A stretch of DNA of 64,000 nucleotides from Candidatus Zhuqueibacterota bacterium (GTDB taxonomy: Bacteria; Zhuqueibacterota; Zhuqueibacteria; Residuimicrobiales; Oceaniaggregativiventaceae): NCBI GenBank assembly GCA_014728085.1, contig WJMF01000222.1:1-64000 (forward strand), given 5' to 3'. This document shows positions 1-64,000 of this stretch, piece by piece (the first letter of the stretch is position 1; the number at the start of each line of letters is the position of its first letter). The position numbers and the translations under genes are program-made. The notes below the pieces were generated by a model, which was not told the DNA's origin, did not search any database, and saw only the letters and a list, made by a program, of their open reading frames with translations.

Positions 1-637
1 AACAATGAGCAAATCCAGCGTCTCTTTTTCTGAGGAGGAATATCTTCTGGCTGGTGAAAAAACCATTGTCGAATCTTTGGGTGGATTTGAATTTGAAATA
101 TCAGCCAACTCTTTTTTTCAAACAAACAGTAAACAGGCAAAAAATCTATATGATACTGTCGTCGATTATGCGGAATTAAGTGGTAACGAAACGGTTTATG
201 ATTTATATTGCGGTGCGGGTACCATCTCACTCTATCTCAGCCCTCATGCGAAAAAGGTCGTTGGATTTGAATCGGTGGCGGATGCAATCCGGGATGCGGA
301 GAGAAATCAAACCAGGAATAACGTTTCCAGCTGCAGATTTGTAGAAATGGATCTTAAAAATTTAAAACATTCGTATGGGCAAATGACAAAAAATCATGGC
401 CGGCCGCATGTGATGGTCATCGACCCTCCCCGCGCGGGGATGCATCCGGATACGCTGGAAACCGTCCTCGAACTTGATCCTGACCGAGTCGTGTATGTAT
501 CCTGTAATCCGGCATCGCTGGCCAGGGATGCGGCAATAATGTGCCAGGGAAAATATCATCTGCAAAAAATAAAACCCCTTGATATGTTTCCCCATACAGC
601 TCATGTTGAAGTGGTTGCTCAACTGGTCAAAACGTAA
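1..637 (+). CDS. rlmD: 23S rRNA (uracil-5-)-methyltransferase, RlmD/RumA family (5' end cut by window)
   Basis: This is the C-terminal half (about 210 residues) of a SAM-dependent RNA m5U methyltransferase; the reading frame is open to the window edge, so the N-terminal TRAM and iron-sulfur part lies outside. Visible motifs are the family-specific NSFFQTN segment, SAM-binding motif I (DLYCGAGTISLYL), DPPRAGMHP, the catalytic-cysteine motif VYVSCNPASLARD, and the C-terminal DMFPHTAHVEVVA with the general-base glutamate. Family knowledge: these enzymes methylate a uridine of 23S rRNA. The ATG at position 5 is internal to the family alignment and is unlikely to be the true start. The gene converges on the amidohydrolase gene with a 17-base gap. 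Confidence 0.93.
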   Translation, partial: TMSKSSVSFSEEEYLLAGEKTIVESLGGFEFEISANSFFQTNSKQAKNLYDTVVDYAELSGNETVYDLYCGAGTISLYLSPHAKKVVGFESVADAIRDAERNQTRNNVSSCRFVEMDLKNLKHSYGQMTKNHGRPHVMVIDPPRAGMHPDTLETVLELDPDRVVYVSCNPASLARDAAIMCQGKYHLQKIKPLDMFPHTAHVEVVAQLVKT

Positions 638-654
638 ATCATAAAATCCCTTCT

Positions 655-2322
655 TTACAAAGAGGAAGACCGGTACACAATTTCACCATCGAAAACCGTT
701 AATTCCACTCTGGTTGTTAGAATATCAGCCGGTGGAACGGAAAGAATGTTTTTCGATAACAAAATCAGATCTGCCAGCTTGTTCTGCTCTATGCTGCCTT
801 TTATATGCTCCTGAAATTCGGCAAAAGCCGACCCCAAAGTATACAATTCTATCGCCTTTTCAATGCGTAACCGCTCATCCGGATACCAGCCACCGATTGG
901 TAAGTTCGTGTCAATATGTTTACGCGTCACCGCTGAATACAGTCCACGCATGGGATCAAGCGGCTCTACAGGCCAATCCGTACCAAATGCAATCTTGCCT
1001 TCGTTTTGCAAAATCTGCTTCCAGGCATAGGCCCCTTCGCAGCGTCGCCCAAGCCGTTCGTATGCCCATCTCAGGTCAGAGGTACAGTGTGTGGGTTGCA
1101 TGGATGCCACCACGTTCAACTCACCAATCCGTTTAATATCTTCAGGCAACAGAATTTGGGCATGTTCAAGACGATGCCGGCTGTCGCGCAAACCATATTG
1201 TTCTTTGGCAAGAGAAAAACCATTGAGCGCCATCCAGCAGGCCCGGGTTCCAATGGCATGCAATCCCACCTGATATTTCAAACTCTCAGCAAGGCAGATC
1301 ATTTTGGTGAGCTCTTCTTCGCTGTATTGTGGCAATCCGGTGGTAGAGCGATCGTCGCTATAGGGTTCAAAGAGCAATGCGGTACGAGATCCCAGCGTTC
1401 CATCCACAAATCCTTTTAACAACCCCAGGCGCAGTATATTATTTTTGCTATAGGGCTCGTAATGCTGTATCGTTTTCAGCAGTGAATCCGGTTTTCGCAG
1501 CAAATCAAAATCCATCCACTCGGATATTCTGAGTGTCAGCTCGTTCATTTCATCCAATTTGTTATATAATTTGATGCTATAAATTCCGGAATTGTCCTGT
1601 ACAGAGGTTATGCCGAGCTTACGCGCATGTTCCAGGGCTTTATGAATAGCAAGCAATTTCTGTGATTCATCCGGGGGTGGGATAACGCGTTCAATCAGGG
1701 ACATTGCAGATTCCTTAAAAATCCCGGTCGGAACGCCGTTTTCATCTCTGAGAATTTCACCTCCCTCCGGGGATATCGTTTTGTCATCGATTCCGGCGGC
1801 TTTGATTGCAGATGTATTTGCCCATCCAACATGACCATCCACTCTTCTGATGAAAACAGGATTATCTAATGAAACACTGTCGATCATTACTCTGTGAGGC
1901 CAAATTCCCTTATTAAAGACCGTATGATCCCAGCCTCTGCCGGTAATCCATTTGTTCTTGCCGGGTTCTGCAACCTTTTCAGCTATTCTGCGCTGTATTT
2001 CGGCAAGGGTTTTACAGGAAATCAAATTTATATTCATCATTTGCATTCCACCGCTGAGGAAATGCAAGTGCGCATCATTAAAACCCGGTAGCATCAGGCG
2101 GTGTCCGGCATCCAAAATCCGGCTGTTGCCATTTTTAAAAGTCAGAGCACTATCTGAAGATCCGACATATTCAATGCGGTTGCCTTGAACAACAACGGCC
2201 TCAGCCACAGGATTTTTCTGGTCAACAGTCCACACCTTTGCGTTAAAAATAATCAGCCTCGCCGGCTCAGAGTTGCAGCCGAGCAACAACAATATGGAGA
2301 ATATAAATCGCTTTACGTTCAT
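655..2322 (-). CDS. Lipoprotein metal-dependent amidohydrolase, YtcJ-like (Amidohydro_3)
   Basis: A 555-residue protein with a lipoprotein signal (LLLLGCN, lipidated Cys16), so it is probably anchored at the membrane outside the cytoplasm. Amidohydrolase features in order are the N-terminal beta-sandwich (AVVVQGNRIEYVG), the metal-binding HLH in NDAHLHFLSGG near residue 85, GLHAIGTRA, HRLEHAQ, and FGTDWPVEPLDPM with the last metal ligand. The arrangement matches YtcJ-like proteins, which hydrolyse C-N bonds of mostly unknown substrates. The start ATG at 2322 follows an AGGTG ribosome binding site. It is divergent from tex across about 165 bases. Family assignment is firm; the substrate is not predictable. 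Confidence 0.9.
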   Translation of the reverse strand: MNVKRFIFSILLLLGCNSEPARLIIFNAKVWTVDQKNPVAEAVVVQGNRIEYVGSSDSALTFKNGNSRILDAGHRLMLPGFNDAHLHFLSGGMQMMNINLISCKTLAEIQRRIAEKVAEPGKNKWITGRGWDHTVFNKGIWPHRVMIDSVSLDNPVFIRRVDGHVGWANTSAIKAAGIDDKTISPEGGEILRDENGVPTGIFKESAMSLIERVIPPPDESQKLLAIHKALEHARKLGITSVQDNSGIYSIKLYNKLDEMNELTLRISEWMDFDLLRKPDSLLKTIQHYEPYSKNNILRLGLLKGFVDGTLGSRTALLFEPYSDDRSTTGLPQYSEEELTKMICLAESLKYQVGLHAIGTRACWMALNGFSLAKEQYGLRDSRHRLEHAQILLPEDIKRIGELNVVASMQPTHCTSDLRWAYERLGRRCEGAYAWKQILQNEGKIAFGTDWPVEPLDPMRGLYSAVTRKHIDTNLPIGGWYPDERLRIEKAIELYTLGSAFAEFQEHIKGSIEQNKLADLILLSKNILSVPPADILTTRVELTVFDGEIVYRSSSL

Positions 2323-2419
2323 TGATCACCTGCTCAAAGTATTAGGATAATTTTGAATACAAAGTACAAGATTGCATATTTAAAGACAACGACTTTTTCA
2401 ACATCCTCAGGAAAAGCGC

Positions 2420-2448
2420 TTGATTTTCTCTTTCCGTCCAATTATATT
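2420..2448 (+). promoter_or_regulatory. Sigma-70-type promoter for tex
   Basis: TTGATT at 2420-2425, a 17-base spacer and TATATT at 2443-2448, about 40 bases before the tex start. The same layout recurs at many operon heads in this window. Confidence 0.6.
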
Positions 2449-2486
2449 CTAGACTATTTCAAATCAACCAACAATGAGGATAGACC

Positions 2487-4655
2487 GTGGAACCACATGA
2501 AATCGTTGAACAGATCGCTGCAGAACTCAACCTGGCTAAACATCAGATAAAAAACACTATCGATCTATTGGACAAGGATAACACTGTCCCCTTTATTGCC
2601 AGGTATCGAAAAGAAGTTACCGGTTCATTGAATGAGGAGCAGATACGGGCTATATGGGATCGGATCCGATACATTCGTCATATGGAAGAGCGCAAAGCGA
2701 CCGTTTTGAAGAGTATTGCCGAACAAGGTAAACTCACCCCGAAGCTTGAATCGCAAATTAAGGCGGTAACCAAGTTACAGGAGGTTGAAGATCTCTACTT
2801 GCCCTATAAGCCAAAACGGCGTACCCGGGGAATTATCGCCCGGGAAAAAGGCTTGGAGCCCCTCGCGGATCTCATATTGAAAGAAGAAATTACAAAAGGA
2901 GATCCCATCGAATATGCTAAAACTTTTATAAACGCCGAAAAAGGAGTTGAATCCGCCGAACAGGCCCTGACCGGAGCTAGTGACATCGTTGCAGAAATTA
3001 TTTCCGAGGATGCACAGATCAGAAAAATCATCCGCAAAGCAACCCTTGCAGGGGGATTTTTATCTTCAAAAGCAAAAGAACCGGCGAACTGTCAGGATTA
3101 TGAAATATATAAAGAATTTTCCGAACCGGTGAAAACCGTTCCACCGCATCGTATACTGGCGATTAACCGTGGAGAACGCGAACATTTTTTACAGGTCAGC
3201 ATCGATGTATCGGAAAAAGAAATGAACCAACACATCCGCAAGCTTTATATTACCAATAATGAAAGTATTTTTACCGACCTGCTCACTGCCGCCATTGCTG
3301 ATGCCTATCGTCGTTTAATTGCGCCCGCCATTGAACGCGAAATTCGCAAATTGCTGACAGAACGCGCAGACAATCACGCCATCCAGGTCTTTGCAAAAAA
3401 TCTGTACGCCCTTTTAATGACACCCCCGATGCACAACAATTACATAATGGGGATTGATCCCGGATATCGTACCGGCTGTAAAGTTGCGGTTATCGACCCC
3501 ACCGGAAAATATCTTCAGGGAGATACGATATTTCCTCATCCTCCCCAGAGTCGCTGGCAGGAAGCAAAAGAGACAATAACCGAATTTATTCAAGCTTTTA
3601 ATATAAAAATTGTCGCCATTGGTAACGGAACCGCCAGCCGCGAAACAGAAAAACTTGTGGCTGAAATCCTCGCGGAACTGGAAATCGAGTGTCATTATAC
3701 CATCGTCAACGAGGCTGGAGCATCGGTTTACTCCGCCTCCCCTGTCGCCAAAAAAGAATTTCCACAACTGGACGCCTCGATGAGAGGAAATATTTCAATT
3801 GCGAGGCGTTTGCTCGATCCGCTTTCTGAACTGGTCAAAATTGACCCCAAATCCATTGGGGTGGGCTTGTATCAACACGATGTAGATCAAAATAAACTTG
3901 CAGAAACCCTCGATCACGTTGTGGAATCCTCTGTGAATCAGGTAGGCGTGGACGTAAATACCGCCTCTGCGTCCTTGCTGAAATATATTGCAGGAATCAA
4001 CAAACAAGTGGCTGATCGCATTGTTGAATATCGTGAACAAAACGGTCCCTTTATCAACCGCCAGCAATTGCAAAGTATAAAAGGATTGGGAGCAAACGCC
4101 TTTACCCAGTCGGCAGGCTTTATGAGAATCCCTAACAGCGACATTTTTTTCGACTCCACTGCCGTACACCCGGAATCGTACGTTGTAACCGAGAGATTGC
4201 TCCGTCATTTAGGGCTCGAAATTAAAGCTGTCAGAGCCCGGGGCTCCATTGTCAGGGAAAAAGTCGAAAGCAAAAAGATTTCCATGCAAACATTGACGGA
4301 AATTTGTGGCTGTGGCATTGAGACTCTGATGGATATCATCGACAGTCTGGAAAAACCCAACAGAGATCCCCGCGACGAAATGCCCAAGCCCATCTTAAGA
4401 AACGATGTCCTGAGCATGGATGATCTCGCTCCTGACATGATTTTAAAGGGAACTGTACGCAATGTCATCGACTTTGGCATATTCGTCGATATAGGTGTCA
4501 AGCAGGACGGCCTTGTTCATATCAGTCAACTGTCAAAGAAATATATTAAACATCCGCTGGATATTGTTTCAGTGGGCGATATCGTTACGGTGAGGATCAT
4601 CAATGTTGACAAGGAAAGAGGCAGAATTGGTCTCAGCATGCTTTTCGAATCATAA
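2487..4655 (+). CDS. tex: Tex-family RNA-binding transcriptional accessory protein
   Basis: A 722-residue Tex protein. In order it shows the helical Tex N-terminal domain (residues 1-190), the YqgF/RNase H-like domain (IMGIDPGYRTGCKVAVID near 325; GNGTASRETE near 380), the tandem helix-hairpin-helix region (VGVDVNTASASLLKYIAGI near 485), and a C-terminal S1 domain (GTVRNVIDFGIFVDIG; DGLVHISQLS near 675). Family knowledge: Tex binds nucleic acid and is linked to transcription and RNA processing; its exact role is unclear in most bacteria. The start is GTG, chosen because GAGGA lies 6 bases upstream and no in-frame ATG fits. It heads a plus-strand run with the glycosyltransferase, WbqC-like and M20 genes. 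Confidence 0.95.
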   Translation: MEPHEIVEQIAAELNLAKHQIKNTIDLLDKDNTVPFIARYRKEVTGSLNEEQIRAIWDRIRYIRHMEERKATVLKSIAEQGKLTPKLESQIKAVTKLQEVEDLYLPYKPKRRTRGIIAREKGLEPLADLILKEEITKGDPIEYAKTFINAEKGVESAEQALTGASDIVAEIISEDAQIRKIIRKATLAGGFLSSKAKEPANCQDYEIYKEFSEPVKTVPPHRILAINRGEREHFLQVSIDVSEKEMNQHIRKLYITNNESIFTDLLTAAIADAYRRLIAPAIEREIRKLLTERADNHAIQVFAKNLYALLMTPPMHNNYIMGIDPGYRTGCKVAVIDPTGKYLQGDTIFPHPPQSRWQEAKETITEFIQAFNIKIVAIGNGTASRETEKLVAEILAELEIECHYTIVNEAGASVYSASPVAKKEFPQLDASMRGNISIARRLLDPLSELVKIDPKSIGVGLYQHDVDQNKLAETLDHVVESSVNQVGVDVNTASASLLKYIAGINKQVADRIVEYREQNGPFINRQQLQSIKGLGANAFTQSAGFMRIPNSDIFFDSTAVHPESYVVTERLLRHLGLEIKAVRARGSIVREKVESKKISMQTLTEICGCGIETLMDIIDSLEKPNRDPRDEMPKPILRNDVLSMDDLAPDMILKGTVRNVIDFGIFVDIGVKQDGLVHISQLSKKYIKHPLDIVSVGDIVTVRIINVDKERGRIGLSMLFES

Positions 4656-4690
4656 AAGATTCTATTTCCGGATTGGCCGGGTAGCCCCAA

Positions 4691-5824
4691 ATGCATAAAA
4701 AGATATGTATATTTACAACCGCCCATCCCCCCTTTGATGTCAGAATATATCACCGGCAGGCACGATCTCTCTTCGAAGCGGATTACAATGTCGTACTGCT
4801 GGTGGCCGGTAAAATCCATAAAAAGTTTCGTGATGAAATCAAGATAAAAGAAATAAAAAGAGGAAAACACCGGCTCTGGCGATTTTTAAGCATATTTAAA
4901 ATGTTATCCCATTGCATTCGCGAAAAAGCAGATCTTTATCACTTTCATGATCCGGAGCTGTTACCGGTTGGATGTGCCTTGAAACACATTATGAGAAAAC
5001 CGGTGATCTACGATTGCCACGAAAACTATCCCGAAGTGGCCTATGAACGGACCTGGTACCCGCAATGGTTCAAACCCGTTCTGTCAAAATCAATTGCTTT
5101 TTTTGAACCCTTGCTGGCAAAATGCCTCGATGCGGTGGTGTGCGTGGTCCCGGATCAACAGCCCCGTTTTGAACGCAAAAAGTGCCTCACGGTTTTGGTA
5201 CAAAACTTTCCCCGGCTGGAGATATTTCAAAATGAAAATTATAAAGCAATTGCCAGAGAGGACAAGATAATCTATCTGGGCAATTTGTCACAGGCACGTG
5301 GCATCCAAACATTGATACAGATGATGACCAGACTTGTGCAAAGTCATCCTCATATCAAACTCGTATGTCTGGGAACCTTTAGCGAACAACATGTCAAGAT
5401 CAACACTTTGAAATGGATGCAAGAATACAACCTTTCGACACAGATAGAGTTTTTACCTCCGGTTCCACACCAGCAAGTCCCAAAACATCTTTTCTCATCG
5501 CGGATCGGATTGGCCCCCTTTCTGCCGCAGAAACATACGATGAAAATGTTCGCCCCCAATAAAATTTTTGAGTATATGGCTTGCAAGCTTCCGGTGGTGG
5601 CGAGTCGATTGCCGAGTCTTGAAAGGATAATCAGTGACTCTGGTGCAGGAATGCTGTTCGACCCAACAGATCCAGATGATTTGTATCAAAAAGTGGTCAT
5701 TCTTCTGGATGACGAAAATTTGAGTTCCACTCTCGGAAACAATGGACACGATTTTGTTTTCCGCAATTTTAATTGGAAGCATGAAGAAAAAAAATTGCTC
5801 ACTCTGTATCAACGCTTGCTATGA
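4691..5824 (+). CDS. Glycosyltransferase, GT4-like (GT-B fold)
   Basis: A 377-residue predicted retaining glycosyltransferase. The N-terminal Rossmann half opens with ICIFTTAHPPFDVRIYHRQA and includes HFHDPELLPVG and VIYDCHENYPEV. The C-terminal half carries the GT4 pattern (LGNLSQARGIQTLIQ, then APNKIFEYMACKLPVVASRL with the nucleotide-sugar-binding glutamate, then GAGMLFDPTDPDDL). It probably transfers a sugar during polysaccharide or glycolipid assembly at the inner membrane; donor and acceptor are unknown. No good ribosome binding site is visible before the ATG. It overlaps the WbqC-like gene by four bases (ATGA), which suggests translational coupling and a shared surface-polysaccharide role. 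Confidence 0.88.
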   Translation: MHKKICIFTTAHPPFDVRIYHRQARSLFEADYNVVLLVAGKIHKKFRDEIKIKEIKRGKHRLWRFLSIFKMLSHCIREKADLYHFHDPELLPVGCALKHIMRKPVIYDCHENYPEVAYERTWYPQWFKPVLSKSIAFFEPLLAKCLDAVVCVVPDQQPRFERKKCLTVLVQNFPRLEIFQNENYKAIAREDKIIYLGNLSQARGIQTLIQMMTRLVQSHPHIKLVCLGTFSEQHVKINTLKWMQEYNLSTQIEFLPPVPHQQVPKHLFSSRIGLAPFLPQKHTMKMFAPNKIFEYMACKLPVVASRLPSLERIISDSGAGMLFDPTDPDDLYQKVVILLDDENLSSTLGNNGHDFVFRNFNWKHEEKKLLTLYQRLL

Positions 5825-6525
5825 AACTCACAGTCGTTGAACCAGCCTACTTTCCAACCCTTAAAATATGCAGCAAAATAGCCGCAGCAGATAAAGTCAT
5901 TTTTGCTGATACGTTTAAATTCAAAAAGCACTCGTTAATCAATCGAACACCGGTAAAGAGCGATTGCGGCAAACTCTGGTTAACCATTCCTGTCTATACA
6001 AAAGGACAAAAAAATACTTTGGTTCATCGCGTTAAAATTGTCAAAAATGATCGCTGGAAAAATTCGCATCTGAAAACATTGTACAACCATTATCACAATG
6101 CACCGTATTTTTATTTTTATATTGAACAAATACAAGACCTCTTATCACAATCGCTTTCTCTCGATCAATTGTTGTTGCAAACGTGTTTATTTTCGATGCG
6201 TTCTTTGCATTTATCTTCCCTAATGATAAAATCAAGCGATCTTGTATCTGTCCAGGATCGTACTGAGCGGGTGATCCGCTGGTTGGAAGCAACCGGTTGT
6301 ACAATTTATCTCCTGGAATCATTCGAAAAGAATCTGATCGATATAAAAATGGTAACCGACAAAGGATTTGATATTTACATCCAGGAACCGTATTTTAAAT
6401 CATACCATCAGCAATATAAAGGTTTTATAGAAAATCTCTCTATTCTCGATCTTGTTTTCAATGAAGGTGAATTATCACAATTTCTGGTTCCACCGGCAAG
6501 GCTGTCGAACATTTCAAAACAGTAA
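5821..6525 (+). CDS. WbqC-like family protein
   Basis: A 234-residue protein of the WbqC-like family, recognised by its start (MKLTVVEPAYFPTLKICSKI), the DTFKFKKHSLINRTPVKS segment and LWLTIPV. Family members occur in O-antigen and other polysaccharide loci; a biochemical role is not established, though association with modified-sugar synthesis is common. The start ATG overlaps the stop of the preceding glycosyltransferase (ATGA), so the two are very probably co-translated. I see no signal peptide or membrane segment. Confidence 0.82.
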   Translation: MKLTVVEPAYFPTLKICSKIAAADKVIFADTFKFKKHSLINRTPVKSDCGKLWLTIPVYTKGQKNTLVHRVKIVKNDRWKNSHLKTLYNHYHNAPYFYFYIEQIQDLLSQSLSLDQLLLQTCLFSMRSLHLSSLMIKSSDLVSVQDRTERVIRWLEATGCTIYLLESFEKNLIDIKMVTDKGFDIYIQEPYFKSYHQQYKGFIENLSILDLVFNEGELSQFLVPPARLSNISKQ

Positions 6526-6537
6526 AAGGAAAAACAG

Positions 6538-7776
6538 ATGACGCTAAATGATCTTCTCGCTTTAATAGATGCTGAAAAAGAGACCGTAATCGATATTCAG
6601 AAAAAGCTGGTCTCCATCCAAGCAATCGGACCGGATTATGGCGGCACGGGGGAGAAAGAAAAAGCAGATTATGTCAAATCCCTCTTAAACAAATGGAATA
6701 TTCCCGACATCAAAGAATACAATGCTCCCGATAATAGAGTCCCGGGTGGTCACCGGCCAAATTTTATTGTCACAATACCCGGAAAGGTGAACACCAAAAC
6801 GATTTGGATCATGGTCCATCTTGATGTTGTGCCTGCCGGTGACAGGCAAATGTGGAATACGGATCCATTCAAATTACATGTTGAAAATGATAAAATCATT
6901 GGTCGCGGAGTAGAAGATAATCATCAGGGACTGGTTTCAGCATTATTGGCCATTAAAGCATTACAGAAAAACCGCGTACAACCCCAATATAATATTGGAT
7001 TGGCAATTGTCTCTGACGAGGAGACCGGTAATAAATTCGGTCTTGATTACATTCTCAAAAATCACAACGATATTTTTAAGGCGGGCGATCTGATTCTTGT
7101 GCCGGACGCTGGTGACGAGAAAGGCAAGTATATCGAGGTGGCGGAGAAGAGTATTCTGTGGGTAAAATTTGAGCTCGAGGGCATGCAGTGCCATGCCTCC
7201 ACACCGGAACTGGGTATCAATGCCCATCGTGCTGCCGCCCGCCTCATCGTTGAACTGGACAAACTTCACCAACTATTCGGCAAAAAAGATCCTGTCTTTG
7301 ACCCACCGATCAGTACCTTTGAGCCCACAAAAAGAGAAAGCAATGTCGATAATGTCAATACGATACCCGGCAAAGATGTTTTTTACCTGGATTGTCGCGT
7401 TTTGCCTCAATATTCGTTACAAGATGTTGAAAAGAAAATAAAGGAGATGGTTAAAGAGGTTGAACACACAACAGGGGTCAAGTGCAGTATTTCATATCCT
7501 CAACGCTCACAAGCTGCGCCGCCTACGCCTGAAGATGCCCCTGTCGTCAAAGCTTTGCAAAAAGCCATTGATGAAATCAAGAAGATAAAAGCGGAAACAA
7601 TTGGAATCGGCGGCGGAACAGTCGCTGCCTTTTTCAGGCGGGCCGGCTTTCCCACGGCAGTATGGTCAACCATTGCCGATTGTGCACATCAGCCAAATGA
7701 ATTTGCCTTCATTTCCAATACACTGGATGACGCCAAAGTGTTTTTGCATATCTTTATGCAAAACATTGAGCCCTGA
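6538..7776 (+). CDS. M20-family metallopeptidase/deacylase (ArgE/DapE-like)
   Basis: A 412-residue dinuclear zinc hydrolase. Expected metal ligands and catalytic residues are visible: the histidine in MVHLDVVPAGD (about 94), the bridging aspartate in GRGVEDNHQG, the catalytic glutamate pair in SDEETGN, the aspartate in VPDAGD, and the C-terminal histidine in DCAHQPNEF. The lid or dimerisation domain (ILWVKFELEGMQCHAS) lies in the middle. The family removes N-terminal acyl groups or splits small peptides; the substrate cannot be chosen from sequence. The start follows AAAAGGA 12 bases after the WbqC-like stop, so it is the last gene of the tex run. It converges on the ATPase gene. Confidence 0.9.
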   Translation: MTLNDLLALIDAEKETVIDIQKKLVSIQAIGPDYGGTGEKEKADYVKSLLNKWNIPDIKEYNAPDNRVPGGHRPNFIVTIPGKVNTKTIWIMVHLDVVPAGDRQMWNTDPFKLHVENDKIIGRGVEDNHQGLVSALLAIKALQKNRVQPQYNIGLAIVSDEETGNKFGLDYILKNHNDIFKAGDLILVPDAGDEKGKYIEVAEKSILWVKFELEGMQCHASTPELGINAHRAAARLIVELDKLHQLFGKKDPVFDPPISTFEPTKRESNVDNVNTIPGKDVFYLDCRVLPQYSLQDVEKKIKEMVKEVEHTTGVKCSISYPQRSQAAPPTPEDAPVVKALQKAIDEIKKIKAETIGIGGGTVAAFFRRAGFPTAVWSTIADCAHQPNEFAFISNTLDDAKVFLHIFMQNIEP

Positions 7777-7832
7777 TTAAAATCAACATCCGTTCCGGGT
7801 CTGTTTAGATGGGTGAATAATTGAAAGCGTCG

Positions 7833-8963
7833 TTAATTGTTCAATTTGTCCAGAATCTTGGAACGCTTTTTGATCGGAAGCTCAAGAACAAGGCTTGGAT
7901 TGGTAAAAAAGAACAGGTCACCGGCAATAATATTAATTTGTTTTCGCAGGGGCTTCCAGTTCTCACGATAAGCTTCGGTATCGACCTTGGTACCGTTTTT
8001 ATCCTTAAGAACCAGTAAAACGCGTTCGGGGTGCTCGCGATTAATCATAAATGGTGAGTGTGTTGTAAAAATCAATTGGTTTTTTATTGCCAATTCTTCC
8101 AGTACTTTATTCAAATCTTTTTGACCTCCGGGATGAAGGTGAATTCCAGGTTCGTCGATCAAAAATATATATTCATGGGCCTTGCTCTGAAAAGTTTGGG
8201 CGGCAAAATTAACATAAAAAGAAAGATACCAGCGAAAGCCCAAACTGCGAGATTCCGGTGTATCCAAAACGGTTGTGTCGTCGGAAAAGTCAATATAAAG
8301 GACCTTTCCATTTACATTCAATTTAATCTCGATTGAGGACTCTTGAGACCAAACTCTCCGAAGCTGTTCCGTAATTATGCGTCCGGCTTCATCCATCGTT
8401 CGACGGCCCCGGGTACTGTCTTCAAATAAAATGTTATAATCCTCAATAGCCCCGATCTTGAGCAAATTCCTCTCCGTGGAAAACTGCGGATCGGTTGAAA
8501 TCAAATTTTCCAGACTGACCTGGTTTTTCAGCAGAGGAATATCGCGAAAGTATAACAATTTTGGTAAAAACGTAAAGAATTTCTTGAAATTTATCGATGG
8601 CACCTCTTCATTTTCAATGAGGAGATGATAATCGGTAAGCTCGGGGCCTTCTTTTCGAATACTGAAAGATTCAGTTTGTTTGAATTTTTCAGAAATCTGA
8701 ACGAGATTGCGTCGATCTTCCTTACTAATATCTGCAAATGTTAATGCAATTTCGGGACATTTACCAAGTGCATATCTTTCAGAATACTGACAAGTTAAAG
8801 AGGTATCAAATATTTTATCGAAACTAAAAGATTCAATGGCTTGCAAAATATTGGTTTTTCCGCTTTCATTCGCCCCTATAAGGACATTCATTTTGCGATT
8901 CAATTCCAGATCCAGGTCATAAATGGACTTGAATGCCTTTACCACTATCCGATTAATAATCAT
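7833..8963 (-). CDS. OLD-like AAA ATPase lacking its TOPRIM domain
   Basis: A 376-residue SMC/ABC-type ATPase of the OLD (AAA_15/AAA_21) group. Walker A is GANESGKT at residues 30-37. Walker B with the catalytic glutamate is FLIDEPGIHLHPGG near 270, followed by the switch histidine in IFTTHSPFMI. OLD proteins normally continue into a C-terminal TOPRIM nuclease domain opening with an E-G-x-x-D motif. Here the corresponding point reads LVLELPIKKR and the protein stops about 20 residues later, with only 57 bases left before the convergent M20 gene. So it is either a natural ATPase-only form or a truncated derivative. The start follows GGGGAA. The small membrane protein gene lies 28 bases upstream. 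Confidence 0.85.
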   Translation of the reverse strand: MIINRIVVKAFKSIYDLDLELNRKMNVLIGANESGKTNILQAIESFSFDKIFDTSLTCQYSERYALGKCPEIALTFADISKEDRRNLVQISEKFKQTESFSIRKEGPELTDYHLLIENEEVPSINFKKFFTFLPKLLYFRDIPLLKNQVSLENLISTDPQFSTERNLLKIGAIEDYNILFEDSTRGRRTMDEAGRIITEQLRRVWSQESSIEIKLNVNGKVLYIDFSDDTTVLDTPESRSLGFRWYLSFYVNFAAQTFQSKAHEYIFLIDEPGIHLHPGGQKDLNKVLEELAIKNQLIFTTHSPFMINREHPERVLLVLKDKNGTKVDTEAYRENWKPLRKQINIIAGDLFFFTNPSLVLELPIKKRSKILDKLNN

Positions 8964-8991
8964 AGTTCCCCATCCCTCAGTAAAGTAACAA

Positions 8992-9282
8992 TTAATCCCT
9001 TGATTTAAATGATTTTATCAGTCCATAAACAGAAAAAACGAATAAAGAGTACAAAACATACGCTATATCAAAAACCTTCGGCAAGCCATGATCGAGCAAC
9101 CCGAACCAAAAAATTATGGCGAGCACCAGCCAGAACAAATGCATAAACGACTTTGTAACATTGGCAGCAAAACCCCGTTTGATAAGAAAACGACGATACC
9201 ATTGACTGAAAAAATCTGCACCCAACATGATAAAAAGAGCAAAAAGTGTGGCAATAAATAAAAAAGTTCCCAAAATATTCAC
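8992..9282 (-). CDS. Small predicted membrane protein, unknown function
   Basis: Up to 96 residues and rich in hydrophobic and aromatic residues, with three likely membrane segments (near residues 4-24, 48-66 and 70-90) separated by a basic loop (YRRFLIKRGF). I do not recognise the family. The annotated start is a GTG at 9282; a TTG at 9273 sits 8 bases after GAGG and is an equally good start. It lies 6 bases after the nadB stop and 28 bases before the ATPase gene, so it is probably translated from the nadB transcript. Confidence 0.6.
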   Translation of the reverse strand: MNILGTFLFIATLFALFIMLGADFFSQWYRRFLIKRGFAANVTKSFMHLFWLVLAIIFWFGLLDHGLPKVFDIAYVLYSLFVFSVYGLIKSFKSRD

Positions 9283-9288
9283 CTCGCT

Positions 9289-10896
9289 TTATATTGCAGA
9301 TTTTTGAATACTCGTATCCTTTAAAAATTTATCATCATTTGGTTTTTGATAATCGGTGGTAAAATGCAATCCCCTGCTTTCTTTACGAAGCAATGCACAG
9401 GAAATGATCAACTGTGCAATCGTTGCCAGATTTCTCAATTCAACCAGCTCTTCCGTCACTTTGGTACGTTTGTAAAAATTTTCTATTTCCTGCCCAATCA
9501 GTCGCATCCGGCTCAGGGCCCGCTCCAGCCGAAGATTAGATCTGACAATACCGACATAGTCAGACATGAGGGTTTGAATTTCCTTCTTGTCGTGTGAAAT
9601 AAGCACCCATTCTTCGCTGTTAAAGGTTCCTGTATCATCCCATGGCGGAATATTGGGAATTTGCACATTTGTTCGCAACAACTCAACCGCCTTTGTGGCT
9701 GCTTCCCGGGCAAAAACAACGGCTTCGAGCAAGGAGTTAGATGCCAGGCGGTTGGCCCCATGGACCCCGGTACAAGCAACTTCACCACACGCCAGCAACC
9801 CGGATATGGATGTCGCGCTATCAAGACCGGTTCTGACACCACCGCAGGAATAGTGCGCCGCTGGTACAACCGGTATAGGTTCTTTGGTAATATCAATTTT
9901 ATATTTTAAACAATTTTCATAAATGTTTGGAAATCTGCTTCGAACCGACTCGGGATCCTTAAAAGAGATATCAAGATAAACACACGAGTCACCGCGTTTC
10001 TTAAGCTCATTATCGATGGCCCGTGCGACAACATCCCTCGGAGCCAGTGAAGCCATGGGGTGATAACCCTGCATGAATTCTTCTCCGCTCCTGGTAAGCA
10101 ATCGGGCTCCGTATCCGCGGACGGCCTCACTGATAAGAAAAGAGTTGGCATCAGGATGATACAGCGTTGTCGGATGAAACTGCATAAATTCCATGTTGGC
10201 AATCCGGGCACCGGCTCGGTAACTCATCGCGATGCCATCTCCGGAGGCAATGTCCGGATTGGTGGTATGCAAATAGACCTGGCCGCAACCACCGGTTGAC
10301 AAAATTGTCGCCTTTGCCAAAAACCGAACAACCACTTCTGCTTTTGAGTCCAGAACATAAGCGCCCCAGCAGTGCAAAGACGCCTGATCTCTGGGCTGGG
10401 GTTCAAAGATGTGATGTTCGGTAATTAAATCTATAGCAATATGATTTTCATATACTTTAATACGGGATTCTGCCTTGACCGCGTTTAACAGCGCTTTTTC
10501 AAGGTCTCTGCCCGTATGATCCTTAACATGTACAATCCGATATGCCTTGTGACCCCCTTCCCTGGCGAGGTCATAAACGCCGGTCTTCTTTTTGGTAAAA
10601 TTTACCCCGATTTCTTCCAGATGGTGGATATGTTGCGGTCCTTCTCTGACAATCTTTTCAACCGCATCGCGATGACACAGCCCGGCACCGGCTTCAAGTG
10701 TATCTTTGATGTGTTGTTCAAAAGTATCCGTTTCGGACAAGACAGCAGCAATCCCACCCTGGGCATAATTGGTATTGGAATCAGCCTTTTCCTTCTTGGT
10801 TACAAGCGATACATTACCCTGTTTAGCCAAGTGAAGAGCGCAACTCAAGCCACCTATACCGCTTCCAATAACGAGAAAATCGCTTTCAATCTTCAT
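9289..10896 (-). CDS. nadB: L-aspartate oxidase
   Basis: About 535 residues. It oxidises L-aspartate to iminoaspartate with FAD, the first step of de novo NAD synthesis. The FAD motif VIGSGIGGLSCALHLAKQG is at the N terminus, followed by NYAQGGIAAVL, TTNPDIASGDGIAM, MEFMQFHPTTLYH, EAVRGYGARLL, and AHYSCGGVRTGLDSATSISG with GVHGANRLASNSLLEAVVF. The succinate-dehydrogenase-type C-terminal helical domain is present. I chose the ATG at 10896 because the family begins with a short lead into the FAD motif; an upstream TTG at 10941 would add 15 cysteine-rich, non-conserved residues. The partner genes nadA and nadC are not in the window. Confidence 0.95.
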   Translation of the reverse strand: MKIESDFLVIGSGIGGLSCALHLAKQGNVSLVTKKEKADSNTNYAQGGIAAVLSETDTFEQHIKDTLEAGAGLCHRDAVEKIVREGPQHIHHLEEIGVNFTKKKTGVYDLAREGGHKAYRIVHVKDHTGRDLEKALLNAVKAESRIKVYENHIAIDLITEHHIFEPQPRDQASLHCWGAYVLDSKAEVVVRFLAKATILSTGGCGQVYLHTTNPDIASGDGIAMSYRAGARIANMEFMQFHPTTLYHPDANSFLISEAVRGYGARLLTRSGEEFMQGYHPMASLAPRDVVARAIDNELKKRGDSCVYLDISFKDPESVRSRFPNIYENCLKYKIDITKEPIPVVPAAHYSCGGVRTGLDSATSISGLLACGEVACTGVHGANRLASNSLLEAVVFAREAATKAVELLRTNVQIPNIPPWDDTGTFNSEEWVLISHDKKEIQTLMSDYVGIVRSNLRLERALSRMRLIGQEIENFYKRTKVTEELVELRNLATIAQLIISCALLRKESRGLHFTTDYQKPNDDKFLKDTSIQKSAI

Positions 10897-10993
10897 ATCC
10901 AAACTTAGGCCAAAATTACAAAAAATGCAACAGGAATTCAACGGCGATGATTAAATTCAAACGAATCCCTCTATCCGTATGCAATATGCCGTT

Positions 10994-11347
10994 CTATTCT
11001 TGAACGAATTTCAACAATTCTTCAGAATTTATCGGGCGCGTGATAAAGCCATAAAAATGGCCCTCCCAATCACGGCCTCTTTTCTCCTGCTCGTCGCATA
11101 CACCTATGAGGCGCAAATTGGGTTGCATTTTACTAATTTGCCGCATCAAATCACTGGTGCATTTTGACTGCATCGAGTAGGCACTGTTGGTGCCGAAATC
11201 AAGAAAGGTTAAATCGTATTTTTCATTCTTTAAAAGCTTTAACAACTCCTCCACCTCAGTCGCTACCTGTACCGAATGTTTATCACATAGAAGCAAATAC
11301 ATCTGCATTCCGGAGGATAATTCACCGCTTAGAATCGCAATCTTCAT
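10994..11347 (-). CDS. Degenerate stand-alone receiver-like protein
   Basis: About 117 residues with a CheY-like alternation: strand 1 MKIAILSGEL, YDLTFLDFG with Asp50 at the phosphoacceptor place, LRLIGVCDE, and GFITRPINSEELLKFV. Several receiver key residues are replaced. The acidic pair after strand 1 reads GE, the switch Thr/Ser is Cys, and the conserved lysine is Arg in ITRPI. It may therefore be a non-canonical or phosphorylation-independent receiver. No output domain is attached. The start is uncertain: the frame opens with TTG at 11395, but the fold begins at the ATG used here; neither has a clear ribosome binding site. It sits between the SpoIID gene and nadB. Confidence 0.6.
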   Translation of the reverse strand: MKIAILSGELSSGMQMYLLLCDKHSVQVATEVEELLKLLKNEKYDLTFLDFGTNSAYSMQSKCTSDLMRQISKMQPNLRLIGVCDEQEKRGRDWEGHFYGFITRPINSEELLKFVQE

Positions 11348-11450
11348 CTTGGGGGTCACGCTCACTGTCCACTGTTTAGAATTTAAACCGTTCAAAAAGA
11401 CATAGTAACATTTACGGGGTTTTGCGGACAGCTGAAATCAGAGTATGACT

Positions 11451-12989
11451 CTATGAGTAAAGCTTTTTCAGGCTGCTTTCTTTATAATAATGCGACAAGA
11501 TCTCTTTATAGTTGTATCCCAGCTGAGCCATAACGGTAGCACCAACCTGACACAAACCGACACCGTGTCCCCAGCCCGCCCCGTGAAGATGAAACGTTTC
11601 AATTTTCCCTGTCTGGTTCAAATCTCTTGTAATATAAAAACAAGCGCTGTATAGATGGCTTTTGGAGAGCGCTCGCCGGATTGCGAGCTCCTTACCGATG
11701 CGTACATTCTTCTTGCTGCCAACAATATCCAAATAGACCAGTCTTCCGGAAGCGCCTCGTTCCCCGGGGATCAAATCGATTAATTCACCAATATCATCGC
11801 GTAGTTTTTCCCTTATGATATTTTCCAGCTCTTTTTTATCATAGCTCACTTTCCAGCGAAATAATTCAGTTGTATTATAGGGTAAAGAAGAAGTGATTTT
11901 GTACTTTTCCGTATTACAAAAAACATCGGGATGACTATCGATGTATTCTTTGACTTTTTCTCCATTATCCAGTGGATAATCCAGCTCTTCCTTCCCATCC
12001 GTTCCGGGCACGAGATAAGGAATTTCTCTATCATCCCATACATAATTAAATCCCTCCATTACACCGCCGCATATCTTTGCATATCTCGCATCACAGACCC
12101 TGTCATGATAAAGTAAATTCTCTCCACATGTTAAGCGCGCGGCTTCTACAGAGGCATCTGAAATATTTTCCACTCCATGATAGCACTGGCAATGATCGTC
12201 TGAACAGAGGTGGAATTTTTCCTCATAGTGGTGTTTACCCATGGTCGCCAATATGGTACTGCGGGCAGCTATGGTCTGGGCCTTGAGCAACTCGATGGGG
12301 TTTTCAAACGTCATTTCGGATGAATTGACGCTAACCAGATAGGTTTCAATATCAAGCTCATTGATGGCTGCCAGCTTTCCCTGATGATTGATGTCGATTT
12401 CAAGAACACCAGGTAACTTTTGCGTGCGTTTATGCTGCCAATGAAATTCAATCCCGACAGTGACATCTTTTAAAAAAAGAAAGGCCTCATCCTGTTGCGG
12501 TTCAATCCGCAATGCTTCAGTAATCTTGTTGCCTTCCAGAGCTATCTCCCCCTGTGCCTCCTCGACTATTTCCTTGACAACCAGAGTCTGACCAATGTGT
12601 TGATAATCCTGAGCAAATTTTTCTGCTTCATTTTTACTCGCATAGCCTTTACTGACAACCCAATATTCGCGATTATCAATAGTCGTATCTCCCAGCTCTA
12701 AAACGATACCCGGATGCCATAAAACGGAGTCGATATTTTTAGATTGTAACTCTCTTTGTAATTTTTCTGCCTCGTCTTTTTCCGCCACGATAGCCATTCG
12801 TACACAATAATCGATTTGGGCCGGCGCGGAATTCGCGACTGTTGCTTTATATTCACGATCCTTTTCGCCGACGAAGAGAGTCTCACCATCTAACGTTTTT
12901 GCCTTAAAGTCGGATGTACATTTGAAGGTAATCTGTTCAGCCTCCTGAATCATCCCTATTCGAACAGCAGGCAAATCACCAGTCTTCAT
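11451..12989 (-). CDS. SpoIID/LytB-domain protein with SPOR-like repeats
   Basis: A 512-residue protein. The N-terminal 190 residues look like SPOR-type repeats (two similar segments, one containing EYWVVSKGYASKNEAEKFA). The SpoIID lytic-transglycosylase domain follows (LPGVLEIDI; INELDIETYLVSV; SSEMTFENPIELLKAQTIAA with the glutamate matching the SpoIID catalytic one; the His/Cys cluster HLCSDDHCQCYHG; HLHGAGWGHGVGLCQVGA at the end). SpoIID enzymes cleave denuded peptidoglycan. No signal peptide is visible, which is odd for a wall enzyme. The start at 12989 is set by GGAGGA 7 bases upstream and overlaps the end of the CPBP gene by 14 bases. Confidence 0.85.
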   Translation of the reverse strand: MKTGDLPAVRIGMIQEAEQITFKCTSDFKAKTLDGETLFVGEKDREYKATVANSAPAQIDYCVRMAIVAEKDEAEKLQRELQSKNIDSVLWHPGIVLELGDTTIDNREYWVVSKGYASKNEAEKFAQDYQHIGQTLVVKEIVEEAQGEIALEGNKITEALRIEPQQDEAFLFLKDVTVGIEFHWQHKRTQKLPGVLEIDINHQGKLAAINELDIETYLVSVNSSEMTFENPIELLKAQTIAARSTILATMGKHHYEEKFHLCSDDHCQCYHGVENISDASVEAARLTCGENLLYHDRVCDARYAKICGGVMEGFNYVWDDREIPYLVPGTDGKEELDYPLDNGEKVKEYIDSHPDVFCNTEKYKITSSLPYNTTELFRWKVSYDKKELENIIREKLRDDIGELIDLIPGERGASGRLVYLDIVGSKKNVRIGKELAIRRALSKSHLYSACFYITRDLNQTGKIETFHLHGAGWGHGVGLCQVGATVMAQLGYNYKEILSHYYKESSLKKLYS

Positions 12990-13785
12990 TTCTAAATCCT
13001 CCATTATGATAGAATCTTTCACTTTCTCGATTAAATCCCCACAGTGAAAACAGTAGGACAAAAATGGCCAGCAGAACCCAATAATATTTTACATGTATTC
13101 TCCCGGCATAAATACTCAAATCGGCACTGTCAAGATTGAGAACCACGATAGAGACCAAATTATTGAGCGCATGCAATAAAACTGCCGGATAAATACTTTT
13201 GCTTTTCCAACTCAAATAGCCAAGAACGAGGCCGAGAAACGTAATCTGCAATGCGGTCCAGGGATTAAAATGTACAAGCGCAAAAAAAACGGCAGATAAA
13301 ACAACTGCTAAAAAAGGATCGCGCTCGTATTCAAGCGAACGCTGCAATAAACCGCGGAATATCATCTCTTCAGCAACTCCTGCCAACAAGACTGCCGCCA
13401 AGATAATAATAATGCCATCCCCAATGGTTTGAATTTCTACCACAGCCTTCATGGCATCCTGCCACCATGACGGTATTGGGAAAAACGATCTGAGAGTTCG
13501 ATCCATCTCGTCGGTTATTACGATTGTGGATACAGCGATGAAAAAAGATAAAATCCCCATCCGCAAACTGATCGCGTTCAAGCGAAACACTCTCTTTACA
13601 GAAAAATGCTTATAGCGCACATAGACGTATGCCGGAATGACAATAAAAACCTCAGCCAATAAAACAAACTTTTGATCCAAAAAACGCATCAACATGACGC
13701 CGATCAGCATGACCATAAAAAAAGTGACCAAAAAAATGATGGCAATGTGCCGGGTGGGAATGATATCTCTGCGAAAATTATTCAT
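12976..13785 (-). CDS. CPBP-family intramembrane metalloprotease
   Basis: A 269-residue polytopic membrane protein with about eight hydrophobic segments. The CPBP (CAAX protease and bacteriocin-processing) signature is complete: EEMIFRGLLQRSLE with the two glutamates and arginine, then FALVHFN, then the last motif AVLLHALNN. Members act as membrane-embedded proteases or maturation factors; the substrate is unknown. It overlaps the upstream RNA methyltransferase gene by 8 bases and the downstream SpoIID gene by 14 bases, so the three are very probably one transcript. Confidence 0.88.
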   Translation of the reverse strand: MNNFRRDIIPTRHIAIIFLVTFFMVMLIGVMLMRFLDQKFVLLAEVFIVIPAYVYVRYKHFSVKRVFRLNAISLRMGILSFFIAVSTIVITDEMDRTLRSFFPIPSWWQDAMKAVVEIQTIGDGIIIILAAVLLAGVAEEMIFRGLLQRSLEYERDPFLAVVLSAVFFALVHFNPWTALQITFLGLVLGYLSWKSKSIYPAVLLHALNNLVSIVVLNLDSADLSIYAGRIHVKYYWVLLAIFVLLFSLWGFNRESERFYHNGGFRNEDW

Positions 13786-14563
13786 ATCGATTCATCTCAT
13801 ATAAAATAATTCCACATGCTATTGCAGCATTTAAAGAATCTCCCGAGCCCCTGGATAATATAGTGATTTTTTCATCACAAAGTCTTAATAAATTTGGATC
13901 TATTCCCTGGCTCTCATTCCCGATCAGAACTGCGGCTTTTTCAGGTTTTTTAACAGTGGCGATGCTCCTGCCATTCTCTCGTACTGAGGCAAATATTTTA
14001 TATTTTTTATGTCTCAACTCCTCAATAACCAATCTGAGATCGTTATCCTCGAAAAATGGCATATAAAAAATAGCACCCATGGTGGCCCGCACTACCTTGG
14101 AATTAAAACATTCTACAGAATTTTTACCGAGAAAAATCGCATCAATACCAAACCATCTGGCGGTACGAATGATCGTACCGACATTACCCGGGTCTTGCAA
14201 ATCATCCAAAAGCAATATATTGGATCGTGCCTTTTTCAATACCTCATCGGAATCATAATGCGGTTTTTTTACGATCATGGCGATACCCTGCGGAGAGGTG
14301 GTATCGGATATTTTTTTCAAGTCGTTATCCGGAATCGTAAAGGTGGGTATATTCCTTTGCTCGATGGATTCAAAAAACGAATTTGAACGCAAATCGGTCA
14401 GATAAGATTTGCTGATGATGCATTTTTCAATCTGATTTTTGGCTTCCAGAGCTTCCTGACATAGATAGAGCCCCTCAATCAAAAAAAAAGGATTACTCAC
14501 TCTCCCCTTTTTCGTTTGCAAGGAGCGAATCTGTTTTATCTGATTTTTGCCGAGTTCACGCAA
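13778..14563 (-). CDS. SpoU/TrmH-family RNA 2'-O-methyltransferase
   Basis: A 261-residue SPOUT methyltransferase. It has an N-terminal substrate-binding domain (FFLIEGLYLCQEAL) and a SpoU domain with its three motifs: LLDDLQDPGNVGTIIRTARW (motif 1), LIGNESQGI (motif 2), and ILSRGSGDSLNAAIACGIIL (motif 3), which build the trefoil-knot SAM site. It probably modifies a ribose of rRNA or tRNA; RlmB-like or TsnR-like targets cannot be separated from sequence. It begins 17 bases after hisS and overlaps the CPBP gene, so it is probably expressed from the hisS transcript. Confidence 0.9.
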   Translation of the reverse strand: MRELGKNQIKQIRSLQTKKGRVSNPFFLIEGLYLCQEALEAKNQIEKCIISKSYLTDLRSNSFFESIEQRNIPTFTIPDNDLKKISDTTSPQGIAMIVKKPHYDSDEVLKKARSNILLLDDLQDPGNVGTIIRTARWFGIDAIFLGKNSVECFNSKVVRATMGAIFYMPFFEDNDLRLVIEELRHKKYKIFASVRENGRSIATVKKPEKAAVLIGNESQGIDPNLLRLCDEKITILSRGSGDSLNAAIACGIILYEMNRYE

Positions 14564-14580
14564 AAAATATCCCGTTTTAC

Positions 14581-15828
14581 CTAAAAAAACGTTACCAGCT
14601 CATTACCAGCAACGGATTTTTGCTCTCCGGTACGCAGGTTTTTAACCGTTAAAATGTTATTTTTGACCTCATCCTCACCGATAAGAACAGCAAAATCGGC
14701 ATCCTGGCGATTGGCGTCACGCAGCTGGGATTTGAAGCTACGATCACCAAATCCCAAAATGGCAGCAATTTTTTCCTCCCGAAGATCAAAGACAATATTC
14801 AATGCCAGATGTCGAGCTTCCAGCCCGTTATGCACAATATATACTTTAGGAGCAGGCAAAGGCTCCGGTGTAATGTTCTGTTCCTTCATGCTCAAGATAA
14901 TGCGTTCAATACCGGAACCGAATCCTATTCCCGGCGTTGGCGGTCCTCCCAATTGTTCAACCAATCCATCATATCTCCCGCCGCCGCACATTGCGGATTG
15001 AGATCCGATACCCCTGGCCCAGACCTCAAAAACCGTTTTTGTATAGTAATCCAATCCACGCACCAGCTTGTGATTGATTTTATAAGGACGTTGCAGGATG
15101 TCCAGGTAGGTTTTTAAAGCGGTGAAATGCTTTTGACATTCTTCACACAAATGTTCGCCGATAATGGGCGCGTTTTCAATAAATGGTTGACAGGTTTCTA
15201 CTTTACAATCCAGCAGCCGTAAAGGATTTTGATCAAGCCGTCGCTGACAATCCTTGCAGATCTCATCAAAATGATCCCGATAATAATCAGTGAGTTTGGA
15301 TATATAGGCGGGACGGCATTGGGGACAGCCCGTACTGTTTAACTGAAACTCTATACCGGAAAACCCCAACTCTTTATATAGCTGCCAGGCAATCGACATA
15401 ACTTCAACGTCGACGAGGGGATCGAGTTCACCAAGTGCTTCGACATTAAATTGGGTGTGTTGACGAAAACGCCCGGCTTGAGGACGTTCATATCGAAAAA
15501 TAGGACCGACTGAAAACAACTTTACCGGTTTAGGACGCGTATGAAATCCATTTTCAATATAAAGCCGCATGATACCGGCGGTAAATTCCGGTCTGAGGGT
15601 TAGGGAATTGCCTCCTTTATCTTGAAAGGTATACATCTCCTTTTCAACAATATCCGTGGTTTCCCCAACACCGCGCAAAAAAAGACCGGTTTCTTCAAAT
15701 ATAGGGGGATCAACGCGCATATAGTTATAGAGCGTGGTAATGTCATAGAGTTTTTTTTCGATAAAACGCCAATATGGCTGCTCTTCCGGCAAAATATCTC
15801 TGGTCCCGGTAATAGATTTAAATTTCAT
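14581..15828 (-). CDS. hisS: Histidyl-tRNA synthetase
   Basis: A 415-residue class II synthetase that charges tRNA-His. Motif 1 and histidine-binding elements (TGTRDILPEE; LRPEFTAGIMRLY), motif 2 (IFRYERPQAGRFRQHTQFN), the histidine loops (RGLDYYTKTVFEVW; MCGGGRYDGLVEQLGG) and motif 3 (GFGSGIERIIL) are present, followed by the C-terminal anticodon-binding domain. An internal Cys-rich insertion (CPQCRPAY, CKDCQRR, CEECQKH) resembles the zinc-ribbon-like insertion of many bacterial HisRS. The start has only a weak ribosome binding site (GGAAAA). An intrinsic terminator lies only 23 bases upstream, between ptsN and hisS. Confidence 0.96.
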   Translation of the reverse strand: MKFKSITGTRDILPEEQPYWRFIEKKLYDITTLYNYMRVDPPIFEETGLFLRGVGETTDIVEKEMYTFQDKGGNSLTLRPEFTAGIMRLYIENGFHTRPKPVKLFSVGPIFRYERPQAGRFRQHTQFNVEALGELDPLVDVEVMSIAWQLYKELGFSGIEFQLNSTGCPQCRPAYISKLTDYYRDHFDEICKDCQRRLDQNPLRLLDCKVETCQPFIENAPIIGEHLCEECQKHFTALKTYLDILQRPYKINHKLVRGLDYYTKTVFEVWARGIGSQSAMCGGGRYDGLVEQLGGPPTPGIGFGSGIERIILSMKEQNITPEPLPAPKVYIVHNGLEARHLALNIVFDLREEKIAAILGFGDRSFKSQLRDANRQDADFAVLIGEDEVKNNILTVKNLRTGEQKSVAGNELVTFF

Positions 15829-15851
15829 TTGTTTTCCATGTTTTTATACAT

Positions 15852-15874
15852 AAAAAAGGTCTCATCCCGAGACC
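15852..15874 (-). terminator. Intrinsic terminator between ptsN and hisS
   Basis: On the minus strand GGTCTC and GAGACC pair around a five-base loop, followed by six T. It lies 34 bases after the ptsN stop and ends only 23 bases before the hisS ATG, so it may end ptsN messages, attenuate hisS, or both. Confidence 0.75.
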
Positions 15875-15907
15875 CCATGAATATACAATTTATGTAAACG
15901 GTATCGC

Positions 15908-16378
15908 TCAGATGGCAAAGTATTTTTTTTCTTCCGCTTCTATTGCCTCAATAACCTGAACACTTGTCTGAGAAACCGCTAATTTTTGACGAAAATCTTC
16001 CCGATGCATTAATCGCGAAATACGACTGAGTGCTTTGAGATGGGGACCGGTTTGATCAGTCGGTCCAACCAACAAGAAAATCATCCGCACGGGTTTTCCA
16101 TCGATAGATTCAAAATCAACCGGCTCACGGGTAATCCCAAAAGCAGCGACCAACTCATCAACCGAATCGGATTTCGCGTGAGGGATGGCCACGCCATCTC
16201 CCATACCGGTGCTCATAACCGCCTCGCGATCCAAAACCGCTTTTAAAACAGACTCTTTATCACTGATGCGATTGGATTCATAAAGTATATCGACGAGTTC
16301 TTCAATAATCTTGCTTTTTTCCCGGTTTTCCAGCGGTATACGAATGATATCCTTGGATAATAAATCTTTGAGTTTCAT
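15908..16378 (-). CDS. ptsN: PTS EIIA-like nitrogen regulatory protein (PtsN)
   Basis: A 156-residue EIIA domain of the fructose/nitrogen type. The phosphorylatable histidine is in GDGVAIPHAKSD near residue 65. Other family marks are VLDREAVMSTGMG, FLLVGP and SRLMHREDFRQKL. Such stand-alone proteins relay PTS phosphorylation to regulation of potassium, nitrogen or carbon functions; no PTS partner is in the window. The start at 16378 is supported by AGGAGA 7 bases upstream; the longer reading (MKFIIILIYY...) would begin inside the promoter region and is rejected. Confidence 0.9.
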   Translation of the reverse strand: MKLKDLLSKDIIRIPLENREKSKIIEELVDILYESNRISDKESVLKAVLDREAVMSTGMGDGVAIPHAKSDSVDELVAAFGITREPVDFESIDGKPVRMIFLLVGPTDQTGPHLKALSRISRLMHREDFRQKLAVSQTSVQVIEAIEAEEKKYFAI

Positions 16379-16402
16379 AACTTTCTCCTGCCCTACATTC
16401 CT

Positions 16403-16432
16403 ATAATATATCAATATTATTATAAATTTCAA
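16403..16432 (-). promoter_or_regulatory. Promoter for ptsN
   Basis: Minus-strand TTGAAA (16427-16432), an 18-base spacer and TATTAT (16403-16408), about 25 bases before the ptsN ATG. Confidence 0.55.
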
Positions 16433-16473
16433 CTATTTTTAGACAGGAATCCCGGCCGATCTTTGAATTATTG

Positions 16474-16547
16474 CCGATAAGATATTTTAAACTTGTATTT
16501 TAAACATGAAACTTTAAATTAAAAATAGATCGATAACGTCTTATCGG
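16474..16547 (+). repeat. Inverted and direct repeats upstream of the nitroreductase gene
   Basis: CCGATAAGA (16474-16482) and its exact complement TCTTATCGG (16539-16547) flank an AT-rich stretch. That stretch holds two ATTTTAAAC copies 13 bases apart (16484-16492 and 16497-16505) and a possible promoter (TTGTAT 16493-16498, 16-base spacer, TAAATT 16515-16520). It could be an operator, or chance in AT-rich DNA. Confidence 0.4.
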
Positions 16548-16642
16548 ATTTTACATCTCTGTGGAATATAGGAGTAAACCGAAAAAGATGCAAGTTTTCC
16601 CGATTTATAAATTTGGCTTTATCTTATGCGGAGACTCGACTT

Positions 16643-17224
16643 ATGAATAGCATAACAGATCTTATCTATAACCGCCGAACGGTTCGGCGATTCCAGCCCA
16701 GACGCATAGCTTTTAGCAGTTTAAAATCAATTGTCGATAGCGGCAGACTCGCTCCGTCAGGCGCCAATTTACAACCTCTGGAATTCATCGTCGTCGATGA
16801 CGATGAGATAATCGGCAACCTCTTTCCACACACCCAGTGGGCCGGTTATTTACCGGAGAAGGATGGCAGACCCCCGCAAGGACAAGAACCCACAGCATAT
16901 ATTGTGGTTTTGCTGAATCGAAATATCCGCGCCCAGGGCGGAGAACGGGATGTCGGTGCCGCTATTGAAAATATGATACTGATCGCACTAGATGAGGATA
17001 TTGGCTCCTGTTGGCTGGGTAGCATCAATCGTGAAGCCATAGAGAAGCTGTTGAATATCCCCCCTTCTTATGATATTGACAGTGTGTTGGCGTTGGGCTA
17101 TGCGGCTGAACATCCTATTATGGAACCGAGTTCAGATTCGATCAAATACTATAAAGACGAATCAGGAGTATTACACGTCCCCAAAAGACCCCTGGATAAC
17201 GTTTTACATCATAATACATTTTAA
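16643..17224 (+). CDS. Nitroreductase-family flavoprotein
   Basis: A 193-residue FMN-dependent NAD(P)H oxidoreductase of the nitroreductase fold. It shows the N-terminal RRTVRRFQ phosphate-binding motif, APSGANLQPLEFIVVDD, and GAAIENMILIALDEDIGSCWLGS, then a GYAAEHP segment. The physiological substrate is unknown. The ATG at 16643 has GGAGA 8 bases upstream; a TTG at 16613 would add ten residues without support. The gene is read away from ptsN behind a 265-base intergenic region with repeats. The Nif3-like gene follows after 29 bases. Confidence 0.88.
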   Translation: MNSITDLIYNRRTVRRFQPRRIAFSSLKSIVDSGRLAPSGANLQPLEFIVVDDDEIIGNLFPHTQWAGYLPEKDGRPPQGQEPTAYIVVLLNRNIRAQGGERDVGAAIENMILIALDEDIGSCWLGSINREAIEKLLNIPPSYDIDSVLALGYAAEHPIMEPSSDSIKYYKDESGVLHVPKRPLDNVLHHNTF

Positions 17225-17253
17225 AGAAAAGAGATAAACAGGCCGGCCCCTAC

Positions 17254-17991
17254 ATGGTACATCGCAATAGAATTATTGAATATCTCGATGAAAGATTAGC
17301 TGTTGATCAGTTCCAGGATTATGGTCCCAACGGCTTGCAGGTTGAGGGCAAAGAAAAAATCAATACTGCGGTTACAGCCGTGTCCGCAAGTCTGGAGCTC
17401 TTTGAAAAGGCAGCAGACCTCAATGCAGATCTCATCATTGTGCATCATGGAATTCTCTGGGATCGCGATGAGAGAGTAATCAAAAACAATTTCAAAAGAC
17501 GTCTGAAGACGCTTTTCGAGCACGAGATATCACTTCTGGCATATCATTTACCACTGGATAAACATCCCGATATTGGAAATAATGCGATAGCAGCGAAACA
17601 GCTAGGTATAACCAACCTTGAAGAGTTGGGAACCGTTGGACTTGCCGGCCATATTGATCTCTCCATTGAAGAATTGACCAAAAAAATCAAGCAGGTCTTC
17701 CAGGTAAATCCTTTGATCTTTTCATATGGCCCGGACCAAATTAAAAAAATAGGATTTTGCTCTGGTGGGGCCGCAAAAGATCTGACTCTCGCCATTAAAG
17801 CCGGACTGGATGCTTTTATCACCGGTGAAGCATCAGAGCCGGCGATGCATTTGGCCAAAGAGGAGAATATACATTTCATTGCTGCCGGTCATTACGCAAC
17901 CGAGCGCTTTGGTATACAGGCGCTGGGGAAAGAACTGGAAAGAAAATTTAATATTACAGTGCACTTTATAGATATTCCCAATCCCGTTTAA
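17254..17991 (+). CDS. Nif3-like dinuclear metal-centre protein
   Basis: A 245-residue member of the Nif3/YbgI (GTP cyclohydrolase I type 2-like) family, with metal ligands in IVHHGILWD, YHLPLDKHPDIGNN and GHYATERFG, plus the start motif NGLQVEG and FITGEASEPAMHLA. The family forms toroidal hexamers with two metals per subunit; enzymatic roles are debated. It sits between the nitroreductase gene and trxB in the same direction, which suggests a redox-linked transcript but does not prove one. Confidence 0.9.
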   Translation: MVHRNRIIEYLDERLAVDQFQDYGPNGLQVEGKEKINTAVTAVSASLELFEKAADLNADLIIVHHGILWDRDERVIKNNFKRRLKTLFEHEISLLAYHLPLDKHPDIGNNAIAAKQLGITNLEELGTVGLAGHIDLSIEELTKKIKQVFQVNPLIFSYGPDQIKKIGFCSGGAAKDLTLAIKAGLDAFITGEASEPAMHLAKEENIHFIAAGHYATERFGIQALGKELERKFNITVHFIDIPNPV

Positions 17992-18063
17992 AAAAGGGGA
18001 AACGTTTTATATTCTCTCACATCTAAACAACAAGTTGATATCATTATAAATCTGGAGGATAAA

Positions 18064-18999
18064 ATGCACGAAGTGATTATCATTGGTTCCGGGCCCGCCG
18101 GATTAACCGCAGCGATTTACGCCGGTAGAGCAAACCTCAACCCTCTTTTGCTCTCCGGACTCGAAAGAGGCGGACAGGTAACACTAACCAGTGATTTGGA
18201 AAATTTTCCGGGCTTTCCGGAAGGATTGGGTGGATTTGAAATGTACCAGCTCTTCGAAAGTCAGGCAAAAAAATTCGGAACCGAAATTGTTTTTGACCTG
18301 GCAACAAAAGTGAACCTGAAAGAAGATCCAAAAATTGTAAAAACACAAAATAATGAATATCATACAAAATCGGTTATTATTGCTACCGGTTCTAATCCAA
18401 AAAAATTGAACATTCCCGGGGAAAAGGAGTTCATCGGCAAAGGGGTTTCTTATTGCGCAACTTGCGACGGGTTTTTCTTTACTGACAAACATGTTGTCGT
18501 GGTTGGCGGCGGAAATAGCGCCCTGGATGAAGGTATTTTTTTAACCAGACACGCAGCCAAAGTAACCATCATTCATCGACGCGACCGGCTCCGGGCCGAT
18601 GCAATCTTACAGGAACGAGCCCTTGAAAACAAAAAAATCGAATTTATCTGGGATACCGTGGTCGAAGAAATAATGGGAGATCAAGCGGTAGAAAAACTCA
18701 AATTGAAAAACACAAAATCCGGTGAAATCAGCCATTTGGACATCGATGGCGTTTTTATCTTTATTGGACATAATCCCAATGTCGATCTATTTCGAGGCCA
18801 GATAGAGCTGGATGAAAACGATAATATTATTACGGATCGACGAACCCGGACAAATATACCCGGTGTATATGCATGCGGCGATGTTCAGGATTCCATTTAT
18901 CGTCAAGCCATTACCGCCGCAGGCTCGGGATGTCAGTCCGGTATGGAGGCAGAGAGATATATAGCTGAAATAGAGGGTAAAGCTTATCCGGGAAAATAA
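18064..18999 (+). CDS. trxB: Thioredoxin reductase
   Basis: A 311-residue low-molecular-weight thioredoxin-disulfide reductase. The FAD motif GSGPAGLTAAIYAGRA is at the N terminus, the redox-active pair is CATCDG near 134, the NADPH motif is VVGGGNSALDEG, and the second FAD motif is YACGDVQDSIYRQAITAAGSG. It reduces thioredoxin with NADPH in the cytoplasm. The start is supported by GGAGG 7 bases upstream. Length is typical of the family. Confidence 0.95.
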   Translation: MHEVIIIGSGPAGLTAAIYAGRANLNPLLLSGLERGGQVTLTSDLENFPGFPEGLGGFEMYQLFESQAKKFGTEIVFDLATKVNLKEDPKIVKTQNNEYHTKSVIIATGSNPKKLNIPGEKEFIGKGVSYCATCDGFFFTDKHVVVVGGGNSALDEGIFLTRHAAKVTIIHRRDRLRADAILQERALENKKIEFIWDTVVEEIMGDQAVEKLKLKNTKSGEISHLDIDGVFIFIGHNPNVDLFRGQIELDENDNIITDRRTRTNIPGVYACGDVQDSIYRQAITAAGSGCQSGMEAERYIAEIEGKAYPGK

Positions 19000-19100
19000 A
19001 CGGTCTTTTTATTTTTTCGCCATTTCTTCCATAACGTCAATATATATTCTTACATAACGTTATATCTCTGTTTTGGCGAAGAGATATAGTATTTAAAGCA

Positions 19101-19129
19101 TTGACATTTAATCAAAAATCTGCTAAGTT
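19101..19129 (+). promoter_or_regulatory. Promoter for sat-cysC
   Basis: TTGACA (19101-19106), a 17-base spacer, TAAGTT (19124-19129), 73 bases before the sat ATG. The consensus -35 supports starting sat at 19203 and not at 19101, where a frame-compatible TTG coincides with the -35 box. Confidence 0.65.
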
Positions 19130-19202
19130 AAGGGTTATAATCAAATTTTCCCGGCACCCTCTGTTTTATCGCACCAAAACAAATCAAAAAGGAGCTGAAA
19201 TC

Positions 19203-20372
19203 ATGTCCGACCTGGTCGCCCCGCATGGAGGTAAACTAAAACCATTATTGGTTGAAGGCGAAGAAAAAAAATCACTGGCCAATAAAGCGAAAACTCTGAA
19301 ATCCTTACGTCTGACATCGCGAGAAACATCCGACTTGATCATGCTGGCAATAGGCGCTTTTAGTCCGCTCGAGGGCTTTATGGGCCCGGAAGATTACAAA
19401 ACCGTTGTTGAACATATGCATTTGCAGGACGGAACGCTGTGGCCCATCCCTATAACTCTGTCAGCCTCTAAAAATGAAACAAGCGGGCTCAAAAAGGGCA
19501 ACCAACTAGCTCTGATTGATGACGAAACAGATGAAATCATGGGGGTTTTGACCATTCATGATATTTACGCTTACGATAAAGAAAAGGAAGCCAGGTATGT
19601 CTTTCGAACCACTGATCAGGATCACCCGGGTGTAGCAAAAATATATGCGCAAAAAGAATATTATATATCAGGCTCTGTACAATGCCTGAGTGAAGGCCCT
19701 TATCCGGAAATCTACGGTAACTATTATGCCCGTCCCCAGGAAACCCGTCGCCTTTTCAATGAGCATAACTGGAAAACAGTCGCCGGATTTCAGACAAGAA
19801 ATCCTATCCATCGCTCGCACGAATATTGTACGAAAATTGCTCTGGAGGTAAGCGATGGACTCCTTATTCATCCCCTGGTTGGAAAACTCAAACCCGGAGA
19901 TATACCCGCTGATGTCAGGATGAAATGTTACGAAACGCTGTTGGAAAAGTATTACCCTAAAGACCGGGTGGTGCTTAAAGTATATCCGATGGAAATGCGT
20001 TACGGCGGCCCCCGGGAAGCGGTTCTGCACGCAATCTTTAGACAAAATTACGGCTGTAGCCATTTGATTATCGGACGGGACCATGCCGGTGTTGGAAAAT
20101 ATTACGGCCCTTTTGACGCCCAGACTATTTTTGATGAAATTCCCTCTGATAAACTCGCCATTAAACCTTTGAAAATCGACTGGACGTTCTGGTGCTACAA
20201 GTGCGATGGTATGGCCTCCATGAAATCCTGTCCGCATGATAAAGAAGACAGGGTATTGATCAGTGGAACAAAGTTGCGAGAAATGCTGGCAAATGAAGAA
20301 TCTGTACCCAAGGAGTTCAGCCGTCCGGAAGTTGTGAAAATACTTGTAGATTATTATCAGTCTAAAAAATAA
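19203..20372 (+). CDS. sat: Sulfate adenylyltransferase (ATP sulfurylase)
   Basis: A 389-residue homomeric ATP sulfurylase that makes adenosine 5'-phosphosulfate from sulfate and ATP. Active-site motifs are QTRNPIHRSHEY, GRDHAGVGKYYGPFDAQ, and KCDGMASMKSCPHDKEDR with ISGTKLREML. The CxxC plus C-H motif is the zinc site seen in many prokaryotic Sat proteins. The ATG at 19203 follows AAAGGAG. cysC starts 27 bases downstream. No APS reductase, sulfite reductase or CysD/CysN is in the window, so assimilatory use is an inference from the cysC pairing. Confidence 0.95.
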   Translation: MSDLVAPHGGKLKPLLVEGEEKKSLANKAKTLKSLRLTSRETSDLIMLAIGAFSPLEGFMGPEDYKTVVEHMHLQDGTLWPIPITLSASKNETSGLKKGNQLALIDDETDEIMGVLTIHDIYAYDKEKEARYVFRTTDQDHPGVAKIYAQKEYYISGSVQCLSEGPYPEIYGNYYARPQETRRLFNEHNWKTVAGFQTRNPIHRSHEYCTKIALEVSDGLLIHPLVGKLKPGDIPADVRMKCYETLLEKYYPKDRVVLKVYPMEMRYGGPREAVLHAIFRQNYGCSHLIIGRDHAGVGKYYGPFDAQTIFDEIPSDKLAIKPLKIDWTFWCYKCDGMASMKSCPHDKEDRVLISGTKLREMLANEESVPKEFSRPEVVKILVDYYQSKK

Positions 20373-20399
20373 ATAAACAAAATTGACAAAGGATATCCC

Positions 20400-21008
20400 A
20401 TGACGGTACAAAAAGCGACCAACATTCACTGGCACGACGGTCAAATTACCAAAGACAACCGACAGCATCTATTACAACAAAATGGAATTGTAATATGGTT
20501 TACCGGCCTCTCGGGATCGGGAAAATCGACACTCGCGCGTGCTTTGGAAGAAAAACTCTTTGAAAGAGGACATTTATGCTTTGTTTTGGACGGCGATAAT
20601 GTTCGACATGGTTTGAATAAAAATTTGGGGTTTTCTCCTGAGGATCGCGAAGAAAACATACGGCGAATAGGCGAAGTGGCTAAATTGTTTGCCGACGCCG
20701 GCCTTATCGCCATGACCGCTTTTATCTCCCCCTATAGAAAAGATCGGGATCAAGCCCGCTCATTGTTAAACAAAGATGAGTTCATTGAAATCTACGTCAA
20801 GGTCCCTCTGGAGATAGCGGAACAACGGGACCCAAAAGGATTATATAAAAAAGCCCGTGCGGGCGAAATCAAAGAGTTCACCGGAATTTCCGCCCCTTAC
20901 GAAGAACCCGCGAACGCCGAATTGATTCTCGATACCGGAGATCTATCGCTAAATGAATGTGTCGAAAAAATTCTAGAGTATATGATAGCAAAAAAAATCA
21001 TAAAATAA
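20400..21008 (+). CDS. cysC: Adenylylsulfate kinase
   Basis: A 202-residue APS kinase that phosphorylates APS to PAPS. The P-loop is [11 protein letters not shown] near residue 37. [25 protein letters not shown] and [19 protein letters not shown] are all characteristic. AAGGA lies 6 bases before the start. It is paired with sat; together they convert sulfate to PAPS in the cytoplasm. Confidence 0.95.
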
Positions 21009-21081
21009 GGAGAGGAGACTGATTTTTTTTAATCATCTGTTAAATAAGAACCTCTCTTTCTGTCATACAAGTGTTAAATAA

Positions 21082-21996
21082 ATGCAGCCCCCCTATTACA
21101 AATTTTCCCAATATCTTAAAAATCAGTATGGAGAAAAAGTATACAAAGTCTGCGTTGATGCCGGTTTCTCCTGTCCTAACAGGAGAAACAAAACCGGTTA
21201 TAACGGTTGTATATTTTGCCGCGTTGATAGTTTCTCCAGGATGCAGTCCCTGAAAAAAATTGATATTGATGATCAAATTGAACAGGGAATTCTTCTGGCG
21301 CGTGAGCGCCTTCACATCGACAAATATATCGTCTATTTTCAGGCCTCAACGAATACTTATGCACCGATTGACGTCCTTGAAACGATGTTCCGGAAAGCGA
21401 TAAACCATAAAGGCGTTGTTGGGTTGTCCATCGCTACAAGACCGGATTGCCTGTCTGCAGGTGTGATCGAGCTTTTAAAGACGATCGCAGGGGAAACCGA
21501 CCTTTGGATCGAGTTGGGTTTGCAGAGCACTCATAATTCTACCCTCGAAAGGATGCAGCGAGGTCATTCATACGAAGATTATCTTTCTGCCGTGGAGCGA
21601 TTAACGCCCTTACCGATACGTATCTGCACCCATATGATGCTCGGCCTTCCCGGAGAAGGGAAAGAGGAAATCATATCTTCTGCTAAAAAGATTGCAGCCC
21701 TCGTTATTCACGAAGTAAAAATTCATCCGCTCCTTATACTGGAAGAAACGCCAATGGCTGAACTCTACCGGGGGAGCAAGGTAAAAGCTTTATCCCTTGC
21801 CGATTATACGGAACAGGTTTGTGATTTTATAGAGGAGCTTCCTTCACGGATGGTAATACAGAGATTAACCGCAGAAGCCCCCGACAAAATTCTGATTGCG
21901 CCGCGATGGGCCTTGAACAAACATAAAGTCTTCCAAAGTGTGGAAAATGAATTTTGTAAAAGAGGGTCCCGCCAGGGGATAAAATTTGAAGGCTAG
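21082..21996 (+). CDS. Radical SAM protein, TIGR01212 (YhcC-like) family
   Basis: A 304-residue radical SAM protein. The iron-sulfur cluster cysteines are in FSCPNRRNKTGYNGCIFC (CX12-CXXC, the spacing of the TIGR01212 family). The N-terminal QYLKNQYGEKVYKVCVDAGF and internal QASTNTYAP and ELGLQSTHN segments match YhcC-like proteins. The reaction is not established. It follows cysC after 73 bases with no clear promoter or ribosome binding site. Its stop overlaps the stop of the convergent amidase in the four-base palindrome CTAG. Confidence 0.88.
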   Translation: MQPPYYKFSQYLKNQYGEKVYKVCVDAGFSCPNRRNKTGYNGCIFCRVDSFSRMQSLKKIDIDDQIEQGILLARERLHIDKYIVYFQASTNTYAPIDVLETMFRKAINHKGVVGLSIATRPDCLSAGVIELLKTIAGETDLWIELGLQSTHNSTLERMQRGHSYEDYLSAVERLTPLPIRICTHMMLGLPGEGKEEIISSAKKIAALVIHEVKIHPLLILEETPMAELYRGSKVKALSLADYTEQVCDFIEELPSRMVIQRLTAEAPDKILIAPRWALNKHKVFQSVENEFCKRGSRQGIKFEG

Positions 21997-23498
21997 AGGG
22001 ATTCGTATCTTCTCTTAAAATGCAGAATGCCATTGCATATGGCCAGGGCGATGTTTTTCTGGTAATTCTTCTCCTGTAACTTTCTCTCATCCCGATAGTT
22101 AGAGATGTATCCGGTTTCTATCAATACATTGGGCATAGAGGCCCCATGGAGCACATAAAATCCCGCCTGGCGAACGCCATGGCTTTTCATATCACAATGC
22201 AATGACAATTCACGCTCGATGAGTGCAGCCAGATCCTGGCTTTCTTTATTGTATGCATTCTGGGCATTGGCTCCCAGAATAAAACTCAAATCAGAAATGC
22301 TCGCGTAGGGATCTTGTGACTCTTCAAAACGAATTACAGAATTTTCAAACTGCGCCACTTCACGAGCCTGCTCTGTTTTTGCCGGCCCCATAAAATAAAC
22401 GGTAAATCCATTTACACTTCGGACCCTGTTGGCATCAGCATGAATGCTGACAAACAGTTTGCCGCCCATCTCATTGGCAAACTTTGTTCGCTGCCGAAGC
22501 GGAACGAATCTGTCCCTGTCGCGCGTTAAGATAACCTTGGCGTTAAGGTTTCGTTGCAGCTGCTTTTTCAATTCTCTGGCGATCTCGAATACGATATATT
22601 TTTCATAAGTGCCGGCACGGCCGATAGCCCCTGGATCTTTACCACCATGACCCGGATCGATAACAATTGTGTCGATTTCCCACTTTTGCCGTTCCTTCTC
22701 AAGCTCATCCAGCAGAGAATCCGAAATCTTTTCACGCGTTCGAAGTGAAATGATAACCTGTCTTTGTTTTTCATCTATAGATACCTGCCTCTCTTTAATC
22801 CGTCCTCGATATTGAAAGGAGAGGCGGCAGGTTTCTTCGGACAACTGAATAGGGATTACATTATAAATAAAATTGCTCTTGTTTACGATATCGAAGGTTC
22901 CGCTGGTATCGACTTTACCCCCATAAAAATCAATATAAAACCAATCGTTGGAATCGCTGGTAAAAATATTGGATCGTTTGAATAAAGTCTGACCTTGAAT
23001 GCGGGCCAGTGTACCATTATCCAAATCAATAATTTCAACGCTAACGAGATTTTCATTTCTGCTGCCAAAATAAATTTCCCGGTGTTCCCGGCTATATTCT
23101 ACAGGCAGGGACAGATCTGACAACAGCGGTATAAAGAATTCGAGTGGTATATAAAACGTTCCATTGCGATACAACACACTTATGGGAATTTGAACAAGTC
23201 TGGAATTAATCTTAATAAACGGGCTAAAAGCGGTCAAACGGACAGTATTATCCAGCAATTGAAGCTCGATCTGTTTTTTCCTCGAATCACTGTGAACTTG
23301 AAAAGAAAGCGCCCGAGCCAGTTCTTCCACAGAGACATAATGATAACGCCCTGCCTCAATCGTTTTGATAGTGGCAATGGAAGCACCTTTTCCCTTGTCC
23401 ACAACAGAAATATAATCCGCAGCCGGAAGGAAATTGGGGAAGAAGAAAAGGAGACTTGTCCATAAAAATGCTGTTGTCACCCTTTTAATATAAAACAA
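21993..23498 (-). CDS. N-acetylmuramoyl-L-alanine amidase (Amidase_3)
   Basis: About 501 residues, exported (hydrophobic signal TTAFLWTSLLFFFPNFLPA). The N-terminal 290 residues hold copper-amine-oxidase-N-like and AMIN-like substrate-binding regions. The C-terminal Amidase_3 domain has zinc ligands in DPGHGGKDPGA, FEIA and FVSIHADA and the catalytic glutamate in NVLIETGYISN. It cuts the bond between MurNAc and the stem peptide. The start is taken as TTG at 23498, because GAGGA lies 5 bases upstream, inside the end of the rhomboid gene (stop at 23500); longer readings overlap that gene by up to 155 bases. Confidence 0.9.
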   Translation of the reverse strand: MFYIKRVTTAFLWTSLLFFFPNFLPAADYISVVDKGKGASIATIKTIEAGRYHYVSVEELARALSFQVHSDSRKKQIELQLLDNTVRLTAFSPFIKINSRLVQIPISVLYRNGTFYIPLEFFIPLLSDLSLPVEYSREHREIYFGSRNENLVSVEIIDLDNGTLARIQGQTLFKRSNIFTSDSNDWFYIDFYGGKVDTSGTFDIVNKSNFIYNVIPIQLSEETCRLSFQYRGRIKERQVSIDEKQRQVIISLRTREKISDSLLDELEKERQKWEIDTIVIDPGHGGKDPGAIGRAGTYEKYIVFEIARELKKQLQRNLNAKVILTRDRDRFVPLRQRTKFANEMGGKLFVSIHADANRVRSVNGFTVYFMGPAKTEQAREVAQFENSVIRFEESQDPYASISDLSFILGANAQNAYNKESQDLAALIERELSLHCDMKSHGVRQAGFYVLHGASMPNVLIETGYISNYRDERKLQEKNYQKNIALAICNGILHFKRRYESL

Positions 23499-23499
23499 C

Positions 23500-24330
23500 C
23501 TAGTCCTCAGATAAATAATCGCTCGCTTTCTTGAGAAATTTTCTTTCTTCCTCAGAGATATTATCCATACCGACATTATTAATTTTATCGAGAATTTGGT
23601 CAACCCGTTGACGCACCTGCTCGCGATCTCGTTCTTTTTTGCGCGAGCGATCAAGGCGCCGTTTTTCCTGACGCCATCGCATTTCTCTAATCGTTATTCC
23701 CAACAAATGTTGCCAGCGAAGATAAAGAAATCCGATCAACGCTCCCCCGAGGTGAGCAAAATGTGCTGTACCACCAGACACACCGAAAAAATGACCCTCA
23801 ATTCCAAAAAAGAGAGACAATCCGATAAAGAATGTTACCATATATTTTGCTTTTATCCGAATCGGAATAATGAAAAAAAGCAACAAGGTAATGACCCGAT
23901 TGGGGTAGAAAACAGCAAAGGCCACCAGAACGCCATAAATGGCTCCGGATGCACCCAGAATGATCACCTGGTCCCCCCAATTGCTTACCATTTGAACGAT
24001 CCCGGCGCCAATGGCCGTGATGAAATAAAATTTAATAAATTGATCAGATGAAAGAACGCGTTCCACATCACCGCCAAACATCCAGAGGGCAAACAGGTTA
24101 AAAAATATATGGAAAAAGGAGCCATGCAAAAAAGCATAGGTTACCAGTTGCCACACTGTAAAATGATGAATAACATCATAGGGAATCAGAGCAAATATTG
24201 GCTCAAGCGGATAGGAAGCCGCACGAAAAATGAACTGTATTAGAAATACAGCTACATTAATTATCAGCAATTTTTTTACAATGGGGGTAAGTGTACCCCC
24301 AAAGCCAATATTTATACGCCGTTCATACAT
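23500..24330 (-). CDS. Rhomboid-family intramembrane serine protease
   Basis: A 276-residue protein with at least six membrane segments. The catalytic serine is in GASGAIYGVLVAF and the histidine is in AHFAHLGGALIGFLYL; the loop motif (FLHGSFFHIFFNLFALWMFG) precedes them. The basic C-terminal tail (RWRQEKRRLDRSRKKERDRE) is cytoplasmic and ends in a small acidic region resembling the DUF6576 tail of FCB rhomboids. It is probably co-translated with the amidase. Confidence 0.92.
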   Translation of the reverse strand: MYERRINIGFGGTLTPIVKKLLIINVAVFLIQFIFRAASYPLEPIFALIPYDVIHHFTVWQLVTYAFLHGSFFHIFFNLFALWMFGGDVERVLSSDQFIKFYFITAIGAGIVQMVSNWGDQVIILGASGAIYGVLVAFAVFYPNRVITLLLFFIIPIRIKAKYMVTFFIGLSLFFGIEGHFFGVSGGTAHFAHLGGALIGFLYLRWQHLLGITIREMRWRQEKRRLDRSRKKERDREQVRQRVDQILDKINNVGMDNISEEERKFLKKASDYLSED

Positions 24331-24418
24331 TTTTCACTGTTCCCAAATTACAAAGGTGAATCAAATCGTTTATATGATCCACCCTTTAAAAAGACACTTC
24401 GCAAAGGGCTCCTGGCTA

Positions 24419-25045
24419 TCATCTTATATCGAGGATTACGCCCAAACGAATTCCCAGGCCGGAAAGACTAACCCGTTCCTGGGTGGGTAGACCCCGAGTG
24501 CTTTTGTCAACAGACCTGCTGACCTGGGCATTATTGTAAAAAACGTCTGCTGTTAACGTGGAACGATCGCCGACATTGTAATAAAGTCCGGCAGCTCCCT
24601 GCCATCCCAAACCCCCATACCGCCTCGTATCAGTGGTTTCAAGTTCATAATTTTGTTCTTTGCTGATTAAAAACTGGTATCCCAAGCCGCCCCTTATCAA
24701 ATAACCAAAATATCGTCCGGCCCGGATTTTTACATTGATGACGATATGAACCGGTATAATGGTTCGACTATAATCAACCTCGGTCACATATGTCTTGCTG
24801 GTCAAACCGGTTGCGTCGGATTGAGCAACCTGACTGACATCTGCATAAGATTTGTGAAAAACATCAAAGCCAATACCCACGTCAACAGCTTCATCAACTT
24901 TGGTCCCAAACATCCCCCCGATAAGCATTCCCGCCTTTGCATCCTTTGGATTCATGTAACCTGCATGAATATCAATAATTCCGCTTTGCGCAAAGACCGT
25001 ATGATAACCCAGCGCAAAAATGAATAAAACCTGCCATACTTTCAT
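24419..25045 (-). CDS. Outer-membrane beta-barrel protein, unknown role
   Basis: A 208-residue exported protein with a cleavable signal ending in YHTVFAQS. Alternating hydrophobic and polar strands and a terminal GLGIRLGVILDIR suggest a small eight-stranded barrel like OmpA-type or OmpW-like proteins. AGGAGGA lies just before the ATG at 25045. A weak promoter (TTGCAT, 16 bases, TAACAT at 25081-25108) precedes it. The 262 bases up to the next gene hold nothing else I can name. Confidence 0.7.
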   Translation of the reverse strand: MKVWQVLFIFALGYHTVFAQSGIIDIHAGYMNPKDAKAGMLIGGMFGTKVDEAVDVGIGFDVFHKSYADVSQVAQSDATGLTSKTYVTEVDYSRTIIPVHIVINVKIRAGRYFGYLIRGGLGYQFLISKEQNYELETTDTRRYGGLGWQGAAGLYYNVGDRSTLTADVFYNNAQVSRSVDKSTRGLPTQERVSLSGLGIRLGVILDIR

Positions 25046-25306
25046 TTTTGTCCTCCTGCAAAAATAGATCAATAAAAATAATGTTATAAATAATGTCTTA
25101 AAATGCAAGAAAAACAATCTGCGATATAATTAGAACGCCAAAAATATCTTTTGGTTTCGAAAAATATGCCTTTCGACCCTGCCGAATTCAATGCAAAACC
25201 CCGGTGCCTGAGGCTTTAAAAAAGTAACCAAGTGCTCGTTAATAACAGCAGGGCTGTCGGAAAAGCCACACCCTGAAGGCTTTAACCCGCTTTGCAAGCA
25301 GCCGCC

Positions 25307-26149
25307 TTATGACCTGAAAAAGGAGCTCATGTTTTTATAACTGATCTCAATGGCCTCAAGTGCAGGACGTTTGGTATTGTCTTGCTCTACGATACACCAC
25401 TTGATACCCGCTTTTCTGCTGGCATTGATGATACCACCGATATCGAGAATTCCGGTTCCGATCGGTACATCGCTCATCTCTTCGTCATCTCCCATGTCCT
25501 TCATGTGGATAAGCGAACAACGGTCAGAATATTTGCTGATCATGGCTTTGGGATCCTTCCCACCCCGCCTCAGCCAGTAAACATCAAACTGTATCATAAC
25601 CAGTTGTGGATCCGTTTTCTGCAGCAACACATCCATTCGCGTGGTTCCATCGATGTTTTCAAATTCATATGCATGATTGTGGTAATGCAGTTGCATTCCG
25701 GCATTCTTTACTGTCTCACCAAAGCGGTTTAATTGTTCAGAAAACGCTTTTGCCCCATCCACGCCATCATTCCGGTATTTGCCCGGCATACTGGGACAAA
25801 CGATATTTTTGTTCCCAATCGATAAATTCGAATCGATGACTTTCTGAAGGTTTATTTCCAGTTTATCAAAACCCTCGTGAACACTGATCGCCGCTATTCC
25901 CAGGGCATCCAGTTTTTCTTTGATCTTTTGTGGAGAATGATCGTAAAATCCGGCAAACTCGACCGCCTTGTAACCAATTTCTGCAACAGCATCCAGGGTA
26001 CCCATGAAATCTTTTTCCATCAGGTCTCGCACTGTATACAGAATCAAAGCAAAATCCATTTCCTCTGATTTTTGACATCCCGCGCCAAAATATAGCGAGC
26101 TGCTGAGAAGACCCAATTGTTGCAGGAACAATCTACGGTTCGTTTTCAT
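25307..26149 (-). CDS. Sugar phosphate isomerase/epimerase-like TIM barrel, lipoprotein
   Basis: A 280-residue AP-endonuclease-2-type TIM barrel. It has a signal with a twin-arginine-like start (NRRLFLQQLG) and a lipobox (GAGC), so it is probably membrane-attached and exported. Barrel motifs include LYTVRDL, VEFAGFYDHS, LHYHNHAYEFE, IQFDVYWLRRGGKDP, and LIHMKDMGD with metal-binding histidine, aspartate and glutamate. Such exported copies are common in FCB and Planctomycetes genomes; substrates are mostly undefined. GGAGG precedes the ATG, which lies 17 bases inside the nhaC end, so the two are coupled. Confidence 0.85.
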   Translation of the reverse strand: MKTNRRLFLQQLGLLSSSLYFGAGCQKSEEMDFALILYTVRDLMEKDFMGTLDAVAEIGYKAVEFAGFYDHSPQKIKEKLDALGIAAISVHEGFDKLEINLQKVIDSNLSIGNKNIVCPSMPGKYRNDGVDGAKAFSEQLNRFGETVKNAGMQLHYHNHAYEFENIDGTTRMDVLLQKTDPQLVMIQFDVYWLRRGGKDPKAMISKYSDRCSLIHMKDMGDDEEMSDVPIGTGILDIGGIINASRKAGIKWCIVEQDNTKRPALEAIEISYKNMSSFFRS

Positions 26150-27560
26150 TTTTCTTTACCTCCAACGTTTGATTGTTGCGCTTGATTTTATGCATGGTAA
26201 TTCCGGTATAACCGTAAAAAATTGAAATCAGAGGATTAAACAAATTCAAAAAAGCAAAGGGCAAATAAGCAAAAGGATAAACACCCAGGGTTGCATACAT
26301 ATAAGCACCTCCTGAATTCCAGGGAATAAGAGACGACGTCAGCGTTCCACCATCTTCAAGAGCGCGGGATAAATTCTTTGCCTGCAGATGGCGCTTGTGA
26401 AACGCGCTTTTGTACATTCTTCCCGGGATAACAATGGAAAGATATTGATCCGCGGCAATAATGTTCATGCTTATGCACGTTAAAACTGTGGAAAGCACCA
26501 GACTGCCCGTATTTTTTGCCAACTTCAAGATCGCATTGGCGATAACTTCCAGCATAGCCGTAGCCTCCATTGCGCCGCCGAATGAAAGTGCACAGATAAT
26601 CAGAGCCACGGTCGACATCATACTTTCCAGCCCGCCTCGCGAAAGCAGTTCATCAACGGAAGCGAGACCGGATTGGGACACATATCCATTCTGCGCCGCC
26701 CCCATTACCAAAGCAACAGGGGTATGCTGAAAGATAACAGCAAAAACACCTCCCAGAATAGCACCCCCGACAAGGGCCGGAAGTGCGGGTATGCGGAATA
26801 TAACCATGAAAATAATCAACAATGGCGGAACCAGGAGTATAATATGAACAAAAAATTGTTTATCCAACACCGTCAATATCTCCTGTATCGATGCCGCCTG
26901 AAGCGCCGATGTTTGATAAAAAAGACCTAAAATTGCATACAAAATTAATGAAAAAATCAAACTTGGTCCCGTCGTATAAAGCATATGACGGATATGGGTA
27001 AACATATCGGTACCGGCAACTGCAGGGGCCAGGTTCGTTGTGTCGGACAGAGGCGACATTTTGTCTCCAAAATAAGAGCCGGAAATAATGGCGCCCGCCA
27101 CATGTGGCAGTGGAATACCAAGGCCCTGCCCCACGCCGATCAGGGCAATGCCGATAGTGCCGGCAGTAGACCAGGAACTTCCTGTTGCGAGAGAAACCAA
27201 AGAACAAATGAGACAGGTGGTAAACAAAAAGATGGATGGAGAGAGTATTTTAAGGCCATAGTAGATCATCGTCGGTACGATTCCGCTGATGATCCAGGTA
27301 CCAATCAGCGTACCCACCACCATCAATATTAAACAGGCCTGAATCGCAATGACAATACCGTTAACAATACCCCGCTCCAACTCTTTCCACTTGTAACCCA
27401 AATGCAGACCCATAATGCTGGCGAAGACGGTACCAAAAATAAGAGGAATATGAGGGGTAGAATCAAAAACAATTATCTGCACACCCAAAAGAGCGATCAT
27501 CATTCCCACTGGTAGAAGGGCTTGCCAAAGTTTCGCTGTGCGCGGTTTCTTTTGTTCCAT
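26133..27560 (-). CDS. NhaC-family Na+/H+ antiporter
   Basis: About 475 residues with 11-12 hydrophobic segments, matching the NhaC family (GSSWSTAGTIGIALIGVGQG; GSYFGDKMSPLSDTTNLAPA; LVSLATG). Members exchange sodium for protons, and one (MleN) couples malate and lactate. The start at 27560 is preferred: the ATG at 27590 overlaps the -10 box of a good promoter. It is read away from the citrate-lyase-like genes across 139 bases, so the two units may be co-regulated. Confidence 0.88.
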   Translation of the reverse strand: MEQKKPRTAKLWQALLPVGMMIALLGVQIIVFDSTPHIPLIFGTVFASIMGLHLGYKWKELERGIVNGIVIAIQACLILMVVGTLIGTWIISGIVPTMIYYGLKILSPSIFLFTTCLICSLVSLATGSSWSTAGTIGIALIGVGQGLGIPLPHVAGAIISGSYFGDKMSPLSDTTNLAPAVAGTDMFTHIRHMLYTTGPSLIFSLILYAILGLFYQTSALQAASIQEILTVLDKQFFVHIILLVPPLLIIFMVIFRIPALPALVGGAILGGVFAVIFQHTPVALVMGAAQNGYVSQSGLASVDELLSRGGLESMMSTVALIICALSFGGAMEATAMLEVIANAILKLAKNTGSLVLSTVLTCISMNIIAADQYLSIVIPGRMYKSAFHKRHLQAKNLSRALEDGGTLTSSLIPWNSGGAYMYATLGVYPFAYLPFAFLNLFNPLISIFYGYTGITMHKIKRNNQTLEVKKNENEP

Positions 27561-27588
27561 CCTGTTATCCAATATTTTATGTTTGATC

Positions 27589-27617
27589 ATTTTACGAAAA
27601 TAATCTGATAAAAGCAA
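27589..27617 (-). promoter_or_regulatory. Promoter for nhaC
   Basis: Minus-strand TTGCTT (27612-27617), a 17-base spacer and TAAAAT (27589-27594), about 30 bases before the ATG at 27560. Confidence 0.6.
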
Positions 27618-27643
27618 AAACGTTTTAGAACAGTATTTTTTTG

Positions 27644-27672
27644 TTGACTCTGTTGCTTTGGTTGGCTAAAAT
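27644..27672 (+). promoter_or_regulatory. Promoter for the citrate-lyase-like pair
   Basis: TTGACT (27644-27649), a 17-base spacer and TAAAAT (27667-27672), 27 bases before the ATG. It is the closest match to the sigma-70 consensus in the window and lies back to back with the nhaC promoter. Confidence 0.7.
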
Positions 27673-27698
27673 TAAATGAATAAAAGGAGTGATATAAG

Positions 27699-28889
27699 AT
27701 GCAGAATCATAGCAATCAAACAATACGTGCAGGAAGAGCGGTGAAAAATGATGTGCAAGTTGAAATCAGACTTGATGAACCATTTTCCATTGAGATTAAC
27801 AGTTCGGTCCAATCGCTTTTCGGTCATCAGATCAGGGAATTTATACAAAAGTTCCTATTCGATTTGAACTTTAAAGAGGGCGCCGTATCAGTCAACGATT
27901 ACGGAGCACTGGATTACGTTCTTCATGCCCGCCTGGAATCGGCGGTCAGGAAAACGGGTAAAAAGCACTCTTCTATCGAACCACCAAAACAACATATCCA
28001 TTTACCGAATCCGCAACGTCAGCAACTGCGGCGCAGCCGCCTCTATATTCCGGGCAACACACCAGAGTATATCATTAATGCAGGCCTTTTCGGTGCGGAT
28101 TCGATCATTCTTGATCTCGAGGATTCGGTTATGCCGGATCACAAATTTGAAGCGAGAATTCTGGTCCGCAATGCGTTGCTCAATATCGATTTCAACTGCG
28201 AACGGATAGTTCGAATCAATCCACTTCGGGGAGACTATGGAAAGCAAGACCTGGAATACATTATTCCTGCAAAACCGGATGTACTTCTTGTTCCGAAATG
28301 CGAATCCAGGCAAGATGTGCTTGCCGTTGAAACAGAAATTCAGAGGCTGCAACATCACTATAATATCGATCGTCCTATCCTTTTAATGCCGCTCATCGAA
28401 ACTGCAAAAGGCATTCTTCATGCAGAAGAAATAGCAGCGGCAAGCGCCAATACCATAGCGCTTTGTTTTGGAGCAGAAGATTTTACGGCGAGCATCGGCG
28501 TTGAACGGACAAAAGAAGAAAAGGAAAGTCTTTTTGCTAAAAGTATGATTATACTGGCTGCCAAAGCGGCAAACATACAAGCATTGGATACAGTTTTCTC
28601 AGATGTAGAGGATATGGATGGTCTATTCAAGAGTACGTGTAACTCTGTAGCCCTGGGATTTGACGGACGTGGTATTATTCATCCGGGTCAAATCAAGACT
28701 GTGCACAATGCATTTGCACCCGGCGCAGAACAGATAAATTATGCGGAACAGGTCGTGCAAGCTATCGAGCAGGCCGCAGAGCAAAAAACCGGTGTCGCTG
28801 CTTTGGGCAGTAAAATGATTGATGCGCCGGTTGTCAGGCGGGCAAGAAAAATTCTCACGTTGGCCGAAATCATGGGATTGAAAAAATGA
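27699..28889 (+). CDS. citE: Fused citrate lyase acyl-carrier (CitD-like) and citryl-CoA lyase (CitE) protein
   Basis: A 396-residue fusion. Residues 8-90 match CitD (INSSVQSLFGHQIREFI; VSVNDYGALDYVLHARLES). Residues 108-396 are a CitE TIM barrel (RRSRLYIPGN, ILDLEDSV, RINPLRG, LLMPLIETAKG, CFGAEDFTASIG with Mg2+-binding acidic residues, FDGRGIIHPGQ). In Klebsiella CitD the phosphoribosyl-dephospho-CoA cofactor is on Ser14 of AGTLESSD. Here the aligned stretch is AGRAVKND, with Lys16 at that place and no serine beside it. The carrier half may thus be structural only. AAAGGAG precedes the ATG. The gene overlaps citF by four bases (ATGA). No citC, citX or citG is nearby. Confidence 0.87.
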   Translation: MQNHSNQTIRAGRAVKNDVQVEIRLDEPFSIEINSSVQSLFGHQIREFIQKFLFDLNFKEGAVSVNDYGALDYVLHARLESAVRKTGKKHSSIEPPKQHIHLPNPQRQQLRRSRLYIPGNTPEYIINAGLFGADSIILDLEDSVMPDHKFEARILVRNALLNIDFNCERIVRINPLRGDYGKQDLEYIIPAKPDVLLVPKCESRQDVLAVETEIQRLQHHYNIDRPILLMPLIETAKGILHAEEIAAASANTIALCFGAEDFTASIGVERTKEEKESLFAKSMIILAAKAANIQALDTVFSDVEDMDGLFKSTCNSVALGFDGRGIIHPGQIKTVHNAFAPGAEQINYAEQVVQAIEQAAEQKTGVAALGSKMIDAPVVRRARKILTLAEIMGLKK

Positions 28890-30430
28890 AATTCATAAAA
28901 AATGCGGTAGGCAGAAAAATTCCTGTAGAAATTGACGGCAGGAAACTTGAGCCTTTCGCCGGTGTCGAGTCTGACACGAGTGGCGGACAAAAATATGGCG
29001 GGAAAATACCTCTGGCATCGCAACACCAACAAAAACATAAAAGTCTGCAAGCGGCCATTGCAGAATCTAATCTAAAAAATAAAAGTACCATTTCGTTTCA
29101 CCATCACCTTCGCAATGGCGACGCGGTTATAAAAAGAGTAATGGAACAAATCGCCCGAATGGGACTCAAAGACCTGATCCTGGCTCCCTCTGCCCTTTTC
29201 CCGGTACATGAATTTTTAACCGATTATATCGAAAAGGGAATTATCTCTCACGTCGAGGGTTCTATGAATGGCCCTATCGGTAGGCTGTGTTCATTGGGCA
29301 GGATGCAAAAACCCGCTGTTCTGCGCTCGCACGGCGGCAGGTATCGGTCGATACAGGATGGCGACTTACATATCGATGTCGCCTTTATCGCCGCACCATG
29401 TGCCGATGTTCATGGTAACGCCAATGGACTATACGGCCCTTCCGCCTGTGGACCGCTGGGATTTGCTCTGGCAGATTCTCTCTGGGCCGATAAGGTGATT
29501 GTTATCACTGATCATCTGGTGCCCTTTCCGTGTTATCCGTGGAGCATAGAAGGGGGAAATGTAGATTATGTGGTTGAAATCGATTCTTTAGGAGATCCGC
29601 AGCAGATTGTATCCGGAACCACCCGCATTACCAAAAGCCCGACCCGTCTTCTCATCGCAGAATATGCAGCACAATTGGTTCGGGACTGCGGCATTTTAGA
29701 GGAACCCCATTTCTCTTTTCAAGCCGGAGCCGGTGGCGTTTCGCTTGCCTTTGTTAAATTTATGAGTGAAATGATGGCGGATAAACATGTCGTGGCCGAT
29801 TTTATAAGAGGCGGATCGACCCGATATATGGTAGAGATGCTCGAAAACGGTTTGACAAAATACATACTTGACGGTCAAAGTTTTGATATGGAAGGTATTC
29901 GCTCCCTTCGGGATCACCCTAACCATATCGAAACCAATCCCTTTGTCTCATATAATGTGCATACAAAAGGATGCTTTGCCAGCAGAGTCAAAGTCTCTGT
30001 TCTGGGCGCAACCGAGGTCGACCTGGGATTCAATGTCAATGTCAACACGCACTCGGATGGCTGGCTGTTGCACGGTATCGGTGGTTTTACCGACGCAGCC
30101 GATGCTCAGATTACCATCATCACCGCTCCACTGGTAAGAAACCGCTTGCCAATCATCGTCGAAAAGGTGACGACCATAACCGCACCCGGAGAAATGATTG
30201 ACGTCATTGCAACTGAGCATGGTCTGGCAATCAATCCCAGGCGTCAGGATCTGTTGCAACGATTAAAAAAGAGCAACCTGCCAATTAAAACCATTGAGGA
30301 ATTGCACCAACTTGCCATAAAAATGACCGGCAAACCGGAAAAACCGGAATTTGAGGATCGAATTGTCGCCCTGATCGAGTTTCGGGATGGAACGGTTATA
30401 GATGTTGTACATCAACTGATACCCAGATAA
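28886..30430 (+). CDS. citF: Citrate lyase alpha subunit (citrate:acyl-carrier/CoA transferase)
   Basis: A 514-residue CitF-family CoA transferase, of normal family length. Family marks are ISFHHHLRNGD, SHVEGSMNGPIG, RSHGGRYRSI, AFIAAPCADVHGN, and SVLGATEVDLGFNVNVNTHS with the glutamate in the position of the catalytic residue. In classical citrate lyase it swaps acetyl for citrate on the carrier protein, after which CitE splits citryl-carrier to oxaloacetate and acetyl-carrier. With the carrier serine missing from its partner, transfer to free CoA is my inference. No third gene of the classical set follows; 30431-30533 holds a run of eight C and the secD promoter. Confidence 0.92.
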   Translation: MKFIKNAVGRKIPVEIDGRKLEPFAGVESDTSGGQKYGGKIPLASQHQQKHKSLQAAIAESNLKNKSTISFHHHLRNGDAVIKRVMEQIARMGLKDLILAPSALFPVHEFLTDYIEKGIISHVEGSMNGPIGRLCSLGRMQKPAVLRSHGGRYRSIQDGDLHIDVAFIAAPCADVHGNANGLYGPSACGPLGFALADSLWADKVIVITDHLVPFPCYPWSIEGGNVDYVVEIDSLGDPQQIVSGTTRITKSPTRLLIAEYAAQLVRDCGILEEPHFSFQAGAGGVSLAFVKFMSEMMADKHVVADFIRGGSTRYMVEMLENGLTKYILDGQSFDMEGIRSLRDHPNHIETNPFVSYNVHTKGCFASRVKVSVLGATEVDLGFNVNVNTHSDGWLLHGIGGFTDAADAQITIITAPLVRNRLPIIVEKVTTITAPGEMIDVIATEHGLAINPRRQDLLQRLKKSNLPIKTIEELHQLAIKMTGKPEKPEFEDRIVALIEFRDGTVIDVVHQLIPR

Positions 30431-30458
30431 CGGTTACCACCCCCCCCTTGAATTTTGT

Positions 30459-30487
30459 TTGACTTTTTAAGATAAATATAGTAAATT
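30459..30487 (+). promoter_or_regulatory. Promoter for secD-secF
   Basis: TTGACT (30459-30464), a 17-base spacer and TAAATT (30482-30487), about 47 bases before the secD ATG. Confidence 0.65.
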
Positions 30488-30533
30488 CATAGGATTTATT
30501 AAAAATACATTAGATTTTGGAGGCTGACTTTAT

Positions 30534-32576
30534 ATGCAAAGAAAACAGATCTTTAAGCTTGCGTTTGTATTGATTCTACTGGGATTGGCCGTTTATTCCC
30601 TATATCCTACTCTGCAATTCGGTCAATTGCAAAATCGCGAGCAAGAATTATTAACAAAAGTGTCAAATTTAACCGGTATTTCACACGGCGAAATACAGGC
30701 AGCAATTAACCAGGGAAAATTGCTGGCACAGATCAGACAGCAAACATCGGGAGAGGACTCGATACAAGCCCTCAAAACGAGCACACACCTGATCCAGCTC
30801 AACGACAAACTTACCGTTTTGCAGGAACGCGCCATTCGACGTGGTCTCGATCTGCAGGGCGGGACTTACCTCGTGTATGAGGTGGATCTGCCCAAGTTAA
30901 TGAGAGACATTTCAAAAAATCCGGACGAACGGCTTGATGACATTATCTCGCAAACCCAGGAGCAATTGGAAAACGAGGGCGGAGATTTTTTTGTCCACTT
31001 TCAACAAGTATTTAATCAACGCAATATTCGTTTAAATCGATATTACGGACGTAAAGGTCAGGCTGATGATGACATTATCCAGGAACTAAAAAACGAAGCG
31101 CTTGATACTGTTGATAGAACGGTGGAAAGATTGAGAAACCGTATCGATCAATTCGGCGTATCAGAACCCAACATCACCAAACAAGGTTCCCGCCGCATTA
31201 TCATTGAACTGGCCGGCGTTACCAATATTCAACGTGCCAAGGATATTATCGGTAAAACCGCGGTGCTTGAATTCAAGCTGGTTCGCGACCCCGAAATCGT
31301 ATGGTCCATTCTTAATGATATCGACCGCGTCGTTCGCGCCGAGATGCGGGGAGAAGAATTTGAAGAAGCGGTCATGGATACCCAAAGCATAGCAGATGGA
31401 GAGCAAGCATCTGAAGAAGAGATCGACGTCAGCGAATTATTCGGTGAGGACGAAACACAGGTTGTTCAGGAAGACACATCAGTGCTTGTTGACCAAAAAA
31501 CATTTAAAGAGAAACCCTTTACAAGTTTATTACGAGGTGTTTCCGGCAGATATTCAGAAATGATTTCTGTTCCTGTTCAGAATGTTCGTGCGGTTCAAAG
31601 ATGGCTCTCCCATCCCGAGGTACAACAAGCTATACCCTCGGATTCCGAATTCCTCTTTGGAATAGACTCCTATGCTTATGGAGAAAATGAATACGTCAGC
31701 CTTTATCTGGTTAAAAGCGAAGCAGAATTAACCGGTAATGTTCTTAAAAATGCTCAGGTCGATATTTCTAGCGGTGCGCAATCTTTTAATGCCGGTGCTG
31801 CTGTTGTAAATATGGAACTCAATAGCGAAGGCACCAAAACATTTGCCCGTGTAACCGGTATGAATGTGGGTAAAAAGCTCGCTATCGTACTGGATAACCG
31901 GGTTAAAAGTGCTCCCAATATTAAATCAAAAATTCCCAACGGAAATGCCGTTATCGAAAATATCGGTGAAATGGAAGAGGCACAGGATCTGGCGCTGGTT
32001 CTGCGCGCCGGCGCCCTGCCCGCACCGGTTCATATCATCACAGAAAATACCGTCGGCCCCTCTCTTGGCCAGGATTCTATCCAGAAAGGCAGTCTGTCAG
32101 CTGTGGTCGGATTGCTGGTTGTAATTTTATTTATGGTGATCTATTATCGGGCAGCCGGCCTGGTCGCTGATATAGCCCTGATAATGAACATTATCTTCGT
32201 TCTTGCCGTCATGGCGTCATTTCATGCCACCCTGACCCTTCCCGGTATCGCAGGCATTATTCTTACCGTGGGCATGGCTGTCGACGCAAATGTCCTTATC
32301 TTTGAAAGAATTCGGGAAGAGCTCAAAATGGGGCGAACTATTCGCTCTTCGATCGATAATGGCTATGACCGCGCATTCAGCACGATTCTCGATGCAAACA
32401 TTACGACATTGATCACAGCTGTGGTTCTATACCAATTTGGTACCGGACCCATTAAAGGATTCGCCCTGACGCTTTCAATCGGTATTGTCGCCAGTATGTT
32501 TACCGCAATCGTTGTTACCAGACTTGTATTTGATATCGTAACATCCAAATATGCCATTAAGAAATTGAGCATATAA
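30534..32576 (+). CDS. secD: Protein translocase subunit SecD
   Basis: A 680-residue SecD. One N-terminal membrane helix is followed by the large periplasmic P1 domain, with the family start LRRGLDLQGGTYLVYEVD (written here AIRRGLDLQGG, near 104), NRIDQFGVSEPNI and ILEFKL-type strands. A C-terminal set of five membrane segments holds GMAVDANVLIFERIREE and SLGQDSIQKG. With SecF it uses the proton gradient to complete protein export through SecYEG. An acidic insertion (about residues 280-320, rich in E and D) enlarges P1 relative to E. coli. GGAGG precedes the ATG. Confidence 0.96.
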   Translation: MQRKQIFKLAFVLILLGLAVYSLYPTLQFGQLQNREQELLTKVSNLTGISHGEIQAAINQGKLLAQIRQQTSGEDSIQALKTSTHLIQLNDKLTVLQERAIRRGLDLQGGTYLVYEVDLPKLMRDISKNPDERLDDIISQTQEQLENEGGDFFVHFQQVFNQRNIRLNRYYGRKGQADDDIIQELKNEALDTVDRTVERLRNRIDQFGVSEPNITKQGSRRIIIELAGVTNIQRAKDIIGKTAVLEFKLVRDPEIVWSILNDIDRVVRAEMRGEEFEEAVMDTQSIADGEQASEEEIDVSELFGEDETQVVQEDTSVLVDQKTFKEKPFTSLLRGVSGRYSEMISVPVQNVRAVQRWLSHPEVQQAIPSDSEFLFGIDSYAYGENEYVSLYLVKSEAELTGNVLKNAQVDISSGAQSFNAGAAVVNMELNSEGTKTFARVTGMNVGKKLAIVLDNRVKSAPNIKSKIPNGNAVIENIGEMEEAQDLALVLRAGALPAPVHIITENTVGPSLGQDSIQKGSLSAVVGLLVVILFMVIYYRAAGLVADIALIMNIIFVLAVMASFHATLTLPGIAGIILTVGMAVDANVLIFERIREELKMGRTIRSSIDNGYDRAFSTILDANITTLITAVVLYQFGTGPIKGFALTLSIGIVASMFTAIVVTRLVFDIVTSKYAIKKLSI

Positions 32577-32614
32577 TTATAAAAACGAACACTCGACGAG
32601 GAGAATATTAAAAT

Positions 32615-33541
32615 ATGCAATTCTTTGGAGAAACTCATTTTAAGCTATTAGAAATGCGCCGTTATGGTTACATATTTTCAACGATTGCAATCGTCATCGG
32701 TCTCGTTTCTCTGCTTTTTCATGGCGGTATCCGCTACAGTATCGACTTTACCGGTGGAACCTCCTTACATTTATCATTTCAGGAAGATATAACCAGTGGC
32801 CAACTGCGTGATTCAATCACCAATCTGGGCCTGGGATCAGTAGAGATAAAAAAAATCGGCCTTGAAGATGAAAACGAGTACATTATCCGTGTAGAACAAA
32901 GTGAAGAGGGGGCGGAAATGGCAGAAACGCTCGAACAAAAGCTGAGCCAGGACTTTTCGCAAAACCCCTATGAAATTTTGCAGGTCACGGAAATTGGCCC
33001 CAAGATCGGCGGCGAATTAAGAAAAGCGGCAATTCTCTCTATTTTTATCGCCCTGCTCGGTATTCTTATTTATGTCAGCTGGCGTTTTGAATTCAAATTC
33101 GCTATTGGAGCGGTAGCCGCACTGTTTCACGATGTTTTGATCACACTGGGCATCTTTTCTCTTTTAAACCTGGAAATTTCACTCGCGGTTGTTGCCGCCT
33201 TTTTAACCATTGTCGGATACTCTCTTAACGATACCATAGTTGTCTATGATCGCATCAGAGAAAATCTGAAAATACTGCGTCGTGACAGCTATGATAAAGT
33301 AATCAATAAAAGTCTGAACCAAACGCTGAGCAGAACAATCATCACCTCGTTGACCACTCTGGTCGTGGTCGTTATATTGTTCATCTTTGGTGGAGAGGTC
33401 ATCCACAATTTTTCTTTTGCGTTGATCATTGGTGTGTTAATTGGAACCTATTCTTCTATTTTCGTGGCCAGCCCTCTGGTGTTTGAATGGCACAAGAAAT
33501 TCGAATCTGTAAAACCCACCAGAGCTCGTACTGCAAATTAA
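32615..33541 (+). CDS. secF: Protein translocase subunit SecF
   Basis: A 308-residue SecF with six membrane segments. It shows IDFTGGTSLHLSF, GPKIGGELRKAAILS, VGYSLNDTIVVYDRIREN and LNQTLSRTIITSLTTL, all typical. AGGAG precedes the ATG, 38 bases after secD. The STAS gene follows after 21 bases, so it probably rides on the same transcript. Confidence 0.96.
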   Translation: MQFFGETHFKLLEMRRYGYIFSTIAIVIGLVSLLFHGGIRYSIDFTGGTSLHLSFQEDITSGQLRDSITNLGLGSVEIKKIGLEDENEYIIRVEQSEEGAEMAETLEQKLSQDFSQNPYEILQVTEIGPKIGGELRKAAILSIFIALLGILIYVSWRFEFKFAIGAVAALFHDVLITLGIFSLLNLEISLAVVAAFLTIVGYSLNDTIVVYDRIRENLKILRRDSYDKVINKSLNQTLSRTIITSLTTLVVVVILFIFGGEVIHNFSFALIIGVLIGTYSSIFVASPLVFEWHKKFESVKPTRARTAN

Positions 33542-33562
33542 ATTCAGTAACTGGAGTGGTTT

Positions 33563-33904
33563 ATGAAGTTAAGAGAACGTGAAGAAAACGGAGTTGTCGT
33601 TTTACAACTCGAGGGTAAATTGATGGGTGGACCGGACGCGACACTTCTCAATGAAAAACTACATCAACTCCTGGAAAATGATCAGAATAAAGTGGTCGTG
33701 GATTTGGCAAAAATAAACTGGATAAACAGTTCCGGCCTGGGGATGCTGATCAGCGCACTAACAACAATTCGAAATGCCGGAGGCGATCTGAAACTGGCAA
33801 GCACGACCGAAAAGATTAAATCATTACTGACCATTACAAAGCTCATTTCCGTATTTGATATCTATGGTTCGGTCGACGAAGCGGTCGCCGCTCTCCAGAA
33901 CTAG
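33563..33904 (+). CDS. STAS-domain protein, anti-sigma-factor-antagonist type
   Basis: A 113-residue single STAS domain: VVVLQLEGKLMGG, VVVDLAKINWINSSGLGML with the phosphorylatable serine (DxSxxGLG-type position in NSSGLG), and LLTITKLISVFDIYGSVDEAV. By family it would bind an anti-sigma kinase and be switched by serine phosphorylation; no kinase or phosphatase lies in the window. GGAG precedes the ATG. It closes the secDF transcript, being followed at once by an intrinsic terminator. Confidence 0.88.
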   Translation: MKLREREENGVVVLQLEGKLMGGPDATLLNEKLHQLLENDQNKVVVDLAKINWINSSGLGMLISALTTIRNAGGDLKLASTTEKIKSLLTITKLISVFDIYGSVDEAVAALQN

Positions 33905-33929
33905 CAAACTTTCAGCACAAAGTATATAA

Positions 33930-33961
33930 ACTCCGAACAGGCCGACTGTTCGGAGTTTTTT
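33930..33961 (+). terminator. Intrinsic terminator between the STAS gene and purA
   Basis: CTCCGAACA (33931-33939) pairs with TGTTCGGAG (33947-33955) around a seven-base loop, then six T. Only 14 bases separate it from the purA ATG, and those hold the purA ribosome binding site (AGGAGA). Confidence 0.85.
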
Positions 33962-33966
33962 CTTAG

Positions 33967-35250
<1,284 letters not shown>

Positions 35251-35258
35251 AATTTTTA

Positions 35259-35287
35259 TTGACTTTTTTGTGAAATTTGTTTATTTT
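35259..35287 (+). promoter_or_regulatory. Promoter for the YihY-lamin-tail gene pair
   Basis: TTGACT (35259-35264), a 17-base spacer and TATTTT (35282-35287), 40 bases before the YihY ATG. Confidence 0.6.
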
Positions 35288-35327
35288 TTAGTAGAAATTT
35301 ACTGTTTTTTCGGAATTATTTTCGATA

Positions 35328-36671
35328 ATGTTAAAAAAATATATACGCTTTTTAAAATCTATTCCGCAAAATATCGTAAAAGATCTTTTACGACCTGTAG
35401 AAGAAGAAAATATCACCACCCTGCCTCGCCAAATAATTCAATTTATCTATTTTTTAATCAAATCTTTCCTTGAACAGCGTCTTTTGGTGCGCGCTTCAGC
35501 GCTGACTTATGCAACACTCCTCTCCATCGTCCCTCTTTTGGCCTTTATGTTTTCAATGCTTAAAGCGTTCGGGTTTTATAACAAACTGGAAGAATCCCTG
35601 GCGACGATTTTGCAGCCACTCGGGCAGCAAGCGATTAATGTCATCATCCCGAATGTCGTTACTTTTGTTGAAAATGTAAACGTCAAAGTCATCGGAACGG
35701 CCGGTTTACTTTTCCTTGTATTTTCGATAATATCTGTAATCAATAATATTGAAACCGCATTTAATGATATCTGGAAAGTTAGCAAAACCCGAAGTCTGCA
35801 TAGAAGATTAAGCGATTATCTAAGTGTGTTGGTGCTTGGTCCGCTGCTGATTTTTATTGTTTTGGGTATAACCGCATCACTTCAAAGCAATACCATCGTT
35901 CAAACCGTTACCGCCATTCCCGGTATCTCTTTTCTTTTTCACAAAAGCGCACCGCTGGTCATCAGCTGGGTACTGCTTTTTTTCCTTATCGCCTTTATCC
36001 CCAACACAAAAGTAAAATTGGTTTCGGCCGCTCTTGGTGCACTTGTTGCAGGTACGCTCTGGCATCTAACCAATTTTTTCTTCACCAATTTTATCGTAGC
36101 CTCTTATCAAACAGGAGCGAAAGGTGCAATATATACCGGCTTTGCCACATTACCAATGCTCTTAATCTGGATCTATCTGGGTTGGGCAATTGTATTGCTC
36201 GGTGCTCTTATCGCTTTTTTGCATCAAAACTTTTTTATGCTGATTTGGAGAGATTTGGATGTCAAGCTGAGTCGTAAATCGGTTGATTACCTCTCTTTGG
36301 GTACGCTTCTCATGGTTGCAAGATACCATGATCACGGAAAAGCCCCGCCCGATAGTGAAACAATCGCCAAACATTTTTCTTTACCGGTCTTATTGATTAA
36401 CCAGACCACTAAAAACTTGACCGCTCTAAAATTAATATATTCCACAAATAACGGGGATGGTTATCTTCCGGCTAAAAATATACATAAACTAAAAATTCAT
36501 GACATTTTAGAAAAATTAAACAATCAGGGGTTTAACCTTCAGGTAAAAAAAGAATCCTCTTTCTACAAAATCATTACAGACCTTCAAAACCGTCTGATCA
36601 CATCACAACAAAAAGAATTAAACGAATTAACCATAAAAAATCTGTTGGATCAATCAATCGAAAAAAAATAA
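35328..36671 (+). CDS. YihY/BrkB-family inner-membrane protein
   Basis: A 447-residue protein with six membrane segments in residues 45-310 of the YihY/virulence-factor BrkB family (VRASALTYATLLSIVPLLA; AFNDIWKV; TGFATLPMLLIWIYLGWAIVLLGA) and a cytoplasmic C-terminal helical extension of about 140 residues. It was once called ribonuclease BN, a name now withdrawn for this family; a transport or lipid role is suspected. No strong ribosome binding site is visible. The next gene starts 3 bases after its stop. Confidence 0.88.
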   Translation: MLKKYIRFLKSIPQNIVKDLLRPVEEENITTLPRQIIQFIYFLIKSFLEQRLLVRASALTYATLLSIVPLLAFMFSMLKAFGFYNKLEESLATILQPLGQQAINVIIPNVVTFVENVNVKVIGTAGLLFLVFSIISVINNIETAFNDIWKVSKTRSLHRRLSDYLSVLVLGPLLIFIVLGITASLQSNTIVQTVTAIPGISFLFHKSAPLVISWVLLFFLIAFIPNTKVKLVSAALGALVAGTLWHLTNFFFTNFIVASYQTGAKGAIYTGFATLPMLLIWIYLGWAIVLLGALIAFLHQNFFMLIWRDLDVKLSRKSVDYLSLGTLLMVARYHDHGKAPPDSETIAKHFSLPVLLINQTTKNLTALKLIYSTNNGDGYLPAKNIHKLKIHDILEKLNNQGFNLQVKKESSFYKIITDLQNRLITSQQKELNELTIKNLLDQSIEKK

Positions 36672-36674
36672 TCT

Positions 36675-39600
36675 ATGCGATTTCTTGTCGTATCTGTGCT
36701 GCTGATGTTTACACAGCTCAATGCACAGGTTGTATTGTCGGAAATAATGTTCAATCCGACCGGAGTCGAACGTTATAACGAATTCGTGGAACTTAACAAT
36801 TCCAGCCCTCACGATAGTATCGATCTCAACGGCTGGCTGATCTCGGATGGTGAAAAATTTAATACAATTCTTCCCTATGAGAAAAATTGCCTTCTGAAAC
36901 CGTTGCAGTATGCCCTGTTGCTTTCGCCGAATTATTTTACAAATAGTACTTGCTATGATTCCCTTATTCCCGAGAACACTTTATTACTGACTATTGAGCC
37001 GTCAACATTTGGCAGTTATGGATTATCAAACAGCCGAGGCGAAGAAATATCTCTGTTCAGGCCCGATACCACACTCGTAGAAAAGTATCAATATACAATT
37101 CCGAATCCGAATGGTCACTCTGAGGAAAAAAGGATTCTCAACCTGGGCAATAATCCGGCGAACTGGGCCAATTCCACCAGCTTAAACGGAACCCCGGGTT
37201 TTCAAAATTCCATTACTCCTCCCGACTTTGAATTTAAACTCTCCGATATTAAAACAGAACCGGACCGGCCAAATCGGAAGGACAGTATTTTTGTGTTTAT
37301 TACACTCCGAAACACCGGCATTGTGACACTAAATACCTTTTCAATCCATCTAGGGAAAGATACCGATCAGGATTCAATATTAGACCAGGATGAAATCATT
37401 ATAACTGAACAAAAGGTAACGGACTTGTACCAGGGGGACAGCCTCAGTCTCGAAATAGTGCTTCCGCCGCAACACATCGGCCTTCATCATTATACAGTAC
37501 AAATTCAATCCGGAAATGATTCGCTGTTCTTAATACATCAGGACCATGTCAGCATATTTGTCGACTATTCAAAGCATGATCTGATTATCAGCGAAATTTA
37601 TTATGACGGAACCGGAAATAATTTCATCGAACTTTGCAATACAACTGAAAACAATATTTCACTGCATAATTTTCAGCTCTGCTTTGAGAAATCAAAAAAG
37701 AAAATAGAATTTTCAGATACGCTGGTGCTGAAGAGCAGAGACTACCTGTTGTTGGTCGAGGATAAAAACAAATGGAATCGGCGAATATACCTGCAAGAAA
37801 GTAAATCTCTTTTTGAAGATATAACACCTGAGAATAATGCAATAATGCTTTGTCCCGAGTGGGGAACCACAATCGATTCTGTATGCTTCACTGTTGAAAA
37901 GGATATCTGTTCCTATGAAAGATCAGAAAACTTTGAATTGACAAGATGTCGTCATCCGCAAAGGAAAACACCTGCCGGCATGAACAGCACGTGTGAAAAC
38001 ATAAATGATTTATATGCCGAATTAACACATCTCAGTCAGGATTCACTGTTCATCGTCGATGTTAGAGATTTCAATCTGGAATTCTGCGTTAACAGATTTG
38101 GCAGAAACACAAAAACGGATTACACGCTTTCTCTATACAATAACGACCAAATCGTCTCTGTTTGGCATCATTCCGGAACGATGACGATGAAAAAACATTT
38201 TCACCATTTTCATAATCTGACCGTTGGCGAGCACAACTGCAGACTCTCTCTAGAGAGTAGCCAGGATACGCATATTTGGAACAATGATATCAAATTTACA
38301 TTTTTTGTGCCTTGTCCATATAATACAATTGTTATAAACGAAATCATGTACAATACCACGAATAAAATTGAAGAATGGATAGAGCTTTTCAACACAAGCG
38401 ATATGGATATTGATCTAAAGGACTGGCAGCTTGCCGATGGGAAGAAAAGTATTGTTTTGTCTGAATCAAGCAAAATTATTCAACCGTTTCAATACCTCCT
38501 CGTTGTCAATCAGCCGCCGAAAAATCCGGATCAAACCGTGGAAATCATCGTCAATGATAATTTACCGGAACTGAATAACAGTGGTGATGAGGTAAAACTC
38601 GGTGACCCCGTCATGACCGTTGTTGATTCCATCGACTATTCTCATTTCGGAACGTCTGAAAAAAATGTCTCCCTCGAACGGATACGTTATGAAGAAAATT
38701 CAATAGATCCTGCAAACTGGCAATTTTCAATCGACTCAACCGGCTCCACACCCGGGCGTTTAAATAGTCACAGTCCCAGGAAATATGATGTCGGCATTCA
38801 GGACGTCAACTTTTGTATCACGGGCGGATCATTGCCGCATAATAAAGATTGCGAAATTTGTCTGGTAGTCGAAAACAGTGGCAGAAATAGGCTTGAAAAC
38901 ATATCTATAAAAATTTCCGCCGCACCCGTCAATGATTCTTTGCATCAATCTCTAATTGCAGAACAGACAATTGCCAGTCTCTCCCCAAAAGAACAAAAGC
39001 AGATCTCGGTTATCTGGCATACTCCTCCTCCCGGGGTTCATTGTCTCATCGCGCAGCTAACTCAGAATATGGATATGAATCCTCTCAACAATTGCAAAAG
39101 GATCGATGTAACTGTAGGATATCCGGTTGGTTCTGCGGTCATAAATGAAATAATGGCCTCACCCGCTCCTGACCAGCCGGAATGGTTTGAAATCTACAAC
39201 CCCGGCGAGGATCCCATTGAACTGTTGCATTGGTCGTTCTGCGACAGCGATACGTCTAGCCGCTACCCCCTGGTCGACCAAAGTACCCTCTTACACGCAA
39301 AAAATTTTGCGCTTATTTCCGATGAGCTGTTTACCCCTGTGGATGAGATCGAGACAATCTCTCTTCAGACGGTAACCTTTCCTGCTTTGAACACAAGTGA
39401 TTGCATCTATTTAATGGATGGCATAGGAACGATTATCGATAAAATAGATTATGGTGCCTTGGGAATTGATATCAGGGGCAAAAGTATAGAACGAATAAAT
39501 CCAAAAGTTGGTTCGCGCAACAATAATTGGTCGATATGTGTCGATCCTCGCGGACATACCGCCGGGTCGACCAATAGTTTGTTCGTCGAAATCCCGACAA

Positions 39601-39920
39601 AAAAAACAAAGCTCTCTGTATGTCCCAATCCCTTTTCCCCTAACGGCGACGGAACAGAGGATCTTGTAGCCATAACATGTATGCTTCCGGTGCATACCGC
39701 AATGATCAATATTCGCATATTTGACTGCAATGGCAGGATGGTTCGGTTTCTCTCTAACAATCAACCGGCGGCAGCTGAAACCACCCTGTTTTGGAATGGC
39801 CGGGACGATTCGGGACGTCCATGCAGAACCGGCATCTACATTGTTGCTGTTGAAGCCTTTGAACGGGACAGCAGAAGGCTTGAAAAAATAATCAAAACGG
39901 TTGTGCTGGCATCCTATTAA
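36675..39920 (+). CDS. Secreted protein with four lamin-tail domains and a FlgD/type-IX-like C terminus
   Basis: A 1081-residue exported protein (signal ending LNAQ). Four lamin-tail domains repeat a V-x-S/N-E-I-M start: VVLSEIMFNPTG (about 17), DLIISEIYYDGTG (about 300), TIVINEIMYNTT (about 551) and SAVINEIMASPAP (about 820). Two of the gaps hold CARDB-like beta domains. The last 105 residues (CPNPFSPNGDGTEDLVAI; IRIFDCNGRMVRFL; FWNGRDDSGRPC; GIYIVAVEAFE) are a FlgD/gliding-type module often used for outer-membrane secretion or anchoring in FCB bacteria. Adhesive or extracellular matrix roles are plausible. Its stop overlaps the next gene's stop in the palindrome TTAA. Confidence 0.85.
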   Translation: MRFLVVSVLLMFTQLNAQVVLSEIMFNPTGVERYNEFVELNNSSPHDSIDLNGWLISDGEKFNTILPYEKNCLLKPLQYALLLSPNYFTNSTCYDSLIPENTLLLTIEPSTFGSYGLSNSRGEEISLFRPDTTLVEKYQYTIPNPNGHSEEKRILNLGNNPANWANSTSLNGTPGFQNSITPPDFEFKLSDIKTEPDRPNRKDSIFVFITLRNTGIVTLNTFSIHLGKDTDQDSILDQDEIIITEQKVTDLYQGDSLSLEIVLPPQHIGLHHYTVQIQSGNDSLFLIHQDHVSIFVDYSKHDLIISEIYYDGTGNNFIELCNTTENNISLHNFQLCFEKSKKKIEFSDTLVLKSRDYLLLVEDKNKWNRRIYLQESKSLFEDITPENNAIMLCPEWGTTIDSVCFTVEKDICSYERSENFELTRCRHPQRKTPAGMNSTCENINDLYAELTHLSQDSLFIVDVRDFNLEFCVNRFGRNTKTDYTLSLYNNDQIVSVWHHSGTMTMKKHFHHFHNLTVGEHNCRLSLESSQDTHIWNNDIKFTFFVPCPYNTIVINEIMYNTTNKIEEWIELFNTSDMDIDLKDWQLADGKKSIVLSESSKIIQPFQYLLVVNQPPKNPDQTVEIIVNDNLPELNNSGDEVKLGDPVMTVVDSIDYSHFGTSEKNVSLERIRYEENSIDPANWQFSIDSTGSTPGRLNSHSPRKYDVGIQDVNFCITGGSLPHNKDCEICLVVENSGRNRLENISIKISAAPVNDSLHQSLIAEQTIASLSPKEQKQISVIWHTPPPGVHCLIAQLTQNMDMNPLNNCKRIDVTVGYPVGSAVINEIMASPAPDQPEWFEIYNPGEDPIELLHWSFCDSDTSSRYPLVDQSTLLHAKNFALISDELFTPVDEIETISLQTVTFPALNTSDCIYLMDGIGTIIDKIDYGALGIDIRGKSIERINPKVGSRNNNWSICVDPRGHTAGSTNSLFVEIPTKKTKLSVCPNPFSPNGDGTEDLVAITCMLPVHTAMINIRIFDCNGRMVRFLSNNQPAAAETTLFWNGRDDSGRPCRTGIYIVAVEAFERDSRRLEKIIKTVVLASY

Positions 39921-40735
39921 ATGTTTTCATCATCGCTGATACGTACGCGAACATTTATGGGCGGAGGAGGCGGAACATTTTGATCGTTAAAGTGATAGCC
40001 GAGCTTTTCCATGCGCAATAAAGAATCATAGGTGACGGCATTTATTTCATTTAGTTTTTCGATGGACACCTCAAGCCGTGCAATTTCTGCTTGCATACCG
40101 TTTTCAATATCGATTTCTTTATCTGTTTGACAGCTGGTACAGGAATATATAAGACTATCTTTGAACGCTTTATTCATGACCACGCGCAATCCACTATCCG
40201 CCTGGAAGTAAAATACAAAGCGGTTCTCCTGCTTTTCTGTCACCTTTTGAAGCATTTCCTGAAGCTCGCTCATATTTTGAATACGTTCTGCCAGGCGTTT
40301 TTGTTCACCTTTGGGCAGAGCCGCCTTCCGGTAGGTCGACGTTCCCTTGGGCGGTGGGGAAAGGACGAACGTTCCCGATTTCCGGCTTGATTCGAATAAA
40401 CTGGGAGCAGAAGATTCCAATATTTTTATAGCATCTTCACCACTCAGGCAGGTGTCCCGAGAGGTAGTGTTCAAAAGAGACGCCGCAACTCGTTCGATTT
40501 CTTTAGAAGGAATTTCTTCGTTGTCAACCTTTTGCAAAAAAGTAGAATACACCCTTTCAGTTTGACTGCGCTCCTCGCGATCCCGGATCGTGGTCAGAAA
40601 CTTCTGGCCAACTGTGTCCAGGGTATCAACAAGTACTTTTTCCTTGAAAACCTTATCCTTTGAAACGAAAAGAAATATCAAACTGGAAACAGTTAGGACA
40701 AAAACAGCGGTAAAAAAAGGTTTTATCAATTTCAT
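39917..40735 (-). CDS. Membrane-anchored protein of unknown function
   Basis: About 272 residues. One N-terminal membrane helix (PFFTAVFVLTVSSLIFLFV) is followed by a soluble, mostly helical domain outside or facing the periplasm. There are three cysteines near the middle, including CTSC, a coiled-coil stretch (about residues 215-245), and a proline run (PPPPP) near the C terminus. I do not recognise a family; the architecture vaguely recalls sensor extracytoplasmic domains without the kinase. AAAGGAAAA precedes the ATG at 40735. A possible promoter (TTGACG, 17 bases, TAAAGG, 40826-40854) lies in the 173-base gap to the lipid kinase gene. Confidence 0.6.
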   Translation of the reverse strand: MKLIKPFFTAVFVLTVSSLIFLFVSKDKVFKEKVLVDTLDTVGQKFLTTIRDREERSQTERVYSTFLQKVDNEEIPSKEIERVAASLLNTTSRDTCLSGEDAIKILESSAPSLFESSRKSGTFVLSPPPKGTSTYRKAALPKGEQKRLAERIQNMSELQEMLQKVTEKQENRFVFYFQADSGLRVVMNKAFKDSLIYSCTSCQTDKEIDIENGMQAEIARLEVSIEKLNEINAVTYDSLLRMEKLGYHFNDQNVPPPPPINVRVRISDDENI

Positions 40736-40908
40736 AACGTTTTCCTTTATACTCTTTAGACGCATAAAAGGCAAAAGGGTTGCTAAAAATGCCGTGAATT
40801 ATTCTCTTTGAACAGTCTGCAAGCTCCTTTAAAACAGATTCTCATAGTCGTCAATGCAAAATTTATTGCTGCTTACAGCTCTGTTGACATAAAATGGAAT
40901 GTTCTGGT

Positions 40909-41805
40909 TCATGAAGGAACGATAACGCGTAAAGCCTGTTTTTCCACTGATAACTTTATACGCTTGCTGGCATAACCGGGTTCCCCATCGGAATGAAAAG
41001 GGCCAGGACTTTCTCTGATAATTTCTAGTTCCCGGGCTTGATATCTTTCATATTTGCGAATTTTATCGATTTTACCCGTAAACAATTTAGGCAGATGGTA
41101 CAGTCCATAGAGCAGATTTATACGATGTAAAATGCACACATCGAGCAAACCATCGTCAACGGAAGCATATGGAGCGATAATAGCACCATTGCCCCACTGT
41201 TTGGTGTTTGCGATTGCAACCAAAAGAGCTGGCGCAATAACCTGCCGGTTATTGAATTTCAGAATAAATACCTCCGGACGATAGTATAAAAATTCTTTAA
41301 GACCGATGGTAAAATAGGGTAAAGGCCCCCGTAAACTGGAATCGTCAAATAACTTTCCGATCAGGGCATCAAATCCAACCCCGGCAACAACAAAATAGTA
41401 TCGATCCTCAATTCTTCCGGCGTCTACCTTTTTAATAGTTCCATTCAGCAACAGCTTCGTCGCTCTGCGGATGGACATGGGAATATTCAATCCGCGTGCG
41501 AATCCATTTCCGGATCCCATGGGAATAACCGAAAGCGCTACATCGGAATGTACCAGAGCAGAGGCCACTTCATTAACCGTGCCATCGCCTCCAATCGCGG
41601 TAACCGCATCATATTTTTTTTCGATACAATCCTTTGCAAGCTTATGCGCATGTCCCCTGTATTCTGTAACGACAAAATCATAGGAAAAAGGAGCTGTTTC
41701 ACAAAATTTTTCGATTATTCTCCGTATCAGGGTGCTGCTTTTAATAATACCGGATTTGGGATTATAGATAAATCTTACTTTTTGTAGACCCAGTTGATTC
41801 TCCAT
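40909..41805 (-). CDS. Diacylglycerol/lipid kinase-family protein (DagK_cat)
   Basis: A 298-residue YegS/DgkB-like lipid kinase. It has the N-terminal IYNPKSG motif, AIGGDGTVNEVASAL (nucleotide-binding GGDGT), PMGSGNGFARGLNIP, a GVGFDA segment, and a C-terminal beta-sandwich with DGLLDVCIL and HSDGEP. It would phosphorylate a lipid such as diacylglycerol with ATP at the inner membrane; the exact lipid is not predictable. It starts 35 bases after dsbD and may share that transcript. Confidence 0.92.
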   Translation of the reverse strand: MENQLGLQKVRFIYNPKSGIIKSSTLIRRIIEKFCETAPFSYDFVVTEYRGHAHKLAKDCIEKKYDAVTAIGGDGTVNEVASALVHSDVALSVIPMGSGNGFARGLNIPMSIRRATKLLLNGTIKKVDAGRIEDRYYFVVAGVGFDALIGKLFDDSSLRGPLPYFTIGLKEFLYYRPEVFILKFNNRQVIAPALLVAIANTKQWGNGAIIAPYASVDDGLLDVCILHRINLLYGLYHLPKLFTGKIDKIRKYERYQARELEIIRESPGPFHSDGEPGYASKRIKLSVEKQALRVIVPS

Positions 41806-41840
41806 TGAACGTTTTATCCTCTCGCCGTCGTACGGTCAGA

Positions 41841-43622
41841 TTAGTGCTGTAGAACAGCTTGCATGTGTTCAATAAACTTTTCCGGGCCGATAAAGCCAAT
41901 TTCCCGCAATTTTTTATTTTCTTTTCCCTGATGATTGATAAACACCAGCGTTGGAAAACCCTCAACCTCAAACTTTTTCATCAGAGCTTCTGTTGCCTTT
42001 GACGGCGTCGTACAGTCAACCTTGATCATATTAAAAGAGGAGGAAAGGGCTGCAACCTCGTCATCTTGAAAGGTCTCCCGATCAAGCTGTTTACAGGGCG
42101 CACACCAGTCAGCAAAAAAATCTATAAAAATGGGCTTTTCAGGATCAACAATCACATTAATGTCCTGGCCGGAATAATAAATCCAGTCAATCTTGGATTC
42201 TTTTACAGCAAATAGTGCAGAATGCGTCCATATCACACCTGCTGTCACGAAAAGGATACCAACCGTTGCCCGAAACCGTTTAAATCCTTTTGTATAGCCT
42301 GATTCCTGATCGAGAAAACCGAGATATAATCCGGCAAAGATCGTTAAAAAACCAAGCTGAAATCCCAGTTTGTCTTCCGCGCGCATAAACTGAGGCAACA
42401 GAAAATAAATGGCAACGCCAACCAGAATAATCCCAAAAAGTTTCCGTACCCAAATCAGCCAGATTCCGGATTGGGGTAATTTTGTCAGTAATCCCGAAAA
42501 TGTACCGAGAATCAAGTAGGGGACCCCGAGTCCAAGTCCCATAATAAAGAACAACAAGGCGCCTTTAGCCACCAGGCCAAGTTTAGCAACCAAACCGACC
42601 AACCCGATTATGATTCCGGCGGCGCATGGAGCGATGACGACACCGACCGTAAGGCCCATGAGTAAAGCTCCTATCAGTCCCTGCCGCTGCCCCCCCATTT
42701 TGGTGAGCAACCAGGATGGAACGGTAATCTCAAATGCACCGAACATACTGGCAGCCATTGATAAAATAATCAAAACAATAACCATAATAAACCAGGGACT
42801 GGAAAAGAGAAAGCCCCACTGTTTTCCGGCCAGACCGGAGACAAGTCCCAAAACAGAGAATGACAGGGCTATACCTATCAGATAGAGCAAGGCGTTCAAA
42901 AAACTGGAACCAGTTGATCGGGCGCTTTGACCTCCAAAATAACTGACGGTTAAAGGAATAATCGGATATACACAAGGGGTCAGATTAAGGCCGAGACCGA
43001 TAAGAAAGAAAAAAAACAGAGCATAAACGCCTCTGTCAATAATTTGTTTGGCCCTGTATTCATCTTCCGTCAGGGACACCTGGGAAGAGGGTGTGTCGCC
43101 ATAATCAGCAAAGAGATCGGCATTTTTAATACCCGCCGAAACAGAGTCTGTCGTTGTGACCATGGAAAACTGCAGGGGCTGGGTTTTCGGCTGAAAGCAA
43201 GTTTGGTCATTACAACCTTGATAAGAAAGCGATCCGGAAATATTGATACTATCTTTGGGCAAAGCGTCAGTCGAGCGCAGATTAATATAAATAATCGTGC
43301 GATTTTCATACACATTTAACTTTTCATCTGTAAACAAAGCCCGTTTAACCGGATCGGGGTAGGATATTTCTTCAACGATAAGATAGGGCTGAGGTTGAAG
43401 GGTCACGACGGTTGGGATCAAAAAATCTTCTGTGGTTTCATGTGCATTAATATGTAACTCTGGATGAATATTGAGAACAATGGCCAATTTAAACTCGGTG
43501 TCAGGTGGCAATTTATCCAGGTTCGCGGCGATTTTAAAATCGAGAACCTCCTTTTCCAGGCCAAACTGGGCAAACAGCGAACTGGTTAAAAAGAGAAAAA
43601 TCAGCAGATAGCTTGTTTTCAT
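41841..43622 (-). CDS. dsbD: Thiol:disulfide interchange protein DsbD
   Basis: A 593-residue DsbD with signal peptide (LLIFLFLTSSLFAQ). The N-terminal periplasmic domain carries CNDQTC. Eight membrane segments hold the redox cysteines in NLTPCVYPIIPL and IAPCAAGIIIGL. The C-terminal thioredoxin domain has DWCAPCKQ. It passes electrons from cytoplasmic thioredoxin (TrxB is encoded at 18 kb) to periplasmic acceptors. The ATG at 43622 has AAGGGA upstream. An intrinsic terminator ends 21 bases before the start. Confidence 0.95.
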   Translation of the reverse strand: MKTSYLLIFLFLTSSLFAQFGLEKEVLDFKIAANLDKLPPDTEFKLAIVLNIHPELHINAHETTEDFLIPTVVTLQPQPYLIVEEISYPDPVKRALFTDEKLNVYENRTIIYINLRSTDALPKDSINISGSLSYQGCNDQTCFQPKTQPLQFSMVTTTDSVSAGIKNADLFADYGDTPSSQVSLTEDEYRAKQIIDRGVYALFFFFLIGLGLNLTPCVYPIIPLTVSYFGGQSARSTGSSFLNALLYLIGIALSFSVLGLVSGLAGKQWGFLFSSPWFIMVIVLIILSMAASMFGAFEITVPSWLLTKMGGQRQGLIGALLMGLTVGVVIAPCAAGIIIGLVGLVAKLGLVAKGALLFFIMGLGLGVPYLILGTFSGLLTKLPQSGIWLIWVRKLFGIILVGVAIYFLLPQFMRAEDKLGFQLGFLTIFAGLYLGFLDQESGYTKGFKRFRATVGILFVTAGVIWTHSALFAVKESKIDWIYYSGQDINVIVDPEKPIFIDFFADWCAPCKQLDRETFQDDEVAALSSSFNMIKVDCTTPSKATEALMKKFEVEGFPTLVFINHQGKENKKLREIGFIGPEKFIEHMQAVLQH

Positions 43623-43643
43623 AGCATTTCCCTTACGAGACAT

Positions 43644-43667
43644 AAAAAAAGGATTCCAAAAGAATCC
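43644..43667 (-). terminator. Intrinsic terminator between the sigma factor gene and dsbD
   Basis: On the minus strand GGATTC and GAATCC pair around a five-base loop, followed by seven T. It lies 31 bases after the sigma factor stop. Confidence 0.75.
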
Positions 43668-43698
43668 AGATCAATAAATTTAGTTGTATTCAGTTGAC

Positions 43699-44274
43699 TT
43701 AATTAGAGCTGAGATAGCCTTCTTTTTTGGCATAATTTTCGAGAATTTTTTGCAGTATTTTACGACCTCTGAAGAGCCTGGACATTACCGTACCAATGGG
43801 ACGATCGATCATTTGTGCGATCTCTTTATACGAAAAATCCTCAACATCAGCCAGCAAAATGACAATGCGAAACTCTTCGGATAATTGAGTCAGAGCGCCG
43901 CGAATGTCATCATCGAATAATTCTTTATATTTCTCTTCATCGTAACCGGACCATTCATCCTTGAGATCAGACTTTTGTTCGCTTTTTAGACCATAATCGA
44001 CTTTCTCAAAATCGACGTGCTGAGGGGTCTTGACCTTTTTACGATATTTATTGATAAATGTATTCATCAAAATTTTAAAAATCCAGGCTTTAAAATTTGT
44101 CCCCTCTTCAAATTTTTCAAAAAAACGAAAGGCTCGTAAATAGGTGTCCTGAACGAGGTCTTCCGCTTCCTGTGTATTTCTGGTTAGCCGTAGAGCGGTA
44201 CTATAGAGCGAATCCATATGATCAAAGGCAATATCTTCAAAAGAATTTTTCTTGTCTTGACTTAAGAGTTCCAT
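43699..44274 (-). CDS. ECF RNA polymerase sigma factor (sigma-70 family)
   Basis: A 191-residue group 4 sigma factor. Region 2 (FDHMDSLYSTALRLTRN; EAEDLVQDTYLRAFRFFEKF; NFKAWIFKILMNTFINKYRK) is linked to region 4 (LSEEFRIVILLADVEDFSYKEIA; PIGTVMSRLFRGRKILQ). No anti-sigma factor gene adjoins it: upstream is a lipoprotein, downstream dsbD. It could be one of the RpoE-like factors without a linked anti-sigma, common in FCB genomes. Confidence 0.92.
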   Translation of the reverse strand: MELLSQDKKNSFEDIAFDHMDSLYSTALRLTRNTQEAEDLVQDTYLRAFRFFEKFEEGTNFKAWIFKILMNTFINKYRKKVKTPQHVDFEKVDYGLKSEQKSDLKDEWSGYDEEKYKELFDDDIRGALTQLSEEFRIVILLADVEDFSYKEIAQMIDRPIGTVMSRLFRGRKILQKILENYAKKEGYLSSN

Positions 44275-44315
44275 AGCCTTTAATAGATAATATTCAATTT
44301 ACATTATTTAAAATT

Positions 44316-44350
44316 AAAAAAAAATACCAATAAAACCAAACAGTTTTATT
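44316..44350 (-). terminator. Intrinsic terminator between the lipoprotein gene and the sigma factor gene
   Basis: Minus-strand AATAAAAC and GTTTTATT form an 8-bp stem with a six-base loop (44329-44350), followed after four bases by nine T. AT-rich but well formed; it ends 41 bases before the sigma factor ATG. Confidence 0.6.
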
Positions 44351-44367
44351 CCGAATCATTAAAAAGA

Positions 44368-44874
44368 CTACATTTCGGATTCATCAAGCCATCGGGTGAT
44401 ACGCCATTTCCCATCATAACTGGATTTTTTAAAATTAAATATAGCACTTCCTGTTAAAACAAACTCGCCAGGATCGCCGAATAGATTTAAACGAAGAGTT
44501 TTTGACAATTCTGCTTCGCCGTCCTCGATGATCTGATAAATCGTATTATTCCAGGTGAGACTAATCGTGTCGAAATTACGAAACAATCTCCCTGTGGTTT
44601 TTAGATCAACATCCCGGTTCCAGGAGACGAACCGGCCGGAATTGCTCAATGTTGGATCAAAATAGACAAAAACAAAAGAGCTGTCTAACAAATCCGCATA
44701 AACAAGAGAGTCTTTGAAAGTATAAGCATAAACGAAATTTTGTAATACTTCGTCAGGGGAGGTTTGATCGGTAAGAATAATCCGCGTAATTTCGCCCTCA
44801 TCGAGCCTGGGAGCAAAAGGATTTTTACAGGCGATCAGAAAGAGAGTAAGAAGAAATATCTTTTTGACCATCAT
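44368..44874 (-). CDS. Small lipoprotein, unknown function
   Basis: About 168 residues with a lipoprotein signal (KKIFLLTLFLIACKNPF). The mature part ends in GKWRITRWLDESEM, a pattern seen in NTF2-like or SnoaL-like folds. It resembles the lipoprotein at 63.3 kb: both begin C-K-N/S-P-F-A/S-x-R, have a central D-S-aromatic stretch and end with W-x-I-x-R-W-x-D. Start could be either of two adjacent ATGs (44874 or 44871); neither has a clear ribosome binding site. A strong terminator sits 12-15 bases upstream. Confidence 0.7.
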   Translation of the reverse strand: MMVKKIFLLTLFLIACKNPFAPRLDEGEITRIILTDQTSPDEVLQNFVYAYTFKDSLVYADLLDSSFVFVYFDPTLSNSGRFVSWNRDVDLKTTGRLFRNFDTISLTWNNTIYQIIEDGEAELSKTLRLNLFGDPGEFVLTGSAIFNFKKSSYDGKWRITRWLDESEM

Positions 44875-44886
44875 GTTGCAGCAAAT

Positions 44887-44913
44887 AAAAAAGGCGGTGC
44901 TAAAAGCACCGCC
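44887..44913 (-). terminator. Intrinsic terminator after tonB
   Basis: Minus-strand GGCGGTGC and GCACCGCC form an 8-bp GC-rich stem with a five-base loop, followed by six T. It starts 9 bases after the tonB stop and ends 12 bases before the next ATG. Confidence 0.9.
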
Positions 44914-44922
44914 GGTATGCAA

Positions 44923-45573
44923 TTACTTTAATTGGAAAACAACAGGTATAGCAACCCACACCTTTACGGGTTTATCGCGTTGTTTTGCGGGTTTCCATTT
45001 CACGGATTTAATAGCTGCAACAGCAGCTTCGTCGCATCCGTTATTTCCCAGAGATTTAAGAATTTTTGTTTGTACAACCCGTCCTTGGCGGTCAATCAGA
45101 CAATGTACGACAACACGTCCTTCCACGCCGGCTTTGCGTGCAATTTCCGGGTATACGAGATTTCTCTGTATAGCACCAAAGCCACCGATAGGGGCGGGGG
45201 GTTCATCATATGCTACAAATATTTGTGCGGACTCGTCGAGTTCATCCTGAGGAGGCGGTGGTGGAGGTGGCAGTTCGGTCAGGTCAATATCTGTTGTTTC
45301 TATGGTAGCATCTTCAGGAATATCTTCATCTTCGCTCTCTATGGGTATAGAGGGACGAGAAGGAGCAGGTGCTCTTTTTTGTTGCTCGGTTTGTTCTATT
45401 TTTTCAACATTTATCTCAAGATCGATTTTTTCCACTTTGCGAACATTCCGGTCGAAACGTTTGAAACCTTGAAATATAATGATCAGTAAAGCCAGAGCAA
45501 TAATAAGAGCCAGCTCGATTGTCTTTTTGTACCTTAATCTTAAATCAACTTTAGGATTTTTCCTAGAAGCCAT
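44923..45573 (-). CDS. tonB: TonB-family energy-transducing protein
   Basis: A 216-residue TonB. An N-terminal membrane helix (ELALIIALALLIIIFQGF) is followed by an acidic and proline-rich linker (EDEDIPED; PPPPPPP) and a C-terminal TonB domain (YPEIARKAGVEGRVVVHCLI; DEAAVAAIKSVKWKPA). It spans the periplasm and transmits ExbB-ExbD motion to outer-membrane receptors. The ATG at 45573 has GAGGTGA upstream. It is last in the exbB-exbD-exbD-tonB operon. No TonB-dependent receptor lies in the window. Confidence 0.92.
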   Translation of the reverse strand: MASRKNPKVDLRLRYKKTIELALIIALALLIIIFQGFKRFDRNVRKVEKIDLEINVEKIEQTEQQKRAPAPSRPSIPIESEDEDIPEDATIETTDIDLTELPPPPPPPQDELDESAQIFVAYDEPPAPIGGFGAIQRNLVYPEIARKAGVEGRVVVHCLIDRQGRVVQTKILKSLGNNGCDEAAVAAIKSVKWKPAKQRDKPVKVWVAIPVVFQLK

Positions 45574-45583
45574 TTTTATCACC

Positions 45584-46006
45584 TCAATCTGCAGCTGTTC
45601 TTGTTGAATAATTAATGTTAAGTGCTGTCCCTCCGACTTCGCGGAGTTCCTCCTGAATATCTGTCACATTTCCCATCTTGACCTCTTTATCAATACGCAA
45701 AGACACCAGTTTCATGGGATGAAGAGGATCAGCAACTTTATTGTAGACCAAATTACGGATCGAGTTTACCTCAACAAGACGATCATCAATGGAAATATTA
45801 CCGGAACGATCCGCCCATATAACCGCTATATTCCTTTTGCCTTGTAATTTTTCTATTTTTCTGGCGTCAGGTAAAACCACTGGTAATCCGCTTGATTCTT
45901 TAAAAACCGTAGAAACCATAAAAAAGATCAAAAGCATAAAAACAATATCTGGTAATGATGCTGTCGGAATACCAGCAGTGACATCAGCCTTTCTTTTAAA
46001 TTCCAA
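45584..46006 (-). CDS. exbD: Biopolymer transport protein ExbD/TolR (second copy)
   Basis: A 140-residue ExbD with one N-terminal helix (LPDIVFMLLIFFMVSTVF) carrying the proton-path aspartate in PDIVF, and a periplasmic domain (VVLPDARKIEKLQGKRNIAVIWADRSGNISID). It differs clearly from the neighbouring copy, so the two probably form a mixed assembly with ExbB. Ten bases separate it from tonB. Confidence 0.9.
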   Translation of the reverse strand: MEFKRKADVTAGIPTASLPDIVFMLLIFFMVSTVFKESSGLPVVLPDARKIEKLQGKRNIAVIWADRSGNISIDDRLVEVNSIRNLVYNKVADPLHPMKLVSLRIDKEVKMGNVTDIQEELREVGGTALNINYSTRTAAD

Positions 46007-46051
46007 GTCCCAACTCCTATAATTTAAAACGCTTCAAATTTACTCGAGTTC

Positions 46052-46450
46052 CTAAGATTCCGGTTCTGCAATTGAAATACGAGGAGCATTCGCCTGTTTT
46101 AATTGATCGATAACATCAACATAAACATCATATCTTGTGTTGCGGTCGGTCTTAACCGAAAGAATGAGCAAGGGATTTTCTTGCAGCATCAGGCGAACTC
46201 GATCTTTAATCTGCCGCAGTTCTACAGGCTCTTCATTAAGCATAATCTGCCCTCCTGCATTGATAAGCAGACTGGCAATGTTTTTCTGACGTACCTTCGT
46301 TTCTTGGCCCTTTTCCGGAAGCACCAACGACAATCCCTTGTCTACATCCACGGTCGTCGTAACCAGGAAAAAAACCAACAAGAGAAAGGCAATATCAGCA
46401 AGCGAACTTGTTGGGATTTCGACCTCTTTTTTTCGTTTTTCTAAAGCCAT
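46052..46450 (-). CDS. exbD: Biopolymer transport protein ExbD/TolR (first copy)
   Basis: A 132-residue ExbD with helix SLADIAFLLLVFFLVTTTV (aspartate in ADIAF) and a periplasmic part ending LKQANAPRISIAEPES. Tandem, diverged exbD genes are common in FCB genomes. It begins 20 bases after exbB and is followed by the second exbD. Confidence 0.9.
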   Translation of the reverse strand: MALEKRKKEVEIPTSSLADIAFLLLVFFLVTTTVDVDKGLSLVLPEKGQETKVRQKNIASLLINAGGQIMLNEEPVELRQIKDRVRLMLQENPLLILSVKTDRNTRYDVYVDVIDQLKQANAPRISIAEPES

Positions 46451-46470
46451 GTGGAGAGTCTCCCAAAAAT

Positions 46471-47082
46471 TTATTTCTTCTTAAGGGCAATCAACGTATC
46501 GACCAGCTCGTTCGAACTCTCTTCCATATCGATGATTAATTTGTCGATCCGTGAAACAAAAAAGTTGTGAAAGGTCTGAATAATAATAGCAACCACCAAA
46601 CCAAACAATGTGGTTAACAGTGCGACCGAAATACCATCAGCAACAATTGTGGGGGAAATGTCATTCGCTGCAGCGATGGATTCAAACGCTTTAATCATGC
46701 CCCAAACGGTTCCGGTAAAACCCAACATCGGGGCAATACTGATCACCGTTGACAACCAAATCAAACCTCGTTCCAAAAAAGCCATTTCAATTGCACCGGC
46801 ACTTGAGACCGCTTTTTCAACACTTTCAATTCCCTGGTCTGAGCGCATCAAACCAGCATGAAAAATAGAAGCAACTGGTCCACGAGTGTTTTCACAAACT
46901 TCTATAGCAGAATCAACACCTCCAGAACCCAGAGCTTCTTTCACCTTGGCGAGAAATTTTCTGGTATTGACCGAAGCCCGGCTGAGTGTCCATAAACGTT
47001 CTATACTAATCATGATTCCAATAACCAATAGGGCCAAAATCGGCCACATGAAACCTCCGCCTCTGTTAAACAATTCAACCAT
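46471..47082 (-). CDS. exbB: MotA/TolQ/ExbB proton-channel family protein
   Basis: About 203 residues with three membrane helices: GGFMWPILALLVIGIMISIERL at the start, then ISIAPMLGFTGTVWGMIKAFE and VADGISVALLTTLFGLVVAI. It forms the proton channel with ExbD. The ATG at 47082 has GGAGGA 9 bases upstream; the ATG at 47091 directly abuts that site and is less likely. Confidence 0.92.
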   Translation of the reverse strand: MVELFNRGGGFMWPILALLVIGIMISIERLWTLSRASVNTRKFLAKVKEALGSGGVDSAIEVCENTRGPVASIFHAGLMRSDQGIESVEKAVSSAGAIEMAFLERGLIWLSTVISIAPMLGFTGTVWGMIKAFESIAAANDISPTIVADGISVALLTTLFGLVVAIIIQTFHNFFVSRIDKLIIDMEESSNELVDTLIALKKK

Positions 47083-47133
47083 TCTGACCATTCCTCCAAA
47101 TCTTAGTTAAAAAAATTACAATTAATTTGAATT

Positions 47134-47162
47134 AGTTTAGTATTTTTTAGCCAAAAAGTCAA
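47134..47162 (-). promoter_or_regulatory. Promoter for exbB-exbD-exbD-tonB
   Basis: Minus-strand TTGACT (47157-47162), a 17-base spacer and TAAACT (47134-47139), 52 bases before the exbB ATG, just after the S41 protease stop. Confidence 0.7.
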
Positions 47163-47170
47163 TACTTTTT

Positions 47171-48778
47171 TCACTTCGATTCCTGCCACGAATTAAGTGA
47201 CAGTATCTCGGCCGCTTTTGGCAGCAGATCCAGCGCCAGCTGTACTTCTTTATCCGCTGATACCCTGATACGATAATAATGCTCAGAATCCCACACGTGC
47301 CGCGCAATTTCCGCCTTGATCATGTTTTGAATAAACGCGCTATCCTTGTTAAAGGTTTCCCGGTCGAATTCGATCTCGTGCTTATGTATCAGGTCAATAA
47401 AATCCGTGATCATCGCATCGGTGACCTCAAAAGTGTTCACAAAATCATCAAAATCTCTAAAAGAGTCCTTGAGGTTGGATGCAATTTTTGAACCGAAATC
47501 AAAAAAGAGGCGCTTGCTCAACAACTGATTTGTAAGACCTGTTATTTTCTCTCCGACTAACGCAGAATCGGGTGTAATGCCGCCACCTCCGTATACCGTG
47601 CGACCGGAAAGTGTATTGAAAACTTTACGGCTTGTATCATCGGCCGCAACTTTTTTGTCATCTTCTTCTTTATAGGCATCAAGATAATAATCCACCAATC
47701 CATGATCATAAGGTCTCTGAATCAAGCGGCCGCTCGGTGTATAGTACCGGGCAACAGTCAGTCGAATAGCAGATCCATCTCTTAAGGTGATCTGATTCTG
47801 TACCAAACCTTTACCGAAACTCCGCTGTCCGACGACCAAACCACGATCAAGGTCCTGTATGGCGCCGGCAACAATCTCAGAGGCACTCGCTGATCCGTGA
47901 TTGACCATCACCACAAGGGGATACATCGGATGCGTGCTAAAATTGGACGAGTAAAAATCTTCGTTCATATGTTCGATGCGCCCCCGGGTATAAACAACTT
48001 TATAGCCTCCTGGCAAAAACTTGTCGGACACCTGTACAGCTTGTTCCAACAAGCCGCCGGAATTATAGCGCAAATCCAGAATTAATCTCTCCATACCCTT
48101 CGAGCTCAATTCCCCAAGCGCTTCTTCGAGCTCTTCCTCGGTCGTTTTTGAAAATCGTCCCAGATAAATATAACCGGTTTTCTTGTCCTGCAATAAAAAC
48201 GCAGCTATAACACTATAGATCGGTATTTTACCACGCGTAATCACCACGTCAAAAACTTCCGATTCTCCAGGACGGCGAATGGTCACTTTAACTTTACTGT
48301 TAGCCGGTCCCCGTAACTTTTTCATAACCTCGGATTCTGTAATGCCATATGTCGACTCTCCTTCGATCCGTATAATCTGATCCCCGGGATGCAAACCAAC
48401 CGCTTCGGATGGACCACCAACGATCGGGGATACAACCGTAAGAATCTTATTGCTCACAACAAATTCAATACCGATTCCTTCAAAAAATCCCTCGAATTCC
48501 TCGGTCACTTTTTCCATGTCTTTTTTGGGAATATAAACCGAATGCGGATCCAGCTCACTCAACATCCCCTCAATAGATCCGGTTATCATCTTTTCACTTT
48601 TAACCGGTTCTACATAGTACCGCTTCACATAGGTAAACACTTCGACAAAACGGTCCAGTTGTGCCCGCGCATTATCCTGCGAATATCCATTACGTTGCCC
48701 GTAACGAATAAAAGATATTCCTAAAACAGCAACAACAAAGACCGCAAGCAAAACTTTTTTTCTTTTAAAATAATACAT
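47171..48778 (-). CDS. S41-family C-terminal processing peptidase
   Basis: A 535-residue CtpA-type protease with an N-terminal membrane anchor (VLLAVFVVAVLGISFI). It has the YVKRYYVEPV start segment, a PDZ domain (EGIGIEFVV; GLHPGDQIIRIEG) and the catalytic core (NHGSASASEIVAGAIQDLD with the serine; GQRSFGKGLVQ with the lysine). An extended C-terminal region (about residues 400-535) is helical. It would trim or degrade exported proteins. It starts 3 bases after the GH57 gene and is last in the dehydrogenase-GH57-S41 operon. Confidence 0.93.
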   Translation of the reverse strand: MYYFKRKKVLLAVFVVAVLGISFIRYGQRNGYSQDNARAQLDRFVEVFTYVKRYYVEPVKSEKMITGSIEGMLSELDPHSVYIPKKDMEKVTEEFEGFFEGIGIEFVVSNKILTVVSPIVGGPSEAVGLHPGDQIIRIEGESTYGITESEVMKKLRGPANSKVKVTIRRPGESEVFDVVITRGKIPIYSVIAAFLLQDKKTGYIYLGRFSKTTEEELEEALGELSSKGMERLILDLRYNSGGLLEQAVQVSDKFLPGGYKVVYTRGRIEHMNEDFYSSNFSTHPMYPLVVMVNHGSASASEIVAGAIQDLDRGLVVGQRSFGKGLVQNQITLRDGSAIRLTVARYYTPSGRLIQRPYDHGLVDYYLDAYKEEDDKKVAADDTSRKVFNTLSGRTVYGGGGITPDSALVGEKITGLTNQLLSKRLFFDFGSKIASNLKDSFRDFDDFVNTFEVTDAMITDFIDLIHKHEIEFDRETFNKDSAFIQNMIKAEIARHVWDSEHYYRIRVSADKEVQLALDLLPKAAEILSLNSWQESK

Positions 48779-48781
48779 ACA

Positions 48782-50932
48782 TTATCCCGTTTTGTTAAGT
48801 TGAATGTCTATTTTTGTCTTCCATATCTTCTCAGGCTCTATAGCGACCCTCCAGCTCGGAACAACAACAGAGCTCTGATAAATACGCTCAAATCCGCCTT
48901 CAGACATGGAAATGGTTTCAATGGGAAATCGCCAAATACGGGTCTTCTCTTCAAATCCAAAACCGATATGCACATCAAGCCAATCATCATGAATTTCAAG
49001 AGAATCACCCGTCAGTTCACCTCTGCTAGCCAAATTTTGGTTGTCTTCAGCAATATCGGCATGTTGATAATAGCGATCATGCGCATTTCCTGCCAAAAGC
49101 GAAAAGGGAAATTCTGTCGCAAACCACAATTCCAGGTTTTCATCGGACAAATTTTGAATATCATAATAGACGATCAGTTGATCAGACGATGTAATATGAA
49201 CGTTTTTTCGTAACCGAACCGGTAACGCCTTCTCCTCTAAACGGACAGATCCATTGCGAAAAAGCAAGAGTTCAATTTTATTGCCCCGTTTCGAAAAATC
49301 TACCTCGTAGGGTTGGTCGACAAAATCTCCCAGCTCATCATATTGGGCCTTGTAGAAATCTTCCAGGGTTGTTTCAGATGCAAAAAAATGATCGACCAAT
49401 GCAGAACGCCGATACCAATCATAATGTAGATACTTTTCCAGTCCTTCTTCTTTTGTCATTACGCGGTCATGAATACTGGCAGCCTCTTCTGATGCGTTTG
49501 CATTTCGCTTTACAGCTGTATGCAACTTTTGATGATATCCCTCTCTCCTGCGCGTCATGGTGTCGAGCAAATTGATTTCCCGCGCCTTGAAATCCCATTC
49601 AAAAAGATGCCCGCCGGCATGAGGACTAAAAAACAGGCTCATTTTGTCACTTTCGATGATGAAATCGTCGTGACCATCACCATCAACATCGGTCTGATGA
49701 ACCTGAAGCCAGGTCAAAGTCCGGGACTGCAGGTGCTCGATACGATCCATTTCCTTGTCTGCTTTAATAATATGGTGATATATCGCATGTCTGAGATGGG
49801 GCAAATACAATCCGCCAAAAATACCGTGCCAATAAGGACAATTACACTGTGCAGCATATAAATCATCACGCGCCTGTTCTAATTTGCTTTCCCCTGCAGA
49901 GCGCCCGAGTTTCTCAAGGCGCCGGGAAGCCCAAAGCATTCTTTTGTGCATATTATTAGATTCCGGATATTTGGCCAAAAAATTTCGCCAAAATCCTCCG
50001 CGGACAAACACCTTGTCTTCAGCAGCAACACCCTTTTCATCAAGCCACTGTTCAAATCTTTCATATCGCTCATTCGCCGTTGCCGGTAGCGCCCATTCCA
50101 TCATTTCTCGGTAAGAAGCTGTGGGCAAGTAGATTCTGCCCACCGGATCGAGCTGCTCCAGGGCCTGCTCAAAGGTAATGATGTTTATCCAATCGCTGTT
50201 CTCATCGAGCAAAGTAAAAAACCGGTCAAGCCATCCCTTCTCATAACATTGTTCATAGGTGTCCGGCCAGATTCCGAATTTTTCACCATCATCAGCAAAA
50301 ACCAAAAGACGGTTTGCATCAGCCGTGGCCAGTTCGGATAAATACGCTATGGTTTCTTCAGGGGGGTGGAACGGTATTGTATATCGCAACTTTTCGCTGA
50401 TCGGAAATATTTTAAGGGTAGAGCCATTGTGCTCAGTAATATAGTATCCATAAAGCTCCTCTTGCTCCAACCCCGCATACTTGAAATGAGAATCGTCTAT
50501 CACTGTATAATCAACGCCTGCGTTGTGAATCGGTTCCGGTAAATCCGGTTCCCAGACACGCTCGGCAAGCCAAATGCCCCTGGATTGAAATCCAAATTTT
50601 GCTTTGATGTACTCACTCTGTTTTCTGATTTGGCCAATCTTATCCCTGTCGGGTATTGTCGTTAGAATGGGCTCGTAATATCCACCGGTCATCAGTTCGA
50701 GTCGATGATTTGAAACCATCTGCCTGAGAAGGCGAATAAACTCGGGATGATTTTCTTCAAACCAATCATAGAGTATTCCGGTATAATGCTGCACGATTCT
50801 GATGTTAGAATAAGGCTCATAGGTTTTTAAAAAAGGTCGATAAGCATTCTCATAAGCACTTTTAAAAACAAAATCGAAATTACCCACTGGTTGATGATTG
50901 TGTAAAGCCAAAATCAGATTGATCTTGTTCAC
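48782..50932 (-). CDS. GH57-family glycoside hydrolase (alpha-amylase/4-alpha-glucanotransferase type)
   Basis: A 716-residue protein. The N-terminal barrel begins LILALHNHQPVGNFDFVF with the GH57 HQP motif, includes YEPILTTIPDRDK, GIWLAERVWEPDLP with the nucleophile glutamate, and FADDGEKFG with the acid/base aspartate. The C-terminal half is the DUF1925/DUF1926 beta-sandwich region found in 4-alpha-glucanotransferases of this family. No signal peptide is present, so it probably acts on cytoplasmic glycogen or maltodextrin. The start overlaps the dehydrogenase stop (ATGA). Confidence 0.92.
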   Translation of the reverse strand: MNKINLILALHNHQPVGNFDFVFKSAYENAYRPFLKTYEPYSNIRIVQHYTGILYDWFEENHPEFIRLLRQMVSNHRLELMTGGYYEPILTTIPDRDKIGQIRKQSEYIKAKFGFQSRGIWLAERVWEPDLPEPIHNAGVDYTVIDDSHFKYAGLEQEELYGYYITEHNGSTLKIFPISEKLRYTIPFHPPEETIAYLSELATADANRLLVFADDGEKFGIWPDTYEQCYEKGWLDRFFTLLDENSDWINIITFEQALEQLDPVGRIYLPTASYREMMEWALPATANERYERFEQWLDEKGVAAEDKVFVRGGFWRNFLAKYPESNNMHKRMLWASRRLEKLGRSAGESKLEQARDDLYAAQCNCPYWHGIFGGLYLPHLRHAIYHHIIKADKEMDRIEHLQSRTLTWLQVHQTDVDGDGHDDFIIESDKMSLFFSPHAGGHLFEWDFKAREINLLDTMTRRREGYHQKLHTAVKRNANASEEAASIHDRVMTKEEGLEKYLHYDWYRRSALVDHFFASETTLEDFYKAQYDELGDFVDQPYEVDFSKRGNKIELLLFRNGSVRLEEKALPVRLRKNVHITSSDQLIVYYDIQNLSDENLELWFATEFPFSLLAGNAHDRYYQHADIAEDNQNLASRGELTGDSLEIHDDWLDVHIGFGFEEKTRIWRFPIETISMSEGGFERIYQSSVVVPSWRVAIEPEKIWKTKIDIQLNKTG

Positions 50933-52068
50933 CCGTTTTCCCTCTCCAAAGTATGAATTTCATTCGCAATGGTATGTGCAACCTCCAGCGTCGAAGAGGA
51001 ACCCCCCATATCATATGTTCTGGCTTTGCCCGCCGCAATAACATTGGCGATGGCGCTTTCCAGCAGATCGGCTTTGACGTTCTCTTCCAGGTAATCCAGC
51101 ATTAATCGGGTGGTAATCAACATAGCCAGAGGATTAACCTTATACTGACCGGCGTATTTGGGTGCGGAACCATGCGTAGGTTCAAAAAGGGCATAATCTT
51201 TTCCAATATTGGCACTGGCGCCGAATCCAAGTCCACCCACCAATTGAGCGCACAGATCGGAAACAATATCTCCAAACATATTGGTGGTTACCAGAACACC
51301 GTAATCTTGCGGATTTTTAAGTAACCACATACACATTGCATCAATGTTGGTTTCCCACAATTCAATGTCAGGATACTCTTTTGCAATTTTTCGTGCTTCT
51401 CTTACCACCAATCCACTGGTTTCCCGCAATACATTGGGTTTTTCCACAACGGTAACACTTTTATATCCCTTATCTCCGGCATAATCAAAAGCCGCACGAA
51501 TAATCCGTTGTGTCGCCTGACGGGTAATCAATCTCACGGAAATCGCCATATCATCCGGAGAGATATGAGAAAACCGCTGCATCTTTGGGTGTTCCTTCAG
51601 CGTACTTAAAACCCGCTCCGGTACAGGATGATATTCTATACCGGCATACATGTCTTCCGTATTCTCACGAAAAACCACCAAATCAATGTCATCTTTGTAA
51701 TTCAGGGGATTACCTTTATATGCCTTACACGGACGCAGATTTACAGCAAGGCTAAATTCCTGCCTTAATCTGACGATAGGACTAAAATAAACATATCCCT
51801 TTTTCTTTAATTCAGGGGCAAGTTCTTTTTCCGCTTCTTCTTTTGGTTTTGATGTGATTGCCCCAAAAAGACAACAGTCCGTCTTCCTCAACAAATCGAC
51901 TGTCCGGTCGGGCAATGGATTCCCTTCGCTGCACCAAAATTCCCATCCAACATCACCATGTATAAATTCTGCATCCAATTTGATAGCATCTAAAACAATT
52001 TTTACTGCTTCCATTACATCATTTCCAATACCGTCCCCGGGTAACCATGCAATTTTATATTTCGTCAT
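50929..52068 (-). CDS. Isocitrate/isopropylmalate dehydrogenase-family protein
   Basis: A 379-residue beta-decarboxylating dehydrogenase: WLPGDGIGNDVMEA, DLVVFRENTEDMYAGIE, VVEKPNVLRET, DAMCMWLLKNPQDYGVLVTTNMFGD and FEPTHGSAPKYAGQYKVNP. The cofactor loop (K, Y and V of GSAPKYAGQYKV) matches NADP-dependent isocitrate dehydrogenase and not NAD-type D/I/A. The substrate loop reads SPIVRLRQE; E. coli Icd has SLNVALRQE, so Ser113 and Arg119 are kept but Asn115 is Ile. Isocitrate is likely but not certain. Two adjacent ATGs (52071, 52068) follow AGGGGAA. Confidence 0.85.
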   Translation of the reverse strand: MTKYKIAWLPGDGIGNDVMEAVKIVLDAIKLDAEFIHGDVGWEFWCSEGNPLPDRTVDLLRKTDCCLFGAITSKPKEEAEKELAPELKKKGYVYFSPIVRLRQEFSLAVNLRPCKAYKGNPLNYKDDIDLVVFRENTEDMYAGIEYHPVPERVLSTLKEHPKMQRFSHISPDDMAISVRLITRQATQRIIRAAFDYAGDKGYKSVTVVEKPNVLRETSGLVVREARKIAKEYPDIELWETNIDAMCMWLLKNPQDYGVLVTTNMFGDIVSDLCAQLVGGLGFGASANIGKDYALFEPTHGSAPKYAGQYKVNPLAMLITTRLMLDYLEENVKADLLESAIANVIAAGKARTYDMGGSSSTLEVAHTIANEIHTLERENG

Positions 52069-52126
52069 CATTTTTCCCCTGTCATTGAGAGGTGTTTGGT
52101 CATAAATTAAAACACTGCAAAATTTT

Positions 52127-52155
52127 AGTTTACAGTATTCAAACCAGGAAATCAA
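52127..52155 (-). promoter_or_regulatory. Promoter for the dehydrogenase-GH57-S41 operon
   Basis: Minus-strand TTGATT (52150-52155), a 17-base spacer and TAAACT (52127-52132), 59 bases before the ATG. Confidence 0.65.
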
Positions 52156-52176
52156 GAAAAAACAAACAGAAAAATT

Positions 52177-53070
52177 TTAAAAATTAAACAATATCGTAAA
52201 TCGCTGCGAATTACCCAGATCCGATTGAAAGGGGACGTATGCATAGTCAAGTCGGGCAACCTGAACATCAAACCCAAAACCTGCGCTAATAGACCTTTCT
52301 TCATAATTGCTCTGATAACCACAACGCAAGACCAAGAGGTTCATAAGTTTATACTCGACTCCGCCGTTAATATGGGATTTTTCATCAACAATGTGAACAA
52401 AATCCAGATTCAGGCAAAGTTGTTTATCCAAAGTTTCATAACTCGCACCAAATCGCATTATTTTAGGCAGGTCTATGCTTTCGCGTCTCATTTCTGACGT
52501 TTTTCCAAAATTTTGGACCACCGCTCCGATCTTTAAGCCAGGTACATTGAGGGCATATATAACGCCCAGATCCACAGCAAAACCATGAGCGGTTTCGACG
52601 TCGAGTTTTTCATAGAGATATTTTATATGAACCGCTGCTGAAAAACGCTTTGTAAGCCGATGACTGTATCCGAGGCCGATGGTAAAGTCTTGGGCGGCAA
52701 TCTCTCCGATTGGCTCTTCGGAGGCGACAATCCTTTTTTCAATACCCTCCACAGTTGTAAGAATGGAGGTTAATCCGATTGCACCTTTCCGGGTTGGCCA
52801 GACAGCGCTGGCTGAAGAGTGTTTGATGTCTTGTATCCAGCGATTATACGTAAAGTGTGCCTGAGGATTATCAAGTGCCGTGACACCTGCAGGATTCCAG
52901 AACAATCCGCTGGCATCATCGGATCGTCCGACAAATGCTTCACCCATGGCAGAGGCTCTGGCACCGGCTCCAATTTTCAGAAAAGAGAGTCCCGTATTGC
53001 CGGCAGCAAAACAAAACTGAATTCCCGCCAGCAATAAAATCCACGAAATGATTAAAAACGATTTTCTCAT
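52177..53070 (-). CDS. PorV/PorQ-family outer-membrane protein
   Basis: A 297-residue protein with signal (SWILLLAGIQFCFAAGN) and the PorV/PorQ signature FLKIGAGARASAMGEAFVG, SGLFWNPAGVTALDNPQAHF, then beta-strands (GAVVQNFGKTSE; GVEYKLMNLLVLRCGYQSN; GFGFDVQVARLDYAYVPF). It is related to FadL-type barrels; in Bacteroidota PorV is an outer-membrane shuttle of type IX secretion. It is last in an operon with a second PorV-like gene, a repeat protein and a lipoprotein. AAGGA precedes the ATG. Confidence 0.9.
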   Translation of the reverse strand: MRKSFLIISWILLLAGIQFCFAAGNTGLSFLKIGAGARASAMGEAFVGRSDDASGLFWNPAGVTALDNPQAHFTYNRWIQDIKHSSASAVWPTRKGAIGLTSILTTVEGIEKRIVASEEPIGEIAAQDFTIGLGYSHRLTKRFSAAVHIKYLYEKLDVETAHGFAVDLGVIYALNVPGLKIGAVVQNFGKTSEMRRESIDLPKIMRFGASYETLDKQLCLNLDFVHIVDEKSHINGGVEYKLMNLLVLRCGYQSNYEERSISAGFGFDVQVARLDYAYVPFQSDLGNSQRFTILFNF

Positions 53071-53089
53071 AATCTTTCCTTACATTTGT

Positions 53090-54052
53090 TTAAAAGCCAA
53101 ATGTCCAACTGAGCAAGTGATCGGCTCCGGGTGTCTGACCGCTCGCAATAAATGTATAATCAAACATGCTCTTGCGGCCCAGAACCGGAACATTCAACCC
53201 AAATCCAAAAGCGGGCATGTCGTCGTCCAATCCCAGGCGAAGCGCCCCATAATGCAAAATTTTGGCTTCAAGACCAAAATGATAACGGGGATTCTGTTTA
53301 TCGCTATTTTCAAGCTCAGTACAGAAGAGCAACCAATCCTGCGGAATGCGATAAGAAACAGCGATGCGATAACTCTTGGGAAAGGCATTGGTTGTACTTG
53401 TGCCGCGATCCCAAACCTGATCAGTGTTCCAGGTGAACTTTGATAATCGATCGCGCAACACCACGCCCAGCATCAGATTTTGAAAAGGCGTGATAAAGAC
53501 CCCAAAATCGAGACCAAAGCTCTGAGAAGAGAGGGCGCTGCCGTCATTTTCCAACTGCGGAAAACGATTCCATAAAACTTTGCCACTTACCCCAATTGAA
53601 ACATATGGATGCGGCGAAAGGGCAAAAGAAAGATAAAATGCATTGTTGGAATGAGAGAATGTTTGGGTGTGTTGTCCGCTTCCATCCCTTCCGTCTATAT
53701 TATCAACGCCCGCCCCGATCCATGCGAGTGAAAAACCGGCGGCCAAAGCTCCGGCGGCTTCAGGGGAGGGTTGCAACGATTGCGCATAACCGATATAGTG
53801 CATGGAGCGATCTAATGGTAAAAAAGAATAGGATAGTGTGACCGATCGCCCCGCAAGATAGGGCAATAATCCGGGATTATAAAACCCCGCCACAGAACCT
53901 TCCGGCAAAGCGCTGTGAGCATCTCCAAGCGCGGCCGCTCTTGCATTTACTCCCATTCGCAAAAAGGCACCGGCATAGCCTCCATCTCCCTTTTGAGCTG
54001 TGGCGACGGTTGACATAAATAGAATAACTATCAATACAACGTACGTTCTCAT
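53090..54052 (-). CDS. PorV/PorQ-family outer-membrane protein (second copy)
   Basis: A 320-residue paralog of the downstream gene: signal ending STVATAQ, FLRMGVNARAAALGDAHSAL, VAGFYNPGLLPYLAGRSV, and terminal strands including FGLEAKILHYGALRLGLDDD. Both share the G-A/V-N/G-A-R-A-x-A-L/M-G-x-A motif, but they have diverged strongly. Ten bases separate it from the repeat protein. AAGGTGA precedes the ATG. Confidence 0.9.
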   Translation of the reverse strand: MRTYVVLIVILFMSTVATAQKGDGGYAGAFLRMGVNARAAALGDAHSALPEGSVAGFYNPGLLPYLAGRSVTLSYSFLPLDRSMHYIGYAQSLQPSPEAAGALAAGFSLAWIGAGVDNIDGRDGSGQHTQTFSHSNNAFYLSFALSPHPYVSIGVSGKVLWNRFPQLENDGSALSSQSFGLDFGVFITPFQNLMLGVVLRDRLSKFTWNTDQVWDRGTSTTNAFPKSYRIAVSYRIPQDWLLFCTELENSDKQNPRYHFGLEAKILHYGALRLGLDDDMPAFGFGLNVPVLGRKSMFDYTFIASGQTPGADHLLSWTFGF

Positions 54053-54061
54053 AAAATCACC

Positions 54062-55504
54062 TTAATTAATGACCATCACCTTGCCCCAATAGGTACCATC
54101 GGATTCTATTTCCACCGAGTAAAAATAAACACCATTGGCCACCATATCACCATAATCATTACGCCCGTCCCAGGCGACATTATAATCACCGGCCTGGGGA
54201 TAATATTCATCCTCTGTAATCGTTTTGACAAGATCCATTGCAAAGTCATAAACTCGAACCGTTATCGTTGTCCCTTTGAGCAAATTGAACTGAAACCTTA
54301 CGTGACCTTCATTTTCAAATTGATTGTGGCGAAACGGGGAAAAGGGGTTGGGATATGCGTAGGTACGCGGGGTACCCGCTTTTCCCGTTTGAGGAAAAGA
54401 GCGATAAACCTGCCACGTATAGCCGTTATTTTCCGTTTTAGCCAATCCATCTGCCGTACCGACCCAAACAACGCCATCCCGCGCTGTAACAGAATAGACC
54501 TCATTGGTGTAAATCCGTTCACCGGAGACCTCATCATACATTGGCGGAAAAACATACCAATTCTCTCCGTAATCAATAGACTTGAATAATCCGCTGTCGG
54601 TTGCGACGTATACCACAGAATCGTCGAAAGCAAAGTTATGTGCTTTTTGACCGTTTAAAAAGGTCTGCCATGACAATCCCTCATCTTCGCTCTTTGAGAC
54701 CGCATAATATTCATCTTCTCCCTCTGCCTTCCAGGTGGCGGCCCAGATAATATCCTTGTTTGACGATTCTTGGTTCGCCAGTGCTACAACAAAATTTCCT
54801 GAAATGGGGTCTTGTTGATTCGTGTGGTTAAAATTTGTCCAGGTCTCGCCATCATCAAGGGATTTATTTATACCGCCAGCCGTTCCAACCCAGATCGCTT
54901 CTTCTGTCGCCGCGAGCGAAAAGCCCCGGTGATTCAAATTTCCCAGAGGATCGAAAATAAAACTGTCCGGAGGAGCATCCATCCATGTGACCCCCTGATC
55001 CGGAGATTTTTTAATACCACCACCAAAACTGGCAATCCAGATGATACCATGGAAAACAACAATATCATAGGTCAAATTTTGAATCGGTGTTACCCCGGGT
55101 TGATCAAAATGTTGCCAGGAGGTGCCACCATCGCAGGATCGACTCAGACCGGTTCCCATATCATTATATGAGCCGGTTGTTTCCGTAAAGGTATCGATAG
55201 CAGTGGCAACCCATATCGTATCTCCGGAAATCCATAATGCCGAAATGCTGCCACGTCCAATTCCGTGTTCGAATGTAAAAGTCTCAAATACACCATCGGA
55301 GACAAGCAGACGACTGAGTCCCTTGCCGGTGCCAAACCAGAGCCGGTTTTCACTCTGTTGTATATCGGTGATGCCGTTACCCGCCAGCCCCTGCCGCAGC
55401 GGAGGATTTTGTAATTTATACGTATGAACATCCGCAGAATAAACGCAAGCGATTAAAGAGAATACAAGACAAAAAGTAAACAATGTTTTCATATAGGCAA
55501 CCAT
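54062..55504 (-). CDS. Secreted BNR/YCF48-type beta-propeller protein with FlgD-like C terminus
   Basis: A 480-residue exported protein (signal FTFCLVFSLIACVYS). It has about six propeller blades with Asp-box-like units (SCDGGTSWQHF; SPDQGVTWMDA; SLDDGETWTNF; SEDEGLSWQTF; SIDYGENWYVF; TENNGYTWQVY). The last 95 residues (YPNPFSPFRHN; VRVYDFAMDLVKTI; WDGRNDYGDMVANGVYFYSV; VMVIN) form a FlgD/type-IX-like module. The start may be ATG 55504, overlapping the upstream stop as TAATG, or ATG 55492. Ligand unknown. Confidence 0.85.
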   Translation of the reverse strand: MVAYMKTLFTFCLVFSLIACVYSADVHTYKLQNPPLRQGLAGNGITDIQQSENRLWFGTGKGLSRLLVSDGVFETFTFEHGIGRGSISALWISGDTIWVATAIDTFTETTGSYNDMGTGLSRSCDGGTSWQHFDQPGVTPIQNLTYDIVVFHGIIWIASFGGGIKKSPDQGVTWMDAPPDSFIFDPLGNLNHRGFSLAATEEAIWVGTAGGINKSLDDGETWTNFNHTNQQDPISGNFVVALANQESSNKDIIWAATWKAEGEDEYYAVSKSEDEGLSWQTFLNGQKAHNFAFDDSVVYVATDSGLFKSIDYGENWYVFPPMYDEVSGERIYTNEVYSVTARDGVVWVGTADGLAKTENNGYTWQVYRSFPQTGKAGTPRTYAYPNPFSPFRHNQFENEGHVRFQFNLLKGTTITVRVYDFAMDLVKTITEDEYYPQAGDYNVAWDGRNDYGDMVANGVYFYSVEIESDGTYWGKVMVIN

Positions 55505-56670
55505 TATTGTAAATGTATTGTGTGAACCCAGGCACCGCTGGCCTGGCCGACCCGGTCGTAAACAACAAAGGTTAGGGTATATTGACCAAGGGGTTGTCTC
55601 TCATCAAAAGCCCCGGTGGTCGTAAATACACCGTCTCCTGCCGTTTCATCGCCTCTGTAACCCTGATTCCATTTGTTGATATCAAATTCCAATCCGTTGT
55701 CATACAACTCTGAATATGGGCCGGATTGAGGATAGCTTCCATCCGGCTTTTCCCATTTCATCTGCACCAGCTGGATATCCTGAATTGTCTGGGGGTCATC
55801 AACATAGGCCTTGACGGGAAAATAGAAAACCTGGTTGTTTTGCGGACGATTTATGGTATCCGGAGCAGTAACGGTCAGAAAAAAAGGGGCTGAATTTTCA
55901 ATACGAAGAGGGGTTGTTTTTGGTTCGCTTTGAGCCCCGCTCCTGTTTTCTGCATAAAAAAACAGTTCATAATCACCCGTTTTACCCGCCGCAAATGCTT
56001 TATCAAGAGCCATAGAATAAATTTGATCATCTGCACTTTGGTCGCCATTGATGCCGGAATCATTAAGCGTAACGGTAAAATTAACCACCCCCTGACGCAG
56101 GCCATCAAACCATACCGTTTTCAAATTTTCAACGCCGGAAGAGTCATAGACTTGAGCTGTTACCACGACTGTTCCCTCGAAACCGCTTTCCAGCAAAGCC
56201 GGAACCTGTATATTTAATATTTGCGGCCGAAATTTCTGGACTGAAATAACCCTGGTTTCTACATCTTCCCCTGCTACAGCCTCTTCACTTATCGCCTGAA
56301 AAGAAAAAGTATATTCCATTTCCCCGGAAATCGCCGGATCCCATAAAATTCGCTGCGAAAAAAATCCGTCCCTGGCAACAACATCCCCATCTTCAGGGTG
56401 TTCAGCACCTCCATCATCATAAAGGGAAAAAAGAAAGGACGGTTCGCTTTGTTCATCTTCATAAACGGATAACTGGACCCAATCTACGGTGTTATGATGA
56501 AGAACCTGAACGGAGACAAAAAAATAATTGCCGGGATTAATATACTCGGGAAGCATATGAATTTTTATGGCAGGGTTGCCATGATCTTCAACTTGATGCG
56601 GCAAATCCCTTTCAGAACAAGCCAAAAGGAAAAACACAAACAGAAAAAAGAATAGAACGTTAACTCGCAT
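55504..56670 (-). CDS. Lipoprotein with three Ig-like modules and acidic repeats
   Basis: A 388-residue lipoprotein (FFLFVFFLLACSERD). Three similar beta-sandwich modules each contain an acidic loop of the form L-x-D-x-G-x-x-G-D-x-x-x-D-x-x-F/Y-S: YDDGGAEHPEDGDVVARDG, LNDSGINGDQSADDQIYS and a third with GYRGDETAGDGVFTTT. These loops look like calcium or carbohydrate-binding sites. It is first in the surface-protein operon and follows a structured leader. The ATG at 56670 has AAGGAC 11 bases upstream; the longer reading from 56718 would run through the terminator hairpin and is rejected. Confidence 0.8.
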   Translation of the reverse strand: MRVNVLFFFLFVFFLLACSERDLPHQVEDHGNPAIKIHMLPEYINPGNYFFVSVQVLHHNTVDWVQLSVYEDEQSEPSFLFSLYDDGGAEHPEDGDVVARDGFFSQRILWDPAISGEMEYTFSFQAISEEAVAGEDVETRVISVQKFRPQILNIQVPALLESGFEGTVVVTAQVYDSSGVENLKTVWFDGLRQGVVNFTVTLNDSGINGDQSADDQIYSMALDKAFAAGKTGDYELFFYAENRSGAQSEPKTTPLRIENSAPFFLTVTAPDTINRPQNNQVFYFPVKAYVDDPQTIQDIQLVQMKWEKPDGSYPQSGPYSELYDNGLEFDINKWNQGYRGDETAGDGVFTTTGAFDERQPLGQYTLTFVVYDRVGQASGAWVHTIHLQ

Positions 56671-56689
56671 AGAATAATTGTCCTTATGT

Positions 56690-56725
56690 AAAAAAACCGA
56701 GTCCCGGCAACAGAGCACTCGGTTT
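56690..56725 (-). terminator. Intrinsic terminator in the surface-protein operon leader
   Basis: Minus-strand AAACCGAGT (56717-56725) and ACTCGGTTT (56694-56702) pair around a 14-base loop, followed by a run of T. It lies downstream of a good promoter and 20 bases before the first ATG, so it would act as an attenuator for this operon. Confidence 0.8.
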
Positions 56726-56794
56726 ATAACAAACTGAAATTTATGCCGGGATCAACTTTATATTATTACAACAGTAACAATGATTATACCCGGC
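56702..56794 (-). promoter_or_regulatory. Candidate attenuator/riboswitch leader with three alternating complementary segments
   Basis: In RNA order the leader has GCCGGG (56789-56794), TCCCGGCA (56744-56751) and TGCCGGGA (56702-56709). The middle one can pair with the first (6 bp) or the last (8 bp), not both. The last lies in the terminator loop and takes one base of its right arm. So one fold would allow and the other hinder termination. Confidence 0.5.
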
Positions 56795-56822
56795 GACGCC
56801 TCCAGTTTTAAACCAATGTGAA

Positions 56823-56851
56823 AAGATATTAATTAATAAAAAAAAATGCAA
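56823..56851 (-). promoter_or_regulatory. Promoter for the surface-protein operon
   Basis: Minus-strand TTGCAT (56846-56851), a 17-base spacer and TATCTT (56823-56828). Transcription from it would give a leader of about 145 bases before the ATG at 56670. Confidence 0.6.
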
Positions 56852-56862
56852 GTTTTTAAAAA

Positions 56863-57537
56863 TCACAAAAGGTCAATATTTCCATGCTTTTCGATAATAA
56901 GCTTTATTTGTTTTTGTAGTGACCGGTGATCTTTAAGAATAACGTCAGCATGGTTTAAATGTTCCTTTTCAAGCGTGGTCTGCAGGGCAATACAAAAACA
57001 ACCAGCTGCCTTTGCCGCCTGAATACCGAGAGGAGCGTTTTCTACAACCAAACAGTTCGCCGGGTCTGTTTCCAGGTTCTCTGCCGCTGTTTGGTATGGA
57101 TCGGGGAAGGGTTTACCTCTTCTCGTATCTCCTTCCTCGATCACAATCTGAAACTGATCGAGAATGTCACCAGAGAGAACGCGATGAATATTTTCCAAAG
57201 TGGTCCCTGTAACCAGCCCTAATTTAAGATCAAGAGATCGGCATTGAGATAGAATATCCGGAATTTCCTGATAAGGACCTGCTCTGGAAATCTTTCTAAA
57301 GATTAGATTTTTTTGTTCAGCAAGGGAACGCGCCGCTGCCTCGTCAAGATCCACGCTCTGTGTAGCGACAATCGCCTGAGCGATTTTGTATGCCGGTGAT
57401 CCTTCATTGATCTGAATCGAATGAGCATCGGGATCAAAATGAAAATATTGATGAATAACGATTTGCCAGGCCTTGAAATGATAGGGAAACGTGTGCGCCA
57501 AGACACCATCAAAATCAAAAAGAATTGCCTTGATCAA
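56863..57537 (-). CDS. HAD-superfamily phosphatase, beta-phosphoglucomutase-like
   Basis: A 224-residue HAD hydrolase: motif 1 LFDFDGVLAHT (nucleophile and acid aspartates), a helical cap, motif 2 GLVTGTT, motif 3 lysine in RRGKPFPDPY and motif 4 CLVVENAPLGIQAAKAAG. It could be a sugar-phosphate mutase or phosphatase. Its start overlaps the tryptophanase stop by four bases (ATGA). An inference from context is a role near PLP or sugar-phosphate handling. Confidence 0.88.
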   Translation of the reverse strand: MIKAILFDFDGVLAHTFPYHFKAWQIVIHQYFHFDPDAHSIQINEGSPAYKIAQAIVATQSVDLDEAAARSLAEQKNLIFRKISRAGPYQEIPDILSQCRSLDLKLGLVTGTTLENIHRVLSGDILDQFQIVIEEGDTRRGKPFPDPYQTAAENLETDPANCLVVENAPLGIQAAKAAGCFCIALQTTLEKEHLNHADVILKDHRSLQKQIKLIIEKHGNIDLL

Positions 57538-58910
57538 TCAATATCCTCCAATTTTGCCGTAAAGTGGCGCAATATTGGAGCTTCGTAGATCAATCGAAGG
57601 CCTTTAATGCTTTTACGCTCTTGATACAAATGAACAATAGATTCTGCAACATACTTCATATGCATTGACGTATAAACTCGACGTGGAATGGCGAGGCGAA
57701 CCATCTCCAGCTCGGGATAGCGTTCCTCGCCGGTGTCTTTATCTTTTTCTCCGAACATCAGACTGCCAACCTCCACCGCACGAATCCCGGCATGGCGGTA
57801 TAGAGCAACCGTGAGTGCCTGTGCGGGAAACTGAGATTGGGGAATATGGGGTAAAAATTCCCTGGCATTTAAATAAACCGCATGCCCTCCGGTGGGCTGC
57901 AAAAGAGGGACACCGGCTTTTTTGAGTAAATCTGCCAGATAGCGCACCTGACCGATCCGAAAGGCGAGATAATCCTCGTCAACAACTTCCTCTAGTCCCC
58001 TGGCGATAGCCTCAAGATCACGTCCGGCGAGACCGCCATAGGTGGGAAAGCCCTCCACAAGAATCAACAAATTAGAAACATCGCCGGCCAGGGATGCATC
58101 ATTCATGGCCAAAAATCCACCAATATTAACCAATCCGTCTTTTTTAGCGCTCATTGTGCATCCATCAGCATAAGAAAAAAGTTCTTTAGCGATTTCGCGT
58201 ATTGATTTACTGCCATAGCCCTCTTCACGCTCTTTAATAAAATAGCAATTTTCTGCAAAACGGCAGGCATCCAGAAAAAACCTGATGTTGTGACGACGGG
58301 TAATCTCGCTTACCTGGCGAATGTTTTCCATTGAAACCGGTTGTCCTCCCCCGCTGTTATTGGTTACCGTCATCATCACCACAGGAATGCGATCGGGCCC
58401 GGCAGAGGTTATCAGATCCTCAAGTTTCTCTAAATCCATATTCCCTTTGAACAAATGACTATGATTGGGATCAAGCCCTTCGTCGATGACGAGATCAACC
58501 GGCTTTGCACCCTGATGCAGGACATTTGCCCGGGTGGTATCGAAATGAATATTATTCGGTACAATCTTCTTCTGGTCCAGTAAAATCGAAAATAACAGAT
58601 GTTCAGCAGAACGTCCCTGGTGTGTAGGAATGATATGCTTAAACCCGAACAACTCTTTGATGGAATTCTCAAAATTTTGATAATTCCGGCTACCGGCATA
58701 GGATTCATCCCCCAGCATCAAACCAGCCCATTGATTGTCACTCATCGCCGAGGTTCCGCTATCGGTCAATAAATCGACATAGATACCATCCGCCGGCAGG
58801 TTAAAAACATTCAATCCTGCGCGCAAAATCAGGGCTTCGCGCTCGGCTCGGTTTGTCTTTTTAAGCGGTTCAACCACTTTTATACGAAAAGGTTCAGCCG
58901 GAAAATCCAT
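57534..58910 (-). CDS. tnaA: Tryptophanase (beta-eliminating lyase family)
   Basis: A 458-residue PLP enzyme: FPAEPFRIKVVEPL, YVDLLTDSGTSAMSD, GDESYAGSRNYQNFE, IPTHQGRSAEHLLF and the PLP lysine in GCTMSAKKDG. The family holds tryptophanase and tyrosine phenol-lyase. At the specificity loop this protein reads GIRAVEVGS. Tyrosine phenol-lyase has Met and Arg (GVRSMERG) there, while tryptophanase has Val and Ile (GIRAVEIGS), so tryptophanase fits better although the lysine region looks more lyase-like. It would split tryptophan to indole, pyruvate and ammonia. AAAGGAG precedes the ATG. No tnaC leader or Trp permease is near. Confidence 0.85.
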   Translation of the reverse strand: MDFPAEPFRIKVVEPLKKTNRAEREALILRAGLNVFNLPADGIYVDLLTDSGTSAMSDNQWAGLMLGDESYAGSRNYQNFENSIKELFGFKHIIPTHQGRSAEHLLFSILLDQKKIVPNNIHFDTTRANVLHQGAKPVDLVIDEGLDPNHSHLFKGNMDLEKLEDLITSAGPDRIPVVMMTVTNNSGGGQPVSMENIRQVSEITRRHNIRFFLDACRFAENCYFIKEREEGYGSKSIREIAKELFSYADGCTMSAKKDGLVNIGGFLAMNDASLAGDVSNLLILVEGFPTYGGLAGRDLEAIARGLEEVVDEDYLAFRIGQVRYLADLLKKAGVPLLQPTGGHAVYLNAREFLPHIPQSQFPAQALTVALYRHAGIRAVEVGSLMFGEKDKDTGEERYPELEMVRLAIPRRVYTSMHMKYVAESIVHLYQERKSIKGLRLIYEAPILRHFTAKLEDID

Positions 58911-58921
58911 ACCAAACTCCT

Positions 58922-59461
58922 TTAAAAAACATCCTTTAGAGGCTCAAAATTCATAAAATCCGCATGATGTACGATGACGGCTTCAGGACAGCGCTTACCA
59001 TGATCTCCTTCTTTTGCATGGGTGGCGATAATATGCAATACTTTATCCGGCAACCTCCATTTGGAGGCTATGGCGACACCGCTAAAAGGGTGCCGCAGAT
59101 ATCGCCCCGATTCACTTTTCTGATAATTCTGATCTTCTAATTTGTACTCGAGCAATTTACCAATATCGTGTAAAACAGAACCTGCCACAAGTTGATCCAT
59201 ATCGATTGAATAGTGGGCAGCATAAAACACCTGAAGCGTCCGGGCACTGTGAAGCGATACCTGGGTCACGGCTCTGACGTGCTGCAAAAAACTGATTTTA
59301 CAGTCGGGAATCAAAAGCGTAAAAGGAATTTTATCCAACTCCTCCGCTCGCCAGCCCCCTGTTTGCATGGCCTCTTCAAAGCAGGATATGGTTTTTTGTA
59401 AAAGGGTTTGGTCTTTTATCTCATTCAATTCAGGTAAAATGTCCAACAGTTTTGAATTCAT
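58922..59461 (-). CDS. HD-domain phosphohydrolase-like protein
   Basis: A 179-residue HD-domain protein. Metal-binding histidines and aspartate are visible in SFLQHVRAVTQ, GSVLHDIGKLLEYKL (the HD pair), LRHPFSGVAIA and ATHAKEG, in the order of a single-domain HDIG hydrolase. Substrate is not predictable; related proteins cleave phosphate esters of nucleotides or act in RNA turnover. It sits between the PdxJ-like gene (37 bases) and tnaA (11 bases). Confidence 0.82.
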   Translation of the reverse strand: MNSKLLDILPELNEIKDQTLLQKTISCFEEAMQTGGWRAEELDKIPFTLLIPDCKISFLQHVRAVTQVSLHSARTLQVFYAAHYSIDMDQLVAGSVLHDIGKLLEYKLEDQNYQKSESGRYLRHPFSGVAIASKWRLPDKVLHIIATHAKEGDHGKRCPEAVIVHHADFMNFEPLKDVF

Positions 59462-59498
59462 ATATATTCTCGCTATAATTGAAATCCGTGGTTCATTT

Positions 59499-60209
59499 TT
59501 ATATGGTTAGTCGTTTGAATTGATGTACAGCCTTTTCCACGCCGACCAAAACGGAGCGCGCTATAATCGCACGTCCAACATTAAACTCTTCAATAAAGGA
59601 TATATCAACGACCTCCCGAAGATTTTGATAATCCAGCCCGATTCCAGCAGAAACACCAAGTCCCAGTTTGTTGGCCCCCATAGCTATTGCCCGCAAATTT
59701 TCGACAAAATCAACCATCGTGCCAAGGTCATCAATCTGATTCATTTTTCGGGTATTCAGTTGAACATAATCCACCCCGGCCTTGGCCGCGGCTCGAATCT
59801 GCTGGGTATCCGGGTCGACAAGGACACTCGTTACGACATTATTTGCCCGCAAAGCAGTCACCACATCTTCTATATACTCGAGATTTTCCACCACATGAAG
59901 AGAGCCCTGTTCTTTCCCGTCGAGAGTGCCCGGCAGAAGCGTTACCATATCGGGTAAAACCTGAACGACCTCTTTCACCATTTCGTCATGCAGAGGAATA
60001 GCAATATTGAGATGACTGTTAACCGTTTGTTTTAGAATCTCAATATCTCTAAGCGTCAAATCAGAACGATCTTCTTTTAAATTGGCCACAATCCCGTCAA
60101 TGCCGGCAACCTCCGCTGTAATCGCCACGGCAACCGGATCAGGCTCTTTCATCCGGTGGAAATTTCTCAACAAGGCAACCTGATTGACGCATAAACACAA
60201 TCTGGACAT
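59499..60209 (-). CDS. PdxJ-fold protein lacking the catalytic residues
   Basis: A 236-residue protein aligning from end to end with pyridoxine 5'-phosphate synthase (EPDPVAVAITAEVAGIDGIV; EDRSDLTLRDIEILKQTVNS; VGRAIIARSVLVGVEKAV). Compared with E. coli PdxJ as I recall it, the catalytic residues His45, Glu72 and His193 are Asn43, Ala70 and Ile190 here. The N-I-D-H near the start is C-V-N-Q, and the phosphate-binding N-I-G-H near the end is N-V-G-R. It is thus unlikely to make PNP in the known way; a binding or altered catalytic role is possible. AAAGGA precedes the ATG. It lies between groES-like and HD genes. Confidence 0.85.
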   Translation of the reverse strand: MSRLCLCVNQVALLRNFHRMKEPDPVAVAITAEVAGIDGIVANLKEDRSDLTLRDIEILKQTVNSHLNIAIPLHDEMVKEVVQVLPDMVTLLPGTLDGKEQGSLHVVENLEYIEDVVTALRANNVVTSVLVDPDTQQIRAAAKAGVDYVQLNTRKMNQIDDLGTMVDFVENLRAIAMGANKLGLGVSAGIGLDYQNLREVVDISFIEEFNVGRAIIARSVLVGVEKAVHQFKRLTI

Positions 60210-60227
60210 ATCGCTTCCTTTCAGCGT

Positions 60228-60611
60228 TTATTCTAGTCCGTTTTTTTCTTTAGATATTTCTCTTATGGTAATTAAAAGCGCAGCGTACGGAACAATAAGA
60301 TATGTTTCTCTGTCAAATTTTAATTCGATCGCCGCTTTGCGCAGAAAAATGACGTAATCTCCAACTTTGGCGTCGATTGTCCCCTCCCGGTGACTCGAAG
60401 AGAGATCTTTCCATGGTTCTTCCTCAATATCTGTTGGATTTGGCATCGGAATATCAGAGCCCACCTCTACGATACGTCCCCCCTGTACGGATTCTTTTTC
60501 CACCGCCCATTTAGGGAGATAGAGGCCGACATTGCTGCGTTCTTCCCCCATGTCGGGAACAACCAACACCCGGTCTCCCACAACAAGGATCTCCTTTTTT
60601 CCTTTCTTCAT
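60228..60611 (-). CDS. Divergent GroES-like co-chaperonin
   Basis: A 127-residue Cpn10-fold protein: VVGDRVLVVPDMGEE, VGLYLPKWAVEKESVQGGRI, VEVG, VGDYVIFLRKAAIELKFD, YLIVPYAALLITI. The normal length is 95-100 residues; the extra part is an insertion of about 27 residues (MPNPTDIEEEPWKDLSS) between the base strands. The mobile loop (residues about 20-32) is short and unlike the usual G-G-I-V/I-L. No groEL lies in the window, so it may be a secondary GroES or one with another partner. GAGG precedes the ATG, in the serine hydrolase operon. Confidence 0.78.
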   Translation of the reverse strand: MKKGKKEILVVGDRVLVVPDMGEERSNVGLYLPKWAVEKESVQGGRIVEVGSDIPMPNPTDIEEEPWKDLSSSHREGTIDAKVGDYVIFLRKAAIELKFDRETYLIVPYAALLITIREISKEKNGLE

Positions 60612-60635
60612 ATAACCTCAATTATTCATGGTTTC

Positions 60636-61817
60636 TCAAAAACACACGGCTCCTGCGACTATATTGGCAATCGAGCTTCGCAACCAGCTTACGCTCCCAT
60701 CATCTTCGGGATGAACCCGATTGCACAATAAAACGACATAGAGCTCTGTTGACGGATCGATCCAAACCGATGTTCCGGTATATCCGGTGTGACCAAAACC
60801 GCCGTCGGGAAACAAGTCTCCTCCTACCCACGAAATTCCCTTTTTGACAACCCAGCCATAACCATATCTCAAATTCGGAATATTACTCAGGGTCTCGCTC
60901 ATCCTTGCAATACTTAACGGGCTAATAATTCGTATGTCGCTGAGGGTGCCACCGTTCATGAGCATGCGTACAAAGGTGGACAAATCATCGACGGTCGAAA
61001 ACAATCCTGCATTTCCCGAGATGCCTCCCTGCAGACGCGCCAGAGGATCATGTACGACCCCCCTGAGCGGCTTGCCATCCACCAATTCTGTCGGCACACA
61101 CAATGATCGCAAAGAATCCGACGGGATAAAAGTCGTGTTCTCCATGTTCAACGGTTCGAAGATATTTTTTTGACTGAACTCCTGCAGGGTTAAACCACTG
61201 ATCTTCTCGACGATATAGCCCAGAGTAATATAACCCAGGCAGCTGTAACGATACTTGTCTCCGGGAGCAGACAGCTTTGGTAACCGGGCTAAATAATCAA
61301 CAATCGCTTTTCGACTGGCCGGTGTTCCCAATACTTTTGCCGCTGTTTCTGCATTGGTATAAGCAGGCAACCCGGACGTGTGATTCAGCAAATGATATAT
61401 TCGCGCTTCTGATGACATACTCGAATCTTTGGCAATATATCGGCTAAATGAATCGACATAATCAGAAACCCTGTCTGTCAACCTCAGATCACCTCGCTCA
61501 ACCAAAATCATCACAGAAGTGGCCGTTGCAACCGGTTTGGTCACAGATGCCATATCGAAGAGCATATCAAGCTGCATCTTTTGACGATTCGGTACCAGTT
61601 GGCAATGACCAAAAGCTTTTCGATAGTAGATATTTTTTGTGTCAGCAACAATTATCGCCGCGCCGGGAATATCTTCTTTTTCTATAGCTCTTTCTATCAC
61701 GCCGTCAATATAGGTAAGATGGTTCCTGTTCACTATGATAGATTCAATCTGAGCCGGTAGTAATGCTGCAAACCCCAGCACCAAAATATAGCTGTAAAGT
61801 GTTTTCAAAGGAATCAT
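60636..61817 (-). CDS. Exported serine hydrolase, class C beta-lactamase/DD-peptidase fold
   Basis: A 393-residue penicillin-binding-like protein with signal (LYSYILVLGFAALLPAQ). The SxxK motif is SVTK in FDMASVTKPVATATS, the second motif is YSC in KYRYSCLGYITLG (Y-x-N in true beta-lactamases), and the third is HTG in FGHTGYTGTSVWI. These enzymes cleave amide or ester bonds in peptidoglycan or small molecules; substrate unknown. The ATG at 61817 has GGGGAA 8 bases upstream. It heads the serine hydrolase, GroES-like, PdxJ-like, HD, tnaA, HAD operon. Confidence 0.88.
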   Translation of the reverse strand: MIPLKTLYSYILVLGFAALLPAQIESIIVNRNHLTYIDGVIERAIEKEDIPGAAIIVADTKNIYYRKAFGHCQLVPNRQKMQLDMLFDMASVTKPVATATSVMILVERGDLRLTDRVSDYVDSFSRYIAKDSSMSSEARIYHLLNHTSGLPAYTNAETAAKVLGTPASRKAIVDYLARLPKLSAPGDKYRYSCLGYITLGYIVEKISGLTLQEFSQKNIFEPLNMENTTFIPSDSLRSLCVPTELVDGKPLRGVVHDPLARLQGGISGNAGLFSTVDDLSTFVRMLMNGGTLSDIRIISPLSIARMSETLSNIPNLRYGYGWVVKKGISWVGGDLFPDGGFGHTGYTGTSVWIDPSTELYVVLLCNRVHPEDDGSVSWLRSSIANIVAGAVCF

Positions 61818-61851
61818 CAACACAGTTCCCCTTTTTATGATTATTTTAAAA

Positions 61852-61880
61852 ATTTTAATGATTTATTTGTGAATAATCAA
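61852..61880 (-). promoter_or_regulatory. Promoter for the serine hydrolase to HAD operon
   Basis: Minus-strand TTGATT (61875-61880), a 17-base spacer and TAAAAT (61852-61857), 35 bases before the ATG at 61817. Confidence 0.65.
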
Positions 61881-61893
61881 GCAAAATAAAATC

Positions 61894-61922
61894 TTGTAAT
61901 TTGCGTATACATTTCATAAAAT
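61894..61922 (+). promoter_or_regulatory. Promoter for the DUF4921 gene
   Basis: TTGTAA (61894-61899), a 17-base spacer and TAAAAT (61917-61922), 43 bases before the ATG. It is divergent from and 13 bases away from the serine hydrolase promoter. Confidence 0.65.
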
Positions 61923-61964
61923 TACTTCTTAAGAAACCTGGTTTTAATCAGAAAGGGCTCTGAT

Positions 61965-63296
61965 ATGAGTCGTCACACTCGCGGTATGATTCAATTCATG
62001 CCGGATGGTACTGAAAAACAGATAAATCCTTTCACCGGGACTGAAGTATGGTTTATTCCCGAAAGAAAAAACAGACCCATATATACACACATACCGGTAA
62101 AAACCGAAAAGATTGAAAAAAAGGATCCGGAAGACTATTGTAATTTCTGCCCGGCACAATATTTTAATACCCCGCCGGAAAAAGCACGAGTAATTTTTCA
62201 GGATGGCCACTACATCTATCACGACCGGGTAAATCCGGAAGATATCTTTTCAGGTCATGCCGAGTTTAGACGGATTCCCAATTTATTTGAAATCGTTACC
62301 ATCAATTATTGGAAACGTAACTTTACGTACCGCCTGTCAAAGCTAAACAGAAACTGGAAGGAACGTTATCTGTCAACGGATATTGGTCGTAATCATGCTC
62401 TCTCGGTCATCAACCTGAAGTTAAAATATTCGGGCTATAAAGAAGACGATATCAAGTCGATAATGCCCTCGGAAAAGTTTGAACTGGCCGATGCCTTTTT
62501 CGGTGGCGGTCATGAATTGGTCATTTCAAAACGCCATTATATTGAAAATGCAAAATATACCTCTCAACTCGCTTCTTCCGGGGAATTGTCTACAAAAGAA
62601 CATTTTCAATATTTTATTTTTACCCTCAAGGCGATCAAAGACATCTATGACAATAACCGCTATGTACGTTATGTCGCGGTTTATCAAAACTGGCTTAAAG
62701 AAGCGGGGGCTTCCTTTGATCATCTTCACAAACAATTGGTCGCCCTGGATGAATGGGGTGTCTCTTTGGAGCGCGAGATAGACAAAGCTTACAAACAGCC
62801 CAATATTTATAATGAAGCGGCTGCAAATTATGCCAGTTACAATAATTTTGTGGTTTGTGAGAATGACTATGCCATGGCTTTTATCGATATTGGCCATCGC
62901 CATCCGACAATTGCCATATATTCCAAAAGCACGAACTGTCGCCCCGACGAACATACCGCCGAAGAGCTTCGAGGCTTTAGCGATGTTGTGCATGCTATAC
63001 ATAAAGCGACGGGATCACAAATCTCCTGTAATGAAGAATGGTATTTCATGCCCCGTGATTGTACCGTCCCTATACCCTGGCATATCATGATCAAATGGCG
63101 CATTAATATTGCAGCCGGATTTGAAGGCGGAACCAAAATATATGTCAATTCCATGTCATTAAAAGAATTAAGAGATACGCTTGTACCGCGTTTATTCGAA
63201 TTACGAACCGAAGGTAAAATTGCCTGGATGAACATAGCGGAAGAATGCCCGGTCAAGCCCAATTCATTAAAATACTATAAAAGAGGAATTTTGTAA
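61965..63296 (+). CDS. DUF4921-family protein, GalT/HIT-like fold
   Basis: A 443-residue protein recalling galactose-1-phosphate uridylyltransferase: a zinc-type CxxC in YCNFCPAQ, and the HIT-like active motif FDHLHKQLVA (His-x-His-x-Gln). Other marks are GGGHELVISKRHY, ENDYAMAFIDIGHRHPTIAIY and PWHIMIKWRINIAAGFEGG. It is of the DUF4921 group; the reaction is unknown, although a nucleotidyl transfer onto a sugar phosphate is a fair guess. Start preceded by AAGGG at modest distance. A lipoprotein gene follows after 22 bases. Confidence 0.75.
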   Translation: MSRHTRGMIQFMPDGTEKQINPFTGTEVWFIPERKNRPIYTHIPVKTEKIEKKDPEDYCNFCPAQYFNTPPEKARVIFQDGHYIYHDRVNPEDIFSGHAEFRRIPNLFEIVTINYWKRNFTYRLSKLNRNWKERYLSTDIGRNHALSVINLKLKYSGYKEDDIKSIMPSEKFELADAFFGGGHELVISKRHYIENAKYTSQLASSGELSTKEHFQYFIFTLKAIKDIYDNNRYVRYVAVYQNWLKEAGASFDHLHKQLVALDEWGVSLEREIDKAYKQPNIYNEAAANYASYNNFVVCENDYAMAFIDIGHRHPTIAIYSKSTNCRPDEHTAEELRGFSDVVHAIHKATGSQISCNEEWYFMPRDCTVPIPWHIMIKWRINIAAGFEGGTKIYVNSMSLKELRDTLVPRLFELRTEGKIAWMNIAEECPVKPNSLKYYKRGIL

Positions 63297-63318
63297 GATT
63301 TATAAACTCACCAACATA

Positions 63319-63900
63319 ATGGTCCTGTTACTTTTTGTGGCGCTTTGTACTTTCTGCAAGTCGCCCTTTAGTACCCGAGATCCAGAGTCACCGGTTAACC
63401 AAAAATCCAGCTGGATACAACCCACACAACCCAACTATGTTGCTATTAATCTGAAAAACGCAATCTCTGAAAAAAATGTCAGCAACTATAACCGCTGCTT
63501 TTCTGATTCTGTAAACACGGGCAAGTCTTTTCGCTTTTATGCCAGCACTGCCGTTGCCAACGCCTATCCCAATCTCTTCGCTGTCTGGACAAAGGCTTCG
63601 GAATCTATCTATTTTAATCAACTCATGCTCTATCTTCCACAAGACTCTACATCCAATCTCTCTTTATCGTTGCCGGTAAAAGAGAATACCTTTCAGGATT
63701 CGGTTATTATCCTTTATGATTATCACCTGTTGCTGAATCATACAGTACCAGTTTTAGAATGCCCTAAAGAAATGCGGGGACAATGTGAATTTGTCATCAG
63801 TAAAAGCGCTGATGACTTGTGGTATATTCGAAGATGGATTGATTTTGCTTCCAGTGATGACCCCACCTGGAGTCAACTAAAAGCATATTTCGGCAAATAA
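63319..63900 (+). CDS. Small lipoprotein, paralog of the one at 44.4 kb
   Basis: About 193 residues with a lipoprotein signal (VLLLFVALCTFCKSPF). The mature part ends with DLWYIRRWIDF. It resembles the lipoprotein at 44.4-44.9 kb in the C-K-S-P-F start, length and final W-x-I-x-R-W-x-D. The ATG at 63319 has no ribosome binding site and gives a signal without a positive N terminus. An in-frame ATT at 63298, 10 bases after AGAGGA, would add IYKLTNI with a lysine; an AUU start is therefore possible. A new gene begins 4 bases after its stop. Confidence 0.7.
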   Translation: MVLLLFVALCTFCKSPFSTRDPESPVNQKSSWIQPTQPNYVAINLKNAISEKNVSNYNRCFSDSVNTGKSFRFYASTAVANAYPNLFAVWTKASESIYFNQLMLYLPQDSTSNLSLSLPVKENTFQDSVIILYDYHLLLNHTVPVLECPKEMRGQCEFVISKSADDLWYIRRWIDFASSDDPTWSQLKAYFGK

Positions 63901-63904
63901 CATT

Positions 63905-64000
63905 ATGAAACGAAAAAGAAGAAAAACAACGATTCAAACATCGCTAAACAATGTGTGGATACTGAGCTTGACCCTCTCGGCAATTCTGCTGGCAATTCTC
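63905..64000 (+). CDS. Start of a membrane-anchored protein (cut by window end)
   Basis: Only 32 codons are visible: a very basic N terminus (MKRKRRKTT) followed by a membrane segment (WILSLTLSAILLAIL). The frame is open to the edge. The type of protein cannot be told. It follows the lipoprotein stop by 4 bases, so it is in the same operon. Confidence 0.5.
   Translation, partial: MKRKRRKTTIQTSLNNVWILSLTLSAILLAIL

Follow-up and report, generated by a model that had tools for sequence, protein, structure and literature searches.

The window, by which we mean the whole 64,000-nucleotide stretch of DNA analysed, carries a gene in which a citrate lyase carrier domain (CitD) is fused to a lyase subunit (CitE), followed directly by citF. 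These two genes probably encode a distinct class of citrate lyase, ATP-independent and predicted from sequence comparison to use free CoA thioesters, without the covalent 2'-(5''-phosphoribosyl)-3'-dephospho-CoA. The cofactor serine of CitD is replaced by lysine or arginine, the accessory genes citC, citX and citG are missing, CitE and CitF fall into clades of their own, and the folds of the fused domains are conserved. The locus reads as follows.

27684..27689, + strand: Shine-Dalgarno-like AAGGAG of the fusion gene, read directly from the sequence
27699..28889, + strand: CitD-CitE fusion gene, 396 amino acids, from profile matches and an AF2 model
27717..27953, + strand: CitD-like carrier domain (PF06857), profile match over residues 7-85
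27744..27746, + strand: AAA codon of Lys16, which aligns with Ser14, the residue that bears the cofactor in CitD
27750..27752, + strand: Asp18, the Asp of the canonical S-x-D motif, invariant in 28 aligned fusions
28023..28874, + strand: CitE domain, a TIM-barrel lyase, residues 109-392, with motifs LDLEDSV, RIN and IHP
28886..30430, + strand: citF, alpha subunit (CoA-transferase), profile match

The carrier part matches the CitD acyl-carrier profile PF06857 with E values of 1.0e-16 and 2.7e-16 and 60 bits, against a cut-off of 25.1. An earlier note on this DNA had assigned the N-terminal 90 residues to the carrier protein; the domain is indeed CitD-like, but the match stops near residue 85. 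The remainder matches HpcH_HpaI/CitE over residues 109-392, its best curated match being TIGR01588 at 260.6 bits, below the equivalog cut-off of 443.4. The start of citF overlaps the stop of the fusion by 4 nt, and its product scores 564 bits with TIGR01584, above the cut-off of 501, as expected of a CitF alpha subunit. AF2 models the fusion with confidence in both domains (pLDDT 93.4, pTM 0.90), and in the PDB the model is matched best by malyl-CoA lyase and human CLYBL; the fused CitE has the TIM-barrel fold with the conserved acidic and Arg residues of free-CoA lyases. A sequence search of the PDB returned no CitD structure. Over 100 genomes have the same fused frame, which rules out an assembly or frameshift artefact, and its conservation rules out a decaying one-off copy.

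The sharpest class difference inside the carrier lies at Ser14. Lys16 of the window (AGRAVKND) aligns without a gap to Ser14 of the E. coli and K. pneumoniae CitDs (AGTLESSD in K. pneumoniae), just as the earlier note had placed it, so the window's carrier has lysine where the serine for the prosthetic group would stand. PF06857 matches were found in 37 of 99 related genomes, all in fusion-type frames (two run off the contig end), and the column reads Lys in 19 and Arg in 18 of these 37 fusions; the Asp two positions further on is invariant among those aligned. Lys or Arg also fills the column in 72 of the 78 named loci with a readable carrier, drawn from many phyla, and in 28 of 29 readable fusions from a Bacteroidota sample that was drawn with the CitD HMM itself, as the scan of named contigs favoured likeness to the window's class. 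Stand-alone CitDs, by contrast, have Ser at the site in 17 of 17 cases (E. coli L049, Klebsiella L193 and 15 more), within AGTLESSD, ESGD, ESND or QSSD. The fused carriers also differ at E13 (Val/Ile) and Q40 (Leu/Met), while the rest of the domain keeps the conserved G, D, S, GAL and AR-E positions.

A few fusions have another residue at the column: Ser in L109, L149 and L200, Gly in L107, His in L093, Asn in L143, and one unclear. These exceptions are scattered and look derived, since L107 and L109 are nested well within the Arg group of the CitE tree. They show that the class can do without a positive charge here, and those with Ser might in principle be modified.

The class is widespread. 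Scanning the contigs of named genomes yielded at least 437 relatives, the best 80 of which come from Calditrichota, Krumholzibacteriota, Cloacimonadota, Ignavibacteriota, Bacteroidota, Planctomycetota, Acidobacteriota, Chloroflexota, Gemmatimonadota and others. The Bacteroidota sample (the phylum of a Bacteroidales locus) gave PF06857 matches in 37 of 395 genomes, all in frames of 377-455 amino acids and none stand-alone. CitF lies directly 3' of the fusion in 33 of the 37 fusion-bearing related genomes and is present in 71 of the 80 named loci. Most of the genomes sampled are MAGs.

Searches for CitC (PF08218), CitX (PF03802) and CitG (PF01874) found no match in the window's own genome, which is 5.19 Mb and 97.9% complete. 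The same search detected CitG and CitX in E. coli, the positive control, and in none of the 99 related genomes, including all 37 with fusions. Relatives do give PF08218 matches, but we rejected these as CitC: they score poorly (no more than about 31 bits), cover the model only in part and lie mostly in CoaD-sized frames of 160-210 amino acids, as expected of CoaD-type cross-hits. CitG had no match in 49 of the 50 named fusion genomes. The remaining one, a Chlorobi MAG (G143), is a natural internal control. It has an Arg-type CitDE fusion and, at a second locus (L176, G143:C198, 2878-7454), a complete citDEF-citXG-citC operon with CitX and CitG fused, whose stand-alone CitD retains the serine (AGSFESSD).

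The absence of CitG alone is not diagnostic and does not prove a CoA-dependent enzyme, because among 297 genomes of the Desulfuromusa phylum there were six Ser-bearing stand-alone CitDs, and only four of their genomes had a PF01874 match. In the other two (L179 in G404, L183 in G286) the CitD reads AGAAESGD; these may be a further citrate-lyase-like type, or CitG may have been missed. With serine lost in nearly all fusions and the accessory functions absent where sought, the outcome agrees with the earlier note, which had seen no ligase or prosthetic-group genes at the locus and had proposed this comparison as its test. The comparative evidence lends good support to its suggestion that the system needs no ligase and works on free CoA.

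In trees the class stands apart from the canonical enzyme. The fused CitEs form a clade (98/94) that is sister to canonical CitE (97/87) and does not group with malyl-CoA lyase and 1sgj, in a tree rooted on three outgroups (malyl-CoA lyases and 1sgj), one of them on a long branch. Similarly, 98 fusion-linked CitFs form one clade apart from six canonical CitFs (SH-aLRT 97). Each clade has nearly invariant changes of its own (E. coli numbering): G385H, R391L, G392H, A393G, R125N, T121G and A352Y in CitF, and R101L, N233H and M17R in CitE. The His and Leu at N233 and R101 agree with the aligned free-CoA lyases.

The fusion/CitF system is a variant of citrate lyase that occurs widely. It keeps the D-E-F order of CitDEF (EC 4.1.3.6) in the citCDEFXG operons of Klebsiella, E. 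coli, Enterococcus and Gluconobacter, with identities to K. pneumoniae of 46% for CitF alpha, 35% for CitE beta and 37% over 67 amino acids for the CitD-like domain. It differs in the fusion of D and E as well as in the serine replacement, the missing accessory genes and the separate clades. With free-CoA lyases (malyl-CoA lyase, human CLYBL, Rv2498c and other citramalyl-CoA lyases) it shares the TIM-barrel, the IHP motif and the lack of Arg101, and probably the use of free CoA thioesters. Those lyases are stand-alone proteins without a CitF partner, whereas here a carrier domain is fused, CitF is present and CitE groups with canonical CitE. The citramalate lyase of Clostridium tetanomorphum has a three-part architecture analogous to that of citrate lyase, yields acetate and, unlike the fusion class as we read it, is a covalent-prosthetic-group enzyme. 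In Hydrogenobacter, citryl-CoA synthetase and citryl-CoA lyase are unrelated proteins that use ATP-dependent activation and a citrate-synthase-type lyase, and the likeness is the free citryl-CoA intermediate that we propose here.

What the enzyme cleaves is suggested by its neighbours. At 46 of 118 loci the fusion has a close neighbour, no more than a few genes away and often in one operon with it, from the aconitase, isocitrate/isopropylmalate dehydrogenase or MmgE/PrpD family, and a Na+-translocating decarboxylase cluster lies 5' of the fusion in eight Bacteroidales-type loci. This context points to tricarboxylate metabolism, and on balance we favour citrate as the likeliest substrate. The same free-CoA mechanism might instead act on citramalate, 2-methylcitrate or a related hydroxy-acid, giving acetate (or propionate) and a 2-oxo acid, but this seems unlikely. 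The invariant CitF changes (G385H, R391L, G392H and R125N) could reflect another substrate rather than another carrier, and the loss of the canonical CitE Arg101 would fit. The aconitase-family neighbour is closest in the PDB to isopropylmalate/citramalate isomerase; 20 loci have PrpD-family neighbours, and 8 have methylmalonyl-CoA decarboxylase-type genes. Against this, CitF exceeds the equivalog cut-off for the citrate lyase alpha subunit, CitE is nearest to canonical CitE, and genes of the isocitrate dehydrogenase family share operons with the fusion. The small-subunit specificity motif of the aconitase-family neighbours reads YLTI, which points to no particular substrate.

Not every neighbour is informative. 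The window's subclade has secD-secF-STAS-purA downstream and a divergent NhaC gene. The former arrangement is kept in relatives, yet it has no metabolic link. The NhaC antiporter, which the earlier note had suggested might supply transport, adjoins the fusion in only five close loci, and that role is unsupported. Several other genes were seen near fusions: an HD-domain protein of about 189 amino acids in 21 loci (e.g. L064:2377-2943), ADP-ribosylglycohydrolase-family genes 5' of the fusion in L070, L077, L083 and L149 (tandem copies at three), and a xylose-isomerase-like TIM-barrel protein in 4-5 loci of the window's subclade (window 25307-26149, - strand). About 20 kb from the window's fusion, an isocitrate/isopropylmalate dehydrogenase-family gene adjoins a GH57 gene (50929-52155, - strand). 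Two distant CitF-like proteins share one contig (L088, 4910-6493 and 11495-13087) in a genome without a CitD match (G075).

We consider it quite likely, judging from sequence comparison, that the fusion/CitF enzyme uses free CoA. CitF would convert acetyl-CoA and citrate to citryl-CoA and acetate, and the CitE domain would cleave citryl-CoA to oxaloacetate and acetyl-CoA; we infer that the enzyme runs in this citrate-cleaving direction. As the acetyl-CoA would be recycled and CoA would be catalytic, CitC, CitX and CitG would be unnecessary. The canonical enzyme lacking its acetyl arm reportedly cleaves citrate when acetyl-CoA is added, and its isolated subunits are said to act on CoA esters in vitro (Buckel 1973; Dimroth and Eggerer 1975). 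The first of these papers is among the references of PMC6689899, the second among those of PMC3832036. The simplest reading is that this acetyl-CoA-dependent in-vitro mode would be the normal mode of the fusion class.

The fused carrier domain would then be a retained docking site where the thioester stays as it passes from one active site to the other. In holo-CitD the prosthetic group is joined to Ser14 by a phosphodiester. The 3'-phosphate of free CoA may lie near the equivalent place, so the charge of lysine or arginine could hold it, with Lys16 (Arg in most relatives) making a salt bridge to ordinary CoA in place of the seryl phosphodiester. Such binding of a CoA phosphate is plausible, but the residue may equally serve otherwise. 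The carrier might also be a degenerate scaffold that does not help to bind CoA, free CoA passing through CitF and CitE alone, and the loss of serine and the few sequences uncharged at the column are consistent with this. We think it rather doubtful, since Lys or Arg occupies the column in nearly every sequence from a wide range of phyla and the remaining domain is conserved, which is unlike drift. For the same reason the passive scaffold suggested in the earlier note is a poor fit, and an active role for the positive charge appears likelier.

The direction of the reaction can be weighed against the distribution of citrate synthase. The window's own genome has aconitase-family genes elsewhere and no match to the citrate synthase family PF00285. 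A strong PF00285 match is missing from 17 of 37 fusion genomes (this one and 16 of the other 36), as against 8 of 62 non-fusion relatives (Fisher p 0.0006, uncorrected for relatedness and blind to Re-type synthase). Weak citrate-synthase-like matches occur inside open frames of 908-923 amino acids in G006:C2, G008:C229 and G017:C3. The enzyme might instead run in reverse and replace citrate synthase, making citrate from oxaloacetate and acetate through acetyl-CoA and citryl-CoA. This contrast and the operon partners, which run from citrate to 2-oxoglutarate, would favour it, but citrate synthase is present in 20 of the 37 fusion genomes, and the equilibrium at cellular concentrations favours citrate cleavage; we regard reverse operation as improbable. 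Less credible again is a carrier that still bears a covalent group, placed on a different residue or by some unrelated enzyme. A Ser follows the Lys/Arg in most fusions (KSD/RSD) and Ser35 is invariant, but Gly or Asn follows it in 8 of 37, the window included, Ser35 is probably structural since most stand-alone CitDs also have Ser at its column, and the CitG and CitX that would synthesize and attach the group are missing.

Our preferred reading, cleavage of citrate with free CoA, bears on how genomes are interpreted. A carbon-fixation survey (PMC9802188) names the citryl-CoA synthetase/citryl-CoA lyase pathway and counts ATP-dependent citrate cleavage alone, setting other routes aside as not distinguishable. 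The genome paper on Melioribacter roseus (PMC3534657) leaves open whether some other enzyme stands in for the missing ATP-citrate lyase. In a Melioribacter-labelled genome (L117) the fusion lies beside idh, aconitase-family and prpD-family genes. The literature searched, which excluded most subscription journals, does not describe such a fusion.

Citrate lyase is a textbook example of an enzyme whose purpose-built, covalently bound arm, derived from CoA, has to be made, attached and acetylated by accessory proteins. If our reading is right, a class that has dropped those proteins would show a carrier protein turning into a CoA-binding domain. More tentatively, a covalent swinging-arm carrier may have been converted, probably once, to a non-covalent CoA-docking domain by the change from Ser to Lys or Arg. 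The result would be a widespread citrate lyase, free of both ligase and cofactor biosynthesis, that connects citrate with the TCA cycle across many uncultured phyla and may make citrate where there is no citrate synthase. The reading of genomes would change accordingly, for the 37 of 395 Bacteroidota sampled that carry the fusion and for many other phyla.
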